Part shown: in pieces, positions 1 through 64,000 of the stretch
Layout: each line of letters opens with the position of its first letter
Position numbering within the stretch: the first letter of the stretch is position 1
Assembly (NCBI GenBank): GCA_903862955.1
Contig: CAIPAH010000013.1
Location: forward strand, 124,001-188,000
DNA: 64,000 bases
Origin: an uncultured Opitutia bacterium
Lineage (GTDB): Bacteria > Verrucomicrobiota > Verrucomicrobiia > Opitutales > Opitutaceae
Reading direction: 5' to 3'
Program-made: the position numbers and the translations under genes
Notes under the pieces: model-generated
Told to the model about the DNA's origin: nothing
The model's input: only the letters and a program-made list of their open reading frames with translations
Databases searched by the model: none

Positions 1-182
1 CCGCGGAGCACGAGATCGTCACGGTCTGCGCGGCGCTGCCCACGGGCGGCACCCTGGTCCCGCTGGCCATCACGCGCCAGAACCGCACCTGGCACATCCA
101 GGGCACGCACGCCGGACGCACGCTGGACGTCAAGCTCACCACCGCCGGTAACGCGGCCCCGACCGTCGATGTTGCGGGCTGA
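1..182 (+). CDS. C-terminal fragment of an unknown protein
   Basis: An open frame (first whole codon at position 3) runs in from the left edge for 59 residues and ends with TGA at 180-182. The visible part is rich in alternating hydrophobic and polar residues (VPLAITRQNRTWHIQG, then LDVKLTTAG), as in the last beta-strands of a secreted beta-sandwich or heparinase-like protein, but no motif allows a family call. The start and most of the gene are outside the window. Confidence 0.6.
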   Translation, partial: AEHEIVTVCAALPTGGTLVPLAITRQNRTWHIQGTHAGRTLDVKLTTAGNAAPTVDVAG

Positions 183-271
183 AGCCGTTTATCACCACGG
201 ATTACGTGGATTCGAGCTGGATAGATGCCTCGGACCAAGCTTTCCAACAGAGGTGCGTGGCAGGACCGTTC

Positions 272-1066
272 TTACTTCGGCGGGACGATCGTGACTTCTG
301 TTTTGTCTGAGTAGAGCGGGGCAGATTCCTGGATGGCTTGCTCGGCAATCTTCGGGTCGGTGGCGGCCTGCCTGATGGCGGCCTGGATCTCCGCCCAATG
401 TTCTTTGGCTGCGGTGGCACCGACGAAGGCAAAATACTTCAGGTCTTCGAGGGACGGCGCAGGATTGTGAAACAGGCCGAAAATGGCGGCACTCAATCCC
501 GCTTGGGGCATTTTGGAGTCGATCAAAAGGCGGCTATAGAGTGCGTGGGCCTCCCAATCCCACGGGTGGGAAAGGGTGATCGCAGTGAGGTAGGCTCCCG
601 CCCGATTCGCGGCCCCGGGCCGGTCCAATTCGTGTTCGGCCAGGTAGACGATCGCCAGGGCCTTCTGCGCTTGATAGTCCGCCGTGGCCTTTTGCTTTTC
701 GAAAAGCGGGCTACCGATCTTGCCGGCAAGCCGGGCCCGTTCGGTCTTGGGCGATTGCAGGGTATCAATGAGCCAATGAGGCTTCGGCTGCTGTTCGAGG
801 TCGCCTCTCAAGCTGTCCAGCTGCGCGATGATTTTGTCGGATGGCTGGGCCCTTCCTGGCATCCAGCATCCCTGGATTTCGTGGAAGAGCCGCCAGGCTT
901 CCGTCAGTTCCTTCGAATCGGGCATCGACTCGGCCAGGATGACTTTCCTGATGTCGGCCAGGTTGGCGCCGGGATAGGGATAAAATCCAGTTGCTGGCAA
1001 GGCGGCATGAGCGATCCCGCACATGACGCTCATCAACCCAAGCAGGCGGACGGTAGGTAGGTTCAT
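272..1066 (-). CDS. Secreted protein of unknown function
   Basis: A 264-residue protein. The ATG at 1066 is chosen because it is followed directly by a typical signal peptide (charged start, hydrophobic stretch LLGLMSVMCG, cleavage likely after AHA at about residue 21). The frame stays open to 1114, but that extension has no signal character. The mature part is mainly helical, with segments such as KALAIVYLAEHELDRPG and WEAHALYSRLLIDSK that resemble degenerate TPR or SEL1-like helical repeats. No catalytic motif is seen. It lies downstream of tmRNA on the same strand and is probably a separate unit. Function is not recognised. Confidence 0.7.
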   Translation of the reverse strand: MNLPTVRLLGLMSVMCGIAHAALPATGFYPYPGANLADIRKVILAESMPDSKELTEAWRLFHEIQGCWMPGRAQPSDKIIAQLDSLRGDLEQQPKPHWLIDTLQSPKTERARLAGKIGSPLFEKQKATADYQAQKALAIVYLAEHELDRPGAANRAGAYLTAITLSHPWDWEAHALYSRLLIDSKMPQAGLSAAIFGLFHNPAPSLEDLKYFAFVGATAAKEHWAEIQAAIRQAATDPKIAEQAIQESAPLYSDKTEVTIVPPK

Positions 1067-1127
1067 TTTGATTTTGCAGGCAGGCCCGCCAAGGCGGGGA
1101 TTATGACGCGGCACTTCGCAACTAAAG

Positions 1128-1486
1128 TGGTGGAGGTGGCGGGAGTTGAACCCGCGTGCCCCTGACCTTTGCGCACCGCGTCTACCCTGTGTAGCGTGAG
1201 TTTAATCTCACCGAGGCCAAGCGATCACGCGCGCTCAGGCCCCAGCCAGTCCCCGGATTGAAGATACGGCGTGCGCACCGCGGACGGCTCCGCACGCTAT
1301 TCCTGCTGTCGTCGTTCGCTCCGGCCAGCAGGTGTCGCCGGGCAAACGTGGAGCCTGAATTAGGCAGCCATTAGCATTTCTTCGTTGTTGCCATTTATTG
1401 TTTTCGGAAGGGGTTTTACGAGAGACCTCCGACTCTCGACAGGGCAGCGGCGCACTCCAACCAAGGGTCGAATCCGGAACACCCCC
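1128..1486 (-). ncRNA. ssrA: tmRNA (ssrA), one-piece
   Basis: On the minus strand the 5' end at 1486 reads GGGGGUG and continues into UUCCGGAUUCGACCC, the conserved tmRNA 5' tRNA-like segment. The 3' end is a T-arm (GCGGG, loop UUCAACU, CCCGC), an acceptor strand CACCUCC that pairs with GGGGGUG, discriminator A and an encoded CCA ending at 1128. The length is 359 nt. The tag reading frame lies near 1362-1398 and ends GCT GCC TAA; read backwards from the stop it gives NGNNEEMLMAA, the exact resume codon being uncertain. tmRNA rescues stalled ribosomes with SmpB. The ends are supported by the acceptor pairing. Confidence 0.93.
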
Positions 1487-1726
1487 AAAGTGGGAAAGCT
1501 GTAAGCGGTAAGCTTTAAGCTGAGCGAGATTCGGCTGGCGTGTGCGACCAGTCAAAGAACGGGAGGGATAACATGGTCTGCGCGGGAGAAAAGGCAAGGG
1601 GTGGTATGGGTGATGGCCAGAGGTTCTGGGTGGGCGAACTGGGGTGCGGGGCGGGGGTCAAAATGTGCGCAGGTCCGGGCAAACGACGCTGAGCCGGGCT
1701 GGGAATTGGTGATACTATCGGGCATC

Positions 1727-2188
1727 ATGAAACGAATCCTCACCCCTGTGGATTTCTCCGGCATCACCGACTCGGTCGTTTCCGCGGCCAAGACCTTGGC
1801 GCTATCCCAGAACGCGCGCATCGTCCTGGTGAATATCATCCAGCCCCCCATCATCACGGCGGAATACGCTCCTTACCTGGAGAACATCGCCGAGATTATC
1901 TCCCTGAGCGAGCGGTCGGTGGCGAAGCAGCTCGCCCGGCTCGAAATGCAGCTCAAGGACGAGGGCGTGATGGCCGAGACGCTCATGTTTAACGGCGACC
2001 CGGTGAAGATCATCCTCGACCAGGCGCGGGAACAGGAAGCGGACTACATCGTGATGGGCTCGCACGGCCACACGGCATTCTACGACCTGCTGGTGGGCAG
2101 CACGACGCACGGCGTGATGCTGAAGGCGCCCTGCCCGGTGCTTGTCGTGCCCGCGCAGAAGAAGAAACCCGCCAAGGCAAAGAAGTGA
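1727..2188 (+). CDS. Universal stress protein, UspA family
   Basis: A 153-residue single-domain Usp. It starts MKRILTPVDFS, the usual first strand, and has the ATP-binding signature G-2x-G-9x-GS as GSHG, nine residues, GS near residues 112-127, followed by the conserved PCPVLVVP strand. The frame is open further upstream to 1601, but the ATG at 1727 gives the family-typical N terminus. The last five residues are nearly all lysine or alanine. UspA proteins bind ATP and support survival under stress; the specific role is unknown. Its stop is 1 nt from the end of the convergent ccoI, with no room for a terminator. Confidence 0.9.
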   Translation: MKRILTPVDFSGITDSVVSAAKTLALSQNARIVLVNIIQPPIITAEYAPYLENIAEIISLSERSVAKQLARLEMQLKDEGVMAETLMFNGDPVKIILDQAREQEADYIVMGSHGHTAFYDLLVGSTTHGVMLKAPCPVLVVPAQKKKPAKAKK

Positions 2189-2189
2189 T

Positions 2190-4595
2190 TCAGGCGCCCG
2201 CGGCCGGCCGCGGCGGGCGGAACGCGCCGCGCATCCCGTAGCTCACGAGGGCGAGGGTCAGCAGGGAATTCACCGGCATCAGGATGGCGGCGATGAGGGG
2301 GTTCATCCGGCCTGCGACCGCGAGGCCGACAGCGAGCGTGTTGTAGACGATGGAAAATACGAGGATGAGCAGCTGGGCGCGGCGGCGCGTCGCGTTGACG
2401 GCGAAGAGCGCGCGCAGGCCGGCGATGCCGCGGCCGAGATAGTAGAAATCCGCCTTTTGCTCGAGGTGCCCGCGGTGGATCACCGGCGTGCCGCGGCACA
2501 GCGCCTGGTCGAAGGCGAGGCTGTCGTTGGCCCCGTCGCCGAGCATCAGCGTCCGCGCAGCGCCGTTGCGGTCGAGCCAGTCCGCCTTCTGCTGAGGCGT
2601 GCAATCGCCCAGCGCGCTGGCGGGAGGCAAGCCGAGTTCGGTGGCGAGCAGGCCGACCTTGGCCTGGTGGTCGCCGCTGAGGATAAACGTGGCGTAGCCG
2701 AGTCGGCCGAGCGCGGCGAGTTCCGCGCGGGCGTCGGGGCGCGCGGCGTCGATGAAGCGGAATTGCGCGAGGGCGACGCCGTCGCGGGCGAAGCACGTGC
2801 CGTCGGCCGCGGTTGAGGCGACGCCCGTCCATTCCGCGCGTCCCAGCCGCCAGTCGTGGCCGGCGGCGGTCAGGCTGACGCCCTGACCGAGATGTTCCTC
2901 GACGTCACCGGGGAGGGCGTCGCTGGAGCCGGTGGAAAGCAGGTTCTCGAGCAGGCATTGGCTGACGGGATGCGGGTTGTCGCGCACCAGCGCGAGAAGG
3001 GCCGAGCGGGCGGTGGGATCGAGCCGGAGCAACTCGGCGGAGTTTTCCAGCAGGGGATTCTCGAGCGTGAGCGTGCCGGTCTTGTCAAAGACGAGTTGGC
3101 GGACGTTCGCCAGGCGAGTCCACAGGTCCGTGGCGCGCACGAACACGCCGCGCCGCCGGAGCGCGATGGTGGCCATCTCGTCGGCGAGCGGGAAAGCAAG
3201 GCCGATGGCGCAGGGACACGAGACGACAAGGACGGCGGTGACGACGGAGCCGGTGCGGAGGGCATCGCCGGTGGCCAGCCACCAAGCGAGTCCGGAGAGT
3301 GCGGCAATGCCGAGGATGCCGATGAGGTAGCCGCGAATGATGCGCTCGAGGAACGGCGTGCGCGTGGTGGCACGGATCGCAGGCGCGAGGAGTTGGGCGA
3401 GCAGGGACTCGGCCCACGGCTGCAAGGCGGTGAGGCGCGCATCGGCGCGGCTGACATTGATGGCGCCGGCGGGAACGCGCTGGCCGGCGAGATAGGTGCG
3501 CGGCGCGGATTCGCCGTTGATGGTGGCGAGCGAGAACGCGGCCTGGGTGGACTCGAGTCGCGAGTCGACCGGCACGGTGTGGCCGGACGCGGAGAAATAG
3601 CACTGGCTGGCGACCAGCTGTTCCGGGGGAATGCTGCCGCCGACGAAGAGGCGGACGGAGGGCGGCTTGGGCTGGTGGCCGAGCAGGCGGCGCTGGTTGC
3701 GCTCGACGGCGACGACCTGGGCCCAGCGGCCGGTGAGCATCAGCAGGATGAAGCCCGAGACGAAATCGAAATACACGAACTGCTCGCGGCCGGTAAACCA
3801 CCCGTAGAGCGAGCCGAGGTAGGCGCCGGAGATGCCGAGGGCGATGGGCAGGTCGATGTGGACGGCGCCGGCGCGCAGCGCGCGGACGGCGCGTTGGAGA
3901 AAATAGCTTCCGCCCACGAGCAGGCTGAGCGTGCCGAGCGCCAGCGAGATCGTGCCGAAGAGCCGCGCATACTCGAAGTTCCGGTCCATCCCGAAATACA
4001 CCGGCAGCGTGAACAGCATGACGTTCATCGCGAAGGCGGTGCACAGGCCGATCCGGCGGACGAGCCCGCGCGACTCGGGTTCGGCGGGCGTCTCGCCCGC
4101 GGGACCGGCGAGGTAGCCGAACGCCTGGAGCTTGCGGGCGAAGTCAGCGGCGGAGAATTTCCCGGGCAGCCAGCGCAGCCGCATCTGGCCGAGTTGCGCG
4201 CTGATCTCGATGTCGCGCGCACCCGGCAGCGGGCGGAAGACGCGCTCGATCAGCCAGACGCAGCCGGCGCAGGAAATGCCCTGCACGTCGAGGGTGAGCT
4301 CGGGCGGCTTCGTGCCCGCGGCGGCCTCGGCGGCCTGCTGCGCGGTTTCGAGCCAGGAAAAGTCGCGCGCCTCGAACACCGCGACATCGGCGGGCGCGGT
4401 GATCTCGTCCTTGATGCGATAGTAGCTCTCGAGTCCGTGCTCGTGCACCAATCGGAAAACGTAGGCGCAACCGGCACAGCAGAAACCCGACGCGCGCATG
4501 CGGTCGTCGATCAGGTCGGCGCCGCAATGCCGGCAGGCCGGCCGCGAGGCGGACGACACGGGCGGGGCCGCGGGAGTGGACAGGGCGGGCGGCAT
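2190..4595 (-). CDS. ccoI: Copper-translocating P-type ATPase for cbb3 oxidase assembly (CcoI/FixI)
   Basis: An 801-residue P1B-type ATPase. From the N terminus: a Cys-rich metal-binding region (CRHCG at 21-25, CCAGC at 39-43), an HMA domain with GISCAGC at 106-112, membrane helices, an actuator loop with NGES at 360-363 in place of TGES, the ion-binding CPC at 460-462, phosphorylation site DKTGTLT at 504-510, the HP pair at 542-543 and GDGAND at 686-691. This layout is that of CcoI, which exports or delivers copper for the CuB centre of cbb3 oxidase. The frame is open far upstream, but that part overlaps the SafE gene in another frame; the ATG at 4595 lies 2 nt after the SafE stop. Last gene of the cco operon. 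Confidence 0.95.
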   Translation of the reverse strand: MPPALSTPAAPPVSSASRPACRHCGADLIDDRMRASGFCCAGCAYVFRLVHEHGLESYYRIKDEITAPADVAVFEARDFSWLETAQQAAEAAAGTKPPELTLDVQGISCAGCVWLIERVFRPLPGARDIEISAQLGQMRLRWLPGKFSAADFARKLQAFGYLAGPAGETPAEPESRGLVRRIGLCTAFAMNVMLFTLPVYFGMDRNFEYARLFGTISLALGTLSLLVGGSYFLQRAVRALRAGAVHIDLPIALGISGAYLGSLYGWFTGREQFVYFDFVSGFILLMLTGRWAQVVAVERNQRRLLGHQPKPPSVRLFVGGSIPPEQLVASQCYFSASGHTVPVDSRLESTQAAFSLATINGESAPRTYLAGQRVPAGAINVSRADARLTALQPWAESLLAQLLAPAIRATTRTPFLERIIRGYLIGILGIAALSGLAWWLATGDALRTGSVVTAVLVVSCPCAIGLAFPLADEMATIALRRRGVFVRATDLWTRLANVRQLVFDKTGTLTLENPLLENSAELLRLDPTARSALLALVRDNPHPVSQCLLENLLSTGSSDALPGDVEEHLGQGVSLTAAGHDWRLGRAEWTGVASTAADGTCFARDGVALAQFRFIDAARPDARAELAALGRLGYATFILSGDHQAKVGLLATELGLPPASALGDCTPQQKADWLDRNGAARTLMLGDGANDSLAFDQALCRGTPVIHRGHLEQKADFYYLGRGIAGLRALFAVNATRRRAQLLILVFSIVYNTLAVGLAVAGRMNPLIAAILMPVNSLLTLALVSYGMRGAFRPPRPAAGA

Positions 4596-4597
4596 GC

Positions 4598-5293
4598 TCA
4601 GAAGCAGATGAACGACGACGGATCCGGGCCGGGGAAACCGAGCGTGCTGCGCAGACGCCAGCTGATGATGAGCGCGGTGGCCAGGGCGAGCCCGATGCGG
4701 ATGCGGTCCAGCGCCCGCGGCGAAAGGCGCGCACGGATCCAGACGGACTGGGATTGCACCAGCCATAGCAGCGGGACCGTGCCGAGGCCGAAGGCCAGCA
4801 TGAACTCGACGCCGCGGAGGGCGGAGCCCGAGAGCAGGGCGAGGGCGAGCAGGAAATAGAGCGGGCCGCAGGGCAGCAGCGGCGTGGCGAAGCCGAGTGC
4901 GGCGGCGGCGGAGATGCGGGAACGGCCGCGGATCCAACCGCCGAGTCGGAGGGAAAAACGGCCGAGCATGGCGGATTTCGGGAGCCAGCGGTCCCAGCGC
5001 AGCGCCATGCCCACAAAAAACAGGACCAGCACCCACGGCAGCCAGCGGAGAGCGGAGGTGCTGACCCAGGTGAGCGGCATCCGGCCGAGGCCGCCGGCGA
5101 TCGCGCCGAGCAACGCGTAACTCGTGAGCCGCGTGAGATGGTAGACGGTGCTGATCGTCGAGGGATCGCCCTGGTCGCGGCGGACGGGCATGAGCGCGCA
5201 GGCGAGCGGGCCGCACATGCCGGCGCAATGCAGGCTCGTGATCAGGCCAGCGACGAAGGCGGCGGCGGGCGAGTTGACGGCGGCGAGTTCCAT
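4598..5293 (-). CDS. SafE/UreH-type membrane protein linked to cytochrome oxidase assembly
   Basis: A 231-residue polytopic membrane protein with about six hydrophobic segments. It has the signature HCAGMCGPL at residues 22-30, typical of the sulfite exporter TauE/SafE-like group (COG2836) that is often encoded beside ccoG and ccoI. The His and two Cys of this motif are candidate metal ligands. It lies between the CcoH-like gene and ccoI, 1-2 nt from each, so co-transcription is almost certain. A role in copper handling or oxidase maturation is inferred from context; the sulfite-exporter name should not be read as a function. Confidence 0.85.
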   Translation of the reverse strand: MELAAVNSPAAAFVAGLITSLHCAGMCGPLACALMPVRRDQGDPSTISTVYHLTRLTSYALLGAIAGGLGRMPLTWVSTSALRWLPWVLVLFFVGMALRWDRWLPKSAMLGRFSLRLGGWIRGRSRISAAAALGFATPLLPCGPLYFLLALALLSGSALRGVEFMLAFGLGTVPLLWLVQSQSVWIRARLSPRALDRIRIGLALATALIISWRLRSTLGFPGPDPSSFICF

Positions 5294-5294
5294 G

Positions 5295-5447
5295 TCAGCG
5301 GTGCGGCGCGGTGCGCAGCGGAACCTCGGCGACCGGGTGCCGGGAGGCGACGATAAACCAGGCGATCCACACCGCGAGCTGCAGCACGAAAACCGCCACG
5401 AAGATCAGCCAGAGGCGCGAGCGGGGCTTGGGCTCATTTGTGCTCAT
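5295..5447 (-). CDS. Small single-helix membrane protein in the CcoH position
   Basis: A 50-residue protein that starts MSTNEPKPRSR and has one transmembrane helix (about residues 12-31), then a short basic tail. Its ATG at 5447 overlaps the ccoG stop by 14 nt, and its stop is 1 nt from the SafE start. It occupies the place of ccoH/fixH between ccoG and ccoI, but is much shorter than a usual FixH and lacks the periplasmic domain. It may be a reduced CcoH or an unrelated small assembly factor. Translational coupling with ccoG supports that it is a real gene. Confidence 0.7.
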   Translation of the reverse strand: MSTNEPKPRSRLWLIFVAVFVLQLAVWIAWFIVASRHPVAEVPLRTAPHR

Positions 5448-6930
5448 GCCGTTCTTGTTCTTTTTCCGCGTCCTCCTCGCGCAGCAGGCGGACGTCCGGC
5501 CCAAGGAACTCGACTTCGCGGCTGAGATGAAAAGTACCGGCGGCGTCCTGGATTCGCACCGTCAGCGCAAAGGGGCCGGTGTAAGCCCGGCGCGCCTGCT
5601 GCAACACGAGCGGCTCGACGATTTCGCCGAGCGGGGGCAGCTCGACGGGCTGGAGCAGACCGGACTGGATCAAACCGGAGGGGGCGTGTTCGAGCGAGAG
5701 CACGAAGCGGACGGGCAGGTTGCGCTTGTTGACGAGGCGGACGAGGAACTGGTCGCGGATCGTGTCAGCGGACACGATGTAGGGTGCGCCGACGATGCGG
5801 GTGACGCCGAGGCTGGCGGGTCGCACGGTGGAGAGTGCCCACGTGGCCACGCTGGCGCCGACGAACAGGAGGATGCCGTAGAGGAAGGTGCGCCCGCGAA
5901 TCCAGCGCGTGGGCTTCCCGGCGAAGCCGTTTTGCGAATCGTAGCGGATGAGCCCGCGCGGGCGGTGCAGGCGGGTCATCACGTCGTCGCAGGCGTCGAT
6001 GCACGCAGTGCAGCCGACGCACTCCATCTGCAGGCCCTGGCGGATGTCGATGCCGGTGGGGCAGACGGTGACGCAGCGGGCGCAGCCGATGCAGTCGCCC
6101 GCCTTCGCCGAGCCTAGGGCGGGCAGGCCCTCTTTCGCTTGGACGGCGGCGGCTTCGCGGAGCTTGGTGGCTTCGGCGACGGACATGCGGGGCTCGCCGC
6201 GGGTGGCGTCGTAGCCGATGACGAGCGAGTGGTTGTCGATCAGGGCGGACTGAAGGCGGCCGTAGGGGCAGATGACGATGCAGAGCTGTTCCCGGAACCA
6301 GCCGAAGTTGAAATACAGGATGCCGGTGAACACGGCCATAAACACGAAGAGGCTCCAGTTCTCGCCGGGCGCGGCGCCGATCATGGCCCAGACGGCGGGC
6401 AGGGAGACAAAATAGGCGAGGAAGAGGTGCGCGATGGTGGCGGAGACGAGGATGTAGAGGCCGTGCTTGAGGAGGCGCCTGGCGGCCTTGCCGGCGCTGG
6501 GGGGCGCCGCGGCGAGCACGCGACGCTGGACGGCGTCGCCGTCGATCAGGCGCTCGATGCGCCGATAGACGTGGTCGAGGAAGACGGTGTGCGGGCAGGC
6601 CCAGCCGCACCAGATGCGGCCGAAGAGCGCGGTGATGAAGAAGAGCGAGAAGCCGAGCCCGGTGATGACGAAAAACAGCAGCCACATGTCCTGCGCCGCG
6701 AGGGTGAGCCCGAAGAGGTGGAAGCGCCGCTGCGCGATGTCGAAGAACACCGCCGGGTAGCCGCCGATGGTGATCCACGGCAGCGACAGGTAGAAGGCGA
6801 TCAGTAGCAGCGCCGAGATGCGGCGCACGAGCGTGAAGCGGCCGTGCGTGTCGGCGGGATAGAGAAAAGGCCGGGAGCCGTCCTCGCGAATGGTGGTGAC
6901 GGAGTCACGGGTGGGAAGCGGAGCGGCCAT
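5434..6930 (-). CDS. ccoG: Cytochrome c oxidase accessory protein CcoG (FixG/RdxA)
   Basis: A 498-residue membrane ferredoxin. Hydrophobic helices at about 38-55, 82-102, 157-180 and 195-212; WCGWACPH at 108-113 and CPYGR at 221-225; then two 4Fe-4S clusters with Cys 280/283/286/290 and 304/307/310/314, another helix near 345, and a C-terminal immunoglobulin-like domain, the normal FixG order. CcoG is a cupric reductase needed to supply Cu(I) for cbb3 oxidase. AAAGGA stands just upstream of the ATG, one of the few clear Shine-Dalgarno sites in the window. The gap to ccoP is 93 nt and contains a weak GC-rich hairpin. Confidence 0.96.
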   Translation of the reverse strand: MAAPLPTRDSVTTIREDGSRPFLYPADTHGRFTLVRRISALLLIAFYLSLPWITIGGYPAVFFDIAQRRFHLFGLTLAAQDMWLLFFVITGLGFSLFFITALFGRIWCGWACPHTVFLDHVYRRIERLIDGDAVQRRVLAAAPPSAGKAARRLLKHGLYILVSATIAHLFLAYFVSLPAVWAMIGAAPGENWSLFVFMAVFTGILYFNFGWFREQLCIVICPYGRLQSALIDNHSLVIGYDATRGEPRMSVAEATKLREAAAVQAKEGLPALGSAKAGDCIGCARCVTVCPTGIDIRQGLQMECVGCTACIDACDDVMTRLHRPRGLIRYDSQNGFAGKPTRWIRGRTFLYGILLFVGASVATWALSTVRPASLGVTRIVGAPYIVSADTIRDQFLVRLVNKRNLPVRFVLSLEHAPSGLIQSGLLQPVELPPLGEIVEPLVLQQARRAYTGPFALTVRIQDAAGTFHLSREVEFLGPDVRLLREEDAEKEQERHEHK

Positions 6931-7023
6931 GGTTCCTTTCTAAGCGGTGGCGCGGGCCGATGCACGCTCCGGTTGGACCGGCCACGGGGACGGAACCGGC
7001 GCGGCGCGGTGGCGGGCGGGGCC

Positions 7024-7608
7024 TTACGGCTGGGGCGCGCGAGGCACCCATTCCTTTTGGACCTCGATGGGCTCGCCTTCCTGGTGGTGGCTCAGCACAT
7101 ACGCCACGACCTCGGAAATCTTCTTGTTGCCGAGCACGGGTCCCCAGGGCGGCATGCCCTTGGCGAGCACGCCCGTTTGCACGGTGTGGTAAATCTCGGT
7201 GGGCCGGCCGCCGTGGATCCAGAGGTGATCGATGAGGTTGGGACCGATCGCGCCGGTGAGCTTCTCGGTGTGGCAGCTGGCGCAGATGGAGTTGAACGTG
7301 ACGCGGCCGGCGTCGACGAAGACGGGGTTGCGGCTCATCTTCCAGATGCTGGCGTCGTCGAGCGAGGGCGCGGAAGCGAGGCGCTCGGCCTCGATGACGG
7401 CCAGCTTCTGCTCGACAGCGGCGGCGTTGGACGGACCAATGTGGGCGCGCTCGTAGTAGAACCAGTAGCCAGCCCAGAACGCGATCGCGCCGTAGAGCGT
7501 CATGAGCCACCAGTTCGGCAGGCGCTTGTCGTATTCCTGGATGCCGTCGAAGGTGTGCGGCCGGAGGGCGTCCTCTTTCGGCGGATTGGGCTTAGGCGTG
7601 GGGGTCAT
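7024..7608 (-). CDS. ccoP: cbb3 oxidase subunit III (CcoP), monoheme form
   Basis: A 194-residue protein with an N-terminal FixP-type region (PNWWLMTLYGAIAFWAGYW, residues 31-49, one helix) and one cytochrome c domain with CASCH at 109-113 and a probable axial Met at 152 in GMPPWG. Most CcoP proteins have about 300 residues and two CxxCH motifs; only one is present here. It feeds electrons from soluble cytochrome c to the fused CcoNO subunit. The start overlaps the end of the ccoQ-like gene by 17 nt. The frame ends cleanly with TAA at 7024-7026, so the short form is not caused by a nearby frameshift that I can see. Confidence 0.92.
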   Translation of the reverse strand: MTPTPKPNPPKEDALRPHTFDGIQEYDKRLPNWWLMTLYGAIAFWAGYWFYYERAHIGPSNAAAVEQKLAVIEAERLASAPSLDDASIWKMSRNPVFVDAGRVTFNSICASCHTEKLTGAIGPNLIDHLWIHGGRPTEIYHTVQTGVLAKGMPPWGPVLGNKKISEVVAYVLSHHQEGEPIEVQKEWVPRAPQP

Positions 7609-7780
7609 GGCGTCCGTCGGTGGAGTCGTCGTTGAAGGGCAGGTGGGCGAAGTGGTCCGCTTGGGCGCGGGGCATGCGGATGGCGCGCCAGGTGATGGTG
7701 CCGAAGATCGTCGCGGCGGTCACGAAGGCCGTGATGACATACCAGACGGAGGAATCCTCCAGGAGCAGGCGTTTGAACAT
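7592..7780 (-). CDS. ccoQ: CcoQ-like small subunit
   Basis: A 62-residue protein with one helix (SVWYVITAFVTAATIFGTI, about residues 10-28) followed by an acidic, His-containing tail. Size, single helix and position between ccoNO and ccoP match CcoQ/FixQ, a small subunit that stabilises cbb3 oxidase. Sequence conservation in this family is poor, so the call rests mainly on gene order. It starts 5 nt after the CcoNO stop and overlaps ccoP by 17 nt. Confidence 0.75.
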   Translation of the reverse strand: MFKRLLLEDSSVWYVITAFVTAATIFGTITWRAIRMPRAQADHFAHLPFNDDSTDGRHDPHA

Positions 7781-7785
7781 GGTGG

Positions 7786-10092
7786 TCAGTGGGCGGGTTT
7801 GGGCGCCACGGGCACGGAGTGGCCGAGCGTCTGGAGGTAGGCGATGAGGGCGACGATCTCCTTTTCCGGGGCGACGTAGGCGCCGGCGGCGCGGAGGTCC
7901 TTGGCGATGCCCTTGGCCTGGAGGTCAACGGAGTCGAAGATCTGCTGGGCGCTGAGCGGGCCGTAGGGCACGCCGAGCATGCGCTGGACCTTGATCTTGG
8001 CAGGGAGCACGGACGCATCGAGGTCGTTGCTCAGGAGCCAGGGGTAGGTCGGCATGTTGGAGCCGGGCGAAACCGCGCGGGGATTCTCCATGTGGCGGAA
8101 ATGCCAGACATTGGGATATTTCCCGCCGACGCGGGCGAGATCGGGGCCGTTGCGCTTCGAGCCCCACTGGAAGGGATGGTCGTAGATGGACTCGCCGAGG
8201 CGCGAGTAGTCGCCATAGCGCAGCACGTCGGGCACGAGCGTGCGGATCATCTGCGAGTGGCAGAGGTAGCAGCCCTCCCGCACGTAGAGGTCGCGGCCCG
8301 CGAGCTCGAGCGGCGTGTAGGGCACCTGGATGCGGTCCTCGACGTTCTGGGCCTTTTGCACGATGACGGTCGGGATGATCTGGATCAACCCGCCGGCGAC
8401 GACGGCGAAGAAGGTCAGCAGGGTGAACGGCAGCGCGTTCAGGAGCAGCTTCTCATACCAGCCGTTCCACAGGCTGCCGCGCGAGGGCAGCATGGCGTAG
8501 CACGCGATGAGGCTGACGACGAGGCCGGCGAGGCCGGCGGTGCTGACGAGGTCGGAGCCGACCATCCACATCATCGCGAAGACGAGGATGAGCACCGAGA
8601 AGACCGTGGGGGCATTGAAGAACGTGCCCCGGAACCCGAGCTTGGCGTCGGGCTCGGCCGGCACTGACTCGTAGACCTCGATCGTGCCGTTGACGGGCGC
8701 CGCGCCGCGCACGGTGCGGTAGAAGTTGTAGGCGAGGAGGAAGAAGCCGACGAGGTAGAGCGCGCCACCGATGACGCGCATCAGCATCATGAAACGGATG
8801 GCGTTCAGCGTATCGAGGAAGTTGGGGTAGGCGAGGACGGTGCCGTGCTCGGTGGTGGCATTGAGCATGAGGCCCTGCGTGATGCCGCTGGTCCACATGG
8901 CGGCGACGTAGAGGAGGATGCCGACGGTCCCGATCCAGAAGTGGAAATTGGCGAGGCGGACCGAGTAGAGGGGCTTGTTCCAGAGGCGTGGGAGCAGCCA
9001 GTAGATCATGCCGGCGGCCATGAAGCCGTTCCAGCCGAGGGTGCCGGCGTGGACGTGGCCGATGATCCAGTCGGTGTAGTGGGCGAGGGCGTTGACGGAC
9101 TTGATCGAGAGCAGGGGCCCCTCGAAGGTGGCCATGCCGTAGAACGTTACGCCGGCCGCGAAGAACTTGAGCACGGGATCGGTGCGGAGCTTGTCCCACG
9201 CGCCGCGCAGGGTGAGCAGGCCGTTGAGCATGCCGCCCCAAGACGGTGCCCAGAGCATGAGCGAGAACGTCATGCCGAGGTTCTGCAGCCAGCCGGGGAG
9301 GGCGGTGTTGAGCAGGTGATGGGGGCCGGCCCAGATGTAGACGAAGACGAGGGACCAGAAGTGCACCACCGAGAGGCGGTAGCTGTACACGGGACGTTCC
9401 GCCGCCTTCGGCAGGAAGTAGTACATGATGCCGAGGATCGGCGTGGTCAGGAAGAACGCCACGGCGTTGTGCCCATACCACCACTGGACGAGGGCGTCCT
9501 GCACGCCGCTGAACACCGGGTAGCTGTGCAGCAGGCTCGTCGGGATCGAGAGGTGGTTGACGATGTAGAGCATCGCCACGGTCACGATCGTCGCGATGTA
9601 GAACCAGAGGGCGACGTAGAGCGCGGGTTCGCGACGGCGGGCGAGCGTCCAGAAGAAGTTCACCGCGAACACGACCCAGATGAACGCGACGGCGATGTTG
9701 ATGGGCCAGATGAGTTCGGCGTATTCCTTGCCGCGGGTGAGGCCGAGCGGGAGGGTGATCGCGGCGGCGACGATGATCAGCTGCCAGCCCCAGAAGTGCA
9801 GCTGGGAGAGGAAGTCGCTGGCGAGGCGGGCCTTCACCAGGCGCTGCGTCGAGTAATACACGCCCGCGAACATCATGTTGCCGACGAAGGCGAAGATGAC
9901 GGCGTTGGTGTGCAGCGGGCGCAGGCGGCCGAAGGTGAGCCAGGACGTCTGGAAGTTGAGCTGCCAGAAGTTGAGCTGGGAGGCGATCAGGACGCCCACG
10001 AGCATCCCCACGATGCCCCAAATGACCGTGGCCAGCAGGAACTGGCGGACAATCCGGTCGTTATACTCGATGGTGATTTTTTGGTCAGGCAT
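7786..10092 (-). CDS. ccoNO: cbb3 oxidase subunits I and II fused (CcoN-CcoO)
   Basis: A 768-residue fusion. Residues 1 to about 480 are the CcoN heme-copper core: His61 (low-spin heme b), His208 in WWYGHNAV and His258-His259 in AGPHH (CuB ligands), and His346/His348 in IIGHVHAG (heme ligands), with about twelve helices. A linker and helix (about 555-578) lead into CcoO, a membrane-anchored monoheme cytochrome c with CYLCH at 608-612 and conserved residues around SIYDHPFQWGSKRNGPDL. The enzyme reduces oxygen to water with high affinity. Fused CcoNO forms are known in some Bacteroidota and Verrucomicrobiota. No Shine-Dalgarno site precedes the ATG. Confidence 0.96.
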   Translation of the reverse strand: MPDQKITIEYNDRIVRQFLLATVIWGIVGMLVGVLIASQLNFWQLNFQTSWLTFGRLRPLHTNAVIFAFVGNMMFAGVYYSTQRLVKARLASDFLSQLHFWGWQLIIVAAAITLPLGLTRGKEYAELIWPINIAVAFIWVVFAVNFFWTLARRREPALYVALWFYIATIVTVAMLYIVNHLSIPTSLLHSYPVFSGVQDALVQWWYGHNAVAFFLTTPILGIMYYFLPKAAERPVYSYRLSVVHFWSLVFVYIWAGPHHLLNTALPGWLQNLGMTFSLMLWAPSWGGMLNGLLTLRGAWDKLRTDPVLKFFAAGVTFYGMATFEGPLLSIKSVNALAHYTDWIIGHVHAGTLGWNGFMAAGMIYWLLPRLWNKPLYSVRLANFHFWIGTVGILLYVAAMWTSGITQGLMLNATTEHGTVLAYPNFLDTLNAIRFMMLMRVIGGALYLVGFFLLAYNFYRTVRGAAPVNGTIEVYESVPAEPDAKLGFRGTFFNAPTVFSVLILVFAMMWMVGSDLVSTAGLAGLVVSLIACYAMLPSRGSLWNGWYEKLLLNALPFTLLTFFAVVAGGLIQIIPTVIVQKAQNVEDRIQVPYTPLELAGRDLYVREGCYLCHSQMIRTLVPDVLRYGDYSRLGESIYDHPFQWGSKRNGPDLARVGGKYPNVWHFRHMENPRAVSPGSNMPTYPWLLSNDLDASVLPAKIKVQRMLGVPYGPLSAQQIFDSVDLQAKGIAKDLRAAGAYVAPEKEIVALIAYLQTLGHSVPVAPKPAH

Positions 10093-10102
10093 GGCGGGAG
10101 GA

Positions 10103-10357
10103 TCAGCGACCGGAAGTCGGACGTTTCAGGCAACCGGTGCAGGGGTCGCGCTCGCCGGTGCGGCAACCGCAGGAGTCGTCGTCCGAGGCGTGATCATGAT
10201 CCTCCAGGCCGGCAAGGCGGGGGGTTTCCTCGCTGAGCGGCAGCAGGGACTCGCGTTCCGCATTGCTGAAGCGGCGCGAGTTCTCGCGGATGAAAAAGAC
10301 GACAAACGTGAACACCAGGCAAAGGCTCACGGTAATGGTAAGGGGAATGACGGGCAT
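10103..10357 (-). CDS. CcoS-like maturation protein with a Cys-rich tail
   Basis: An 84-residue protein with one N-terminal helix (about 4-22), a basic stop-transfer segment, then an acidic stretch with HDHASDDDS and a tail containing CGC and CTGC. Single helix plus short cytoplasmic part and position next to ccoN fit CcoS, needed to insert cofactors into cbb3 oxidase, but CcoS proteins are usually 45-60 residues and do not end with four cysteines in this pattern. It could be a fused or divergent CcoS, or a different metal-binding factor. It lies 10 nt upstream of ccoNO. Confidence 0.6.
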   Translation of the reverse strand: MPVIPLTITVSLCLVFTFVVFFIRENSRRFSNAERESLLPLSEETPRLAGLEDHDHASDDDSCGCRTGERDPCTGCLKRPTSGR

Positions 10358-10369
10358 GGCGGAGGTGGA

Positions 10370-10603
10370 TTAAGAGTTGGGTTGGTTCGAAAAAGGATTG
10401 GGGCGGACCGAGTGGACGCCGCGGGGTGCGAGGCCGTGGGATTGGCCATGCCGGTGGCGAAGCAACTCCTTGGCGGAAAACCAGTTGTCCAGCTCGACGC
10501 CTTCGAGCCGGCCCCCGTCGATCCACAGGTGATAGGCCTGTTTCTGGATCTCGGCCTCGGTGGGTTCCCGGGGCGCGGAGGGATGGGGTCGGGTCGGGTT
10601 CAT
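10370..10603 (-). CDS. DUF2934 family small protein, first gene of the cco operon
   Basis: A 77-residue protein. Residues 12-45 (PTEAEIQKQAYHLWIDGGR and the following NWFSAKELL) match the DUF2934 pattern of two short helices with Ala-Tyr-x-Leu-Trp and a Gly-Arg turn. The ATG at 10603 is chosen because the upstream part of the open frame (to 10675) is low complexity. It precedes the CcoS-like gene by 12 nt and seems to head the operon. DUF2934 proteins are small and uncharacterised; the position suggests regulation or assembly of the oxidase, which is only inference. Confidence 0.7.
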   Translation of the reverse strand: MNPTRPHPSAPREPTEAEIQKQAYHLWIDGGRLEGVELDNWFSAKELLRHRHGQSHGLAPRGVHSVRPNPFSNQPNS

Positions 10604-10791
10604 GGCGGGAGCGGAAATCGGAGTGGCGCCACTATAGGGGGTTGGGTGGGGTGCCGGCTCCGCGATCGTTGCCAAGGGCTACGCATATCTTGCGAATCAC
10701 CCGGGCGGAGGGGTGGCGCTGACCAAGGGATGCACACGGTTGGACAAAGGGCGCGGAGCAGGGCGGGCCGCTTTGTTTCATATTCGTGAAC

Positions 10792-11238
10792 ATGTTATGC
10801 CGGCTGCCTGACTTGCTTCGCACCCATCGGTCCCAACTGAAGGCCGAGTGGTTGCGCCTGCTCAAGGCCCGTCCCCCGATCTCGCCCATGGGGCTCCCGG
10901 AGATCCTGCGTCACCGGATGGATGACACGCTGACGGAGCTGACCACGTTCCTGCGCAATCCCCCGGCGGCGCGCTGGCTGGAGCGAAGTCCGGACTGCAT
11001 GGAACAACTGAGGCAACTCTGCCGCTGCGGGCTCAATCCGCTGCTGGATTACTATTTGACCGGCTGCGATGCGCTTCAGGCCATTTTGGGTCCGGGCCTG
11101 ATCGAGTCGGAGAAGCGGCTGCTGGAACACGCATGGCATCAGCTCGCACAGCATGAGATCGAGGCGCTTTGCGGGGTGTGCTGCCGGTGTGCGCCCGTGC
11201 CGGACCTGACGGAGCCCGCGCCGCGCGCGACGGTTTAG
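10792..11238 (+). CDS. Unknown helical protein with a Cys-rich C terminus
   Basis: A 148-residue, probably cytoplasmic, all-helical protein (a GTG at 10786 would add two residues). It opens LPDLLRTHRSQLKAEWLRLL, which recalls N-terminal RsbRD-type sensor helices, and contains seven cysteines, among them CRCG in the middle and CGVCCRC near the end. It is divergent from the cco operon and convergent with the PocR/AraC regulator: the two stop codons share three bases (11236-11238 and 11235-11237). A role as a redox or metal sensor for the oxidase locus is possible but unproven. Confidence 0.65.
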   Translation: MLCRLPDLLRTHRSQLKAEWLRLLKARPPISPMGLPEILRHRMDDTLTELTTFLRNPPAARWLERSPDCMEQLRQLCRCGLNPLLDYYLTGCDALQAILGPGLIESEKRLLEHAWHQLAQHEIEALCGVCCRCAPVPDLTEPAPRATV

Positions 11239-12149
11239 GCGTGGCCGGGGCCGTGGAGCTTTTCGCGGTAGACGCTGGGCGACTCGCCCGCGATGCGGCG
11301 GAACACCCGGTTGAACTGCGAGAGTGACTGGAAGCCGGCCTCGTAGGCGGCCTCGCTGACGCGGCGGTTGGGATTCAGCAGGAGGTTCTTCACCTTCTCG
11401 ACGCGGACGCGCGCAAGGTAATCGGTGAACGTGAGTCCCGTGGACTTCTTGAACATCTTGCAGAAATAAAATGCGCTCATGTTCACCTCCTTGGCGACCT
11501 GGGTGAGCGAAAGCTCGTCGCCCTGGTGTTCCGCGATGAAGATCCGGGCCTTGGTCACGGGCGGGGACTCGGCCGCGGACTTCTTCACGATCAGCTCGTT
11601 GCTGAGCTGGGAAAGGTGCTGCGCGAAGATCGTCAGCAGGCGGAGGATGGCCTCGTGCTGGGTTTTGGTGAGCACACGGGTCTGGAAATACGCCTCCTCG
11701 AGGCGCTTCAGGTCGATCTCCGTGCCCCATTTCAGCAGCTGGCGCGTGGTCTTGGCGAATTCCTGCTTTGAAGGCTGGTGCAGCAGGACCTGGCCGGTCT
11801 GCAGGAAGGCGATGAGGTTCTCACCGACGCGCACGGGCACGGCGGAATCGCAGAGGCCGGCGAAGCACTTCAGGGTCTTGGGCTCGAGCTGGGCCGACTC
11901 CTCCACCTTGCGCTGCAGCTGCAGGCACGCGGCGCAGGAGTGGTTCGTCGAAGCCATGAGCATGCAGAAGGGATTTTCCTTCGGATCGCCATGGTGCGGC
12001 AGGTTGAACGCCTCGATCGGGCGCAAGTGGATGGGCAGCCCGGTGGTCTCGCGGAAAGCCTGTTCGTAGTCGCGGTAAATCTGGGAAACGCGCAGCTGCT
12101 CGACCGTCGAGCGGCTGGTGGTGGCGGCGGATTCCTGGGGCGACGACAT
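11235..12149 (-). CDS. AraC-family regulator with PocR sensor domain
   Basis: A 304-residue protein. Residues about 20-180 form a PocR-type ligand-binding domain with the Cys pattern C62, C72, C75, C95, C100, suitable for binding a metal or small molecule. Residues about 205-300 contain two helix-turn-helix units of the AraC type (LTQVAKEVNMSAFYFCKMF, then VSEAAYEAGFQSLSQFNRVF). It lies between the oxidase operon and glpX, and could regulate either or itself. The ligand is unknown; PocR of Salmonella responds to propanediol, which need not apply here. Confidence 0.9.
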   Translation of the reverse strand: MSSPQESAATTSRSTVEQLRVSQIYRDYEQAFRETTGLPIHLRPIEAFNLPHHGDPKENPFCMLMASTNHSCAACLQLQRKVEESAQLEPKTLKCFAGLCDSAVPVRVGENLIAFLQTGQVLLHQPSKQEFAKTTRQLLKWGTEIDLKRLEEAYFQTRVLTKTQHEAILRLLTIFAQHLSQLSNELIVKKSAAESPPVTKARIFIAEHQGDELSLTQVAKEVNMSAFYFCKMFKKSTGLTFTDYLARVRVEKVKNLLLNPNRRVSEAAYEAGFQSLSQFNRVFRRIAGESPSVYREKLHGPGHA

Positions 12150-12200
12150 GGGAGAAAAATGGATGAGGGATTGAGCAACAGTCGAATTGTTTCGGGCGCA

Positions 12201-13283
12201 CTAAACGTAGTGGTCCTTGCGGTCGGGCGAGCGGCGGATCGTTTTGAAGTCCAAGTCGTGCACTGTCTTGATGTAACGCAGGGTGCGACTTTGGGAGCGC
12301 AGGAGGATCGAGTGCGTAATAACCTTCCGGCCGATCAGCTTCACGCCGGGCAGGAGCGCGCTGTCGCTGATGCCGGTGGCGCAGAAAATTGCGCTGGGGC
12401 TGGTGACGAGGTCCCGGGCGTAGAAAATGCGACGGAGGTCGGCCGCGGCGGGCGTGGCGTTGATCTCGGCGCGCTCGGCGTCATCGCGCGGCCACATCCG
12501 CAGCTGCTGGTCGCCCCCGAGCGCCAGCACGCCGGCGGCGGTCAACACGCCCTCGGGCGAACCGCCGGTGCCGAGATAAAGGTCGATGCCGGTGTCGAAC
12601 AATGAGGGCGAGACGGCGGCGGTGACATCGCCATCGGAGATCAGCCGCAGCGCGGCGCCGGCGGCGCGAATTTCCGCGATGAGTTTCGCGTGGCGCGAGC
12701 GGTCCAGCACGACGACGTAGACCTGGCGGACGTTCTTGCCGAGGGCCTTGGCCACGCGCTCGAGGATCTGCGTCACGGGCGTGTCGAGGTCGAACCGCAG
12801 CGAGGCATCCTGCGCCATCGCGGCGACGACTGCCGGGCCGTAGGCGAGTTTTTCGGAGTAGAACGTCGGGATGTTGACCATCGCGGCCTCCGCGCCGTGC
12901 GGCACGTGGGCGGCGGCGAGCACCGAGATGGAGTTGGGCAGGCCCTTCGAGATGTTTGTGGTGCCGTCGATGGGATCCACGGCGATGTTGAAGCGCGGCG
13001 AGGGAAATTTCCAAGAGCCGATCCGTTCGCCGAGGAAGATGCCGGGTGCGTTGTCCTTGATGCCCTCGCCGATGACGACGTCGCCGCAGAAATCGCTTTG
13101 CTCGAGCGTGCCGCGAATGGCGTCGCTGGCGGCGGCGTCCGCGGACTCCTTGTCCCCGCGCCCGAGCCAGTCGACGGCGCTGAGCGCGGCGTTCTCCGTG
13201 GCGCGGACAAAATCGAACTGCAGCGAGCGCTCGGGATAGCGATCGTTCGCGCTGAGATAGGGCTCGGAATGCGGGGTCGGCAT
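12201..13283 (-). CDS. glpX: Class II fructose-1,6-bisphosphatase (GlpX)
   Basis: A 360-residue protein with the GlpX-type metal-binding site DPIDGTT at 103-109 and an upstream GEGIKDNAPG segment that supplies further ligands. It hydrolyses fructose 1,6-bisphosphate to fructose 6-phosphate in gluconeogenesis. The ATG at 13283 is preferred over an open extension to 13586 because the extension is arginine-rich and outside the family. The C-terminal 30 residues are basic and slightly longer than usual. Monocistronic, divergent from the next gene. Confidence 0.93.
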   Translation of the reverse strand: MPTPHSEPYLSANDRYPERSLQFDFVRATENAALSAVDWLGRGDKESADAAASDAIRGTLEQSDFCGDVVIGEGIKDNAPGIFLGERIGSWKFPSPRFNIAVDPIDGTTNISKGLPNSISVLAAAHVPHGAEAAMVNIPTFYSEKLAYGPAVVAAMAQDASLRFDLDTPVTQILERVAKALGKNVRQVYVVVLDRSRHAKLIAEIRAAGAALRLISDGDVTAAVSPSLFDTGIDLYLGTGGSPEGVLTAAGVLALGGDQQLRMWPRDDAERAEINATPAAADLRRIFYARDLVTSPSAIFCATGISDSALLPGVKLIGRKVITHSILLRSQSRTLRYIKTVHDLDFKTIRRSPDRKDHYV

Positions 13284-13663
13284 CGGCGGCGGAGTGGGGG
13301 TGAATTTGGAACGGCGGGGGGAATTGGCGAACGCGAATGTGCCGGGGGCGGAGGCTATTAGCTGGTTTGGCGGCCCCCGAAAGGGCGGCCCTCGCCGCCG
13401 AATCACAGGGGAAAAAGCTGACCTAATCGGTAGGAATAGTTCCGGCGATTCACCCCAGAGACACCCAATCCCCGATGTGGTAACCACGAGGGCTGGACGG
13501 GCAGGGAACCGGAATTCGTCTTTGCGCCTCTCAGAGCCGAAGTTCCGCAGGCGGGCGGCAAGGTAACCGGGCATTTGGGCGGTCAATTTCGCGGTGAGTT
13601 GGCTCGCGGATTAAGGCTCGAAAACTCGTTGAAGCCGTGGGGGACGGCGGCCAGCGTCGGCGC
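13284..13663. other. Divergent intergenic region without a gene
   Basis: This 380-nt gap separates divergent glpX and the DUF4091 gene and must contain both promoters. No convincing coding frame is present. A small GC-rich hairpin occurs at 13384-13399 (6-bp stem GGCGGC with loop CCTC). I could not identify clear -35/-10 pairs. Confidence 0.5.
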
Positions 13664-15874
13664 ATGTTGCTCAAGCCGGAGCTTTGTCTCGCATGCGGTC
13701 TGGCCTGGGGAGTGACGGCGGCCCTGGCGGCGGTGGACACGCCGTTCCTCGCGCGGCATTTTCCCTACGAGCCGCAAGCTCCGCTACTCAAAGACGTGGA
13801 GCTGGGTGACGTCCTCGCCGGGGCGAAGGTGACCGCCTCGGGTTACGACGACGAGCAGCGGCCGGACTTGGTGGGAAACCATCCGTTGGGCGACGACACG
13901 GTGATGTGGTGGACGTCGAAGCATTTTCCCGCGTGGCTGAAATTCGAGCTGCCCGAGGCGCGTCCCATCGCGCAGCTCAACCTGCACCTGCGCGCGCCGA
14001 ACACGCGGGTGTTCAATTTCTACCTCGAAGGCTCAGCCGATGGCACGACGTGGGAGATGCTGCATGACCAGCGGACAGGCTTGGCGCTCATCCCGTCCGA
14101 CGGGCTCGAGGTGCGGTTGCAAGTGGCGAAACTGCTCCGCGCGGTCCGGCTGACGGTCACGGGCAGTTCCAAGCCGGACGAGGGCCCGATGATTTCGAAA
14201 CTTTCGGCGTATGCGATCCGGACGGGAAAGGAACTTCACGGCGGAGTCGGCGATCTCGATCATCAATATTCTGCCGACGTCCCGTTGGGATGGAGCGGCA
14301 CGAAATGGCAAGGGTGGCCAATTTACGCCGCGGCGCAGGCCTGGCATGGCACGGCGTGGCGGGGCGAGCGCATTCACGGCCAGTTTGTCGTTTGGACCGT
14401 GGCGGAGCGCCCGGGACTGCGGGCGACGGTGTCGGCTTTGCGCGACGCGGCCGGGCACGAATTGCCGGCGTCAGCGGTGCGGACGCGGTTCGTGCGCAAC
14501 GTGCTCGCCGACGGGAAGCTGGTCGGCGACGTGCTCGATGACGCCGAGCGCGTGGACATGCCCGCGGGTTCCTATCGTGCGGTGTGGCTGACGGTCGAGA
14601 CGCCGCGCGACGCCGTGCCCGGGACTTACTCGGGCACGCTGACGCTGCGCGCGGACGGGACGGCGCCGAAGATTTTCCCAGTGTCGCTGGAGGTGATCGG
14701 TGCGACGCTGCCCGCGCCCGAAGACTGGAAATACCATCTCGATATCTTCCAACACCCGTGGTCGATCGCGCGGATGCACGGCGTGAAGCCGTGGAGCGAG
14801 GAGCATTTCGCGGTGATGCGTCCTTACATGATGGAACTGGCGCACGCGGGCCAGAAGGTGATCACGGCGACGATCACGCCGCGGCCGTGGGGCCGGCGCG
14901 ACTACGACGACTACGACACGATGGTCACGCACGTGAAGCTGCCGGACGGCTCGTGGAAGTTCGATTACACCGTGTTCGACCGCTACGTGGAGTTCGCGAT
15001 GAGCTGCGGGATTTCCAAGCAGATCAACTGCTACTCGATGCTCACCTGGTCGGGTCACTTGGAATACACCGACGCCGCCACCGGCGACACGCGGATGGCG
15101 ATGTGCGAGCCCGGCACGCCGAGCTACGCGGATTACTGGGGGCCGTTCCTGAAGGATTTCGAAAAGCACCTCGAGGCGAAGGGTTGGTTGGAGCGCACGC
15201 GCGTGGGCGTGGACGAGGCGCCGGCGGTGATGATGAAGGCGATGATGGAGGTGATGCACGCCAACGCCCCGCGGCTGAAGGCCGCGCTCGCGGGCAACCA
15301 GACCTCGTCGCACTATGGCGGCCTCGACCTGGCGGACTTCACCATCATCCTCGACCACGCGAGCGACGAACTTTACCGCGACATCGCCCAGCGCACGAAG
15401 GAGGGGCGCGTCACGACGTTCTACATCTGCCTCGACCCGAAGCGGCCGAACAGCTTCGTGACGAGTCCACCCGACGAGGCGGTGTGGGTGGGCTACTACG
15501 CGTTCGTGAACGGCTACAGCGGCATGGCGCGCTGGGCGCTGACGACGTGGCCGGAGAACCCGCTGCACGAGACACTGTATTCCTGCCACCCGTGGCGGCG
15601 CGACCTGCCGCCGGGCGACGAGTTCCTGCTCTACCCGGGCCCGCGGGCGTCGGTGCACTGGGAAATGCTGCGCGACGGCATCGAGGAGTTTGAAAAGCTG
15701 GCATGGCTGCGCGCCAAGAACGGCGGCCGGTTGCCCACCGCGGTGGCCGCGGAGCTGGAGGCGTTCCGCGACCCGAGCCCGAAGCAGCTGGGTGACGACG
15801 ACAACGTCCGCCGCCACGTGACCGCGATGCGCGCCGCGATCGAGGCGGCGGCGAGGGAGCTTGCCCGCGAATAG
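13664..15874 (+). CDS. Secreted DUF4091 (GH123-like) protein with N-terminal sugar-binding-type domain
   Basis: A 736-residue protein with a signal peptide (cleavage likely after LAA, about residue 22). Residues about 35-185 look like a discoidin (F5/8 type C) jelly-roll: loss-of-symmetry strands with WWTSKHFPAWLKFEL. The C-terminal 400 residues follow the DUF4091 pattern related to GH123 hexosaminidases, ending with GDEFLLYPGP near residue 650 and RDGIEEFEKLAWL. It probably acts on an extracellular glycan; the substrate is not deducible. The last four residues (LARE) and the stop lie in the left arm of an inverted repeat. The MocA-type gene follows 67 nt later. Confidence 0.85.
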   Translation: MLLKPELCLACGLAWGVTAALAAVDTPFLARHFPYEPQAPLLKDVELGDVLAGAKVTASGYDDEQRPDLVGNHPLGDDTVMWWTSKHFPAWLKFELPEARPIAQLNLHLRAPNTRVFNFYLEGSADGTTWEMLHDQRTGLALIPSDGLEVRLQVAKLLRAVRLTVTGSSKPDEGPMISKLSAYAIRTGKELHGGVGDLDHQYSADVPLGWSGTKWQGWPIYAAAQAWHGTAWRGERIHGQFVVWTVAERPGLRATVSALRDAAGHELPASAVRTRFVRNVLADGKLVGDVLDDAERVDMPAGSYRAVWLTVETPRDAVPGTYSGTLTLRADGTAPKIFPVSLEVIGATLPAPEDWKYHLDIFQHPWSIARMHGVKPWSEEHFAVMRPYMMELAHAGQKVITATITPRPWGRRDYDDYDTMVTHVKLPDGSWKFDYTVFDRYVEFAMSCGISKQINCYSMLTWSGHLEYTDAATGDTRMAMCEPGTPSYADYWGPFLKDFEKHLEAKGWLERTRVGVDEAPAVMMKAMMEVMHANAPRLKAALAGNQTSSHYGGLDLADFTIILDHASDELYRDIAQRTKEGRVTTFYICLDPKRPNSFVTSPPDEAVWVGYYAFVNGYSGMARWALTTWPENPLHETLYSCHPWRRDLPPGDEFLLYPGPRASVHWEMLRDGIEEFEKLAWLRAKNGGRLPTAVAAELEAFRDPSPKQLGDDDNVRRHVTAMRAAIEAAARELARE

Positions 15875-15925
15875 CGCGAATGGATACGAATCAGCCTTTC
15901 GCGAGGATTCGCGCTATTCGCGGGC
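15863..15925. repeat. Inverted repeat, family A (GCCCGCGAATAGCGCGAAT)
   Basis: Two perfectly complementary 19-nt arms, 15863-15881 and 15907-15925, with a 25-nt loop. The left arm contains the stop codon of the preceding gene (15872-15874). The same arm sequence recurs in variant form at 39267-39291, 54906 and 57870. Units of GCGAAT repeat with a spacing near 11 nt. Confidence 0.9.
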
Positions 15926-15941
15926 CCTCACGGTCAAAAAC

Positions 15942-17090
15942 ATGAGCATCAAAGTCGCGATGGTGGGCGTCGGGCAATTCGCCCAGTATTTCATCGAGCT
16001 CTACCAAGCCCATCCACTGGTGCGGGAGGTGGTGCTCTGCGATCTCGATGCGGAGAAGTTGAAGCGCAACGCGCAGAAATACGGGGTCGCCAAGATGTAT
16101 CCGTCGCTCGATGCCGTGCTCAACAGCGACGTGGACGCGGTGGTCATCATCACGCAGCACTGGATGCACGGGCCGCAGGCGATGCAGGCACTGCGCGCGG
16201 GGAAGCACGTGTATTCGGCGGTGCCGTGCGGCGTGTCGCTCGAGGAGGTGACGCAGCTCGTGCGCACGGTGGAGCAGACCGGGAAGATCTACATGATGGG
16301 CGAGACGAGCTATTACTACCCGCACACCGTGTGGTGCCGGGAGCAATACCGGCGCGGGACGTTCGGCGATATTTTCTACGCCGAGGCGAATTACCACCAC
16401 GACTGGGATATCAAGAGCATCGACTCCCGCGGGATCATTCGCGCGCGGACGGGCGACCGGTTCCTCGAGCTGGCGGGCGAGCCGCCGATGCACTACCCGA
16501 CGCACACGACCAGCCAGATCATTGGCGTGACAGGTGCGCACATGACCAAGGTCTCGGCGCACGGCTGGGTGGACCGGCATCCGGACGGGATTTACGACCC
16601 GAAGGTGAACAAATACGGCAACGCCTTCAGCAACGAGACAGCGCTGTTCACGATGAGCGACGGCGCGTGCGCGTGCGTGAACGAGTTTCGCCGCGTCGGC
16701 CACCCGGGCGGGGAGTTCATGTCGATCTGCGGCACCGAGGCCAGTTTCGAGTATACGCAGGCGGGACGCGTGATCATCGGGAAGGGCTTCGAGGACACGA
16801 AGAACCTCGACGACCTCCTCACGCTGCGGCCGGGCGTGTATGGCGGCACGGCGAAGGTGCACGACATCGCGCGGCTACCGGCGTCGTTCGCGAACCTGCC
16901 GAACAACCACTGGGGCTCGCACCATTTCATCGTCGACGACTTCGTGAAGGCCTGTGTGACCGGCGAGCAGGCGCCGAATAACGTCTGGCAGGCGGCGCGT
17001 TACATGATTCCCGGCCTCATCGCGCACGAGTCGTCGAAGCAGGGCGGGGTGCAGCTCGCGATCCCCGACCTGGGCGGACCGAAGCCCTGA
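15942..17090 (+). CDS. Gfo/Idh/MocA-family NAD(P)-dependent oxidoreductase
   Basis: A 382-residue protein with an N-terminal Rossmann fold (VAMVGVGQFAQYF, residues about 4-16) and a C-terminal GFO/IDH alpha/beta domain. The usual EKP motif is replaced by AVPCGVSLEE. Members oxidise or reduce sugars and inositols; the substrate here is unknown. The ATG at 15942 gives the family start; the frame is open upstream only through the inverted repeat. Together with the upstream DUF4091 protein it may form a small glycan-use unit. No signal peptide is seen. Confidence 0.9.
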   Translation: MSIKVAMVGVGQFAQYFIELYQAHPLVREVVLCDLDAEKLKRNAQKYGVAKMYPSLDAVLNSDVDAVVIITQHWMHGPQAMQALRAGKHVYSAVPCGVSLEEVTQLVRTVEQTGKIYMMGETSYYYPHTVWCREQYRRGTFGDIFYAEANYHHDWDIKSIDSRGIIRARTGDRFLELAGEPPMHYPTHTTSQIIGVTGAHMTKVSAHGWVDRHPDGIYDPKVNKYGNAFSNETALFTMSDGACACVNEFRRVGHPGGEFMSICGTEASFEYTQAGRVIIGKGFEDTKNLDDLLTLRPGVYGGTAKVHDIARLPASFANLPNNHWGSHHFIVDDFVKACVTGEQAPNNVWQAARYMIPGLIAHESSKQGGVQLAIPDLGGPKP

Positions 17091-17096
17091 GTTTTT

Positions 17097-17213
17097 TAGC
17101 CGGAAGCCAGGAACCCAGGAACGATCCTCATCGGGGAAGCGTGGAGGAGCGGAAATAGCCGTCCGCGCTTAGGATTGGTTTCCGGACTCTTGGCTTCCTG
17201 CTTCCGGCTTCCA
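17097..17213. repeat. Inverted repeat, family B (AGCCGGAAGCCAGGAA)
   Basis: Left arm 17097-17122 and right arm 17189-17213 are imperfectly complementary, with the core AGCCGGAAG (17098-17106) and CTTCCGGCT (17201-17209). A run of six T residues stands before the left arm. Other copies: 21835-21955 and 45327-45506. It fills most of the 260-nt gap before the acyl-CoA dehydrogenase gene. Confidence 0.8.
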
Positions 17214-17350
17214 AACTCCGGGATTAGCCCGGCTCACGGGGGTAGTGGCGGCATTGAAGATTGGGTCGATCGGCGGCGGGGCCGTTGACCGTGTCATAAA
17301 TCTGGGTTGAGTGGGCTAAAATCAACGCGGCCCTTTGCGCCGCCAACCCC

Positions 17351-19246
17351 ATGTCCGCTCCTGAAACCCCACCCCAACCGAAACCGGATGACGGTCGCTC
17401 CGTCATCGACATGTCCAAGATGAACGAAGGGCAGCGCGCCGCCCTGCAGGTCACCGAGGCCGCGCGCGAATCGCATGACGACCTCAGCTTCGTCGCGCAC
17501 CTCTTCATGGGCCGCTTCCGGCCTGCGAAACTTTATCCCGTCACTGAGATCGATGCCGCAGAGAAGGCCCGCGCCGACCAGTTCCTGGCCGAGCTGGGGA
17601 TTTTCCTGCGCGACCGCGTGGATCCCGACCTCATCGATCGCACGGGCGAGATCCCGGCCGACGTGATGACGGGGCTCGCGCGGCTCGGCGCCTACGGCAT
17701 CAAGGTGCCGCGGGAATACGGCGGGCTGGGTTTTTCCCAGACGACCTACTGCCGGGCGTGCCAGCTGATGGCGAGCCACTGCATGAACATCTTCTCGCAC
17801 ATCTCCGTGCACCAGTCGGTGGGCGTCTCGCAGCCGCTCATGCTCTTCGGGACACCCGAGCAGAAACAGAAATTCCTGCCCCGCGTCGCCGGCGGCGAGC
17901 TGTCGGCGTTTGCGCTGACCGAGCAGGGCGTGGGTTCCGATCCCGCACGGCTCACGTCCGAGGCCAAGCCGGACGGCGACGATTATCTCATCACCGGCGA
18001 AAAACTCTGGTGCTCCAACGGCACACGGGCCGGGCTCTACATCGTCATCGCGCGCACGCCCCCGAAGATCGTGGACGGCAAGCCACGCACGCAGCTCACG
18101 GCGTTCGTGGTGGAGGCCAACTCGCCGGGCATCGAGGTGGTGCACCGCTGCCAGTTCATGGGCCTGCACGCGCTCTACAACGGCGTGATCCGGTTCACCG
18201 GCGTGCGCGTGCCGAAGACCAGCATCGTCGGCGGCGAGGGTCGCGGGTTGAAAGTCGCGCTGTCCACGCTGAACGCCGGGCGGTTGTCGATCCCGGCGTC
18301 GAGCATCGGCGTGGCGAAGCGGTCGCTGGCGATCGCGCGCGAGTGGGGCGCCGAGCGCATCCAGTGGGGCGTACCCATTGGCCAGCACGCGGCGGTGGCG
18401 GAGAAGATCCGCCGGATCGCGGCGCATGCGTTCGCGATGGAGGCGATGCTGATCGTCACGTCGCGCATCGTCGACCGCGACAAGAAGGCCGACATCCGGC
18501 TCGAGGCGTCGATGTGCAAGCTCTGGGGCACGGAGAAGGCGTGGCTCTGCCTCGATGACGTGATGCAGATCCGCGGCGGGCGCGGCTACGAAAACGTGGA
18601 ATCGCTCAAGGCGCGCGGGGAGAAACCGCATCCCGTCGAGCGGCTCATGCGCGACAGCCGCGTGACGACGATTTTCGAGGGTTCCTCGGAGATCATGCGG
18701 CTCTTCATCATGCGCGAAGCGCTCGATCCGCACCTGAAAATCGCCGGCGTGGCACTGAATTCCGAGCGCCCGTGGGGCGAGCGGCTGAAGAGCGCGTGGG
18801 CGGCGGCCAAATTCTACACGTTCTGGTATCCGGCCCAATGGCTGCCGATCAATGGGAGCGCGCCGGAAGACATGCACCCGCACCTGGCCGACCATTTCAA
18901 CCGGGTGGCAGCGCTCAGCCGCCGGCTCGCGCGCACGCTGTTCCACCAGATGGTGAAATTCGGCGTGAAGCTGGAGAAGCGGCAGGTGCTGCTCGGCCGG
19001 CTGGCGGACATCGGCGCGGACCTCTTCGCGCTGGCGGCGAGCTGCGTATTCGCGCAGAAGCTGCTGCAGGACGGCGAGCCGGAGGCGAAGGTCTTCGCGC
19101 TGGTGGACGACTTTGCCGCGCAGGCGCACCTGCGCATCGCGCAGAACTTCACCGGCGTCGGCAAAAACTCCGACCAGCACGGCTACGACCTCGCGCAGGA
19201 GATCATCAAGGGCGAGCACACCTGGCTCGAGCGGGGGATCCTTTAA
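17351..19246 (+). CDS. Long acyl-CoA dehydrogenase (VLCAD-like)
   Basis: A 631-residue flavoprotein. Acyl-CoA dehydrogenase N, middle and C domains span residues about 70-460: FALTEQGVGSDPARL at 187-201 in the FAD/substrate region, and the catalytic Glu443 in IFEGSSEIMR. About 170 further helical residues follow, so the length is like mitochondrial VLCAD/ACAD9 (620-655) rather than the usual 380-400. It would carry out the first, alpha-beta desaturation step of fatty-acid oxidation. The enzyme for the next two steps is about 28 kb away (47525-49528), so there is no fad operon here. Confidence 0.92.
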   Translation: MSAPETPPQPKPDDGRSVIDMSKMNEGQRAALQVTEAARESHDDLSFVAHLFMGRFRPAKLYPVTEIDAAEKARADQFLAELGIFLRDRVDPDLIDRTGEIPADVMTGLARLGAYGIKVPREYGGLGFSQTTYCRACQLMASHCMNIFSHISVHQSVGVSQPLMLFGTPEQKQKFLPRVAGGELSAFALTEQGVGSDPARLTSEAKPDGDDYLITGEKLWCSNGTRAGLYIVIARTPPKIVDGKPRTQLTAFVVEANSPGIEVVHRCQFMGLHALYNGVIRFTGVRVPKTSIVGGEGRGLKVALSTLNAGRLSIPASSIGVAKRSLAIAREWGAERIQWGVPIGQHAAVAEKIRRIAAHAFAMEAMLIVTSRIVDRDKKADIRLEASMCKLWGTEKAWLCLDDVMQIRGGRGYENVESLKARGEKPHPVERLMRDSRVTTIFEGSSEIMRLFIMREALDPHLKIAGVALNSERPWGERLKSAWAAAKFYTFWYPAQWLPINGSAPEDMHPHLADHFNRVAALSRRLARTLFHQMVKFGVKLEKRQVLLGRLADIGADLFALAASCVFAQKLLQDGEPEAKVFALVDDFAAQAHLRIAQNFTGVGKNSDQHGYDLAQEIIKGEHTWLERGIL

Positions 19247-19270
19247 TGCGCCAGAGCGAGCATGGGCCCC

Positions 19271-19299
19271 ATGGGTCTCATAAGTTCCATGAGACCTAT
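19271..19299. repeat. Short inverted repeat after the acyl-CoA dehydrogenase gene
   Basis: Arms ATGGGTCTCAT (19271-19281) and ATGAGACCTAT (19289-19299) pair at 10 of 11 positions around a 7-nt loop. A second palindrome GGGCCC sits immediately upstream. It lies 24 nt after the stop at 19246 and may act as a terminator, although no T-run follows. Confidence 0.6.
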
Positions 19300-19366
19300 G
19301 ATTCAAAGCCCTGAACGTTCTTTGGGTTCTCAGGTAATTCTTGTCGTGGAGGCCTTCGCTTCCACC

Positions 19367-20218
19367 ATGTCGGGCGTGTCTGCCCCTTTACCCCAGTGGC
19401 GCTGCTGGTTCGGCGCCGGTCTGTGTTGTGTGCTGCTGCCGCTCGCCCGAGCGGCGACGCCGGTGTCGGATGGCACGACCGAGGCGTGGCAATTCATGGC
19501 AAACCAGCTGCCGCGCGACGCCTACGCCCGACTCGGCCGGATCAAGGGCGCGCCGACGCGGGAGCAGGCGCTGGCGTCGGCGGTGGTGGCGGTGGATTAC
19601 CAGCCGGTGACGCAGGACCGGCTGCACGACGCGGAGGCGGCTTTTGCGCAACTGGCACAGGGTGACGACGAAGTGGCGGACGCCGCGGCCTACATGCAGG
19701 CGCGGCTTTATCAGGTGCATTTCCAACAACCGGATTATATTCGGGCGGCGGCACTCTACCGGGCGCTGGCGGAGCGGCATCCGGCCAGCCACTGGGCGCA
19801 ATTGGGCCTCGTGAAGCTGGGGCTGCTGGAACTCTACACGCTGCCGGAGCCGGCGGCGCCGGCGGATCGGATCGCGGCGGCGATGGCCCTGCTGGGGCGG
19901 ATCCACGAGGAAAAGCTGCAACGCGACCTGCACCTGCAGATCGCGCACGCGGGCACGTTCTACGAGCAACCGCTCGACCTCGTGCTGGCGCATTTGAAGG
20001 AGGTCGATCGCATCGGCGGACTGGTCGGCCAAGTGCCGGAGGATCTCGCAATCGAGCTGGGTGAGCTGTCGCTGCGGGCCGGGCATTACGCGGACGCGCG
20101 CAAATATTTTGAAATCTACCTGCGCGACTTCACGCCGAACCTGCGCAGTGTCACCGTTCGCCGGCGCCTGGAAGACCTGGCGGTGCTCGAGGCGAAGGCG
20201 AAGGAGGGCCGGCCATGA
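19367..20218 (+). CDS. Secreted helical-repeat (TPR-like) protein, copy 1
   Basis: A 283-residue protein with a signal peptide (hydrophobic stretch in WFGAGLCCVLLPLARA, cleavage near residue 30). The mature part is helical with TPR-like units: AAYMQARLYQVHFQQPDY, then AALYRALAERHPASHWAQLG, then a final repeat ending in RRRLEDLAVLEAK. It is paralogous to the protein at 22012-22839. Its TGA overlaps the ATG of the solute-binding protein gene (ATGA), so the two are translationally coupled and probably interact. Function unknown. Confidence 0.8.
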   Translation: MSGVSAPLPQWRCWFGAGLCCVLLPLARAATPVSDGTTEAWQFMANQLPRDAYARLGRIKGAPTREQALASAVVAVDYQPVTQDRLHDAEAAFAQLAQGDDEVADAAAYMQARLYQVHFQQPDYIRAAALYRALAERHPASHWAQLGLVKLGLLELYTLPEPAAPADRIAAAMALLGRIHEEKLQRDLHLQIAHAGTFYEQPLDLVLAHLKEVDRIGGLVGQVPEDLAIELGELSLRAGHYADARKYFEIYLRDFTPNLRSVTVRRRLEDLAVLEAKAKEGRP

Positions 20219-21819
20219 GAAAGCCCCGCGCCCGGTCCCTCGGTTTCGGCCTGCTGGCTGCCGGCTATGTTTTCGCGGTGTTCTGGGTGTTCACGCGCTC
20301 GGAGCCGGTGGTGGCGAGCCGGCCGGTCACGATCCGCATCGCGCATTGGCAGATCGAAAAAGGGCCGCCCGACGGCGTCGACGCGGTCATCCGCCGCTAC
20401 GAGGAGCTCAACCCGCGGGTGAAGGTCGAGCAGGTGCTCGTGCCGGGGCGCGTCTACAACCAGTGGATGCGCACCAACCTCGTCGGCGGGACGGGCGCGG
20501 ACCTGATCGAATACGGCGTCTGGCTCGACGGGCTGACGGACATTCCGGCGCGGTATTTCGAGCCGATCACCGACGAGATGCTGCGGCCGAACCCCTACAA
20601 CCGGGGCACGGCGCTGGAGAAGGTGCCGTGGGTGCAGACGTTCACCGACGGCTTGCTGAACCAGCGGGTGAACGCGCCCGACCCGGGACAGTTTTATGCC
20701 GCGACGGTGACCGAGGTGTCGGAGCGGCTGTTCTGCAACCGCGACCTTCTCCGCAAGATCACGGGCTCGGATCGTCCGCCGCGGAATTTCGCGGAGCTGC
20801 GCGCGCTCTTCCAGAAGGTCGCCGACTATGCGGCCCGCACCGGCGAGCCGATCTACACGCTCGCCGGCGCGCGCGACAACGCGGCGTGGCTGATGCAATA
20901 CCTGATGGGCGGGGCGATGATGCAGAGCAGCCAGCGCAACGACCGGCACGGGACGCTGTCGCTCTACACGTGGGACGAGATCGGCCTCTACCTCGAGGGC
21001 CGCTGGAGCTACCGGTCACCGGAGGCGAAGGCCGGCCTGACGATGATGCGCGAGATCAGCATGAGCATGAAGCCGGGCTTTCTCCAGTCGCTGCGCGACG
21101 CGGCGACGCAGGAATTCCTGCGGGGCGACGCGGTGTTCATCTTCGCGGGCACGTGGGACGGCACGAGCATCCGGAGCCTGTCGACGTTCCCAATCGACGT
21201 CCTGCGCTTCCCGCAACCGACGCGGGATGACCCGGTGATGGGACCGTATTTCTTCGGGGCGTTTGCTGACGGCGGCGGGGGGACGGCGATGGAGTTTTAT
21301 CTCAACAAGCAGAGTCCACACAAAGCCGAGGCGATCGATTTCCTGCATTTCCTGACGAGCGTGGAGGGCAACCAGCTCTTTACGGACCACAGTGGCTGGC
21401 TGCCGTCGGTGCGCGAAGTGAAGGTGCCGGCAGACATCGAAGCCTACAAGACGCCCCTGGACTGCTACTCCTTCGGCGCGGAATACATGCTGATGGGCTC
21501 GACGGTCTCCGAGGCAATTTACCGCAACCTCTACCTGCTGACGGATACGCACGGGAGCGTGGACCAGTTTGTTGACGCGATTGAGCGTGAGATGCCGGCG
21601 GCGGCGCGGGCGGACCTGGGCAAGGAAGTCTCGAACCGCGCGATCACCGTGCGGCCGCAGGATGTGCGCATCGTCGCGAACGCCGCGCTCGGCTGGCGGG
21701 CGCCGCAGGATGCCAGCCTGCAGGTGGCGCGCGAGCGGCTGGAGAGTTCCCAGACGCAGTCCGAGGCGCTGATGCTCCAGCTCGGCCGGCAGCTGGCGAT
21801 CGCGGGGCCGGCCAGGTAG
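20215..21819 (+). CDS. Extracellular solute-binding protein (family 1), membrane-anchored, copy 1
   Basis: A 534-residue protein. The N-terminal helix (about 8-27) lacks a clear cleavage site and is followed by FTRSEPV, so it may remain as an anchor. The rest has the two-lobed family 1 solute-binding pattern: ITIRIAHWQI-like first strand, YEELNPRVKVE helix, ADLIEYGVWLDG, and a C-terminal YLNKQSPHKAEAIDFLHFLTS segment. Family 1 members usually bind sugars for ABC importers. No permease or ATPase gene is nearby. A good AGGAGGG stands before the ATG. Paralogue of 22836-24419. Confidence 0.88.
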   Translation: MRKPRARSLGFGLLAAGYVFAVFWVFTRSEPVVASRPVTIRIAHWQIEKGPPDGVDAVIRRYEELNPRVKVEQVLVPGRVYNQWMRTNLVGGTGADLIEYGVWLDGLTDIPARYFEPITDEMLRPNPYNRGTALEKVPWVQTFTDGLLNQRVNAPDPGQFYAATVTEVSERLFCNRDLLRKITGSDRPPRNFAELRALFQKVADYAARTGEPIYTLAGARDNAAWLMQYLMGGAMMQSSQRNDRHGTLSLYTWDEIGLYLEGRWSYRSPEAKAGLTMMREISMSMKPGFLQSLRDAATQEFLRGDAVFIFAGTWDGTSIRSLSTFPIDVLRFPQPTRDDPVMGPYFFGAFADGGGGTAMEFYLNKQSPHKAEAIDFLHFLTSVEGNQLFTDHSGWLPSVREVKVPADIEAYKTPLDCYSFGAEYMLMGSTVSEAIYRNLYLLTDTHGSVDQFVDAIEREMPAAARADLGKEVSNRAITVRPQDVRIVANAALGWRAPQDASLQVARERLESSQTQSEALMLQLGRQLAIAGPAR

Positions 21820-21834
21820 CGCCGGGGATTTTTT

Positions 21835-21955
21835 AAGCCGGAAGCCAGGAAGCCAAGAAAACAGAATGGCGACAGTTGTGGTTTGAAGCCGGAAGCCAGG
21901 AAACCAGGAGAAATCCGAGGAGTAATTCTTGGTTTCCTGGCTTCCGGCTTCAAAC
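21835..21955. repeat. Inverted repeat cluster, family B, with a perfect 26-bp hairpin
   Basis: Arms 21881-21906 and 21930-21955 are perfectly complementary over 26 nt with a 23-nt loop. A third, direct copy of the arm begins at 21835 (AAGCCGGAAGCCAGGAAGCC). The cluster lies in the 192-nt gap between the two helical-repeat/solute-binding protein pairs. Confidence 0.93.
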
Positions 21956-22011
21956 CGCAGGCCGCAAAACTTTTTTCGGTAGAGCTTGTCGGAGCGGGGT
22001 GAACTTCCACG

Positions 22012-22839
22012 ATGAGGGGTCTTTCCGTGTACCCCGCGCGAAAATTTTTACCCCTGTTGATTCTCGGTCCGCTGCTGGCGGCGGGCGCCGCCGCGTCAGC
22101 CGACCCGGACCGGGCGTGGACCGCCCTGGCCGACAATCGCCCGCAAGATGTGCTCCGGCAACTCCGGCCCGACGCCCCGTCGCGCGCCGACCGGCTGGCC
22201 TGGGCCGCCGCACGGATTGGCGCACAGCCCGCGACCGATGGGAACATGCGCGAGGCCGAGGCGGTGCTCGTGGAGCTGGAGCAGGGGACGGACGAACTCG
22301 CGGCGGAGGCGGCGTATTTGCGGGCCCGGATTTACCAGCTGCACCTGAACGAACCGGATTTCGCAAAGGCCGCCCAACTGTATGCCGGGCTGGCCCAGCG
22401 CCAGCCCGGGAGCCACTGGGCGCAGCTGGGGCTGGTGAAGCTGGGACTGTTGAAATTGTATCTTCTGCCGGACGTCTCCGGCCCGGGAGCTGACCGCCTG
22501 GCGGCGGCGGAGGTGCTGCTCGCGCGCATTCAGGAGCCATTGCTCCGGCGCGACCTCAATTTGCAGATCGGGCAGGCGGGCATCGCGCTGAACCAGCCCC
22601 AGGCGCGGTTTCTGCCGCACCTCATCGCCGCGGAACAGGCCGGGGGTGTCACGGGCAACGCGCAGGAGGATCTCATCGTGCAGATCGGCGTGCTCTCGGA
22701 GCGGGGCGGGGACTGGGCGCGGGCCCGGGAATACTTCGAAAAATACCTCGCCGCTTACCCGTTAAACGTCCGCGCGTATGCCATCCGCCGGAAGCTCGCG
22801 GAGGTGAACCACCGCCTCGCACAGGAGGGCCGGCCATGA
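22012..22839 (+). CDS. Secreted helical-repeat (TPR-like) protein, copy 2
   Basis: A 275-residue paralogue of the protein at 19367-20218. It has a signal peptide (LLILGPLLAAGAAASA) and the same repeat landmarks in order: a REAEAVLVELEQGTDELA block, AAYLRARIYQLHLNEPDF, the shared SHWAQLGLVKLGLL block, and a final helical unit ending RRKLAEVNHRLAQEGRP. Its stop overlaps the next ATG as ATGA, exactly as in copy 1. The function is unknown; conservation of the pair suggests the product works with the neighbouring solute-binding protein. Confidence 0.8.
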   Translation: MRGLSVYPARKFLPLLILGPLLAAGAAASADPDRAWTALADNRPQDVLRQLRPDAPSRADRLAWAAARIGAQPATDGNMREAEAVLVELEQGTDELAAEAAYLRARIYQLHLNEPDFAKAAQLYAGLAQRQPGSHWAQLGLVKLGLLKLYLLPDVSGPGADRLAAAEVLLARIQEPLLRRDLNLQIGQAGIALNQPQARFLPHLIAAEQAGGVTGNAQEDLIVQIGVLSERGGDWARAREYFEKYLAAYPLNVRAYAIRRKLAEVNHRLAQEGRP

Positions 22840-24419
22840 GGCGGCTCCGTTCCCGGCTGGCCCTGGTACTGCTGTGCGCGGCCTATACGGCGTCGCTGTT
22901 TTGGGTCTTCACCCGGTCGGAACCGGTAATCCGCACCCGCGAGGTCACGATCTATTTCGCCCACTGGCAGATCGAGCGCGGGCCGCCCGACGGCATCAAC
23001 GCGGCGATCAAGCGCTACGAGGAACTCAACCCGCGGGTCCGCGTGGTGCAGCTGCAGATCCCCGGCGCGACGATTTACCCCCAGTGGATGCGCTCCAACC
23101 TCGCCGGCGAGACGGGCCCGGACCTGATGGAGTGGGGCGCCTGGCTGCCCGGCCAGAAGGACATTCCCGCGCGCTACTTCACGCCGCTGACCTCTGAGCT
23201 GGCGAAGCCGAACCCCTACAACCGGGGCACCTCGCAGGAAAAAATCCCGTGGCTGGACACGTTTCATGACAAGCTGCTCGCGCCGAAGCGGGACTCGCCC
23301 GACCCCGGGCAGATTTACGCGGTCAACATCACGGAGTGCACGCTGCGGCTCTTCTGCAACGTGGAGTTGATGAAGGAAATCCTCGGCCGGGTGGTGGTCC
23401 CGCGGAACTTCGACGACCTGCGCCAGATCCTCGCGGTGGTGAAGGAGTATTCGCGGAAAACCGGCCGCCCGATCGCGGGGCTCGCCGGGAGCCGGGATAC
23501 GACGCGGGCGGTGGCGGAAAGCGTGCTGGTGGCGCCGTTGATGGGCGTGAACCAGCGGCTGGACGACGCCGGCTTCCTCTATCTTTACAACCGGCAGATG
23601 CTCGCAGCCTACCTCGCGGGCCGCTGGCGTTACAGCGAACCGGCCGTGCTGGCCGGCTTGCAGCTGGTGCGTGAAACCACGATGTCGATGAAGCCGGGCT
23701 TCATCCAGCTGCGGCGTGATGACGCGATGATCGAGTTCCTGCGCGGGCAGGCGCTGTTCTTCTTTTACGGCACGTGGGACGCGACCAGCCTGCGGCGGCT
23801 GGCGCCGTTCAAGATCCAGCCGATGAAACTGATTCAGGCGATGCCGGATGACCCCGAGGTCGGGCGGTTTGTGGTGGGGCAGGGCGGCGAAGGCATTGGC
23901 GAAACCGCGCTGTCCATGTACCTCAACAAGGCCAGCCGGCATCCCGCCGAGGCCCTGGACTTCCTGAAGTTCCTCACGAGTGTCCCGGGCCAGCAGCTCT
24001 TTACCGACGCGAGCCTCTGGCTGCCGGCGGTGAACGGGGTGAGCATACCGGAGGAGATCCGAAATTTCCGCGATTACCAGGAAGGCCTCTCGTTTGGGCA
24101 GGCGCCGTATGATGCGCTTGGCACCGAGGTCAGCATGAACTGGGACCGGAATTTCTACTATCTCACTGGCGACAATGGCAGCGCGGAAAAATTTGCCGCG
24201 GCGATGGACGCGGCCATGCCGGCCGCCATGAGGACGGATTTGAATGCGGAGTTGCGCGCCACCCTGGTGCTGGTGAAGCCGCAGGACCCGGTCATCGTGG
24301 GCTGGGCCGGACTTCCCGGCGAACGGGCCCGGATCCGCCGCGAGGAGTCGGAGGCGTCGCAAACGATGTCCGAGGGCCTGGCGTTGCAGATGGAACTGCA
24401 GCTTGAGGCGATGAAGTAG
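22836..24419 (+). CDS. Extracellular solute-binding protein (family 1), membrane-anchored, copy 2
   Basis: A 527-residue paralogue of 20215-21819. Landmarks match along the length: the N-terminal helix ending FWVFTRSEPV, HWQIERGPPDG, YEELNPRVRV, NPYNRGT, DPGQIYAVNITE, and MKPGFIQLRRDDAMIEFLRG. The same GGAGGG upstream region is present. The two copies differ enough that the duplication is not recent; they may bind different ligands. As for copy 1, no transport partner is encoded within the window. Confidence 0.88.
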   Translation: MRRLRSRLALVLLCAAYTASLFWVFTRSEPVIRTREVTIYFAHWQIERGPPDGINAAIKRYEELNPRVRVVQLQIPGATIYPQWMRSNLAGETGPDLMEWGAWLPGQKDIPARYFTPLTSELAKPNPYNRGTSQEKIPWLDTFHDKLLAPKRDSPDPGQIYAVNITECTLRLFCNVELMKEILGRVVVPRNFDDLRQILAVVKEYSRKTGRPIAGLAGSRDTTRAVAESVLVAPLMGVNQRLDDAGFLYLYNRQMLAAYLAGRWRYSEPAVLAGLQLVRETTMSMKPGFIQLRRDDAMIEFLRGQALFFFYGTWDATSLRRLAPFKIQPMKLIQAMPDDPEVGRFVVGQGGEGIGETALSMYLNKASRHPAEALDFLKFLTSVPGQQLFTDASLWLPAVNGVSIPEEIRNFRDYQEGLSFGQAPYDALGTEVSMNWDRNFYYLTGDNGSAEKFAAAMDAAMPAAMRTDLNAELRATLVLVKPQDPVIVGWAGLPGERARIRREESEASQTMSEGLALQMELQLEAMK

Positions 24420-24443
24420 CATAGGCGTTCCCGCCTGCGCTAC
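24416..24443. repeat. Inverted repeat, family G (AGGCGTTCCCGCCTGCG), at convergent gene ends
   Basis: Arms 24416-24427 and 24432-24443 pair at 10 of 12 positions around the loop TTCC. It starts within the stop codon region of the upstream gene (TAG at 24417-24419) and lies just before the stop of the convergent PhyH gene (24448), so it probably terminates both transcripts. Related copies are at 42691-42739. Confidence 0.75.
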
Positions 24444-24447
24444 ATGC

Positions 24448-25365
24448 TCAGCAAATCATGCCCTGCTTGGCGCGGGGGCCGTGGCCGGCCGGGTCGGCGC
24501 CGACCCAACGCGCGTCGGCGGGCTGGCTGGCCCGCTGGTAACGGGTGTCGGACGAGAGCCGCACGCGGTGCGTCTGGTTGTCGAGACTGGCGTGCACCAT
24601 CGTCATCTTGAACGTGAGAAAATCGCCGGGCCGCCAGTGCGTGGCCGTGAGCCAGCGCCCGCCCAGCCGCTCGCGGAGGACGGTCGGGTTGAAGGTCAGC
24701 CAGCCGGGATGGCTCCAACCGCCCTTGCCGACCACCTTGTCGACGTGCTTGGGGTTGTTTTCGCAGTAGAGGTCCACATCCACCTCGAGGTAGTTCTTGA
24801 TGCGATCCGCTTTGTGGTGGGAGTCTTCCAGGAGAATCAAACCGCCGACTTCCAGCGGCACCTCGCCGTAGGGAATCCAGGCGGTGAGCAACTGGTGGGT
24901 GCCGCGGCTCATGTAGACGAGGTCGCAGTGTGGCGGCGTGCCCTGGCCATGGCTGATGGCACGAAACCACGTGTGGTCAAAGTGCCGCACCGGCTCGCCG
25001 AAGAGTTGCGCGTAAAATCCCAGCAGTTCCGGCCCGTAAACCACGCGATCCACGGCGGGGTTGTTCTTCGCCAGGTCGCCGCGGAAGCCGAGGGCCTTGT
25101 CCGGCCGGCACATCGCCTCGATCGCGGGGAAAGCCGGATCCAGCACGCCCTCGGCAGCCAGGCGGTCCGTCACGGACACGCGCGCCGCGTGGATCAAATC
25201 GGGATTGAAGAATCCGGGCACGAAAAGATAGCCGTCGTCATCCAGCCGCTGGCGCAGCACATCGGGCTGCGCGAGGCAATCGGCGGAGGAACGCAGCTCG
25301 CCGAATGCCTCGGGGGATGGGTCGAGCTCATGCTTGACGGAAAACAGCGGGGCGGAGGTGACCAT
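24448..25365 (-). CDS. Phytanoyl-CoA dioxygenase (PhyH) family oxygenase
   Basis: A 305-residue 2-oxoglutarate/Fe(II)-dependent oxygenase. The iron ligands are probably His146 and Asp148 in GTPPHCDLV and the distal His in NQTHRVRLSS near residue 271, followed by a conserved Arg for 2-oxoglutarate. Family members hydroxylate diverse small molecules, and in Planctomycetota and Verrucomicrobiota they are highly expanded; the substrate is not predictable. It is the first gene downstream of the convergent hairpin and probably forms its own unit, 86 nt from the ADOP permease stop on the same strand upstream. Confidence 0.85.
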   Translation of the reverse strand: MVTSAPLFSVKHELDPSPEAFGELRSSADCLAQPDVLRQRLDDDGYLFVPGFFNPDLIHAARVSVTDRLAAEGVLDPAFPAIEAMCRPDKALGFRGDLAKNNPAVDRVVYGPELLGFYAQLFGEPVRHFDHTWFRAISHGQGTPPHCDLVYMSRGTHQLLTAWIPYGEVPLEVGGLILLEDSHHKADRIKNYLEVDVDLYCENNPKHVDKVVGKGGWSHPGWLTFNPTVLRERLGGRWLTATHWRPGDFLTFKMTMVHASLDNQTHRVRLSSDTRYQRASQPADARWVGADPAGHGPRAKQGMIC

Positions 25366-25451
25366 CGTGGGGAAAACGTTGGGGGAAAAATTCGGCGGAC
25401 ATCACCTCGGCGGGGAACCGGCCGGCTGGCAAGCTCGCAGCGGCGAGGCCT

Positions 25452-28070
25452 TCACTCGCAGCGCAGCGCGACCATCGGGTCCACCTTGGTGGCGCGACGG
25501 GCCGGCAGCCAGCAGGCGACGAAGGCCACGCCGGCCAGCAGCACCATGATGGCCGCCAGCGTGAGCGGGTCGCGCGGGCTGACCTCGAAGAGCAGCCACT
25601 CGAGCGTGCCGGAGACCGCGATTGCGCCCACCAGCCCCAGCAGCAGCCCGGCGCCCACCATGCCGGCGCCTTCCCGCAGGATCATCCACAACACGTCGCG
25701 GCGTTGTGCGCCCAGGGCCATGCGAATGCCGATTTCACCGGTGCGCCGGCTGACGGCGTAGTTCATCACGCCATACACGCCGATGGCCGCGAGGAACAGG
25801 GCGGTGACGGCAAACACGCCGAGGAGAAACGTCATGAACCGTGTGACCAGGACGTTGAGCGTGGGCTGGCCAAAGATCGCATAGAGCGGGCCCGTCGGGA
25901 TGTCGGGATCGACGGCGTGAATGGCGGCCGCGACCGCGGGCTGCACTTGGCCGGCGGGCAGGTCGGTGCGAACGATGAAGGACGTGGAATGCGAGGGATT
26001 CTGGGCGTAGGGCTCGTAAACCTGCGCGCGCATCTGCAGCCCGCCGTTTTGGGCGACATCGCGGACGATGCCGACGATCTGGCGCCACGAATCCGGTCCG
26101 TTGCCAACGCTGATGCGCTGGCCGATGGGGTTGACGTCCGGAAAATACTGTCGCGCCAGGTTCTGGTTGATGAGTGCGACGCGCGGCGCGCCGGCCTGAT
26201 CGGCGGCGGTGAAGAGCCGGCCGCGCACCAGCGGGATATGCAGCATCTGGAAATAGCCCGGGGTGACGGCGTAGTAGTAGGCCGGCGGCAGTTCGACCGG
26301 CCCTGGCGGACGTCCCTCGATGGTGAAGAAAGTCCCGCCCATGCCCATCGTGGGCAGCGTGTGATTGGTGAAGGCGACGGCTTGGATCCCGGGCACGCGC
26401 AGGATGTTCGCGATGGCATGCTCAACGAAGGCCGTCCGCTGCGATTCCGAGGCGTATTTTTGCGGGATGAGCGCGATGTTGCTCATGTAGATGTTGGGCG
26501 CCCGGAATCCCGGGTCGAATTGCTCCAACCGGAGCAGGCTGCGGCCGACCAGGCCGGCACCAGCGAGCAGCATGAGCGCCAGGCCGACTTCGAGCACGAC
26601 CAGCAGGCTCCGCCGCCGGTGACGACGGGGGGCGTCGCTGGGACCGTGGCCGCCATCCTTGAGCGTTTCCGCCGCGTTGACTCCGGAAGCCTCGAGGGCG
26701 GGGATCAAGCCGAAGGCCACGCCGGTGCCGAGGGCGAGCAGGCAGGCAAAGACGAGCACCGGGCCGTCCATGGAAACTTCCTCCAGCCGCGGCAATCCCT
26801 CCGGCGCCAGGGCGACCAGGGCGCGCATGCCGCCGTAGCCCACGAGCACGCCCAAGGCGCCGCCCAGCACGGCAATCAGCAGGCTTTCGCTGAGGAGCTG
26901 GCGCACGATGCGGCCGCGACCGGCGCCGAGCACGACGCGGACCGCGATTTCCCGGTGCCGCGTGCTGGCCCGGGCCAGCAGCAGGTTGGCCACGTTCACG
27001 CAGGCGATCAGGAGCAGGAAAGTGACGGCGCCCAGCAACACGAGCAGCAGTGGCTGCACGCCGCCGACCTTGGCCTGCAGCAAGGGCTGGATTCTAACGC
27101 TCGAAAGTGCCTGCTCGGCCGGCGTATTCGGCGTTGGCCGGCGGTTGATCCGGTTCATTTCCTCCCGGGCCTGCGCCAGCGAAACGTCCGGCTTGAGGCG
27201 GCCCAGCACCAGCAAGGCCTGCCCGGCGGAATTGCGCGAAAGGTTCAGCACGCAGGGCGTGTAGAGATCCGCGCGCCGGTCAAATTGGTAAGTGTCGGGC
27301 ATGACGCCGATGATGGTGCAGCGACGTTCGTCGAGCCGGATGCTCTGGCCGATCACGGAGGCCCGGCCACCGAACTGGCTCAGCCACAGGTCGTGGCTGA
27401 GGATCACCACGTTGTCCTTGCCGGGTTGGTCTTCCCCCGGCTGGAAATCGCGCCCGAGGGCGGGAGTCGTTTGCAGGATGCCGAAGTAGGCCGTGGTGAC
27501 GCGCTGCGCGAACACGCGCCGGGGTTCGCCCTCGCCGGTGAGATTGTAGGGCCCGTAAACCCAGGCGGCGAGCGCGGTGAATCCCCTGGCCTCGCGGACC
27601 CACGCGAGAAAGCTGGCCGGCGTTGCGCCCGACTGGGCGCCGCGCGGCGACCGCAGGCTCAGCACCACCAGCTCGGACGAGCGGGGATAGTCCAGCGGAC
27701 GCAGCAGCACGCTGTTGACCACGCTGAAGATGGCCGTGGTGGCGCCGATGCCGAGGGCCAGCGTGAGGACGGCGACGACGGTGAAGCCGGGCTGCTTGCG
27801 CAACATCCGCAGGCCGAAGCGCAGGTCACGGCCCAGGGCGTCAAGCCACGCCCAGCCGTGCTCGTCGCGGGCGATTTCCTTGAGCTGTTCGACGCCGCCG
27901 AATTCCCGCTGCGCGGCAAAGCGAGCCTCCTCGCGGGAAAGACCCGTGGCGACAAAGTCGTCGGTGCGCTGCTCCAGGTGCAGCCTCATTTCCTCCGCCA
28001 TGTCCGCCTCCCATTGCCGTCGGCCGAACAAGGCGCGCAGCCGCAACCAGGCCTGATGAAGCAAGTTCAT
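25452..28070 (-). CDS. ADOP-family orphan ABC permease (MacB/FtsX type), isolated copy
   Basis: An 872-residue protein. Residues 1-75 are the permease prefix domain (EADMAEEMRLHLEQ, then FGGVEQLKE); a first helix lies near 95-117, followed by a MacB-type periplasmic core, three FtsX helices about 340-440, a second core domain and a last group of helices. It ends ARRATKVDPMVALRCE, the family C-terminal signature. ADOP proteins are duplicated FtsX permeases usually without a dedicated ATPase gene; their substrates are unknown. Unlike the five at 49661-63526 it has no PadR gene beside it. Confidence 0.93.
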   Translation of the reverse strand: MNLLHQAWLRLRALFGRRQWEADMAEEMRLHLEQRTDDFVATGLSREEARFAAQREFGGVEQLKEIARDEHGWAWLDALGRDLRFGLRMLRKQPGFTVVAVLTLALGIGATTAIFSVVNSVLLRPLDYPRSSELVVLSLRSPRGAQSGATPASFLAWVREARGFTALAAWVYGPYNLTGEGEPRRVFAQRVTTAYFGILQTTPALGRDFQPGEDQPGKDNVVILSHDLWLSQFGGRASVIGQSIRLDERRCTIIGVMPDTYQFDRRADLYTPCVLNLSRNSAGQALLVLGRLKPDVSLAQAREEMNRINRRPTPNTPAEQALSSVRIQPLLQAKVGGVQPLLLVLLGAVTFLLLIACVNVANLLLARASTRHREIAVRVVLGAGRGRIVRQLLSESLLIAVLGGALGVLVGYGGMRALVALAPEGLPRLEEVSMDGPVLVFACLLALGTGVAFGLIPALEASGVNAAETLKDGGHGPSDAPRRHRRRSLLVVLEVGLALMLLAGAGLVGRSLLRLEQFDPGFRAPNIYMSNIALIPQKYASESQRTAFVEHAIANILRVPGIQAVAFTNHTLPTMGMGGTFFTIEGRPPGPVELPPAYYYAVTPGYFQMLHIPLVRGRLFTAADQAGAPRVALINQNLARQYFPDVNPIGQRISVGNGPDSWRQIVGIVRDVAQNGGLQMRAQVYEPYAQNPSHSTSFIVRTDLPAGQVQPAVAAAIHAVDPDIPTGPLYAIFGQPTLNVLVTRFMTFLLGVFAVTALFLAAIGVYGVMNYAVSRRTGEIGIRMALGAQRRDVLWMILREGAGMVGAGLLLGLVGAIAVSGTLEWLLFEVSPRDPLTLAAIMVLLAGVAFVACWLPARRATKVDPMVALRCE

Positions 28071-28211
28071 GACGGCTCAGACCGGACGAGGCGCGATGGC
28101 GGGATGGGGCATGGCGGTTACTCAGACAGTCGAGGGGAGGGAAAGCCGTCGGTCAGGTCAACTTATTGCGGGCCGGCTGCGACTTTTCGCGGCGAGCGGG
28201 GTTCTGGAGAC

Positions 28212-28502
28212 ATGAAAACCTTCGGAAAAGTCCTCCTGATCGTGCTCCTCGCCCTCGTTTGCCTCCGGCTGCTGCCCCTCCTGATGGGCGCGTCGCTCCT
28301 GGCGCTGGCCGCGCTGTTCGGCGTCGCAATCGTCCTGGCCGGCGGCGTGGCGGCGGTGGCCGCAACCGGCCTATCGGCCGTGGCAGCCCTTCTGGCGGTG
28401 GTGTTGGTCGCGGCCGCGGTGCTGGCGCCGATCTGGCTGCCGGTGCTTGCGATTATCGGGCTGGTTTCGCTCTGCCGTCGGGGCGGCCGTTCGGCGGCCT
28501 GA
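28212..28502 (+). CDS. Small hydrophobic membrane protein
   Basis: A 96-residue protein that is almost entirely hydrophobic, with three or four helices rich in Leu, Ala and Val, and the tail RRGGRSAA. A GGAGA site precedes the ATG at 28212. The long frame on the plus strand that runs in from the left is a shadow of the permease gene; only this last part has a start with a ribosome site. It is divergent from the permease. No family is recognised. Confidence 0.6.
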   Translation: MKTFGKVLLIVLLALVCLRLLPLLMGASLLALAALFGVAIVLAGGVAAVAATGLSAVAALLAVVLVAAAVLAPIWLPVLAIIGLVSLCRRGGRSAA

Positions 28503-28510
28503 GGAGTTTG

Positions 28511-28561
28511 CCCACGGATCACACGGAATCGGTGCCGGTTCCCTTCGGTGTGTTCCGTGGG
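28511..28561. repeat. Inverted repeat, family D (CCCACGGATCACACGGAA)
   Basis: Arms 28511-28528 and 28544-28561 pair at 16 of 18 positions around a 15-nt loop, 8 nt after the stop of the small membrane protein. CACGGA units repeat with about 10-nt spacing. A related element is at 63531-63630. Confidence 0.85.
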
Positions 28562-28618
28562 CGATCCCCGTGCTTTCGGATTGGCGTGGTGGCGGGTGGT
28601 TTGTTTGCTCGGCGGCTC

Positions 28619-29314
28619 ATGACGGGTGAACTTCCCTCCAGCATCATTGCGAGCATCAGCTTCATCGGCCGCGGCGGCGGGACGGTGAAGACGCTGGAAG
28701 GGTTCAGGAAAGGGCATCACACGGTGCCCGACGCGGCCAACGCGGTGACGAATGCGTTTTTGGGAAAGATCTGCGAACGCGAGCTGGCGGCGTCGGCGGA
28801 GAAGCTTTTCCAGGACACGCGCACCCGGCTGGGCTACAAGCGGAAGGACGTCAGCCTCACGGTCGCGGGCGCCACGGCGGTGCTGACGGCGAAGGATTTC
28901 ACGGTGGAGATTTCCTACGCGCTCGATGACGCCGCGCCCGCGCGTTACGTCGTGACAACCGTGTTGCGCGACCTGCGGGACGGCGACCTGGCGCAGCGGG
29001 ACGAGTTTGCCGCGTGCTTTGCGGGGAAGTTTACCGAGCTGGCTTTTGCGCTCCGGAAAGGGGCCAAAGTCGAGTCCATCGTGGACGTGATTGAGAATCT
29101 CGACGGCGAGGGCGGGCTGACGGTGACGTATCCCTCGGACTGTCGCGAATGCGTGATCGCCGTGGAAGGAGTGGACGCGAAAGTGCGCTGCACGGGAGCG
29201 GCGCTGGAGATGGTTTTTCCCCGGGCGGGAGCGCCGCACGAGCTGATGGCGGCGTTTGCGGCGGTGCGGGGAGCGTTCGCGGTGACGCGCGAGCTGGCGG
29301 GATTGCTGGGCTAA
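28619..29314 (+). CDS. Unknown soluble protein
   Basis: A 231-residue protein starting MTGELPSSIIASISFIG. The ATG at 28619 is chosen because the frame upstream runs through an inverted repeat and the previous gene. It has alternating strand and helix segments, with KDVSLTVAGATAVLTAKDF and an acidic middle, and no signal peptide or membrane helix. Lys and Arg content is higher in the N-terminal half. No catalytic motif is visible and I do not recognise a family. It lies 133 nt before the GH78-like gene on the same strand. Confidence 0.65.
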   Translation: MTGELPSSIIASISFIGRGGGTVKTLEGFRKGHHTVPDAANAVTNAFLGKICERELAASAEKLFQDTRTRLGYKRKDVSLTVAGATAVLTAKDFTVEISYALDDAAPARYVVTTVLRDLRDGDLAQRDEFAACFAGKFTELAFALRKGAKVESIVDVIENLDGEGGLTVTYPSDCRECVIAVEGVDAKVRCTGAALEMVFPRAGAPHELMAAFAAVRGAFAVTRELAGLLG

Positions 29315-29447
29315 ACGGCCGGCTGAAGAAATCGCTCGCCGGGCGGGCGGTGGGCGGCGAAAAAGCGGAATGCTTTTTGCCCCCTTTGCCGGAGAAGCCG
29401 TCGGTCGGCGCATCCCCAATCCGCCGGTTCCCCACGGCACGCCCAAC

Positions 29448-31778
29448 ATGGAGCCCCGGCACCCGCTCGACGCGGCTGCGTGGCTGTGGCACCCGGACCT
29501 CGCGGAAGGCGTCCCGGGCTGCGTGCTCTTCCGGCTGAACGTAAAGTCGGCGCGCGCCGAAACGGTGCAGCTGCAGGTGAGCGCGGACTTGTGCTACACG
29601 CTGGCGCTGGACGGTGCGGTGATCGCCCGCGGTCCGGATACGGGCGACGTGTCGCATTGGTCGTATGCGACCTACGAAGTGAAATTGAGCGCCGGGGCGC
29701 ATCGTCTCGAAGCGCTGGTCTGGTGGGCGCGCGCGCCGCAGGCGCCTGAGGGCCGCATGAGCTGGCGCGGAGGTTTTGCATGCGCCGGGTTGGACCGCGC
29801 CGCGGCGCGGTTCACGACGGGCATCGCCCCGTGGCGCGTCGGCCGGCTGCAGGGGTTGGCGTGGGGCGAGAAGCTGAACCGTTCGTATCACGTCATCGGT
29901 TGCGCGGGGCACATGGACCTTTCCAAGCTGGATGCGCGGCACGTGAAATGGGTGAAGCCGGCCGTGGTGCGCGGCCCGATCCCGGTCAATGTGACGGGCA
30001 TCGTCGAAGCAGGCTGGACGCTGCAGCCGTCCGCGTTGCCCGAGCAGCGCCACGACCTGTGGCGCGGCGGCCGGGTGCGGGCGCAATTGCCGCGGTTTGC
30101 CCGGGCGCAAAATTTCAAATTCGGGCCGGAGGTGGCGCCGGAAAAGGTGGTTGGCTGGACGCGTCTGCTGCGTGACGGCACCCCGCTGGAGCTGCCGGCG
30201 CGGCACGAAGTCACGGTGCTGATCGACACGGACGATTATCTCTGCGGCTACCCGTTGCTGGAATTTTCCGGTGGCGCGGGCACGACGGTGCGCTGGGAAT
30301 GGGCGGAGTCGCTCTTCGACCGGCTGGCGCCGGAAATCGACAACACGCCGGGGCCGAAGGGCGACCGCGGAGCGGTGGCGGGGAAGACCTTCATGGGCTT
30401 TGGTGACAAGTGGCGGCTGGGCGGGAGCGGACGCCGGTGGACGAGCTCGCCGTGGTGGCGGGCGGGACGCTACCTGATGATCAGCGTGCAGGTTGGGGCG
30501 AAGCCGGTGGTGCTCCACACGCTGGCAGTGGAGCGCACGGGCTTCCCGTTCGCGCCGCGGGCGACGTTTGTGTCCGACGATGCCACGCTGCCGCCGATCC
30601 TGGAGCTGAGCGAACGCGGGCTGCGCGCGTGCATGCACGACATCTTCGTCGATTGCCCGTATTACGAGCAAATGATGTACGTGGCCGACACGCGCATCCA
30701 GATGCTGCTGGCCTACGTCATGGCGGGCGAGGAGCGGCTCCCGCGGCGCGGCATGGAGCTATTCGACCTCTCGCGCGGGCGCAGCGGCTATCCGACGATG
30801 CGGCATCCGTCGTATCTGCGGCAGGAGAGTGCGACGTTCGCGATGATCTGGCCGTGGATGCTGCATGACTTTGCGCTCTGGCGCGACGACCAGCCCTGGC
30901 TGCAGCAACGGCTGCCCGGGATGCGGGCGCTGCTGGAGGCGCTGCAGACAGAGGAGGATTCCGACGGCTTGCTGGTGAAGCCGCCCGGCTGGCTGTTCAT
31001 GGACTGGGTGCCGGGCTGGTATGCCGGTTGGCCGCCGGGCCAGCGCGAAGGCCGGCGCTCTGCGCTGATCAGCCTGCAGTATTTGCTGACGCTGCAGCGC
31101 GCGGCGGAGCTGGAGAACTGGGCGGGCGATGCGCGGATGGCGTCACGCTGGTCGGAGCGCGCGGCGAAGGTCGCGGCGTCGCTGGGCCGGGTTTTCTGGG
31201 ACGAGGCGAGGGGACTGTGGGCGGACGACGAATCCCACGCGACCTTCAGCCAGCATGCGCAGGCGTTTGCGGTGATCGGCGGATTGCGCGTGCCGGATCC
31301 GGCCAAGTGGGCGGACGCGGCGGCCAACGGCCTCGCGGCGGCGACGATCTATTTCCAGCACTACCTGTTCGAGGCGCTGGGCAAAGCCGGCCGCGCGGAC
31401 CTGGTGTTGGAGAAATTGGCCATGTGGCGCGGGCTGGTGACGCAGGGCTTCAAGACGCCCGTCGAGAGTCCCGAGCCGGCGCGGTCGGATTGCCACGCGT
31501 GGGGGGCGCACCCCGTGTTTCATCTGCATGCGACGGTGGCGGGCATCCGCCCGACCGCGCCGGGCTTCCGGCAGGTGCGCATCGCGCCGCAGCCGGGCAC
31601 GCTCAAGAAAATCGAAAGCGACCTGCCGCATCCGCGCGGAACGATCCGGCTGCGCGCGAATTTTGCGAACGGCCGCGTCGAGGCGACGGTCGACCTGCCG
31701 CCGGAGACGACCGGCGTGTTTGTCTGGGCGGGGAAAGAAACCGCGCTGGAGGCGGGCAGCCAGATGGTGCGGGTCTGA
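29448..31778 (+). CDS. GH78-like alpha-L-rhamnosidase
   Basis: A 776-residue protein. The N-terminal half holds beta-sandwich domains (a carbohydrate-binding-type fold with DLCYTLALDGAVIARGP). The (alpha/alpha)6 catalytic part begins near residue 400 with HDIFVDCPYYEQMMYVADTR, which corresponds to the GH78 segment with catalytic acidic residues, and ends with a beta-domain containing GIRPTAPGFRQVRIAPQPG. The enzyme would remove terminal L-rhamnose from glycans. No signal peptide is seen at the chosen ATG, so it may be cytoplasmic. The substrate is inferred from family only. Confidence 0.82.
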   Translation: MEPRHPLDAAAWLWHPDLAEGVPGCVLFRLNVKSARAETVQLQVSADLCYTLALDGAVIARGPDTGDVSHWSYATYEVKLSAGAHRLEALVWWARAPQAPEGRMSWRGGFACAGLDRAAARFTTGIAPWRVGRLQGLAWGEKLNRSYHVIGCAGHMDLSKLDARHVKWVKPAVVRGPIPVNVTGIVEAGWTLQPSALPEQRHDLWRGGRVRAQLPRFARAQNFKFGPEVAPEKVVGWTRLLRDGTPLELPARHEVTVLIDTDDYLCGYPLLEFSGGAGTTVRWEWAESLFDRLAPEIDNTPGPKGDRGAVAGKTFMGFGDKWRLGGSGRRWTSSPWWRAGRYLMISVQVGAKPVVLHTLAVERTGFPFAPRATFVSDDATLPPILELSERGLRACMHDIFVDCPYYEQMMYVADTRIQMLLAYVMAGEERLPRRGMELFDLSRGRSGYPTMRHPSYLRQESATFAMIWPWMLHDFALWRDDQPWLQQRLPGMRALLEALQTEEDSDGLLVKPPGWLFMDWVPGWYAGWPPGQREGRRSALISLQYLLTLQRAAELENWAGDARMASRWSERAAKVAASLGRVFWDEARGLWADDESHATFSQHAQAFAVIGGLRVPDPAKWADAAANGLAAATIYFQHYLFEALGKAGRADLVLEKLAMWRGLVTQGFKTPVESPEPARSDCHAWGAHPVFHLHATVAGIRPTAPGFRQVRIAPQPGTLKKIESDLPHPRGTIRLRANFANGRVEATVDLPPETTGVFVWAGKETALEAGSQMVRV

Positions 31779-31810
31779 CCGCGGCTCCAAATGGCTGCTG
31801 GCGATGGAGA

Positions 31811-31828
31811 CGCGGCGCCCTCGCCGCG
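31811..31828. terminator. GC-rich hairpin between convergent genes
   Basis: Stem CGCGGCG (31811-31817), loop CCCT, stem CGCCGCG (31822-31828), in the 62-nt gap between the convergent GH78-like gene and mdh. There is no T-run, so termination by it is only probable. Confidence 0.5.
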
Positions 31829-31840
31829 TTGCATTGCCCG

Positions 31841-32824
31841 TCAGCTGATCATCTCGGCGACGAAGGCGCGCTCTTCCACGAGCTCCTTGTTCGTCGCGGC
31901 GATCTTGGACTTGGCGAAGTCGTCCATCGCGTAGCCGGTGATCACCTCGTAGCTGCCGGGGGTCGTCGTGCGGACCGGCATGCCGGCCCAGACGTTGGCG
32001 TCGAAGCCGTAGAGGCCGTTCGATTTGACGGCGATGGAATGGATGGCGCCGGGCGTCACGAGGGAGCGCACATGGTCCAAGAGCGCGTTGGCGGCGGAGG
32101 CGGCGGAGGACAGGCCGCGGGCGGCGATGACGGCGGCGCCGCGCTTGCCGACGGTCTCACAGAATGCTCCCTGCAGCCAGGCGGTGTCGGTGATGACAGA
32201 CGTCGCGGGCTGGCCGTTGATCGTGGCGTGGGCGTAGGCCGGGAACATGGTCGGGCTGTGGTTGCCGTAGATGAAGATGTCCTTCACGGCGGTGAGATCC
32301 ACGCCGGCCTTCTTCGCGAGCTGGGTCTGCGCGCGGTTCTGGTCGAGGCGGACCATGGCGGTGAAACGCTCGGGCGGCAGGCGCCTGGCCTGGCTGGCGG
32401 CGATCATGCAGTTCGTGTTGGCGGGATTACCGACGACGGCCACGCGCGCATCGGCGGCGGCGACGGCGTCGATGATCTTGCCCTGGCCGATAAAGATCTT
32501 GCCGTTGTCCTTGAGCAGGTCGGCGCGCTCCATGCCGGGTCCGCGGGGCTTGGCGCCGACGAGGAGGCACCAGTTGGCGTCCTTGAAACCGATCTCGGCC
32601 GAGTCCGTCTGCACGATGCCCTTGAGCAGCGGGAACGCGCAGTCGTCGAGTTCCATCGCGACGCCGCCGAGGGCGAGCATGGCCTTCTCGATCGGGGCCT
32701 CGATGAGCTGGAGGATGACAGGCTGGTCGGGTCCAAACATGGCGCCAGAGGCGATGCGGAAAAGGAGGGAGTAGCCGATCTGGCCGGCTGCACCGGTGAC
32801 GGCGACGCGAATGGGAGATTTCAT
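31841..32824 (-). CDS. mdh: Malate dehydrogenase
   Basis: A 327-residue cytoplasmic-type NAD-dependent malate dehydrogenase. The nucleotide loop is GAAGQIG at 11-17, substrate arginines lie in [15 protein letters not shown] and LDQNRA, and the catalytic His is in [11 protein letters not shown] near residue 190. It interconverts malate and oxaloacetate in the citric acid cycle. The length and motifs match the MDH type with the GAAGQIG loop. The gene follows the DAHP synthase gene on the same strand after a 167-nt gap that holds an inverted repeat. Confidence 0.96.
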
Positions 32825-32899
32825 TGGAACGACAGGGGTGAGGGAAGGGTTTTGATGGAGAAACGGGGAAATCCGGCCTGAGGGAGTAAGTCGAGGAAG

Positions 32900-32996
32900 A
32901 ATGACGAATGCCTAATGCCAAATGACTAATGTCGGGACGGAATGGGTGGATCCGAGCTGGCCGGCATTAGACATCAGTCATTGGTCATTAGTCATT
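32900..32996. repeat. Inverted repeat, family I (AATGACTAATGACCAATG)
   Basis: Arms 32900-32931 and 32965-32996 pair at roughly three quarters of 32 positions. Both are built from AATG units about 8 nt apart. The right arm contains the stop codon of the DAHP synthase gene (minus strand, 32992-32994). Confidence 0.75.
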
Positions 32997-34065
32997 GCGC
33001 CGCGGCGGCGGGCTTGAACCGCGGGGCGAGGGCGGCGTGGAGTTCGCGGACGAGCTTTTCGGTGGTCGGCCAGTCGATGCACGCGTCGGTGATGGAGACG
33101 CCGTAACGGAGCTGGTCTTTGGGCTGGGGGAATTTCTGGCTGCCGGCGCCGAGGTTGCTCTCGATCATGACGCCCATGATGGAGGCGTTGCCGGCGCTGA
33201 ATTGCCCGAGGAGCTCGCGCATGACCTCGGGCTGGCGCTCGGGCTGTTTGGCGGAGTTGTCGTGCGAGCAGTCGACGAGGATGGCCTTGGGCAGGCCGGC
33301 CTTCTCAAGGAGTGTCTCGGTTTGCGCGATGTGCGCGGGCGAGTAGTTGGGCCCGCCGCCGCCGCCGCGGAGGACGACGTGGCAGTCGGGATTGCCGCGC
33401 GTGACAATGGCGGAGGCGGAGCCGTCGAGGTTGATGCCGAGGAAGGTGTGCGGTTGGGCGGCGGCCTTGATGGCGTTGATGGCGGTGGCGATGGAGCCGT
33501 CGGTGCCGTTCTTGAAACCCAGCGGCATCGAAAGACCCGAGGCCATTTGGCGGTGGGTCTGCGACTCAGCGGTGCGCGCGCCGATGGCGGACCAGCAAAT
33601 GAGGTCGGCGATGTATTGCGGCGTGATCGGATCGAGCAGCTCCGTCGCCGTGGGCAGGCCGAGGTCGAGCACGTCGCGCAGGAAAGTCCGCGCGAGGCGC
33701 AGGCCGGCGGCGATGTCATGGGAACCATCGAGGTGGGGATCCATGATCAGGCCTTTCCAGCCAACCGTCGTGCGGGGCTTCTCGAAGTACACGCGCATCA
33801 CGATCATCACGCGGTCGGACACCTCGCGGGCGAGCGCGGCGAGGCGGGTGGCATAGTCGCGTCCGGCGGCCAGGTCGTGGATCGAGCAGGGCCCGACGAT
33901 CAGGAGAAAACGTTTGTCGTCGGTGAAGATGAGCCGGTGGATTTCCCGGCGGGCGCGGGTGACGAATTCCGCCTGGACCTCGCTCTTGGGCAGCTCCGCC
34001 AGCAGTGCAGCGGGCGACGGCAGGGCACGGGTCTCGACGACATTGATGTCCGATGTTCTCTGCAT
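32992..34065 (-). CDS. aroG: Class I 3-deoxy-7-phosphoheptulonate (DAHP) synthase
   Basis: A 357-residue type I-alpha DAHP synthase. It has GPCSIHD at 58-64, KPRTTVGWKGL, the IGARTAESQTHRQMASGLS segment that forms the phosphoenolpyruvate site, and DCSHDNSAKQ near the C terminus. It condenses phosphoenolpyruvate with erythrose 4-phosphate, the first step of aromatic amino acid synthesis. The ATG at 34065 is preferred over an open extension to 34197, which starts with GTG and runs through repeats. The paralogue it represents (Phe, Tyr or Trp sensitive) cannot be told from the sequence. Its leader contains terminator-like hairpins. Confidence 0.95.
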   Translation of the reverse strand: MQRTSDINVVETRALPSPAALLAELPKSEVQAEFVTRARREIHRLIFTDDKRFLLIVGPCSIHDLAAGRDYATRLAALAREVSDRVMIVMRVYFEKPRTTVGWKGLIMDPHLDGSHDIAAGLRLARTFLRDVLDLGLPTATELLDPITPQYIADLICWSAIGARTAESQTHRQMASGLSMPLGFKNGTDGSIATAINAIKAAAQPHTFLGINLDGSASAIVTRGNPDCHVVLRGGGGGPNYSPAHIAQTETLLEKAGLPKAILVDCSHDNSAKQPERQPEVMRELLGQFSAGNASIMGVMIESNLGAGSQKFPQPKDQLRYGVSITDACIDWPTTEKLVRELHAALAPRFKPAAAAQ

Positions 34066-34103
34066 GAACTGCCAGCTTGGCGGGCGGGGATGGCGCGGCG
34101 CAA

Positions 34104-34131
34104 GCCCGCCTTCGCCCAGGCTACGGCGGGC
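34104..34131. repeat. Short inverted repeat in the DAHP synthase leader
   Basis: Stem GCCCGCC (34104-34110) and GGCGGGC (34125-34131) around a 14-nt loop containing TTCGCCCAGGCTAC. It lies 39 nt upstream of the ATG on the minus-strand transcript. Confidence 0.6.
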
Positions 34132-34178
34132 AGGCCTTCCTCGATTGGATTCCATGTCGCGAGGAGCGAAATCCGGGC

Positions 34179-34220
34179 AAAAAAAGTGGCCGGCCACTTA
34201 CCCCTAAGTGGCCGGCCTTT
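34179..34220 (-). terminator. Intrinsic terminator in the DAHP synthase leader
   Basis: On the minus strand a perfect 13-bp stem (34217-34205 with 34200-34188, sequence GGCCGGCCACTTA) closes a GGGG loop and is followed by AC and seven T residues (34185-34179). Before the stem are three A residues that can pair with the T-run. It lies 114 nt upstream of the gene, inside what should be the 5' leader, so it may be an attenuator or may end a short leader RNA. On the plus strand the right arm is followed by TTTGCTTTCTT and could also terminate. Confidence 0.78.
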
Positions 34221-34241
34221 GCTTTCTTAGTTACCCCAAAA

Positions 34242-34258
34242 CTCCCGCTAGGCGGGAG
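34242..34258 (-). other. Second hairpin in the DAHP synthase leader
   Basis: Stem CTCCCGC (34242-34248) and GCGGGAG (34252-34258) with a 3-nt loop. On the minus strand it is followed by TTTTGGGG. It lies between the candidate promoter and the strong terminator hairpin. Confidence 0.55.
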
Positions 34259-34279
34259 AAGTGTTAAACTGATGAGTTG

Positions 34280-34308
34280 ATAGATAAACCCGTTTCCCGC
34301 ATCGTCAA
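34280..34308 (-). promoter_or_regulatory. Candidate promoter for the DAHP synthase leader
   Basis: On the minus strand TTGACG (34308-34303) is followed after 16-17 nt by TATCTA/ATCTAT (34286-34280). Transcription would start near 34273 and cross both leader hairpins. The -35 is good, the -10 is partial. Confidence 0.35.
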
Positions 34309-34351
34309 CTCAAAGTTATCAATTTCTCCCACTTTCTTTTGCTAGTAGCTG

Positions 34352-34357
34352 TAAAAT
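34352..34357 (+). promoter_or_regulatory. Candidate -10 element for ygfZ
   Basis: TAAAAT at 34352-34357 stands 17 nt before the ygfZ ATG in the only AT-rich stretch of the window (34300-34375). A start near 34364 would leave a leader of about 11 nt. No clear -35 is seen. Confidence 0.4.
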
Positions 34358-34374
34358 AGCGTCTTATTAAAGCG

Positions 34375-35253
34375 ATGAATCTGACTCCACCGAAGAGATT
34401 ATATCGCTGGCAGCCGGCCGCGGTGCTGCGGGTGTCGGGGGAAGATTCCCTAACCTTTCTGCAAGGGCAGTTTACCAATGATTTGCATCAGGCGGGAAAT
34501 GCCGGGGCGGTCTACGGACTGTGGCTGAATCAGAAGGGAAAAGTGCTGGCAGACAGTTTCGTCCGGAAAGTGTCGGCGAGTGAGGCGTGGATTGTGAGTT
34601 ATTTTTCTCCCGCCAGCGTGATTCGGGAGCGGCTCGAGGCGTACATCATCGCAGACGACGTGGTGATCGAGGACGTCACGGCCGCTATGTCGGGCGTGTC
34701 GCTCGCCGGCGTGGTGACGCCGGCCGAGTTGGCGTTGAGCGGCGCGGCGTGGGCGTTTCTTGGACGGCGTGAGCGTGAGGTCCACACTGAGATTATTTTC
34801 CCGGTCGGTGACGCGCCTGCGTTGGACGAAAAGTTGCGCGGAGGCACGGCACTCGGGTTGGAGGACATGGAGCGCCGGCGAATTGCAGCGGGAATTCCGG
34901 CGGTCCCGGTGGATATCGGGCCGGTCGATCTGCCGAACGAGGGCGGACTTGAGACGGAGGCGATTTCCTACACGAAGGGCTGTTACCTCGGGCAGGAAGT
35001 GATGGCGCGGCTGAAGTCGATGGGCCAGGTGCGGCGTCGGCTGTTGAAGGTGCGCGGCGCAGGGGAAATTCCGCCGCGACCGACGGCGCTGTTCCAGGGA
35101 GACCGTCGCGTCGGCGAGCTGCGGTCGGCGGTGCGCGACGGCGCCGAGTGGATCGGCCTGGCGATGATTTCGCTCGTGCAACTCCGCCGTGAGGACGGGC
35201 TGTCCCTCGAGGCGGGCGGCGCAGCGGCGGTGATATTTTCGGACCCGGCATGA
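34375..35253 (+). CDS. ygfZ: Folate-binding Fe-S cluster assembly protein YgfZ/GcvT type
   Basis: A 292-residue member of the GcvT/YgfZ family with the diagnostic KGCYLGQEV at 201-209, whose Cys is needed for function. It uses folate in the assembly or repair of certain iron-sulfur proteins and affects tRNA modification. The N-terminal half contains FLQGQFTNDL, as in YgfZ. Its stop overlaps the next small gene as ATGA. The DNA upstream of the gene is unusually AT-rich for this window, consistent with a promoter. Confidence 0.92.
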   Translation: MNLTPPKRLYRWQPAAVLRVSGEDSLTFLQGQFTNDLHQAGNAGAVYGLWLNQKGKVLADSFVRKVSASEAWIVSYFSPASVIRERLEAYIIADDVVIEDVTAAMSGVSLAGVVTPAELALSGAAWAFLGRREREVHTEIIFPVGDAPALDEKLRGGTALGLEDMERRRIAAGIPAVPVDIGPVDLPNEGGLETEAISYTKGCYLGQEVMARLKSMGQVRRRLLKVRGAGEIPPRPTALFQGDRRVGELRSAVRDGAEWIGLAMISLVQLRREDGLSLEAGGAAAVIFSDPA

Positions 35254-35471
35254 ACGAAGACGAGCAACTGCGGGAATTGTGCGTCCGGCTGGGAGCGAGT
35301 ACGGAACAGGCGGCGACGATGGCGGCGCAGCTGCAGAAGCGCGCCGGTCAGCTGGCGGTGGAGCGGGGGATCACGCGTGAGGCGGCGCTGGCGCACCTGC
35401 TGAATGTTGTGGTCAAGGGCCGCAACGGCGAGACGCCGCCAGGCTTTCCGCCCACCAATCCAGGAAAGTAA
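35250..35471 (+). CDS. Small unknown protein translationally coupled to ygfZ
   Basis: A 73-residue soluble protein starting at the ATGA overlap with ygfZ. It is helical, with LCVRLGASTEQAATMAAQL and a second helix ending AALAHLLNVVVKG, then a Pro-rich tail (ETPPGFPPTNPGK). Coupling to ygfZ supports it as a real gene. No family is recognised. Confidence 0.65.
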   Translation: MNEDEQLRELCVRLGASTEQAATMAAQLQKRAGQLAVERGITREAALAHLLNVVVKGRNGETPPGFPPTNPGK

Positions 35472-35495
35472 CCGCGAATCCGAACCTCCGGAGTT

Positions 35496-35611
35496 TTGGC
35501 CACAAAAAGGCACAAAGATTTCTGGGGTTAGGAATGTGCTCTCCCGCGCGCCTATGGGCGCAATGGAGACTCTTGCACCGCCCCTGCGCCCTTGTGCCTT
35601 TTTATGGCCAA
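35496..35611. repeat. Inverted repeat, family E (TTGGCCACAAAAAGGCACAA), copy 1
   Basis: Arms 35496-35515 and 35592-35611 pair at 19 of 20 positions. The 76-nt loop includes a module at 35541-35567 (CCCGCGCGCCTATGGGCGCA) that reappears inverted in copy 2 at 37249-37274. It lies in the 242-nt gap before the HU gene. A third member with other loop content is at 47395-47471. Confidence 0.9.
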
Positions 35612-35713
35612 CCTCCAGGATCGAACCCTCGCGGCCATTCGCGGTTTGGCAATTCCGAGGTTGCGCCATCGGGGGCGGGCTTGCTTCGTTGGCGCACCAC
35701 CGACCTGACCCCA

Positions 35714-35989
35714 ATGAACAAAGCCGAATTGACCGACGCCGTGCAGAAACGCCTGGGCTCCGCCACCTCCAACGCCGCCGCCGAGCGCGCCGTGGACGCC
35801 GTGCTTGCCGCCGTGGGCCAGGGCTTGCGGCGCGACCGCGAGGTTCAACTGGTGGGCTTCGGGACTTTTGACGTCGCGACCCGCGCCGCGCGCCGCGGTT
35901 ACAATCCCTACACGCGGCGACCGATGAAGATCCGCGCGATGAAGACCATTCGTTTCAAGGCGGGCGTTCTGCTGAAGGGCGCGATTTGA
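35714..35989 (+). CDS. HU/IHF-family DNA-binding protein
   Basis: A 91-residue protein of normal HU length. MNKAELTDAVQKRLG is the usual N-terminal helix, VQLVGFGTFDVATRAARRG forms the strand and turn, and YNPYTRRPMKIRA is the DNA-binding arm (HU consensus RNPxT...I). It bends and compacts DNA as a dimer. The frame is open upstream to 35534 but the ATG at 35714 fits the family. Galactokinase follows after 52 nt. Confidence 0.94.
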   Translation: MNKAELTDAVQKRLGSATSNAAAERAVDAVLAAVGQGLRRDREVQLVGFGTFDVATRAARRGYNPYTRRPMKIRAMKTIRFKAGVLLKGAI

Positions 35990-36041
35990 ACGTGACGCTG
36001 CGCGCGACCGGCCAGGGCGGTGGCGGCACGAAACCCCTCGC

Positions 36042-37184
36042 ATGAAGGAGCAACTCATTGCCAGCTTTCGGGCGCGTTACGGACGCGATCCGGCGGTGAT
36101 CGCCCGCGCGCCGGGACGGCTGGAGTTCATCGGCAACCACACGGACTACAACGGTGGCACCGTGCTGGGCGTTTCGATTGACCGGAGCGTGTGGGTGGCG
36201 GTGGCGCCGCGCGCCGAAGCCGAGTGGCGCTTGGGCAGCGAGACGCATGCAGGGACGATCACGGTGCCGGCCGCCGACGCGCCGGCGAAACAAAGCGGTG
36301 CGGCTCGCTGGGCCAACTACCCGCTTGGCGTCATAGCCGCGCTGCCGAAATTCGGGCTGCGTCGTCCCGCCGGCTTTGATTTCCTCGCGGTGTCGGACCT
36401 GCCATCCGGTGCGGGCTTGAGCAGCAGCGCCGCGCTGGAGCTGGCGTCGGCGCTGGCGTTTCTCGCGCTGAGCGGCCAGCAGGCACCGCGCGAGACGGTT
36501 GTTCAGCTTTGCCGGTCGGCGGAGAACAATTTTGTGGGCGTGCCCTGCGGCGTGCTCGACCAGGGCGTGTCGGGCTTTGGCCGCGAGCATCACCTCGTTT
36601 TCATCGACTGCCGCGGCCCGAAATTCGCCACCGTGCCGCTGCCGGAGGCCGCGCGATTCTGGGTTTTCAACACGCACACGAAGCACGCGCTGGTGGACGG
36701 GCTCTATGCGGCGCGTCACCGGGAATGCATGGCAGCGGCGAAGGCGCTCGGCGTCGCGCTGCTGGCGGATGCCACACCCGCGAGCGTGCTCGCGGCGCGC
36801 GACCGGCTGCCGCCGCTGGAATTCAAGCGGGCGCGGCACGTGGTGGAGGAGATTGCGCGCGTGGATGCGACGGTGCTCGCGTTGCGCGCGGGGGATTTGG
36901 TCGCGGCGGGGAAACTGCTCACGGCTTCGCACCGGAGTTCGCAGACGCTCTTCGAGAACAGCACGCCCGAGCTGGATTTCCTCGTGGACCAACTGGTGTC
37001 GGCGCCGCACGTGTTCGGCGCCCGGCTCAGCGGTGGCGGATTTGGCGGGGCGGTGATGGCGGTGACCTCGCCGGAGTTCATGGACGCGCAGGCGACGGCG
37101 GTGGCGGACGCCTACGCCAGGAGATTTGGTTCGCGTCCCGAGGTGCTGCGCGCGCAGACGGGCGACGGCGCGGGGCTGGTTTAG
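36042..37184 (+). CDS. galK: Galactokinase
   Basis: A 380-residue GHMP kinase. It has the galactokinase signature near the N terminus as GRLEFIGNHTDYNGG (25-39; Asn replaces the more common Glu in GEHTDY, as in some other bacterial galactokinases), the GHMP loop SGAGLSSSAALELA and the C-terminal RLSGGGFGGAVMAV. It phosphorylates alpha-D-galactose to galactose 1-phosphate, the first Leloir step. No galT or galE is in the window. It follows the HU gene on the same strand. Confidence 0.93.
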   Translation: MKEQLIASFRARYGRDPAVIARAPGRLEFIGNHTDYNGGTVLGVSIDRSVWVAVAPRAEAEWRLGSETHAGTITVPAADAPAKQSGAARWANYPLGVIAALPKFGLRRPAGFDFLAVSDLPSGAGLSSSAALELASALAFLALSGQQAPRETVVQLCRSAENNFVGVPCGVLDQGVSGFGREHHLVFIDCRGPKFATVPLPEAARFWVFNTHTKHALVDGLYAARHRECMAAAKALGVALLADATPASVLAARDRLPPLEFKRARHVVEEIARVDATVLALRAGDLVAAGKLLTASHRSSQTLFENSTPELDFLVDQLVSAPHVFGARLSGGGFGGAVMAVTSPEFMDAQATAVADAYARRFGSRPEVLRAQTGDGAGLV

Positions 37185-37192
37185 CCACCAAG

Positions 37193-37329
37193 CCCGGAAG
37201 ATTGGCCACGAAGAGGCACAAGAAGAGATTGGGGCTGCGGCCGTGCGTCCATTGCGCCTATGGGCGCGCGGGAGACTCTCGCCGGAGGAGCCACCCGCTT
37301 TGCGGGCCTCTTTGTGTCCAACCTCCGGG
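37193..37329. repeat. Inverted repeat, family E, copy 2
   Basis: Arms 37193-37217 and 37306-37329 are about 80 percent complementary (CCCGGAAGATTGGCCACGAA against the right arm). The loop carries the copy 1 loop module in inverted orientation at 37249-37274. The element fills the gap between convergent galK and the prepilin peptidase gene. Confidence 0.85.
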
Positions 37330-37331
37330 GC

Positions 37332-38246
37332 TTACAGCAGCTCGGTGAGGGTGGCGAAGTAGCCGGCGACGTAGCGGTGGAAGACGAGGAAGTAGAGCAA
37401 CCCGGCGATGGCGAGCATCGGGCCGAAGGGCACGTGCATACCGAAGCCGAGCGGCGCGGACTCACCCTCGGGCGTCTCGGACGGCGGGGCGATCGCGGCG
37501 GGTTTGCCGGAAAGCTTCTGCACGACCAGCGCGATCACGAACCAGATCGTGCCAACGACGGCGCCGCCGAAGACGGAAAACACCGCGCCCTGCCAGCCGC
37601 AGAACGCGCCGATCATGCCGACGAATTTCACGTCGCCGAAGCCCATGGCTTCTTTTTTCAGCGCCATTTCCGCGAGCAGCGCGATCCAGAGCACGAGGCC
37701 GGAGCCGACGAGCAGGCCCTGCAGGCCCGCGGTGCCGGAGCGCAGGCTGTCGACGATGAAGAAGCCGCTGTGCTGCCCGTGCAGCGCGGGCACGAGGAAG
37801 GAAAGCAGCACGCCGAAGACACCCGCCCCGAGCGTAAACACGTCGGGGATGATCATGTGGTCGAGATCGATGAACGTTGCGGCGATCAGCACGCTCACGA
37901 AAACCAACCCGCACGCGGCCTTGTCGTGCGGGAACAGGCGCCAGCACGCGAGGAAGAGCCCGGCGGTCAGGAGCTCGACGAAGGCGTAGCGAAAGGAATA
38001 CGGCCGGCCGCAGCAGCGGGCCCGGCCACGGAGGATGAACCAGCTCAGCACGGGGATGTTGTCGAACCACGCGATGGGCTGGCCGCAGGCGCAATGCGAG
38101 CCGGGGTGGATGATCGATTTCTCCGCGGGAATCCGGTAAATGCAGACGTTGAGGAAGCTCCCGACCATGGCGCCGAGCACGGTCACGACCGCGGGCAGGA
38201 ACCACGGGAACGTGGCGGCAAACTGATGGTAGTCGGACATGTTCAT
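37332..38246 (-). CDS. pilD: Type IV prepilin peptidase (A24 family)
   Basis: A 304-residue membrane protease. It has a Cys-rich cytoplasmic loop with CAC (52-54) and CC (78-79) replacing the usual two CxxC pairs, and the aspartic catalytic sites IDLDHMIIP (126-134) and GFGDVKF. About eight helices follow the order of PilD. It cleaves and N-methylates type IV prepilins and pseudopilins, so pilus or type II secretion genes must lie elsewhere. Its start overlaps the aroE stop as ATGA. The C-terminal 55 residues include a loop rich in Pro and Glu. Confidence 0.93.
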   Translation of the reverse strand: MNMSDYHQFAATFPWFLPAVVTVLGAMVGSFLNVCIYRIPAEKSIIHPGSHCACGQPIAWFDNIPVLSWFILRGRARCCGRPYSFRYAFVELLTAGLFLACWRLFPHDKAACGLVFVSVLIAATFIDLDHMIIPDVFTLGAGVFGVLLSFLVPALHGQHSGFFIVDSLRSGTAGLQGLLVGSGLVLWIALLAEMALKKEAMGFGDVKFVGMIGAFCGWQGAVFSVFGGAVVGTIWFVIALVVQKLSGKPAAIAPPSETPEGESAPLGFGMHVPFGPMLAIAGLLYFLVFHRYVAGYFATLTELL

Positions 38247-39163
38247 TTGCGCTGCAGCGCCGCGCGGGCGGCGGTCGCCATGATGGACGCGGTCTGCCCC
38301 GCGGGGATTTCGCTCCAGATCTCCAGCGCCTTGGCGCCCTGGTGCACGAGCATCGAGAGTCCGTTGGCGTGGGGGACACCCAGCAACGCTGCGGCGCGCA
38401 GCAGCGGGGTCTGGGGCGGGTTGTAAATCATGTCGCACACGCTGGCGGGGCGCGGCAGTCGCGGCAAATCAATCGGCAACGGGTCGTCCGCGCGCAAACC
38501 GGCGCTGGTGGCGTTGATCACCACGGCACCCGCGGGGAGATCGGCCGGCGGGGCGGACGGGGCGAAGCCGCGCAGCGGGATGCCGCGGGCGAGCGGGGCG
38601 AGGAGCGTGAGCAGGGCGTCGAGGTTTTCGCGCGTGCGGTTGGCGAGGCTGAGGGAGGCGCAGCGGCGATTGAGGCACTCGACGGCGGCGCTGCGCGCGG
38701 CGCCGCCGGCGCCGAGGAGGATGACGTCCGTGCCGGCGAGATCGCAGCCGAGGTCGAGGCGCAGGGCGGTGGCGATGCCGTAGCCGTCGGTGTTGTGGCC
38801 GAGCCAGCCGCGTTCGGTCCAGAGCAGGGTGTTGACGGCGCCGACGGCACGCGCGGTGTCGGCGACGGCGGCGACCTGGTCGAAGGCGAGGACCTTGTGC
38901 GGCACGGTGAGGTTGAGCCCGCGGAATTTTTTCGCGTGGAAGAGCGCGAGGGCGCGGGGCAGGTCGGCCGGCGGGATTTCGAAGCGGAAATACTGCCACG
39001 CGGCGAACGCGGGTTGCGTGCGGGCGAGGGCGGCCAGCGCGGCGTTGTGCATCGGCGGGCTGATCGAGTGGCCGATGGGTGACCCGACCACGGCGAGCGA
39101 GACGCCGGGACGCGACCAAGCCTCGAGGTCGCGGAGAGTCAGGACGGGGTCAGGGGCGCTCAT
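38243..39163 (-). CDS. aroE: Shikimate dehydrogenase
   Basis: A 306-residue protein. VVGSPIGHSISPPMHN (25-40) binds shikimate, NLTVPHK (84-90) carries the catalytic Lys90, NTDGYGI has the catalytic Asp, and GAGGAARSAAVECL is the NADP loop. It reduces 3-dehydroshikimate to shikimate. Length is slightly above the usual 270-290 residues because of an N-terminal extension of about 20. Coupled by ATGA to the prepilin peptidase gene. Confidence 0.95.
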   Translation of the reverse strand: MSAPDPVLTLRDLEAWSRPGVSLAVVGSPIGHSISPPMHNAALAALARTQPAFAAWQYFRFEIPPADLPRALALFHAKKFRGLNLTVPHKVLAFDQVAAVADTARAVGAVNTLLWTERGWLGHNTDGYGIATALRLDLGCDLAGTDVILLGAGGAARSAAVECLNRRCASLSLANRTRENLDALLTLLAPLARGIPLRGFAPSAPPADLPAGAVVINATSAGLRADDPLPIDLPRLPRPASVCDMIYNPPQTPLLRAAALLGVPHANGLSMLVHQGAKALEIWSEIPAGQTASIMATAARAALQRK

Positions 39164-39221
39164 GCGTTCAAGCTAGCAGAACGCGGAACACGCACGGGAA
39201 CGAGGCGATTTTTACGGAGGA

Positions 39222-39402
39222 TCACCACGAAACACGCGTAACAATCTGCACCCCAGCCCAATCACTGCCCGCGAATGGCGCGAATTTCCGCGAATAGCCA
39301 TAACAGGAAACAACGGGTTCGGATTTAGGAAACAACTCGCGGAAATTCGCGTTATTCGCGGGCCAAAATCCGACCGATCCGGCTTCGCGCCTTTCGTGGT
39401 GA
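39222..39402. repeat. Nested inverted repeats, families K (outer) and A (inner)
   Basis: The outer arms 39222-39237 and 39387-39402 (TCACCACGAAACACGC) pair at 14 of 16 positions. Inside, arms 39267-39291 and 39339-39363 of family A pair at 23 of 25. The inner element is the same family as at 15863-15925. The outer right arm ends 2 nt from the stop of the SirB1-like gene. Confidence 0.85.
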
Positions 39403-39403
39403 C

Positions 39404-40300
39404 CTACGGCTGGGCGGAGCGTTCGTGGGTCGTTTCGAACTCTGAGACGAAGCTGGCGAAGAGGCGCGCGTGCTCGGCGTCGCCGCTCGCGGTGTAGTGG
39501 TTGACGAGGTTGCGACAATTGCGGCACAGCACCTCGCGGATCGGGGTGGGGGCGAGGTCCGTCACCTGCGGCTCGATCTGGTTGGCGCGCAGCAGCGCGT
39601 AAATTTCGTCCGGGTCGAGGAAGACACCCTTGTCGAAGGGATCCACAAAGAAGGGCGGCGAGTCCTCGAAGCAGCCGATAATGAAATGGCCGGGCAGTCC
39701 GACCGGCTCGAGGGCGAGGCCGAGGCGCTCGGCGACGAGGAGATAAACGATGCTGAGCGAGAGCGGGATGCCGGTGCGGCGCGTGAGGACCTGGTCGAGC
39801 AGGCTGTTCAGCGGGTCGGTGTAGTGCTCGACGTTGCCGTGGAAGCCCCACTCGTGGAACAGCACGCGGTTGATGATGCGGCATTGCTGGCGCGTGCTGG
39901 CGGGCTCGCTGATGAGCTCGCGGCAGCGGGCGGCGATGGCGTCGAGGGCGCTGCAGCAGGCGCCGACGTCGAGCGCGGGCGTGACGGTGCGGCTGAGCAG
40001 GAGCGCGCCGCTCTCGAGCTCGTAGTTGAGGGAGCGGATGAAGCCGCGGAATTCCGCGACGGGATCGGAAAACTTGAGCTCCTCGAGGAACCACGCGGCG
40101 TGGCGGGCGAGGAGGCGGTGAGGGCTGCGCGCGGTCTCCTGCAGGAAGTGGAGGGCGGCGGGGCCGAGCCCGGCGAAATGGGTGAGCAGGGCCTTGCGGA
40201 CGGCGGGGCTGGAATCGTCGAGCAGATCGCGAAGCGCCTGCTGCCGGGCTTCGTCGAGGGGGGCGGTTTCCACGCGGTGAGGCGAGAAAAGTTTCGTCAT
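39404..40300 (-). CDS. SirB1-family transglutaminase-like protein
   Basis: A 298-residue protein. After a helical N-terminal part resembling HEAT repeats (SPAVRKALLTHFAGLGPAAL), the SirB1/transglutaminase-like core contains LTRRTGIPLSLSIVYLLVAE and GLPGHFIIGCFED, as in the uncharacterised SirB1 family (often next to prmC or kdsA in other bacteria). The Cys and His expected of a transglutaminase are not fully matched, so catalytic activity is doubtful. The ATG at 40300 is chosen; the open frame to 40354 adds unlikely residues. Confidence 0.85.
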   Translation of the reverse strand: MTKLFSPHRVETAPLDEARQQALRDLLDDSSPAVRKALLTHFAGLGPAALHFLQETARSPHRLLARHAAWFLEELKFSDPVAEFRGFIRSLNYELESGALLLSRTVTPALDVGACCSALDAIAARCRELISEPASTRQQCRIINRVLFHEWGFHGNVEHYTDPLNSLLDQVLTRRTGIPLSLSIVYLLVAERLGLALEPVGLPGHFIIGCFEDSPPFFVDPFDKGVFLDPDEIYALLRANQIEPQVTDLAPTPIREVLCRNCRNLVNHYTASGDAEHARLFASFVSEFETTHERSAQP

Positions 40301-40361
40301 GGTGGCAACCGGAAACGCAACAATCGTGCCAGTGGGACCGCGGTTGGCGGGCAAGTTTCAA

Positions 40362-40434
40362 GCAACAAGAGACCGGTAACAAGAACCCGACCGCAGGCGC
40401 GGCGGATGCCATCCTGTTACCTGCCGCTTGTTAC
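40362..40434. repeat. Inverted repeat, family J (GGTAACAAG units)
   Basis: Arms 40362-40383 and 40413-40434 pair at about 16 of 22 positions. Both carry GTAACAAG units. The right arm includes the TAA stop of the YggS gene on the minus strand (40431-40433). Confidence 0.65.
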
Positions 40435-41144
40435 GTGTGACTTGCTTCGATTTCACGCTCGCCAAACAGCGCGGTGCCGATGCGCACCTGGGTGCTCCCG
40501 GCGGCGATGGCGTCGGCGAAATCACCACTCATACCCATGGAAAGTTCGCGCAGCGGGGCCCCGGTCTCGCCGGCGAGTCGGTCGCGTAACTCGCGCAGGG
40601 TTGTAAACGTGCGCATCGCGACGGTGGAGTCATCGCTGAGCGGCGCGATGGTCATCAGGCCTTCGACGCGCAAATGGCTTTGCGCGAGCGCGGTTTCGAG
40701 CAGCCGCGGAGTGTCCTCGAGTTCCGCGCCGAACTTGGCGGGATCCCGGCCGGCGTTGACCTGCAGGAGGACGGGCAGGATGCGGCCGGCCTCGGCGGCG
40801 GCCCGGTCGAGGAGCCGGAGGAGCTTCTCGCTGTCGACGCTTTGGATGCGGTCGAAGTGCGTGGCGGCGAGCTTGGCCTTGTTGGATTGCAGGTGGCCGA
40901 TCAGTTCCCAGCGCACGGCCGCCGTGGTCTGCGCGCGCTTGTCGACGCCCTCCTGCACCCGGTTTTCGCCCACGGCCGGGAGGCCGTAGCGGGCGGCATA
41001 TTCGGCGGCGGCGGGCGGGTGATTCTTGGTTACGGCCAGCAGCCCCACCTCGGCAGGATCGCGGCCCGCGCGGGCGCACGCTGCGGCGATATCGGCGCGG
41101 ACAGCATCGGCGCGGCGGCAAAAATCCTCATAAGGTAAAAACAT
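40431..41144 (-). CDS. YggS-family pyridoxal phosphate homeostasis protein
   Basis: A 237-residue PLP-binding protein. The Lys of LLAVTKNHP forms the Schiff base, GENRVQEGVDKR and HLQSNKAK are family motifs, and SMGMSGDFADAIAAGSTQVRIGTALFG near the C terminus binds phosphate. Family members buffer PLP and affect amino acid pools. The frame continues upstream to 42125, but this overlaps a LysR gene in antisense; the ATG at 41144 is right for the family. Confidence 0.94.
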   Translation of the reverse strand: MFLPYEDFCRRADAVRADIAAACARAGRDPAEVGLLAVTKNHPPAAAEYAARYGLPAVGENRVQEGVDKRAQTTAAVRWELIGHLQSNKAKLAATHFDRIQSVDSEKLLRLLDRAAAEAGRILPVLLQVNAGRDPAKFGAELEDTPRLLETALAQSHLRVEGLMTIAPLSDDSTVAMRTFTTLRELRDRLAGETGAPLRELSMGMSGDFADAIAAGSTQVRIGTALFGEREIEASHT

Positions 41145-41222
41145 GGCGGAAAAGTGAAACTGCTTATGGGTTGCGGTCGGATTAGCGGGAGTTATGGTCG
41201 ATCGACATTCCTTACGCCAGTT

Positions 41223-42116
41223 ATGCAAATTGAGAACTTCAAAATCTTTGCCGACCTCGTCGAGACGAAGAGCTTTTCCAAGTCCGCCAAACTGAACGGC
41301 ATCACGCAGTCGGCGGTCAGCCAGCAGGCCCGCGCGATGGAGCGGCACTTCAAGACGCTGCTGATCGACCGCAGCCAGAAGCAGTTCCAGCTCACGCGCG
41401 AGGGGCAGCGGGTTTACGAGTCGGCGAAGGAGATCCTGCACACCTACGACAAGCTGCTTTCGGAGCTGCAGGAGATGAAGAAGGTGATCAGCGGGACGAT
41501 CCGCATCTCGACGATTTACTCGATCGGCCTCCACGAGCTGCCAGCCTACATCAAGAAATTCCTGCACGACTATCCCTCGGTCAACGTGCGCGTGGAATAC
41601 CGCCGCTCGAACCTGGTCTACGAGGACATCCTGCACAATGCCGTGGATTTTGGCCTGGTGGCGTTCCCGGTGAAGCAGCGCCAGATCGAGTCCCTGCCGT
41701 TCCGCGATGACCACCTCGTGCTCATCGCCCATCCCGGCCACCCGCTCGCGAAGGGCGGGGACATCGACATCAAGCAGCTGGCCGGGCAGAAGTTCATCGG
41801 CTTCGACCCCGACATCCCGACGCGCAAGGCGGTCGACCAGATTTTCCGCGACAACAAGCTCGAGATCGAGCCCGTGATGGAGTTCGACAACATCGAGACG
41901 GTGAAACGCGCGGTCGAGATCGACCACGGCATTGCGATCGTGCCGCAGGCCACGGTGTTGCAGGAGGTGAAGCAGGGCACGCTCATCGCGGTGCATTTCA
42001 AGGGCAAGGATTTCACCCGCCCGCTGGCCATCCTCCACCGCAAGGGACGCGTGCTGACGCCGGCGATGAAGAAGTTCATCGAGACCCTCGGCCTCGACAT
42101 GCCCGGCAGTTCGTAA
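41223..42116 (+). CDS. LysR-family transcriptional regulator
   Basis: A 297-residue protein. Winged helix-turn-helix at about 1-60 (MQIENFKIFADLVETKSFSK, then GITQSAVSQQARAME) and a periplasmic-binding-type effector domain at about 90-295 (SGTIRISTIYSIGLHELPAY). It is divergent from YggS; LysR proteins often regulate the divergent neighbour, but there is no direct evidence. The effector is unknown. The 78-nt gap to YggS holds both promoters. Confidence 0.93.
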   Translation: MQIENFKIFADLVETKSFSKSAKLNGITQSAVSQQARAMERHFKTLLIDRSQKQFQLTREGQRVYESAKEILHTYDKLLSELQEMKKVISGTIRISTIYSIGLHELPAYIKKFLHDYPSVNVRVEYRRSNLVYEDILHNAVDFGLVAFPVKQRQIESLPFRDDHLVLIAHPGHPLAKGGDIDIKQLAGQKFIGFDPDIPTRKAVDQIFRDNKLEIEPVMEFDNIETVKRAVEIDHGIAIVPQATVLQEVKQGTLIAVHFKGKDFTRPLAILHRKGRVLTPAMKKFIETLGLDMPGSS

Positions 42117-42187
42117 ATCGGGCACTGCGGGTCAGCGGAGCGGTCTGGGAAGAAATCCGCGCTCCGCGGCTCTTACTTTATCCTCCC

Positions 42188-42685
42188 ATGAAAACGCTTC
42201 GTTCGCTCCTCGGTCTGGCCCTCCTGTTTGTCGCCGTCGCCCACCTCCGGGCCGAACCCGTGCCCGCCGCGGCCGCGCCCGCGTGGAAACTCAAGGACCT
42301 CAACGGCAACGTCGTCAGCTCCGACCAGTTCAAGGGCAAGGTGGTCGTGCTGGATTTCTGGGCCACGTGGTGTCCGCCGTGCCGCGCGGAAATCCCCGGC
42401 TACATCGCGCTGCAGAAGAAATACGGCAAGGACGGCCTCGTGATCATCGGCGTGTCCTGTGACCAAGGCGGAAACGCCGTGCAGACGGTGAAGAGTTTTG
42501 TCGCGAAGCAAGGCATGAACTACGTGGTCGCAATGGCGGATGACGAGATCCAGGCGGCGTTTGGCGGGATGGACGCGATTCCCACGACGTTCCTGATCGA
42601 CCGCAACGGCCAGCTCCGCGACCGCAAGGTTGGGGCCGAGCCCGAGGCGGTTTACGAGCAGACGATCCTGAAGTATTTGAAGTGA
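42188..42685 (+). CDS. TlpA/ResA-type thioredoxin-like protein
   Basis: A 165-residue exported protein. A signal peptide or anchor (about 1-22) precedes a thioredoxin fold with FWATWCPPCRAEIPGY; the CPPC is at 62-65. It keeps a disulfide state outside the cytoplasmic membrane, for example for cytochrome c maturation. The C-terminal IPTTFLIDRNGQL has the cis-Pro loop. It is a candidate helper for the CxxCH proteins at 7024-10092, but lies far from them. Confidence 0.92.
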   Translation: MKTLRSLLGLALLFVAVAHLRAEPVPAAAAPAWKLKDLNGNVVSSDQFKGKVVVLDFWATWCPPCRAEIPGYIALQKKYGKDGLVIIGVSCDQGGNAVQTVKSFVAKQGMNYVVAMADDEIQAAFGGMDAIPTTFLIDRNGQLRDRKVGAEPEAVYEQTILKYLK

Positions 42686-42690
42686 AGCAG

Positions 42691-42739
42691 CGCAGGCGTT
42701 CCCGCCTGCGTTGGATTGGATGCAGGCGGGGACGCCTGC
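42691..42739. repeat. Two inverted copies of the family G hairpin between convergent genes
   Basis: CGCAGGCG (42691-42698) pairs with CGCCTGCG (42703-42710), and GCAGGCG (42722-42728) with CGCCTGC (42733-42739). The second unit is an inverted copy of the first, so the whole may also fold as one stem. It lies between the stops of the TlpA-like and GH3 genes and resembles 24416-24443. Confidence 0.8.
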
Positions 42740-42749
42740 GCCACGCCGC

Positions 42750-44339
42750 TTACTCGTTGAACCGCGCGAGCTGCATCAGCTCGTCGGCGATCACCCGGTC
42801 GCTGCGGCAGCGCGGCATCTTGTTCGACCCGCCCCATTTGCCGTGGTGGCGCATCCAGTGCTCGAACACGCCGGGCATCACCAGGCGGACCACGGGCGCC
42901 TCCAGCAGGACGCTGCGCCGCTTGAGCTCATAGTGGGGATTGCGGGCGCGCAGCTCGCCGTCGAGCTGGTCGGCGAGGTTCGGGCCGGTGGGCGTCTGCA
43001 CCGACCCGGGACGCAGCTCGATCCACCACTCGTGCCGGCCGCGATTGTTGCCGGTGTGGGATTCGATGAACGCCGGCGCCACGTGGAAATTGGTGATGCT
43101 CCAGCCGTGCGGCGAACACACCGCGAGCAGTGCATCGGTCAGTTCCTTCTCAATTACTTGCTCGCCGAACGCGTCGAGCATGAGCCGCGTGCGGCCCACG
43201 TAGATCAGCCGCGGCGGCGTGGTGGAGATGAAGCGAACGACGTCGCCGATGAGGTAGCGGCACAGTCCGCCCGGCGTGGTGACCACCAGCACGTAGTCCT
43301 CGTTCGCCGCCACGCCTTCCAGCGGCACGGCCCGCGCGCCCAGCGGGCCGAGGCGGTTCTCGTCAAAATCCTTCAGCGGCACGAACTCAAAGAAAATTCC
43401 CGCGTCCGCCAGGAGGCGCAGCCCCTCGGGCGCGCTCGCATCCTGCGCGGCGATGACGCCCTCGGTGGCCGAGTAGATCTCGTGGAAATTGACCGTGGGG
43501 CCGAACGCCCGGCGCAGCTCGCCCTGAAACGGCCCGAGCGGCAGGCCGGAGTGCATGAGGCATTCGAGATTGGGCCAAACGGCCTGCAGGCTGGGCGCGC
43601 GCGAGCCCGTCGGGCTGCGCGAACCGGAGCGCAGGGCCTCCGCGAGCACGAGCAGCCATTGGGGCAGGCCTGCGACTAGCGTCAGGTCCAGCGAACGCGT
43701 GCGTTCCACGATCGCGGCGAGCTTTTCGTCCCAGTTGCCCAGCTGGTCGATTTCGGCGCCGGGCTCATAAAGATGATGCACGGCCCAGCTCGGGAAGTTG
43801 AGGGAGGTGAAGCCGCTGAGCTCGCCCTCGTAGGCGGTGAACGACGCGGATTCGGACACGAGGTTCAGCGCCGTCGATCCGCCCAGCAGCAGGTGCCGGC
43901 CGTGAAAAACGCGCGAGCTCCCGGTGCGGGCGCAGTAATACAGCAACGCGGTGCGGTTCGCGCGGCGGAAGTGCGTGAGCAGATCGAACGTCACCGGGAT
44001 CCACTTGGCCGATCCTGGTGTCGTGCCCGGCGTCAGCGCATAAAATGAGCACCGCCCGGGCCAGAGGACGTCGGCCTCGCCGCGTTTCATCCGCTCGATG
44101 GAGGGCGAGAGCATTTCGTAGGTCTGCAGCGGCACCCGGGCTTGGAACTGGCGGTAGGTGCAGCCGGCTTCGAGGCCGACGGCGCGGCCGAAGGCGGTCT
44201 TGGCGAAACGGCTGGTGAGCGCGCGGAACGTGCGCTTCTGCGCGGGCACGGCGGATTTCTTTTGCCGCAACTCGAGGGCCGTCTTCGCGGCCAGCACCCG
44301 CGCGCCTAAAACCAGCAGGTTTTTGGGAAGGATCGGCAT
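42750..44339 (-). CDS. GH3-family acyl-acid-amide synthetase-like protein
   Basis: A 529-residue protein of the GH3 adenylating family, named after plant auxin-responsive proteins. Family landmarks: ALTPGTTPGSAKWIPVT (ATP-binding loop), FTSLNFPSWAVH, YSATEGVIAA and the C-terminal RTRLMLDAFGEQVIE. Plant members join amino acids to auxin or jasmonate; bacterial members have unknown substrates. The ATG at 44339 starts the family-type N terminus; an upstream extension is low complexity. It has a large gap to the divergent RluA gene. Confidence 0.88.
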   Translation of the reverse strand: MPILPKNLLVLGARVLAAKTALELRQKKSAVPAQKRTFRALTSRFAKTAFGRAVGLEAGCTYRQFQARVPLQTYEMLSPSIERMKRGEADVLWPGRCSFYALTPGTTPGSAKWIPVTFDLLTHFRRANRTALLYYCARTGSSRVFHGRHLLLGGSTALNLVSESASFTAYEGELSGFTSLNFPSWAVHHLYEPGAEIDQLGNWDEKLAAIVERTRSLDLTLVAGLPQWLLVLAEALRSGSRSPTGSRAPSLQAVWPNLECLMHSGLPLGPFQGELRRAFGPTVNFHEIYSATEGVIAAQDASAPEGLRLLADAGIFFEFVPLKDFDENRLGPLGARAVPLEGVAANEDYVLVVTTPGGLCRYLIGDVVRFISTTPPRLIYVGRTRLMLDAFGEQVIEKELTDALLAVCSPHGWSITNFHVAPAFIESHTGNNRGRHEWWIELRPGSVQTPTGPNLADQLDGELRARNPHYELKRRSVLLEAPVVRLVMPGVFEHWMRHHGKWGGSNKMPRCRSDRVIADELMQLARFNE

Positions 44340-44532
44340 GGCGGGGGCGCTCGCAGTCTCAGGCAGTCCTGCCCGCCCGCCCCCGGGCCGCAAGTGCATT
44401 CCGGTCGGGGAGGGCACCTTACCAGCTTTTAACCGTGGGCAGGGGCCGGACGGCCCTAGCGGCCACGGCACTTCGCCCCTGTTTGAAACGCGGGCGTGAC
44501 ATTCGCGGGCTTTGGCGTTGTCACAAGGACGC

Positions 44533-45330
44533 ATGCCGCTCCCGCCCCGCCTCCTTGAGGACGACACCCTCGTCGCATTCGACAAGCCCAGCGGGCTGCC
44601 CGTCGCGCCCGAACGCGGCCGGAAGGGAGCGCAGTCCCTCGTGGCGCTCGTGCAGGCGAGCTACGGCCCGGGCGTGGCCAACGTGCACCGGCTCGACACC
44701 GACGCGAGCGGCGTGGTGGTCTTTGCGAAGACGAAGGTCGCGCTCGATTTTCTCAGCGGGCAATTCCAGTCAAAGACGGCGGCGATGAAATATTTCGCGC
44801 TGGCGGTGGTGCAGCCGGCGGAACGGGCGCTGAAGGACGTGGCGATCCTGCGCGCGGCGAACGACAGCCTGCCGGACACGTTCATGATCGAGCTCGCGCT
44901 CCGTGACGACGAGCACGAGCCAGGCCGGCTGCGCGTGGGCAAGGGCCGCGAGAGTCGCGAGAGCGCGACGGCGGCGCGCACGCTGGAGCGCTTCGGGCGG
45001 TTCGTGTGGCTGGAGTGCAACCCGGTCGGCAACCGCACGCACCAAGTCCGCGTGCACCTAGCCGCACTGGGCGCGCCGGTGTTGAACGACGCGTTTTACG
45101 GCGACCCCGAGGTGAAGCTGCTGCTTTCTGACCTGAAGCGCGGCTACAAGGGCCGCGACGAGGAGAAGCCCATGCTCAGCCGCCTCGCGCTGCACGCCGG
45201 CGAACTCACGCTGAAGCATCCCACGACGCGGGAGCCCATCACCCTCACTGCGCCGTTGCCCCATGAATTCGAGATTGCGCTGAAGTATCTGCGGAAGTTC
45301 GGGACAGGACGGGTGCGGGGAAAGATTTAG
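44533..45330 (+). CDS. RluA-family RNA pseudouridine synthase
   Basis: A 265-residue protein. The catalytic Asp55 lies in VHRLDTDASGVVVFAKT and the conserved NRTHQVRVHLA helix near 180 follows. It isomerises uridine in rRNA or tRNA; the target site is unknown because there is no S4 domain and the family is broad. AAGGA stands before the ATG at 44533. Its stop lies within the left arm of the following inverted repeat. Confidence 0.93.
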   Translation: MPLPPRLLEDDTLVAFDKPSGLPVAPERGRKGAQSLVALVQASYGPGVANVHRLDTDASGVVVFAKTKVALDFLSGQFQSKTAAMKYFALAVVQPAERALKDVAILRAANDSLPDTFMIELALRDDEHEPGRLRVGKGRESRESATAARTLERFGRFVWLECNPVGNRTHQVRVHLAALGAPVLNDAFYGDPEVKLLLSDLKRGYKGRDEEKPMLSRLALHAGELTLKHPTTREPITLTAPLPHEFEIALKYLRKFGTGRVRGKI

Positions 45331-45506
45331 CCGGAAGCCAGGAAACCCGGAACGAGGAAGCGGGGATTCCAATCCGGATCGCGAAAGCGCGAAAGGACAG
45401 AAACGTGAAAGGACAAACCGCCCCGGCGACCTCTGTTTCCGCGCCTTCGCTCTTCCGCGTTTTCGCGATTGGCCTTCACCCTGCCGCGTTCCTGGCTTCC
45501 GGCTAA
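45327..45506. repeat. Nested inverted repeats, families B (outer) and F (inner)
   Basis: The outer arms 45327-45344 and 45489-45506 are perfectly complementary over 18 nt (TTAGCCGGAAGCCAGGAA); the left arm includes the RluA stop at 45328-45330. Inside, arms 45379-45395 and 45453-45469 (ATCGCGAAAGCGCGAAA) pair at 15 of 17. Both families occur elsewhere on their own. The element separates convergent genes. Confidence 0.9.
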
Positions 45507-45515
45507 GTCTTCCGG

Positions 45516-47336
45516 TCAGCGGAGTGAATCGAGCAACTCGCGGGCGGGGGCGTAGTCGGGATTGAGGCGGAGGACGGCTTCTAGGTGTTGAATCGCCTCG
45601 GCGTGGCGGCCGGGGAGGGTGAGCAATTCGTGGGCGAGGACGTAGTGCGCGGGCCAGAGATCCGGGTTGGTGCGAAGGGCTGACTCGAGGTGCGGGATCG
45701 CTTCGGCCTGGCGGTTGCGGCCGAGCAGGGCGATGCCGAGGTTCATCTGGATTTCCGCGAGCTCGGGACGGCGGCGCAGCACGGCCTGGTAATGCTGGAT
45801 GGCTTCGTCCTCGCGGCCCGGCATCGCGGCGAGCGTGTTGGCCAGGTTGTTTTCGGCCTGCCAGAGTTCCGGTTTGAGTCGGACGGCGGTCTCGAGGTGG
45901 CCGATCGCCTCGTCTTTTGCGCCGGGCACGGTGAGCAACGACATCGCGAGATTGGCGTGCGCCTCCGCGTAGTCGGGGCGCACGTGCAGGGCATCGCGAT
46001 ACGAGGCGATGGCGGCGTCGGTCTGGTTGCGCGCGGCGAGCTCCATGCCGAGGTTGTAAGAGGCCATCCACGCGGCGGGGTTGCGGGCAAGGGTGGCGCG
46101 GTAGAGCGTGATGTTGTCCGCGTAATCATGCGCCTGCCGCCACGTCAGTCCGCCGAGCACGGCAACGAGCGCGGCGGGGATGATGCGTCGCAGCACCGGC
46201 CGCGACGCCAGCAGCAGCGTCAGCGCGGCGCACACCGGCACGATGACGCCGAGGCTCGCGAGGTATTGGAAATGATCGGCGACGTAGGAGTAGACGAAGG
46301 GATAGACGTTAAAAAAACCGAGGGCGGGAAACAGCGTGCCGGCGAAGAACACCGCGCCGGCCAGGGGTGCGCGGGAACGGCGGCGCAGGCGCCAGAGGGC
46401 CAGCACGCCGGCCACCGCGGCGATGAGGCCGGCGAAGTGCGTCGCGTCGGACACGTCGATGGGCCAGCGCGGATAGACGAAGCTCAGGTCCACGGGCCAG
46501 AGCAGTTTCCCGAGGTAAAACCACAGCATGCGGCCTGCCAGCAGGCAGCGTTGCAGCGCATGCAGGTCGTAGGCGGCGCCCTCGGCGCCGACGAATTTGC
46601 GCTCCACCCACGCCGTGCAGAGGCCGGCGGTGAGTCCCAGCACGAACCACGGCAACAGCGGCACGACATCGCGCCGCCAGCAGAGCGTGCCGCGCCGCCA
46701 CCATGCGATCACGAGCAGCGCGGCGGGCAGAGTGGCGGTCACGGACTTCGTCAGGAGCGCGAGGAGGAAGAGCAGGGTGGCGAGCGCGTAGTTGGGCCAG
46801 TCGCGCGTTGCGTCGTCGCGAGACGCGTCGAAGCGCAGCCAAGCCAGCGCAGATGCGAGGTAGAACACGGCGGACAGCGTGTTCTTTTGCTCGGAGATCC
46901 ACGCGACCGTTTCGACGCCGACGGGATGCAAGGCGAAGACCAGGCCGGCGAACCACGCCCCCGGCACGGCGAGCCGCTGCAGTCCGCGCACGAGCAGGCC
47001 GGCGGCCGTCGCGTGCAAGAGGACGTTGAGCCAGTGGTAGGCCGCGGCCGATTCGCCCCAGAGATGATACTCAAACCAGAACGCGCTGTGGAGCACCGGA
47101 TAGAACTGCTGCGTGGCGCCAGGCTCGAACCAGATGCGGGCGAGTCCGCAGAGCGAGCGGAGACCGGCGGCGGTCACGTGCATGTTGTCGTCCCAGAGGA
47201 ACCCGCCGGACAGGGCCGGCAGGTAGGCGACGACGCAGGCGAGCGCGAGGCCGAGCCACCGCAGCCACCAGCTCGCGGTGGACGGCGTGACCGGAACGGG
47301 CGTGGGCGGGCCGGGCTTCGCAGGGCGCGGGGACAT
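45516..47336 (-). CDS. Multi-helix membrane protein with C-terminal TPR repeats
   Basis: A 605-residue protein. Residues about 15-425 contain ten or more helices with a glycosyltransferase-like (TMTC/PMT-type) pattern: FLWDDNMHVT in the first loop, as in C-type GTs with an acidic pair, and VAWISEQKNTLSAVFY. Residues 430-605 are five TPR units (RNPAAWMASYNLGMELAAR, MNLGIALLGRNRQAEAIPHL). Proteins with this build are widespread in Verrucomicrobiota and are annotated as TPR membrane proteins; O-glycosyl transfer to exported proteins is possible but not shown. Confidence 0.85.
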   Translation of the reverse strand: MSPRPAKPGPPTPVPVTPSTASWWLRWLGLALACVVAYLPALSGGFLWDDNMHVTAAGLRSLCGLARIWFEPGATQQFYPVLHSAFWFEYHLWGESAAAYHWLNVLLHATAAGLLVRGLQRLAVPGAWFAGLVFALHPVGVETVAWISEQKNTLSAVFYLASALAWLRFDASRDDATRDWPNYALATLLFLLALLTKSVTATLPAALLVIAWWRRGTLCWRRDVVPLLPWFVLGLTAGLCTAWVERKFVGAEGAAYDLHALQRCLLAGRMLWFYLGKLLWPVDLSFVYPRWPIDVSDATHFAGLIAAVAGVLALWRLRRRSRAPLAGAVFFAGTLFPALGFFNVYPFVYSYVADHFQYLASLGVIVPVCAALTLLLASRPVLRRIIPAALVAVLGGLTWRQAHDYADNITLYRATLARNPAAWMASYNLGMELAARNQTDAAIASYRDALHVRPDYAEAHANLAMSLLTVPGAKDEAIGHLETAVRLKPELWQAENNLANTLAAMPGREDEAIQHYQAVLRRRPELAEIQMNLGIALLGRNRQAEAIPHLESALRTNPDLWPAHYVLAHELLTLPGRHAEAIQHLEAVLRLNPDYAPARELLDSLR

Positions 47337-47394
47337 TGCCGCGAAGGTCTCGGTTTCCCCGGGCTGCGGCAACGCGGAAAAGCCGGGACGGTGG

Positions 47395-47471
47395 GTTGGC
47401 CACAAAGAGGCACAGGTGGCGCAAGGGAGCATCGGTCCATGTGCATTTTGCGCCTCTTTGCGGCCACCAAC
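47395..47471. repeat. Inverted repeat, family E, copy 3, between divergent genes
   Basis: Arms 47395-47412 (GTTGGCCACAAAGAGGCA) and 47451-47471 pair with one gap. Because the flanking genes (47336 minus, 47525 plus) are divergent, this copy cannot be a terminator for either; it lies in the promoter region. Confidence 0.8.
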
Positions 47472-47524
47472 TTGGACTCGGCTGTTTACTCGTCGCGGCC
47501 GAGGCGTAAATTCCCCGCACCTTC

Positions 47525-49528
47525 ATGAACCCCACCGTGACGCATTCCGTGGACAGCGATGGCATTGGCTGGATCGTCTTCGACGACCCGGCGGCGCGCG
47601 CCAACGTCTTCACGCCGGCGGTGTTTGCCGACCTGCGTGCGGCGATCGCGGCACTCGAGGCGAAGACGGTGCGGGCGGTGGTGGTGCTGAGCGCGAAGGA
47701 GCGCATCTTCATCGCCGGCGCCGACCTGAAATGGCTGTCGCGCGCGCCGGATGCCGCCACCGCCGCGGCGATTTCCCGCGAGGGACAGGCCTGCTTCGAA
47801 CTGCTCGCGCGTTTCAAGGCGCCCGTGGTGTGCGCCATCCACGGGGCGTGCGCGGGCGGCGGCACGGAGGTGGCGTTGGCGAGTCACTGGCGCATCGCGA
47901 GCGACGCACGCGAGACCGTCATCGGCCTGCCCGAAACGACGATTGGGACGATCCCCGGCTGGGGCGGGACGGTGCGGTTGCCGCGGCTGATCGGCGCTTC
48001 GGCGGCGCTGGACCACATTTTGAAGGGCGCGCTGCTGCCGGCGGCGGACGCGTTGCGCGCGGGACTCATCGACGAGGTGGCGCCGGCGGCGGAACTCAAG
48101 GCCCGTGCCAAGGCGGTGGCGCTGCGGCTGGCGGACAGCGCCGGGCCTACTCGCGCGACGCCGCCCGCGGCGGAGGCGGCGTATTTTGACGGGCTGCGCG
48201 CGGCGGTATTGAGGAAGACGCGCGGTCAGGAACCCGCCCTGGTGGCGGTGGTCGACCTGATCGCGCAGAACGCCGGGTTGCCGGTGGACGCCGCGCTCGA
48301 GGCCGAGGCCCGGGTGTTTGGGGAGATGACGGCCGGCGAAGTCTGCAAAAATCTCATCCATGTTTTCTTCCTGAAAGAGGCCGTGAAGAAGCTGACGGTC
48401 GACGCATGGTTTCCGCCCGTGGCGGCTTCGTCCGTCCCGGCGCCGTTCAAGAAAATCGGCGTCGTTGGTGCGGGCGTGATGGGCTCGGGCATCGCGCAAT
48501 GGTGCGCGGCGCGGGGGCACGACGTCGTGTTGCGCGACGTGAAGCCGGAGTTCGTCGAGCGCGGGCTGGCCGTGATTCGCGGCGTGTTCGACGAGTCGGT
48601 GGCGCGGAAAAAAATGACGCCCGAGGCCGCGGCGGTGGGCCTGGCGCGCGTGAAGGCCACGACGGACTGGGACGGCTTCGGCGACTGCGACCTCGTGATC
48701 GAGGCGATCGTGGAGAACGTCGCGGCGAAACAGGCGCTGTTCGCGGAGCTGACCAAGGTGGTGCGACCCGACTGTGTGCTCGCGTCAAACACGTCGGCGC
48801 TCCCGATCGAGGAACTGGCGGCGACTGCGTCAGAGCCGGGCCGGACGATTGGCGTGCACTTTTTCAACCCTGTGAGCCGAATGCCGCTGGTGGAGCTGGT
48901 GCTGAGTCCGCACACCGCGCGCGGGACCGCGGAGCGCACGCTCGCGTTCGCGAAGGCGCTGGGCAAGACGCCCGTAATCTGCCGTTCGTCGCCGGGGTTC
49001 CTCGTGACGCGGGTGCTGTTTTTCTACCTGAACGAAGCGTGCCTCCTCTGGGAGCAGGGCGTGGCGACGGAGACGCTCGATGCTGCGCTGCGCGGCTGGG
49101 GCTGGCCGATGGGCCCGATGCGGCTGATCGACGAAGTCGGCGTGGACGTGGCCGATTTCATCTACGGCGAGATGGCGCATTATTTTCCAGGGCGCTTCGA
49201 AGGCGCGACGATCTGCCGGCGCATGCTGGCGGCGGGGATGAAGGGTCGGAAGAACGGCGCGAGTTCGGGCTTCTACACGTATGCGGGCGCCAAGGAGGCG
49301 CTGAATCCGGCGATGGCGCAGTTTACGCCCGAGGCGAAGTCAACGCTCACCGCCGCGGCGATCATCGAGCGGTTAAACCGCGTGATGATCGACGAGACGA
49401 AGCGCGTGCTCGATGCAGGCGTGTTGAAGAGCGCCGACGACGCCGACTTCGCGCTGCTGATGGGCGCGGGCTTCCCGGCCTTCCGCGGTGGGTTGATGCG
49501 CTACGCGAAGAGCATGGGGACAATTTGA
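47525..49528 (+). CDS. fadJ: Fatty-acid oxidation multifunctional enzyme (enoyl-CoA hydratase / 3-hydroxyacyl-CoA dehydrogenase)
   Basis: A 667-residue FadB/FadJ-type fusion. Residues about 10-200 are the hydratase (GACAGGGTEVALASHWRIAS oxyanion region and GLPETTIGTIPGWGGT with catalytic Glu). Residues about 312-490 are the NAD domain (GVVGAGVMGSGIAQW) with NTSALPIEEL and GVHFFNPVSRMPLVE, and the last part holds the dehydrogenase C domains. The FadJ/FadB choice is not settled from sequence. A thiolase is not in the window. Confidence 0.93.
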   Translation: MNPTVTHSVDSDGIGWIVFDDPAARANVFTPAVFADLRAAIAALEAKTVRAVVVLSAKERIFIAGADLKWLSRAPDAATAAAISREGQACFELLARFKAPVVCAIHGACAGGGTEVALASHWRIASDARETVIGLPETTIGTIPGWGGTVRLPRLIGASAALDHILKGALLPAADALRAGLIDEVAPAAELKARAKAVALRLADSAGPTRATPPAAEAAYFDGLRAAVLRKTRGQEPALVAVVDLIAQNAGLPVDAALEAEARVFGEMTAGEVCKNLIHVFFLKEAVKKLTVDAWFPPVAASSVPAPFKKIGVVGAGVMGSGIAQWCAARGHDVVLRDVKPEFVERGLAVIRGVFDESVARKKMTPEAAAVGLARVKATTDWDGFGDCDLVIEAIVENVAAKQALFAELTKVVRPDCVLASNTSALPIEELAATASEPGRTIGVHFFNPVSRMPLVELVLSPHTARGTAERTLAFAKALGKTPVICRSSPGFLVTRVLFFYLNEACLLWEQGVATETLDAALRGWGWPMGPMRLIDEVGVDVADFIYGEMAHYFPGRFEGATICRRMLAAGMKGRKNGASSGFYTYAGAKEALNPAMAQFTPEAKSTLTAAAIIERLNRVMIDETKRVLDAGVLKSADDADFALLMGAGFPAFRGGLMRYAKSMGTI

Positions 49529-49530
49529 TT

Positions 49531-49655
49531 TCTCGCGACGACCGCGACGTACGCGACGGCCCGGCTTCCAGCCGGGAAGCGTGTTAGCACGCAGCCCAGG
49601 TCGGATTTTCGGTCTTGGAAGATTTCACTTCGCGCGCGTCGCGGTCGTCGCGAGA
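49531..49655. repeat. Inverted repeat, family H (TCTCGCGACGACCGCGACG)
   Basis: Arms 49531-49549 and 49637-49655 are perfectly complementary over 19 nt with an 87-nt loop that itself includes a small hairpin (CCCGGCT, TCC, AGCCGGG at about 49560-49576). It begins 2 nt after the FadJ stop and ends 5 nt before the stop of the convergent permease gene. Confidence 0.92.
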
Positions 49656-49660
49656 ACCCC

Positions 49661-52189
49661 TCATTCCGCTCGCAGCGCGACGATGGGGTTCACCTTCGTG
49701 GCACGGCGGGCGGGGATCCAGCAGGCGAGGAAGGCGACGGCGGAGAGGATCAGGATGATGCCGATGAAGGAGACCGGGTCGTAGGGACTGACGTTGAACA
49801 GGAGCGCGCTGAGCACGCGGGTGCTGGCCAGCGCTCCCGCGGTGCCGAGCAGCAGCCCGATGCAGACAATCCGGGCACCGCTGCCGAGGATGAGCCGCAT
49901 CACGTCACGCGGCATCGCCCCGAGCGCCATGCGGATGCCGATCTCGTGGGTGCGCTGGGTGACGGAATACGCCATCACGCCGTAGATGCCGATCGCGGCG
50001 AGAACCAGCGCGATGACGGAAAAGAGCGTGAAGAGGATCATGTTGAACCGCTGCTGCGTCCACCACCACTCGAGCGTGGCCATCAACGGAAACATCGTGT
50101 CGAACCGGAGGTCCTTATCCAGGGAGTGGACGACATCACGGACCGCGGCGTATACCCCCGGCGCCGGCCCCTTGGTGCGGATCACGAGGGTCATGAGCGG
50201 CTCGGGCATTTGATCGAACGCCTGGTAGACCTGCGGCTCGGTGATGCTTTGCGGTCCACGCGGCTTCACGTCGCCGACGACGCCGATGATTTCCGACCAG
50301 ATCTCGGGCGCCGGCTGGCCCGGGACGGGCGGTTGACCCGAATCAATGTCCAGGATGCGGATGCGCTGGCCGAGCGGATCCTTGCCGGCGAAATGCCGTC
50401 GCACCATCTCCCGGTTGACGACCACGACGCGCGCCGTGGCGGCGGTATCGTGGGAATTGAACACGCGCCCGCCGATCAGCGGGATGCTCATCACCCTGAA
50501 GTAGTCCGGCGTCACGGCGTAGCGATCGGTCGTGAGCCCGACCTCGGAGGGCGACGTCGGGGCATGCCCGCCCTCCAGGACGAAAACCCGCTGCTGCACC
50601 CGGCTGCGGTTGCCCGCCGAGGGGTAACCGATGGTGATGCACGCGGAGTCGATGTCCGCTAGGCCCTGCACGCGTTCGAGCATGCTGCGCGTGAAGCCCA
50701 GGATTTTTTCGGGAGTGCCGTAGCGCTGCTGCGAATTGAGCGAGACCTGGGCGCCGGACACGTTTTCCGGTTTGAGTCCCTGGTCGAAGGTCTGCATCGC
50801 GTGGAGGCTGCGGACCAGCAGGCTGGTGCTGACGAGGAGGACGAGCGCGATGGAAACCTCGAGGATGACCAGGAAATTGCGGACGCGGAGGCGTTCCCGT
50901 CCGCCGGAGGAGTTGTGGCTGCTCTCCTTGATCGCACCGATCAGGTCACCGCGGGTGGCCTGCAGGGCGGGCACCAAGCCGAAGCCGAGGCCGGCGAACA
51001 GCATCACGCCGCACATCACGACGAGCACGTTCCCATCGACCGCGATCCGATCGGCGTGGGGCATGAAATGCCGGGCGAGCACGATCAGGGGCCCCATCGA
51101 CGCGTAGGCCAGCATGATGCCGATCACGCCGCCGCAGACGGCGATGAGCAGGCTTTCGCAGAGGAACTGCCGGATGATGCGGCCGCGGCTGGCGCCCAGC
51201 GCGGCGCGCACGGCGATTTCCTTCTGGCGGGCGTTGGCGCGGGCGAGCAGGAGGCTCGCGACATTGACGCACGCGATCAGCAGCAGGAAGCCCACGGCGC
51301 CGAGTAACGCGTAGAGCTGGCCTTTGACATTGGAGCTCCAGTCATCGATTTCGCGGACCACGTGGATGCCCCGATCCTTTTCGGTGTCGGGGTGCTCCAG
51401 CGCTGCACGCTGGCCGATCAGCTTCATCTCCATTTGTGCCTGTTCCAGCGTGGCGCCGGGCTTGAGCCGGCCTTCCGCCCACAGGGCGCGCGTCTTGAAG
51501 TCCTGGCGTTCCGACGCCTGGGCACAGGGCAGATAGACATAACTGCCGTTGCGCTCCGTGTCCCAAACCACGCCGACGATGGTGTAGGTCTTGTCGTCGA
51601 GCCGGAGCGTCTGGCCGATGACCTCGTCGCGGCCGGCGAACTGCTCCTTCCACAAGCCATGGCTCAGAATCACCACCTGGTCCTTGCCCGCCCGCATCTC
51701 TTCGGGCAGGAAGAGCCGGCCCTTCTCGGCAGTGAAGCGATAGACCGGGAAAAAATTGGCCGTCACGCTGACGGCATACAAATCCATGTAACGGTCGCCC
51801 TGCGCCAGCTTCACGCCGCGAAAAGACGCGGCGGCGAGTTCCTCGAAGACCGTGGCCTGGTGCAGCCATTCGTTATAGATGCCCGGCGAGATCGGCACTT
51901 CCGGGTTCTTCGGCAGCTGGTTGCCGCAAAGGTAAATCAGGCGATCGGGCTCCTCGTAATTGAGCGGGTGGAGCACGACCTTGTTGACGACGCTGAACAG
52001 GGCGGTGCAGGCGCCGATGCCGAGGGCGATGGTGAGAATGGAGATGGTCGCGAAGCCGGGGGCCTTGATGAGCTGGCGCACGCCGTAGCGCACGTCCTGG
52101 GCGAATTGCTCCAGCCAGAAGAGCCCGCGCCCCGCGCCCTCTTCCGGTTCTCTACCGAGCCATGCGCGCAGATTCATCGGGGTGTTCAT
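49661..52189 (-). CDS. ADOP-family orphan ABC permease without prefix domain
   Basis: An 842-residue permease, last of the five-gene run. It lacks the DREMSEEM-type prefix domain of its neighbours and starts MNTPMNLRAWLGREPEEGAG before the first helix; other possible starts are ATG 52177 or GTG 52207. Then the usual order: helix, MacB-like core, FtsX helices, second core and helices, ending [16 protein letters not shown]. The absence of the prefix suggests another partner or loss of regulation by the prefix. No ATPase gene is nearby. Confidence 0.92.
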   Translation of the reverse strand: MNTPMNLRAWLGREPEEGAGRGLFWLEQFAQDVRYGVRQLIKAPGFATISILTIALGIGACTALFSVVNKVVLHPLNYEEPDRLIYLCGNQLPKNPEVPISPGIYNEWLHQATVFEELAAASFRGVKLAQGDRYMDLYAVSVTANFFPVYRFTAEKGRLFLPEEMRAGKDQVVILSHGLWKEQFAGRDEVIGQTLRLDDKTYTIVGVVWDTERNGSYVYLPCAQASERQDFKTRALWAEGRLKPGATLEQAQMEMKLIGQRAALEHPDTEKDRGIHVVREIDDWSSNVKGQLYALLGAVGFLLLIACVNVASLLLARANARQKEIAVRAALGASRGRIIRQFLCESLLIAVCGGVIGIMLAYASMGPLIVLARHFMPHADRIAVDGNVLVVMCGVMLFAGLGFGLVPALQATRGDLIGAIKESSHNSSGGRERLRVRNFLVILEVSIALVLLVSTSLLVRSLHAMQTFDQGLKPENVSGAQVSLNSQQRYGTPEKILGFTRSMLERVQGLADIDSACITIGYPSAGNRSRVQQRVFVLEGGHAPTSPSEVGLTTDRYAVTPDYFRVMSIPLIGGRVFNSHDTAATARVVVVNREMVRRHFAGKDPLGQRIRILDIDSGQPPVPGQPAPEIWSEIIGVVGDVKPRGPQSITEPQVYQAFDQMPEPLMTLVIRTKGPAPGVYAAVRDVVHSLDKDLRFDTMFPLMATLEWWWTQQRFNMILFTLFSVIALVLAAIGIYGVMAYSVTQRTHEIGIRMALGAMPRDVMRLILGSGARIVCIGLLLGTAGALASTRVLSALLFNVSPYDPVSFIGIILILSAVAFLACWIPARRATKVNPIVALRAE

Positions 52190-52198
52190 TCTCTTGGC

Positions 52199-52235
52199 AC
52201 TCGTCACTGGTCACTCGTCACTGGCTTCGTCACTC
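52199..52235. repeat. Short direct repeats (CTCGTCACTGG units)
   Basis: The unit CTCGTCACTGG or a close variant occurs three times in 37 nt, in the short gap between two permease genes and overlapping the stop of the upstream one (52230-52232). It has the look of one arm of a hairpin element whose partner arm is missing. Confidence 0.6.
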
Positions 52236-54899
52236 ATGCCGGAGGGCGACGAGCGGGTCGACGTTGGCGGCGCGGCGGGCGGGCAGCCAGCTCGCGAACA
52301 GGGCCACCAGTAGCAACAACAGCGCCACTCCGCCGAAGACCAGAGGGTCGGTGGGTTTCACTTCATAGAGCAGTTTTTCCAGGAACCGGCTCAGCGCCAG
52401 CGCGCCAGCGAGGCCGAGCGCCAAGCCCAGGCCGGCTTTCAGCAACCCCTGCTTGAGGATAAGCATCACGATTTGCTCCCTCGTCGCCCCGATGGCGCCG
52501 CGGATGCCGATCTCCTTCGTGCGCTGGGTCACGTCGTAGGCCAGCATGCCGTAGATGCCCACCGCAGACAGGATCAACGCGATCCCGGCAAACGCCCCGA
52601 GCAGCCACAGGATCCCGCGGCGATTGGCCGCCGCGTCATCGAGCTGCATCTGCATTGTCCGTTCCTGGTAAATGGGCAGCGCAGGATCCACCTCCCGCAC
52701 TGCCGCCCGGATTAGCGGCATGATTTCGTTAAACGAACGCTTCGTGCGCAGCTCCATCGACAACCCCCCGCGGGAGAAGCTCACGGAAAAATAGACGTAG
52801 GGCAGGCCTTCAGGATTTTCCAAGCCGCTCACGCGCGCGACCTCGACCACGCCTACGATCGTGGGGAGGGGCTTGGACGGGTCGGTCGTGCCGGGTCCAA
52901 ACAGGAACTGGTGTCCCACGGCCGATTCGCCGGGAAAATACCGCTCGGCGAATTTGCGGTCCACGATCAAGGTCATCGGCATGCCCGATACCTGATCCGC
53001 GGCCGTGAAGGGCCGTCCCTCAATGAGACGGATCCCCATGGTGCCGAAGTATTCCGGAGAGGCGCCGAAGACGATGGCGGTGGGGGCCATGCTTTCATCA
53101 CTGACGGTGCGGCCCTTGATCGGCAGCGCCATGGTGACGTTTTCGCCGAAGCCCGGCATGCGATCGGAGTAGGCGACCGAATCCACGCCCGGGATCTGCC
53201 GCACTTTTTCCAGCAGGCGGTTCTGGAGGGCGCGAAACGCGGCGTCGTCCTTGAATCTCGCATCGTAGGCCACGCGCGCGTGGATGACGTGCCGGGGATC
53301 GAATCCCGGATTGATCGCCATCACGTTGGCGAAGCTCCGCATCAGGAGGCCGGCGCCGATGAGCAGCATCAACGCGAGGGCGACCTGGGCCACCACGAGG
53401 ACCCCGCTCATCGCCCGGACGCCGCCACCGCGGGAGGCGCCGCGGGTGCCGCCTTGCATCGCTTGGTTCAAGCTGCCCATCCGCCAGATCCGCAGCACGG
53501 GCAGCAGGCCAATCAGCAAGGCCACCCCGAAGACGATCAACAGCGTCGCCCCCAGCACCCCGGCATCGAGCTTTACCGGCGGGATGCCGTAAATGATTTT
53601 GTCGGTGTAGACATTGATCACCTTCAGGCTCGCCGCGGTCATGGCGAGGCCCAGCGCGGCCCCTGCGCCGGCCAGCAGTGCGGCCTCGGTCAGCAATTGC
53701 CGCGCCAGGGCCCCGCGGCCGGCGCCGAGCGTCGTGCGCACCGCAAACTCGGCGTAGCGGGCGTTCGCCCGCGCCAGCATGAGACTGGCGACGTTCACGC
53801 ACCCGAGCAGCAGCACAAGCAACGCGCCGGCTTGCAGGAGCAGGAGGCCGCTGCGGATCTTTTCCGTCGCGCCCTCCCGGAGCTGGACGAGGCCCATCCG
53901 ATGCCCACCGTTGGTCAGGTATGTGCGCACCTCAGGAGTCGCGAGCGTGTCGAAGTAACGTTTCTCGAGGGTGTCCAGCTGGGCCAGGGCGGCGCGGTGC
54001 GAGACCCCGGGCTTGATCCGCGCGGTCATGTCACCCGCGCGCCGCAAATGATTCTGCGGATTGAGGTCGTCCGGCCGCCAGGCAATGGGCTTCATCAACA
54101 GCGGCGCGACGCTCAGCTCCTCGAAGCGGCGCGGCACCACGCCCACGACCGTGAATACCTGGCCGGACAGCCTCAGCTCCTTGCCGATGATTGCGGGGTC
54201 GGCATTGAATTTCTTTTCCCAGAAGGATTGCGTGAGCACGACCACCTGGTCTTTCCCCGGGACGGCGTCGTCCGGGGTGAAAAAGCGCCCCAGCAGGGGC
54301 TGCAGGCCCAGGACGGAGAAATAGTCGTACGTGACCTGCATTCCAACGTAGCGCGAGGTGCCACCGTCCTCCCCGATGTTGAACATCCAGCCGAACCACA
54401 GGGCGAAACCGTCGAAGAGATCGGCGTTTGCCTTGTAATCCGCATATTGCGCCGGGCTGACCGTGGTGTGCATCTCCCCCGCCTTCGGCCGCAGGTTGTA
54501 GACGTCCACGATCTGCTCGGAGTGAGGGAAGGGCAGCGGCTTCAGGACCAAGCCGTAGAGCACGGAGAAAATCGACGTGTTCGCCCCGATGCACAGCGCC
54601 AGCGTGGCCACGACGGCGGTGCTGAACGCGGGTGAGCGCCGCAACGAACGCCCGGAAAACCGCACGTCGCGCCAAAGCGTCTCAAGCCACGGAATCCCCC
54701 GCTGGTCGCGCGCCTGCTCCTTGATCTGCTCGACGCCGCCGAACTTGCGCAGCGCCGCGAAACGGGCCTCGTCGAGGTTCATGCCGGCGGCGACGTTGGC
54801 GGCAGTCTGCTCGTCGAGATGGAGACGCATCTCCTCGGACATCTCGCGGTCGAGCGTGTCTTTGCGGAAAAAACCGCGGAGCTGGTGGAGGAGTTTCAT
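52230..54899 (-). CDS. ADOP-family orphan ABC permease
   Basis: An 889-residue protein. The prefix domain (TLDREMSEEMRLHLDEQT and FGGVEQIKEQARD) spans residues 1-80; the first helix is near 95-115; FtsX helices and a MacB-type core repeat twice; it ends ARRAANVDPLVALRHE. It is the fourth gene in the run downstream of PadR and its start is preceded by a composite repeat (54906-55069) with no Shine-Dalgarno site. Substrate unknown; export of a compound sensed through PadR is an inference. Confidence 0.93.
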   Translation of the reverse strand: MKLLHQLRGFFRKDTLDREMSEEMRLHLDEQTAANVAAGMNLDEARFAALRKFGGVEQIKEQARDQRGIPWLETLWRDVRFSGRSLRRSPAFSTAVVATLALCIGANTSIFSVLYGLVLKPLPFPHSEQIVDVYNLRPKAGEMHTTVSPAQYADYKANADLFDGFALWFGWMFNIGEDGGTSRYVGMQVTYDYFSVLGLQPLLGRFFTPDDAVPGKDQVVVLTQSFWEKKFNADPAIIGKELRLSGQVFTVVGVVPRRFEELSVAPLLMKPIAWRPDDLNPQNHLRRAGDMTARIKPGVSHRAALAQLDTLEKRYFDTLATPEVRTYLTNGGHRMGLVQLREGATEKIRSGLLLLQAGALLVLLLGCVNVASLMLARANARYAEFAVRTTLGAGRGALARQLLTEAALLAGAGAALGLAMTAASLKVINVYTDKIIYGIPPVKLDAGVLGATLLIVFGVALLIGLLPVLRIWRMGSLNQAMQGGTRGASRGGGVRAMSGVLVVAQVALALMLLIGAGLLMRSFANVMAINPGFDPRHVIHARVAYDARFKDDAAFRALQNRLLEKVRQIPGVDSVAYSDRMPGFGENVTMALPIKGRTVSDESMAPTAIVFGASPEYFGTMGIRLIEGRPFTAADQVSGMPMTLIVDRKFAERYFPGESAVGHQFLFGPGTTDPSKPLPTIVGVVEVARVSGLENPEGLPYVYFSVSFSRGGLSMELRTKRSFNEIMPLIRAAVREVDPALPIYQERTMQMQLDDAAANRRGILWLLGAFAGIALILSAVGIYGMLAYDVTQRTKEIGIRGAIGATREQIVMLILKQGLLKAGLGLALGLAGALALSRFLEKLLYEVKPTDPLVFGGVALLLLLVALFASWLPARRAANVDPLVALRHE

Positions 54900-54905
54900 G
54901 ATTTT

Positions 54906-55069
54906 GCCCGCGAATTACGCGAATCTGACCCTGATGAAACCAAGGCGTTTTTTGACCACGGATAACACCAATCCACACGGATCAATCGTTCGAACCTTCC
55001 GGAAAGACCATGCGAAGGGTCTGGGTTCCGTTTCTGATCCGTGTTCATACGTGTAATCCGTGGTAGAAA
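54906..55069. repeat. Composite inverted repeat: family A arm, then family C hairpin
   Basis: The block 54906-54968 (family A piece, a linker, and the start of family C) is nearly identical to 57870-57931. Family C arms 54951-54984 and 55035-55069 (ACCACGGATAACAC start) are complementary with a few mismatches. CACGGAT-like units repeat with about 11-nt spacing. It lies between two permease genes. Confidence 0.88.
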
Positions 55070-55117
55070 TTCCGCGGGATTGGTTTTCGTGTCGTTCGAT
55101 TTTTTCGTTGTGAAATT

Positions 55118-57754
55118 CTACTCCGCGCGCAGGGCCATCATCGGGTTGACCTTCGTGGCCCTGCGGGCGGGCAGGTAGCTGGCGAGGGCGGCGACGGCGG
55201 CCAGCACGGCGCAGATGATGACGAAGGTCAGGGGGTCGTTGGGGCTGACATCGAACAGCAGGCTGCGGAGGAGACGTGATCCGGCGACGGCTCCGGCCAC
55301 TCCGACGATCAGGCCTACACCCACCAGGCGGGCGGATTGGCCGAGGATGAGCCGCAGGATATCTTCCCGTTGCGCCCCCAGCGCCATGCGCACCCCGATT
55401 TCGTTGATGCGCTGGCTGACGCTGAACGACATCACCCCATAGATGCCGAGCGAGGCGAGAAACAAGGCCACGATGGAGAAGACGCCCAGAAGAGTCAGGG
55501 TGAAGGTTTGAGGAGCAATCATGTTGGCATCGAAATCCGCCGCGAGGGACATGCTGCGGTCAATCGGCATCTCGGGATCCACTTTTTGGACGGCCGCCGC
55601 CACGGCCGGGGTGGGATTGGGGGCGCCTTCCCGGACGCTCACGACCGGGATGAAGTCTCCCCAGTCGGTGTTTTGGGCAAAGGGCAGGTAAACCGCCGGT
55701 CGAACGGGCTGGCCGGCCCCGTCCAATTTCAGCGTCTCCACGACGCCGACGATCTCCCGCCATTCCCGCTTCGCGTTCCGCTGCAGCAGGGCAATGCGCT
55801 GGCCCAGGGGATTCTCCCCCGGGAAAAATTGCCGGGCCAGTTGGTCGCTGACGATGGCGACGGGTGTGGTCTTTTCGCGGTCGCGATCGTTGAACCAGCG
55901 GCCGCTGAGCAGACGGTTTCCAATGACCTGGAAGTAGGTTGGGGTAATGGCGACCGGGGTGACGACGGACAGTTTGCTGGGGTCGGCTTGCGGCCGCTCC
56001 TCGAGATCCAACAAAGCTCCCGGGGTGCCGAAATGCGGAAAGACCGTGGTGAACGCCGCGCCGCGGAGTTCAGGCCGGGCGGCGAGTTGCTCCAGCGCCC
56101 GGTCGGCGAAATTGATCCGCGCCTGATTGTCGGGATATTTGTTTCTTAGAAGCATGATCCGGCAGGCGTAGACTTGCCGGGCCTGATAGCCCAAATCCAC
56201 TTTTTGCAGGTTGGCGTAGGTGCGGGTGAGCAGGCCGGCACCCACCAAGAGCACGAGGGCGAGGGCGACCTCGGCGACGACCAGCGTATTGCGCAGCCGC
56301 GCGCGCGGCCGGCCACTACCCGAGCCTTGGCTGCCTTCCTTCAGCGCGACCGTCAGGTCAACTTTTGTCGCTTGCAGGGCTGGCACCAGTCCGAACCCCA
56401 GGCCCGTGGCCATCGTCACGCCACAGCTAAAGAGGAGGGCGAACCCATCGAGTTGGACTTCATTGAGCCGGGGCAGATCCACCGGGGCGAAGGAGAGGAG
56501 CAAGCCCATGCTCCAGTACGCCAGGAGCATGCCGAGCACGCCGCCGATGCCGGCAAGAAGGACGCTTTCGGTCAGGAGTTGTCGCACCACCCGCAAGCGG
56601 CCGGCGCCCAGCGCCGCCCGCAGGGCGATTTCGCGTTGGCGGGCGCCGGCGCGGGCGAGCAGCAAATTGGCGACATTGATGCAGGCAATCAGCAGCAGGA
56701 AACCCACCGCACCGAGCAGCATGTAGAGGGTGGGCCGGGTTTTCCCCACCTCGTGTTCCAGCAACGGGGTGGTCCGGAGTTTGAGTGCCCGCCAGAGGTT
56801 GGGATCGGCCACGGCGAGGCGCTGGGCGATGACATCCAGCTCCGCCTGGGCTTGCTCGAGCGTCACGCCCGGCTTCAGGCGGCCAATGACCTCGCGCAGG
56901 TAGTGGGCGCTGTCCGCGATGGAGTTCGCGACGATGGGGGAGAACGCCTTGGGACTGCTCATCTGGCCCGTGAGCGTGCGGAAGCCCGGCGGCATGACCC
57001 CGATGACGGTGTAGGGCTGGCCGTTGAGGGTAATCGGCTGGTTGAGGACTGATTTGCTGCCGTCAAACTGCGCGATCCAGAAGGCATAGTTGAGGATCAC
57101 GACGTTGGCTTTGCCCTCGACGACTTCCTCGGGCAGGAACGTCCGGCCGAGGAGAGGCTGCACCCCGAGCAGCGAAAAATAATTCACCGTGACGGCATTC
57201 CCGAAAATCCGCGCCGGCGAGTCCACGCCCGTCAGGTTGGCGTGCATCCCGGTGGAGGCCGCGATGTCGGTGAAGACGGACGCCTGTTTCTGCAACGCCT
57301 CGACGGTCTCGATGATGGGGGCGAATTCCCGCTGGTCGGAGGGCCGGATCTGGACGATTTCCACCAGACGCCCCGAATCCGTGTAGGGCAGGGGCTTGAG
57401 GGCGATATTGTTGACGATGCTGAAGATGGCCGTGGTGGCGCCGATGCCGATCGCGAGCGTGAGGATCGCCACGAGCGCAAATCCCCGGGCCTTAAGCAAC
57501 TGGCGGGCGCCGTAGCGAAGGTCGGCGCCGAGCTCCTCAAGCCAGGGCAGGCCCCGCGCGTCACGGACCGTTTCCTTGATGCCCTCGGTGTGGCCAAACT
57601 TCCGCAGGGCCGCGAACCGGGCCTCGTCGGGATTCATGCCGCCGCGAACGTTGCTCTCGGTCTGCAGGTCCAAATGCGCGCGCATCTCGTCCGACATCTC
57701 GCGGTCGAGGGCGTCTTTCTTGAAGACGGCGCGCAGCTGCCGGAGGAGTTTCAT
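55118..57754 (-). CDS. ADOP-family orphan ABC permease
   Basis: An 878-residue protein. The prefix domain ([28 protein letters not shown]) occupies residues 1-80, the first helix about 92-112 ([18 protein letters not shown]), followed by two MacB-core/FtsX halves. The C terminus is [16 protein letters not shown]. Periplasmic core segments contain [15 protein letters not shown] and [14 protein letters not shown]. It is the third permease after PadR. The transported compound is not deducible. Confidence 0.93.
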
Positions 57755-57869
57755 CGGGGGATCAGGGGCGGTCGGGAGACGTCACGCCGTTTCGTCCTCC
57801 GCGGGGGCATGCCCCTATCGGGGAGGCATTCCCCTAGAGCGTCAAGGAGGGAGTGGAGGTCGAGCCGAT

Positions 57870-58074
57870 GCCCGCGAAAGACGCGAATCTGACCCGGATG
57901 AAACCAAGGCATTTTTGACCACGGATAACACTTAGGAACACGGATCAATCCTCCTTGATTGTCATTGCGAGGAGGCTGCAGGCCGACGTGGCAATCCATC
58001 CGAAGGGGACTTCCTCGCCGTGACAATCCGGGGTTCGGGATTGATCCGTGTTCCCAGGTGTTATCCGTGGTCAA
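57870..58074. repeat. Nested inverted repeats: family C outer, family M inner, family A at the side
   Basis: This 374-nt gap (57755-58128) has no gene. Outer family C arms 57915-57950 and 58039-58074 pair at 33 of 36. Within their loop, arms 57957-57972 and 58013-58028 (GATTGTCATTGCGAGG) pair at 14 of 16 around GTGGCAATCC-type text known as a palindromic repeat in many bacteria. A family A arm stands at 57870. A palindrome GGGGCATGCCCC is at 57811-57822. Confidence 0.92.
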
Positions 58075-58128
58075 AGCTCCTGAGGCTTGGACTTTGCGCT
58101 CTTGGCGTCCTTCGCGGTGAATCCCCAC

Positions 58129-60762
58129 TCACTCTTGGCGCAGGGCGATCAGCGGATCGACCTTCGTGGCGCGCCGCGCGGGGAGCCAGCACGCAAGGAG
58201 GGCGACGAGGGCGAGGAAGAACGGGACGGCGAGGTAGGCCACGGGGTCGTGGGTGCTAACTTCGAAGAGCAGCGAGCCGAGGTAGCGCGTGGCGACGAAG
58301 GACGCCACCAAGCCGACCAGAATGCCAGCGCCCACCATCCGGCCGGTTGAGGAAAAGATCAGGCCGAGGATGTCGCGGCGCTGCGCGCCGAGCGCCATGC
58401 GGATGCCGATCTCCTGCGTGCGCTGCGTCACGGAATAGGCCACCACGCCGTAGATGCCCAAGGCGCTGAGTAGCAGGGCCACGCCGGCAAAGGCGGCGAA
58501 CACGAACAGCGCATAGCGTTGGGGCGCGATCAGTTCATTCACGAAGGCCGTCAGGTCCATCTTCGTGACGATGGTCAGCGGCATCTCGGGATCGACCCGG
58601 TCCATCGCTTCCCGCAGCGAATGCTCCAGCCCCATGATCGGGCCGTCCACGCGAATGAGCAGGTTCGGAACCGGGTAGGGGACCTGCGCGAAAGGGACGT
58701 AGATTTGGAAGGGACGTTCGAGCAGCGGCCCGCGGTCGTGGATATCGTCCACCACCCCGACAATCTCGCGGGAGGCCGCGCCGGGGGCGTCGCTCATCGC
58801 CGTGACCCGCTGGCCGAGCGGATTCTGGCCGGGGAAGAATTTGGCGGCGAAGCCCTGGCTGACGACCGCGACCGGCGCCCGGTCCGCGGTATCGCGCGGC
58901 TCCAGCAGCCGGCCCTGCAGCAGGCGCACATTGAGCGCGCCGAAGAAATCCGGCGTGGTGATGAAGGTGCTGGCCTGGGGCAGGTTGGTCGGATCCAGGT
59001 CGGGGCGGCTGTCGATGCGGAAAGGCCGATCGTTGCCCGAAAATCCGGGAAAGTGGGTGGCAAAGACGACGGAATGAACGCCGGGGACGGCCGTGAGGTG
59101 CTCGATCACCTGGCTCGCGAAAGTCGACTGGCTCAGGGGCGTGGGATAGCGAGACGCCGGCATGATGATTTTCGCGAGGTAACACGTGTTGGTTTTGAAT
59201 CCCAGCGGGACCTCCTGCATGCGCAGGAAGCTGTGAATGAGCAGGCCGGCGAACATCAGCAGCACGAGCGCCAGGGAAACCTCGAAGGCGACGAGAATGC
59301 TGCGCAGGCGCAGCGCGCCGCCGCCGGCGCTGTTGCCGCGGCCATGATCGCGCATGGCCTGCTGGGGATTGACCCGCGAGGCCTGCAAGGCGGGCGCGAG
59401 CCCGAAGCCGAGGCCGGTGATCAGGGCGAGAACGCAGCTGAAGAGCAGGACATAGCCGTCGATCGCGATCTCGTGGGTGCGCGGCATCGAGAGCGGGGCG
59501 GACGCGATCAGGACCCGAAGCCCGCCCTGGGCGAGAAGAATGCCGAGGACACTGCCCGCGACGGAGATGAGCAGGCTTTCGCAGAGCAGCTGGCCGATGA
59601 TGCGGCCGCGACTGGCGCCGAGGGCGATGCGGACGGCGATTTCCTTGGCGCGGGTACTGGCGCGCGCGAGGAGGAGATTGGCGACGTTGACGCAGGCGAT
59701 CAGCAGCAGGAAACCCACGGCACCCAGCAAAAGGAACAGAAACGGTTTGACCGTGCTGACCTTGAAATCGATCGCGGGCACCGCGTGACCAGACCAATCC
59801 TTGTTGGTGTCGGGAAACTTGAGTGCGGTGCGGCGGGAAATCTCCGCGATTTCGCGATCCGCTTGCGCGACCGTCACCCCCGGCTGGAGGCGCGCCAACA
59901 CATCCCAGTAGCGCGGGATCAGGCCCACATCACTGATGCTTTCTGGTTCGGGAGCAAAGAACTCGGGATCCTTGATGGGTTCGGGCCAGAGATTGGGCGG
60001 CATGACGCCGACAACGGTGAAAGGCTGGTCATCAATCCGAACCTGCTGACCGATGATGTCGGGCCGGCGGTCAAAGCTGCTGACCCAGAGGCGATGATTG
60101 AGGATGAGGACGTTGCCCTTTCCCGCGACGAATTCCTCGGGGCGGAAATTCCGTCCCAAGACGGGTTGCACGCCCAGCGTGGGAAAATAGCCGGCGGTCA
60201 CCCGCCACCCGTAGATGCGTATCGGCAGCCCAAGGCCGGTGAAGGTGCGTGGCCAACCGGCGGCCGCGCCCAAGCTTTCAAACAAAGTGGCCTGCGCCTT
60301 CCATTCGCGGAAGGTGACGCGCCAGGCACCGTTATTCGAGGGCTGTCCCTTGAACGATTCGCCCAACCCGACCACGCGAACGGAATCCCGGTAGGGCAGC
60401 GGCTGGAGGATGACGCTGTTGACGACGGTGAAAATGGCGGCGGTGGCGCCGATGCCGAGGGCGAGGGTCAGGACGGTGATCGCGGTGAACCCGGGGCTCT
60501 TGCGGAGCAGCCGGAAGCCATACCCGAAATCCTGGAGCATGTGCTCGAGCCACGGCAGCCCGCGTTGCTCGCGCACCTGCTCCTTGATCCCCTCGACGTG
60601 GCCAAACTCGCGCTGCGCGGCGAAACGCGCCTCGTCGGGCGACATGCCGGCCGCGAGATTGGCCTTCACCTGCAGCTCCAAGTGATGCCGCATCTCCTCG
60701 GACATCTCGCGGTCGAGGGTGTCCTTGCGGAAGAAGGCGCGGAGGCGGCGGAGGAGTTTCAT
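58129..60762 (-). CDS. ADOP-family orphan ABC permease
   Basis: An 877-residue protein with the prefix domain (TLDREMSEEMRHHLELQVK, FGHVEGIKEQV) at 1-80 and two FtsX/MacB halves; the C terminus is ARRATKVDPLIALRQE. The first periplasmic region contains VVGLGESFKGQPSNNGAW. It is the second permease downstream of PadR. Sequence similarity to its neighbours is moderate, so the run looks like old duplications. Confidence 0.93.
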   Translation of the reverse strand: MKLLRRLRAFFRKDTLDREMSEEMRHHLELQVKANLAAGMSPDEARFAAQREFGHVEGIKEQVREQRGLPWLEHMLQDFGYGFRLLRKSPGFTAITVLTLALGIGATAAIFTVVNSVILQPLPYRDSVRVVGLGESFKGQPSNNGAWRVTFREWKAQATLFESLGAAAGWPRTFTGLGLPIRIYGWRVTAGYFPTLGVQPVLGRNFRPEEFVAGKGNVLILNHRLWVSSFDRRPDIIGQQVRIDDQPFTVVGVMPPNLWPEPIKDPEFFAPEPESISDVGLIPRYWDVLARLQPGVTVAQADREIAEISRRTALKFPDTNKDWSGHAVPAIDFKVSTVKPFLFLLLGAVGFLLLIACVNVANLLLARASTRAKEIAVRIALGASRGRIIGQLLCESLLISVAGSVLGILLAQGGLRVLIASAPLSMPRTHEIAIDGYVLLFSCVLALITGLGFGLAPALQASRVNPQQAMRDHGRGNSAGGGALRLRSILVAFEVSLALVLLMFAGLLIHSFLRMQEVPLGFKTNTCYLAKIIMPASRYPTPLSQSTFASQVIEHLTAVPGVHSVVFATHFPGFSGNDRPFRIDSRPDLDPTNLPQASTFITTPDFFGALNVRLLQGRLLEPRDTADRAPVAVVSQGFAAKFFPGQNPLGQRVTAMSDAPGAASREIVGVVDDIHDRGPLLERPFQIYVPFAQVPYPVPNLLIRVDGPIMGLEHSLREAMDRVDPEMPLTIVTKMDLTAFVNELIAPQRYALFVFAAFAGVALLLSALGIYGVVAYSVTQRTQEIGIRMALGAQRRDILGLIFSSTGRMVGAGILVGLVASFVATRYLGSLLFEVSTHDPVAYLAVPFFLALVALLACWLPARRATKVDPLIALRQE

Positions 60763-60786
60763 CGGAGATAAATCAATCTTCGGAAT

Positions 60787-60880
60787 TTATCGCGGAAACG
60801 CGAAAGGGCGGAGACGCGAAATTCGATCCTGAGCAGACGGATTGTTTTCCAAATTTCGCCCTTTCGCGTTTCCGCGATAA
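60787..60880. repeat. Inverted repeat, family F, perfect 24-bp arms
   Basis: Arms 60787-60810 and 60857-60880 are perfectly complementary over 24 nt (start TTATCGCGGAAACGCGAAAG) with a 46-nt loop; further imperfect pairing extends outwards. CGCGAAA units repeat at about 10 nt. A shorter version is nested in 45327-45506. Confidence 0.93.
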
Positions 60881-60886
60881 AAGATT

Positions 60887-63526
60887 TTAGTCATGCCGCA
60901 GGGCGACCAGCGGGTCGACGCGCGACGCGCGGCGGGCGGGCAGCCAGCAGGCCAGGAAGGCGACGCCGATGAGCACGAGTGGAATGATGCAAAAGACGAA
61001 GGGGTCGTACGGACTGAGGTGGTAGAGCTGGGCCGCCAGCACGCGGGCCATGGCCAGGGAGGCCGCCAGTCCGATCACCAGACCGATGCCCACCAGCCAG
61101 GCCCCGCTGGTCAGAATCATGCGGAGGACGTCGCCCCGCTGCGCACCGAGCGCCATGCGGATCCCGATCTCGCCCGTCCGTTGCGCGACATGGTAGGCCA
61201 TGACGCCGTAGATCCCGATGGCGGCCAGCATCAGGGCGAGGAAGGAAAAGCCCGTCGAAAGAAACATCGAGAGCCGTCGCATGCCGACCATCCCGGCGTT
61301 CGGCGGACCGGTCATCTCCCACATCATCGAAAAAGGCACATCCTTGTTGACGGCATGAACCGCCACACTGAGCGCGTGCAGGTCAATGGGTGTGCCGGGC
61401 GCCATGCGCACGTAGAGATATCCTCCGTTGGTGGGGAATTGGGTGAACGGCAGGAAAATTTGGGGATGGAAGGGATCAAACTGCGAAAAAATGGAACGGG
61501 TATTGCCCACGACGCCCACGATTTCCCGCCAGACGGCGGGTTGAATCTGTCCATTTTGATACGTGATCACATTGATGCGCTGACCTATGGGGTCTTTTCC
61601 GGAAAAATGGAGACGGGCCATCTCCTGGTTGATCAGGATCACCGGGGTGGAGGTCGGCGTATCTTCCGCCCCGAATGCGCGGCCGCGCAGCAGTGGCATG
61701 CCGAAGGCGGTCATGGCCTCCTTGGAGGCCGTGGCAATATCGGCCACAGGCTGGTTGGCCGGTGGCAGCGGCGGCTCGCCCGCGACTTCGAAGGGCCTGC
61801 CCCCTTGGCCCCACGGCGACAGAATTCCAGCGGAAGTCACGCCGTGCACTTGGAGCAGCTGCTCCTGCAAACGCTCGAAGTAAGTCAATTGCGAGGCCGC
61901 GGTGGAAAAAGCCGGCTGCGTCAATCCGAAGGGCGTCCCATACAAACCCTTGGGTTCATAGCCGCGCGGTAGGCTCAACATGCCGAGGAAGCTCTTCGCC
62001 AGCAGCCCGGCCCCCACCAGCAGAACGACCGCGAGCGCGACCTCGGCGATGACCAGCAGCCGGCGCAACCGCAGGCCGCCCCGGCCCTCACCCGAGCCGC
62101 GGCCGCTGTCCTTGAGCACCTGGTTCAAATCCAACCGCGTGGCTTGGAGCGCAGGAACGAGTCCGAAGCCGAAACCCGTGAGCAGCACGAGTCCGCAGCT
62201 GAACGCGAGCGCGACACCGTTTACCGAGATTTCCGTAATCCGCGGCAAGTCCACGGGCGCAAGCGACAGGATCAACTTCAGGCTGGCGTGCGCGAGCCCC
62301 ACGCCCAACACGCCGCCGAGCGCGGCGAGCAGGAGGCTTTCGCCAAGCAGTTGGCGAACGATCCGCCCGCGGCTGGCTCCCAGAGCCGTACGCAGGACGA
62401 TTTCCTTTTGGCGCGAGGTCGCCCGGGCGAGCAGGAGGTTGGCGATGTTAACACAGGCAATCAGGAGCAGGAAACCGACCGAGCCGAGCAGGGTGTAAAG
62501 CAGCGGGCGTGCGAATTCGACGGTCTCCTCGGTCAGGGAGTTCACCTGCACGCCCCAATCCTTGTTGGAGTCGGGATATTGCTGGCCGAGCCGGCGGGCG
62601 ATGACCTCGAGCTCGGTCTGGGCCTGGGTCAGGGTCCGTCCGGGCTGCAGGCGCCCCGTGACGCTCAGGAACCGCGTCTTGTAATTCGCCGCCGCCTGCG
62701 AGGGAAACGCTCCGAGGGAGTACATGGCGGGCGCGTTGATTTCGGGATGAAACTCGGGCGGCAGGACGCCGATGACCGTGGCGGCCTGGGTTCCGTTGAT
62801 GGTGATGGCTCGACCGATGGCATCCGGCCGCCCGCCGAAATAGCTCTGCCAGACATTGTACCGCAGGATGACGACGCCGGGTGCGTTCGGCTTGTCCTCA
62901 TCCGCGCGGAAGTCGCGGCCGAGCATCGGTTGCACGCCGAGCACGGAAAGATAGTTGGCCGTGACGTGGGACGTGTACGCCCGGAAAGGTTCGTCGCCGC
63001 CGGTGACGTTTTGGGAATAGTTCAAGCAAGCGGCGAGACCGCTGAAGACGGTGGCCTGCTTCTGGAATTCGAGGAACGCAGGGGGTGAAACTGAGCCGCG
63101 CGGGAATTTCGGGGGCAGCACTTCGTGAATAGCGACCAGCTGCTCGGGATGGGGATAAGCGAGGGGATGCAGCACGGCCAGGTAGACGACGCTGAAGACG
63201 ACGGTGCAGGCCCCGATGCCGAGCGCCAGGGTGAGCAGGGAAACCGCGGTGAAGCCCGGATTCTTGCGCAACTGCCGGACGGCGTAGCGGAGATCCTGCA
63301 GCAGGTGTTCGAGCCACCGGACGCCGCGCTGGTCACGGGCCGTCTCCTTGATTTGCTCGACGCCGCCAAACTGCCGCTGGGCGGCGTAGCGCGCTTCGTC
63401 GGGGTTCATGCCTGCGGCCAGATTCGCCTCAATCTGCAACTCGAGGTGATGCCGCATCTCCTCGGACATTTCGCGGTCGAGGGTGTCCTGGCGGAAGAGG
63501 GAGCGGAGGCGGCGGAGGAGTTTCAT
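60887..63526 (-). CDS. ADOP-family orphan ABC permease, first after PadR
   Basis: An 879-residue protein (ATG at 63526 chosen over an open extension to 63556 because MKLLRRLRSLF is the family start). Prefix domain (TLDREMSEEMRHHLELQIE, FGGVEQIKETARD) at 1-80, first helix about 94-116, two MacB/FtsX halves, C terminus ARRASRVDPLVALRHD. Periplasmic text such as FSGLAACLNYSQNVTGGD. It lies 154 nt downstream of the PadR gene and is likely controlled by it. Confidence 0.93.
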   Translation of the reverse strand: MKLLRRLRSLFRQDTLDREMSEEMRHHLELQIEANLAAGMNPDEARYAAQRQFGGVEQIKETARDQRGVRWLEHLLQDLRYAVRQLRKNPGFTAVSLLTLALGIGACTVVFSVVYLAVLHPLAYPHPEQLVAIHEVLPPKFPRGSVSPPAFLEFQKQATVFSGLAACLNYSQNVTGGDEPFRAYTSHVTANYLSVLGVQPMLGRDFRADEDKPNAPGVVILRYNVWQSYFGGRPDAIGRAITINGTQAATVIGVLPPEFHPEINAPAMYSLGAFPSQAAANYKTRFLSVTGRLQPGRTLTQAQTELEVIARRLGQQYPDSNKDWGVQVNSLTEETVEFARPLLYTLLGSVGFLLLIACVNIANLLLARATSRQKEIVLRTALGASRGRIVRQLLGESLLLAALGGVLGVGLAHASLKLILSLAPVDLPRITEISVNGVALAFSCGLVLLTGFGFGLVPALQATRLDLNQVLKDSGRGSGEGRGGLRLRRLLVIAEVALAVVLLVGAGLLAKSFLGMLSLPRGYEPKGLYGTPFGLTQPAFSTAASQLTYFERLQEQLLQVHGVTSAGILSPWGQGGRPFEVAGEPPLPPANQPVADIATASKEAMTAFGMPLLRGRAFGAEDTPTSTPVILINQEMARLHFSGKDPIGQRINVITYQNGQIQPAVWREIVGVVGNTRSIFSQFDPFHPQIFLPFTQFPTNGGYLYVRMAPGTPIDLHALSVAVHAVNKDVPFSMMWEMTGPPNAGMVGMRRLSMFLSTGFSFLALMLAAIGIYGVMAYHVAQRTGEIGIRMALGAQRGDVLRMILTSGAWLVGIGLVIGLAASLAMARVLAAQLYHLSPYDPFVFCIIPLVLIGVAFLACWLPARRASRVDPLVALRHD

Positions 63527-63530
63527 TTTG

Positions 63531-63630
63531 TTGCCCACGGAACACACGGAATACACAGAAGCAGAATGGTGCGGAAGCGTGCTCGGGTCCGGGTCTTCAT
63601 TCGGTGTGCTCCGTTTGTTCCGTGGGCCAA
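63531..63630. repeat. Inverted repeat, family D, second copy
   Basis: Left arm 63531-63558 and right arm 63602-63630 (CCCACGGAACACACGGAATA start) pair with few mismatches and one gap. Immediately after, 63651-63677 carries a lone family K arm (GTGCTTTTCGTGGTGAA) without a partner. It fills the gap between PadR and the first permease. Confidence 0.85.
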
Positions 63631-63679
63631 ATAAGCCGAAAGCCGGGTTTCGTGTATTTCGTGCTTTTCGTGGTGAACC

Positions 63680-64000
63680 TCAGGTCACTTTCAGCACGAG
63701 GTTGATGGCGGCGGCGACCTGCTCCCAGTTGGCGGTCTCGATCGTCAGCTGCCTCCGGCCGGCGGGGGTGAGCGAGTAAAACCGCGCCTTGCGGTTGTTG
63801 TCCGAGACGCCCCACTCGGCGGCGATCCAGCCCTGCTCCTCAAGCCGGTAGAGGGCGGGGTAGAGCGAGCCTTGCTCCACCCGCAGCATGTCCTGCGACA
63901 TTTGCCGGATCTCGAGCGAGATGCCGAAGCCGTGGATCGGGCCGCGTTGCAGCGCCTTCAGGATGAGCAGGTCGAGCGTGCCCTGCAGCAGCTCGGCCTT
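63680..64000 (-). CDS. PadR-family transcriptional regulator, 5' end cut by the window
   Basis: The minus frame reads [20 protein letters not shown] from the window edge at 64000, then [31 protein letters not shown] (winged helix) and [13 protein letters not shown], ending at TAG/TGA near 63680. About 106 residues are present; only the first few are missing. The pattern matches PadR regulators that sit upstream of ADOP permeases. The C-terminal helix ([15 protein letters not shown]) forms the dimer. It likely represses the permease run. Confidence 0.92.

Follow-up and report, generated by a model that had tools for sequence, protein, structure and literature searches.

Small palindromic repeats accumulate in the loops of unrelated hairpins in an uncultured Opitutia bacterium and its relatives

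Small palindromic elements of this clade appear to come to rest, or to insert, preferentially at the tips of hairpins that already exist, a reading to which we give a probability of about 0.55. The locus described here comprises two or more separate elements, one inside the other. The locus lies in a stretch of 64,000 nucleotides from an uncultured Opitutia bacterium (hereafter, the window). In it, a TGTC-tagged REP dimer (family T) occupies the loop of a longer hairpin (family C), and the whole perhaps stands in the loop of a palindrome of GCGAA type (Table 1). The excess of such elements in loops is firm, and it was found in two collections of repeats from this and related genomes.

Results

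The arms of the outer hairpin are 38 nt long and pair at 36 positions (95% complementary) around a loop of 86 nt, at nearly the same place where an earlier note, made from the sequence alone, had seen arms with 33 of 36 positions paired. The second palindrome that the note had described inside this loop is there as well, with arms at 57957 to 57973 (GATTGTCATTGCGAGGA) and 58012 to 58028 (TCCTCGCCGTGACAATC) that pair at 15 of 17 positions. The note had also suggested structure prediction on single-stranded DNA. Folded in this way, the segment from 57860 to 58090 reached −68.2 kcal/mol, against a mean of −35.1 (standard deviation, 3.5) in 200 dinucleotide shuffles, none of which equaled it, and is therefore far more stable than shuffled sequence (z = −9.4).

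Table 1. Features of the nested locus and of the neighboring hairpin, in window coordinates
Feature	Position	Strand	Remark
Possible outermost arm, CCGCGAAAGACGCGAA, of the GCGAA type seen in families D and K	57872–57887	+	Weak on its own
Left arm, family C hairpin (TTTGACCACGGATAACAC...ACACGGATCAATCC)	57914–57951	+	Arm pattern in 34 of 57 genomes, its own included
Inner palindrome, family T, decayed REP-dimer-like (GAT-TGTC...GACA-ATC)	57957–58028	+	
Left REP unit of T: TGTC tag 57960–57963, ATTGC 57964–57968, GCAAT 57991–57995, CCA tail 57996–57998	57960–57998	+	
Right REP unit of T, truncated or decayed; tag (GACA on the plus strand) 58022–58025	57999–58025	−	By comparison with intact copies
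Right arm, family C hairpin	58038–58075	−	36 of 38 positions pair with the left arm
Partner of the possible outermost arm	58102–58117	−	As far from its C arm as the left partner
Sibling family C hairpin without T, 50-nt loop	54955–55064	+	Adjacent intergenic gap, one gene away

The family C arm is composed of spaced CACGGAT words. Many arms, in several families, have the same architecture of two or three quasi-repeats of 7 to 9 nt (CACGGAT, CGCGAAT, CACGAAA, CACGGAA, and CCAGGAA). The genes on either side of the nest are co-directional and encode MacB_PCD and FtsX domains. Between 52230 and 63556 the window carries a tandem of four co-directional ORFs of 877 to 889 amino acids, of which the two checked have both domains, and at least three of the gaps between these ORFs contain palindromic repeats. 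The sibling family C palindrome had been missed by the earlier note. Other palindromes of the window (families GCCGGAAGCCAGGAA, CGCGGAAACGC, and CACGGAA) are found at 21831 to 21956, 45322 to 45511, and 60786 to 60881 and from 63533 onward. At gathering thresholds, the Rfam search of the whole window returned the tmRNA gene alone (RF00023, 1128 to 1486, minus strand).

A third level of nesting is probable at this locus. The outermost arms, likewise missing from the earlier note, pair at 14 of 16 positions. We call the level probable only, because that score was reached by 0.55% of 20,000 random pairs of positions, drawn from all positions of the sample whether intergenic or not, and because the flanks of the sibling hairpin hold no comparable arms.

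A query taken from another copy of T in the same genome matched in at least 15 of the 57 genomes, its own included; with up to 15 candidates scored per genome, the T set is a lower bound. Elements could be delimited 86 times among 111 loci; 71 copies remained once two were dropped for short flanks and 13 because their flanks were similar. The general form is TGTC-ATTGC...GCAAT-CCA, in two inverted halves. Among the 142 half-elements, 124 start with TGTC and two with CGTC, a count tilted toward TGTC by the fuzzy TGTCATTGCGAG search with which the copies were gathered. The CCA tail was present in 103 halves, 17 were unread, and 22 had another ending. Both arms occur at 79 of 109 loci (L037 and L061 being one place), so that head-to-head dimers predominate. 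The stem consists of ATTGC/GCAAT, an internal loop, and then an apical stem. Judged from its sequence, T reads as following the grammar of the CGTC/TGTC REP dimers, though its stem is longer and interrupted.

The position of palindromes relative to each other was measured in a sample blind to nesting, 1.26 Mb from three genomes (G002, G004, and the window's own, G000), which gave 88 convergent pairs from 20 arm families. Reversed-pattern controls yielded few matches in general, although families L (5 versus 14), i (2 versus 4), and B (1 versus 1) were near their control. A cruder test placed 13 of the 88 pairs in the loop of another repeat, one at an edge, and none in an arm. With a finer test that allows for uncertain ends, the figures were 14 in a loop and none in an arm; in one of these 14 (L310), the inner and outer elements come from two families that are related, R and r. 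By the same finer test, 4,000 random points from the three genomes, intergenic by the crude definition of lying outside ORFs of at least 110 amino acids, fell in a loop 118 times (2.95%) and in an arm 108 times (2.7%). The 13 nests of the cruder test comprise many combinations of families, and only E in D (three) and E in K (two) recur.

The second collection was the set of T copies, which shares two copies with the first (L068 within L298 and L077 within L306). With T removed, the junction lay in a loop in 15 of the 71 nonredundant copies, in an arm in none, and in neither in 56, while 8,000 random points, drawn from the same three genomes and intergenic by the same crude definition, fell in a loop in 4.15% of cases, in an arm in 3.2%, and at an edge in 0.5%. 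Within the genus of the window, 10 of 53 copies were in loops, compared with 2.2 expected; the remaining five of the 15 all come from genome G044 and have a single outer family, J. The pairing of the T flanks with each other reached a score of at least 30 in 14 of 71 copies, compared with 0.86 expected when flanks were swapped between copies and with 2.9 expected from random intergenic points (4.0%). The excess falls at low thresholds (37 of 71 versus 15.4 at a score of 16 with swapped flanks, and 23 versus 7.0 at a score of 20 with random points). Applied to the same 71 copies, the finer test called 11 in a loop and two in an arm at a threshold of 12, and 10 and none, respectively, at a threshold of 14.

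An excess in the loops of unrelated hairpins over their arms, as expected of insertion targeted to structure, is thus what both collections contain, measured with a test of limited power for arms. Simulated insertions into arms were called arm by the finer test in 40 to 42% of cases and loop in 8 to 9.5%; simulated insertions into loops were called loop in 66 to 69% and arm in 6 to 17%. The cruder test is misled by a few added bases at the junction, with which most insertions into arms are scored as none or as loop, and its calibration is poor when the ends are uncertain. The shortage in arms, given the small numbers, is likely.

The earlier note had proposed that the loop of a hairpin is a preferred target for another element, chosen by structure rather than by sequence. 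Loops are indeed over-represented, for T and for palindromic elements generally, but this does not extend to the choice of structure by the insertion itself, which these counts would allow and which we infer only. Structure is favored over sequence because the outer sequences are mutually unrelated and loops are over-represented among them; this part of the proposal falls short for two combinations, T within J and probably T within family M, which behave as one unit (see below).

Selective retention is the main rival to insertion into loops. Elements would insert anywhere, and those in loops would survive by sparing the outer stem (a terminator, an mRNA stabilizer, or a protein site), while inserts in arms or in functional intergenic sequence would be lost. 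It predicts an identical pattern of loops over arms, so the loop and arm counts fit biased insertion or biased survival. However, retention needs outer hairpins that are under selection, and the exact C arm occurs at just two loci of the window's genome, the related copies having diverged. In addition, the excess was measured over all intergenic points and not over arms alone. We regard retention as rather unlikely, although no other alternative comes as close.

The outer and inner elements at the locus are different elements. A loose pattern that also admits the related CGCGGAT, CACGGAA, and CGCGAAT arms found 87 unique C-class pairs among the loci collected, a count that omits some nests, such as L268 with its degenerate left arm. 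Their loops measure up to 30 nt in 35 cases, 31 to 60 nt in 22, and more than 60 nt in 30. Loose T matches fell in six of these pairs, but by full sequence two (L323 and L172) belong to family U, which leaves four with T (the window, L132, L339, and L081) and 83 without. In L172, near position 1347 (G004), a family C hairpin encloses a complete U palindrome of TGTCATTCTGAG type in its loop. A loose TTACAGGAG pattern occurs in eight C-class pairs, and the full TTACAGGAGATAAC palindrome is plain in L247, L249, and L255. Other C loops are short (11 to 24 nt) or contain a different palindrome. Since the loops of C hold T, U, the TTACAGGAGATAAC palindrome, or nothing recognizable, C and T are independent. 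Conversely, T is hosted by C (window, L132, L268, and L339), by a GGCGGGTC family (L041, L111, L122, and L353), by E (L349 and L081), by R (L077), F (L091), and L (L068), and weakly by GGGATCGCC (L037). The earlier note was therefore right to call the two palindromes unrelated, and the copies of C with empty loops that it had recommended looking for exist; the case that it named as refuting, the same inner element in all copies of C, is not what we found. Some empty C hairpins resemble filled ones, namely, L271 for L132 (82% identical) and L258 for the window (69%).

Comparison of orthologous gaps suggests repeated use of the same sites by different palindromes. In the gap L039/L323, T is present in G004, and the window's genome has a GTAGCGCAGGCG hairpin there instead. 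In L091 and L110/L275, T lies inside an outer F palindrome in G006 and G004, and in G002 that palindrome encloses a different hairpin and no T. In a third set (L127, L121/L295, and L274), T is present in G006 and G011, with a hairpin instead in G004 and G002. At L040, L057, and L006 a related gap lacks T, the similarity near the junction being low. All of these comparisons are compatible with gain or loss alike, and at the orthologous T junctions compared, some with low similarity nearby, no target duplication was legible. The best orthologue of the window's gap, in G009 (window 58102 to 58327, L328), has neither C nor T but has diverged too far to reveal a junction. The syntenic comparison of G002 with G004 gave mostly low-identity matches.

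In a different explanation, the outer and inner elements spread together as a compound unit, in which the insertion is old or never occurred. This fits genome G044 well. There, 43 matches to the GGAGGCTGTTGAAAAA arm of family J resolve, in the loci fetched (L404 to L433), into 14 distinct pairs of 161 to 212 nt, and T is inside all 14, probably as a compound mobile unit. Among the GGTAGTGGTACAG pairs of family M in G005, the clear ones (L058, L102, and L103) contain T, probably with no empty copy, and the combination is probably a fixed unit; most three-mismatch matches of the GGTAGTGGTACAG search were at control level. Two single GGTAGTGGTACAG arms without a clear partner lie by a T remnant (L454) and by another hairpin (L460), and the candidate M palindrome around the latter was not supported, with only 7 nt paired. 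The ACGGATCAATCC edge beside T, common to the window, L268, and L132, points the same way, and it is possible that some copies of T within C descend from one compound. As a general explanation, however, the compound unit is refuted by the many C-class pairs that lack T or hold U or TTACAGGAGATAAC in their loops, by the several unrelated hosts of T, by the neighboring sibling hairpin without T, and by the varied combinations of nests. It stands for T in J and probably for T in M, and overall we consider it unlikely.

Nests of more than two levels were also found. In the window's genome, two clean three-level nests are formed by U within E within D (L323, 19012 to 19279) and by a T-like element within E within D (L324, 8198 to 8420), and in G002, by T within C within D (L132). 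Another locus of G002 (L267, 2000 to 2190) has two clean levels and a third hairpin that overlaps an arm of the second. Families G and r/R are nested in both orders (L267 versus L298 and L324). Genome contigs were also scanned for a C arm followed by T within 20 nt. Of the 45 stretches recovered, from many phyla, three scored as full nests (L366, in the genome of G002; L383, in the genome of G006 and with E-type outer arms; and L363, weak) and the rest are single neighbors or chance; nests as diverged as L132 and L339 would escape this exact pattern.

Intergenic space is limited and palindromes fill part of it, so that repeats piling into a few repeat-rich gaps could land inside each other by chance; at the thresholds used this is refuted, and it is very improbable, since at the stronger thresholds swapped flanks and random points yield no more than about a fifth of the count observed, and arms are hardly hit although they hold more bases than loops in the 107 palindromes measured (5,228 versus 4,166). 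Growth of the outer arms around the inner palindrome by fold-back copying, with no transposition, would agree with the good mutual match of the arms in the window but is refuted for families with independent copies, the inner and outer elements being dispersed families that are also found alone, and is the least credible of all.

Among 30 loci with a Y1_Tnp match, 10 of which end early at contig ends, none had T on both sides of the Y1 gene. A T-like match was seen in one (L182, G039), some 1.2 kb beyond the domain match and not flanking it. In G044, a broken Y1 gene has a unit of T within J (L043) about 180 nt away, on one flank but not the other; a second T-like match near this gene has 3 of 12 bases off, which is chance level. 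The window's genome has two Y1_Tnp matches, and the one that was read adjoins other repeats, with T not flanking. Six Y1 loci of the genus (L195, near 1906 to 1945, and L200 to L204) share repeats of GGGTCAGCCCCTAA type, with AGGGGCTGACCCC / GGGTCAGCCCCTAAC words beside the gene that are perhaps the REP family of these Y1 loci themselves. T does not fit a RAYT-mobilized REPIN, as no RAYT gene examined is flanked by the same REP and the tag is TGTC rather than GTAG. In these 30 loci, T behaves like the CGTC/TGTC repeats in having no dedicated transposase adjoining it.

Discussion

If elements do insert preferentially at hairpin tips, an older palindrome may extrude as a hairpin in single-stranded DNA, either on the lagging strand or as a cruciform, and its unpaired loop would serve as the target when a strand-specific enzyme handles the incoming element. 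Successive families, each repeating this step, would produce nests like Russian dolls. An enzyme of HUH/Y1-like kind would fit, since enzymes of IS200/IS605 type are described as using single-strand, strand-specific chemistry (PMC8266576). More tentatively, and with odds somewhat against it, hairpin tips may in general, and whatever their sequence, receive the inserts of a whole community of small palindromes, in which each insert becomes the next target and nested shells of intergenic DNA build up; one shared enzyme, acting in trans on single strands, may serve many families.

The preference for loops across unrelated hosts points to a substrate of folded, single-stranded DNA. Moreover, if nests form by insertion, each one records relative ages, the outer element before the inner, and the order in which repeat families invaded these genomes could be read from them directly.

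In the account of Di Nocera et al. (2013, PMC3733652), the CGTC/TGTC superfamily of REPs shares with T the TGTC tag, the AT at the start of the stem, the CCA tail, the head-to-head dimers, and the lack of a flanking transposase. The CGTC REPs described there have a stem of 8 to 9 bp and a loop of 4 to 5 nt, unlike the long, interrupted stem of T, and the five phyla from which they are reported do not include Verrucomicrobia. How REP-like repeats spread without a transposase of their own is stated as open for CGTC repeats in the same work.

REPs inside palindromes have been reported there for GTAG-15 of A. variabilis, GTAG-23 of T. roseum, and CGTC-1 of H. neapolitanus, each with one target consensus; targets free of the REP are given for T. 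roseum and none for A. variabilis or H. neapolitanus (PMC3733652). The units of T within J and T within M resemble the compounds of the last two species. Taken as a whole, however, T differs from these REPs: its host hairpins are several and mutually unrelated, and many hairpins lack it. The dRS3 repeats of Neisseria, CGTC-type repeats in intergenic mosaic regions, are interleaved with other families as here; they are described as clusters and interleaving, and concentric nesting in loops is not stated in that description (PMC3733652). In the open-licence literature searched, we found no report of multi-level loop nesting of palindromic repeats.

With the REPINs mobilized by TnpA-REP (RAYT), T has in common that two inverted REPs make one small mobile unit (PMC3116915, PMC8266576), and single-strand chemistry would explain the use of loops. 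In contrast to the REPINs of RAYTs, T stands on both sides of no Y1 gene examined and carries a TGTC tag, not GTAG. Finally, several insertion sequences (IS1397, ISKpn1, IS621, ISPsy8, and ISRm22) are listed as inserting in REP palindromes (Tobes and Pareja 2006, PMC1525189), and for ISPsy8 and ISRm22 the insertion point is the axis of symmetry. Those described cases concern full insertion sequences, each with its own REP target, whereas here the inserts are themselves short palindromes and their hosts are unrelated in sequence.
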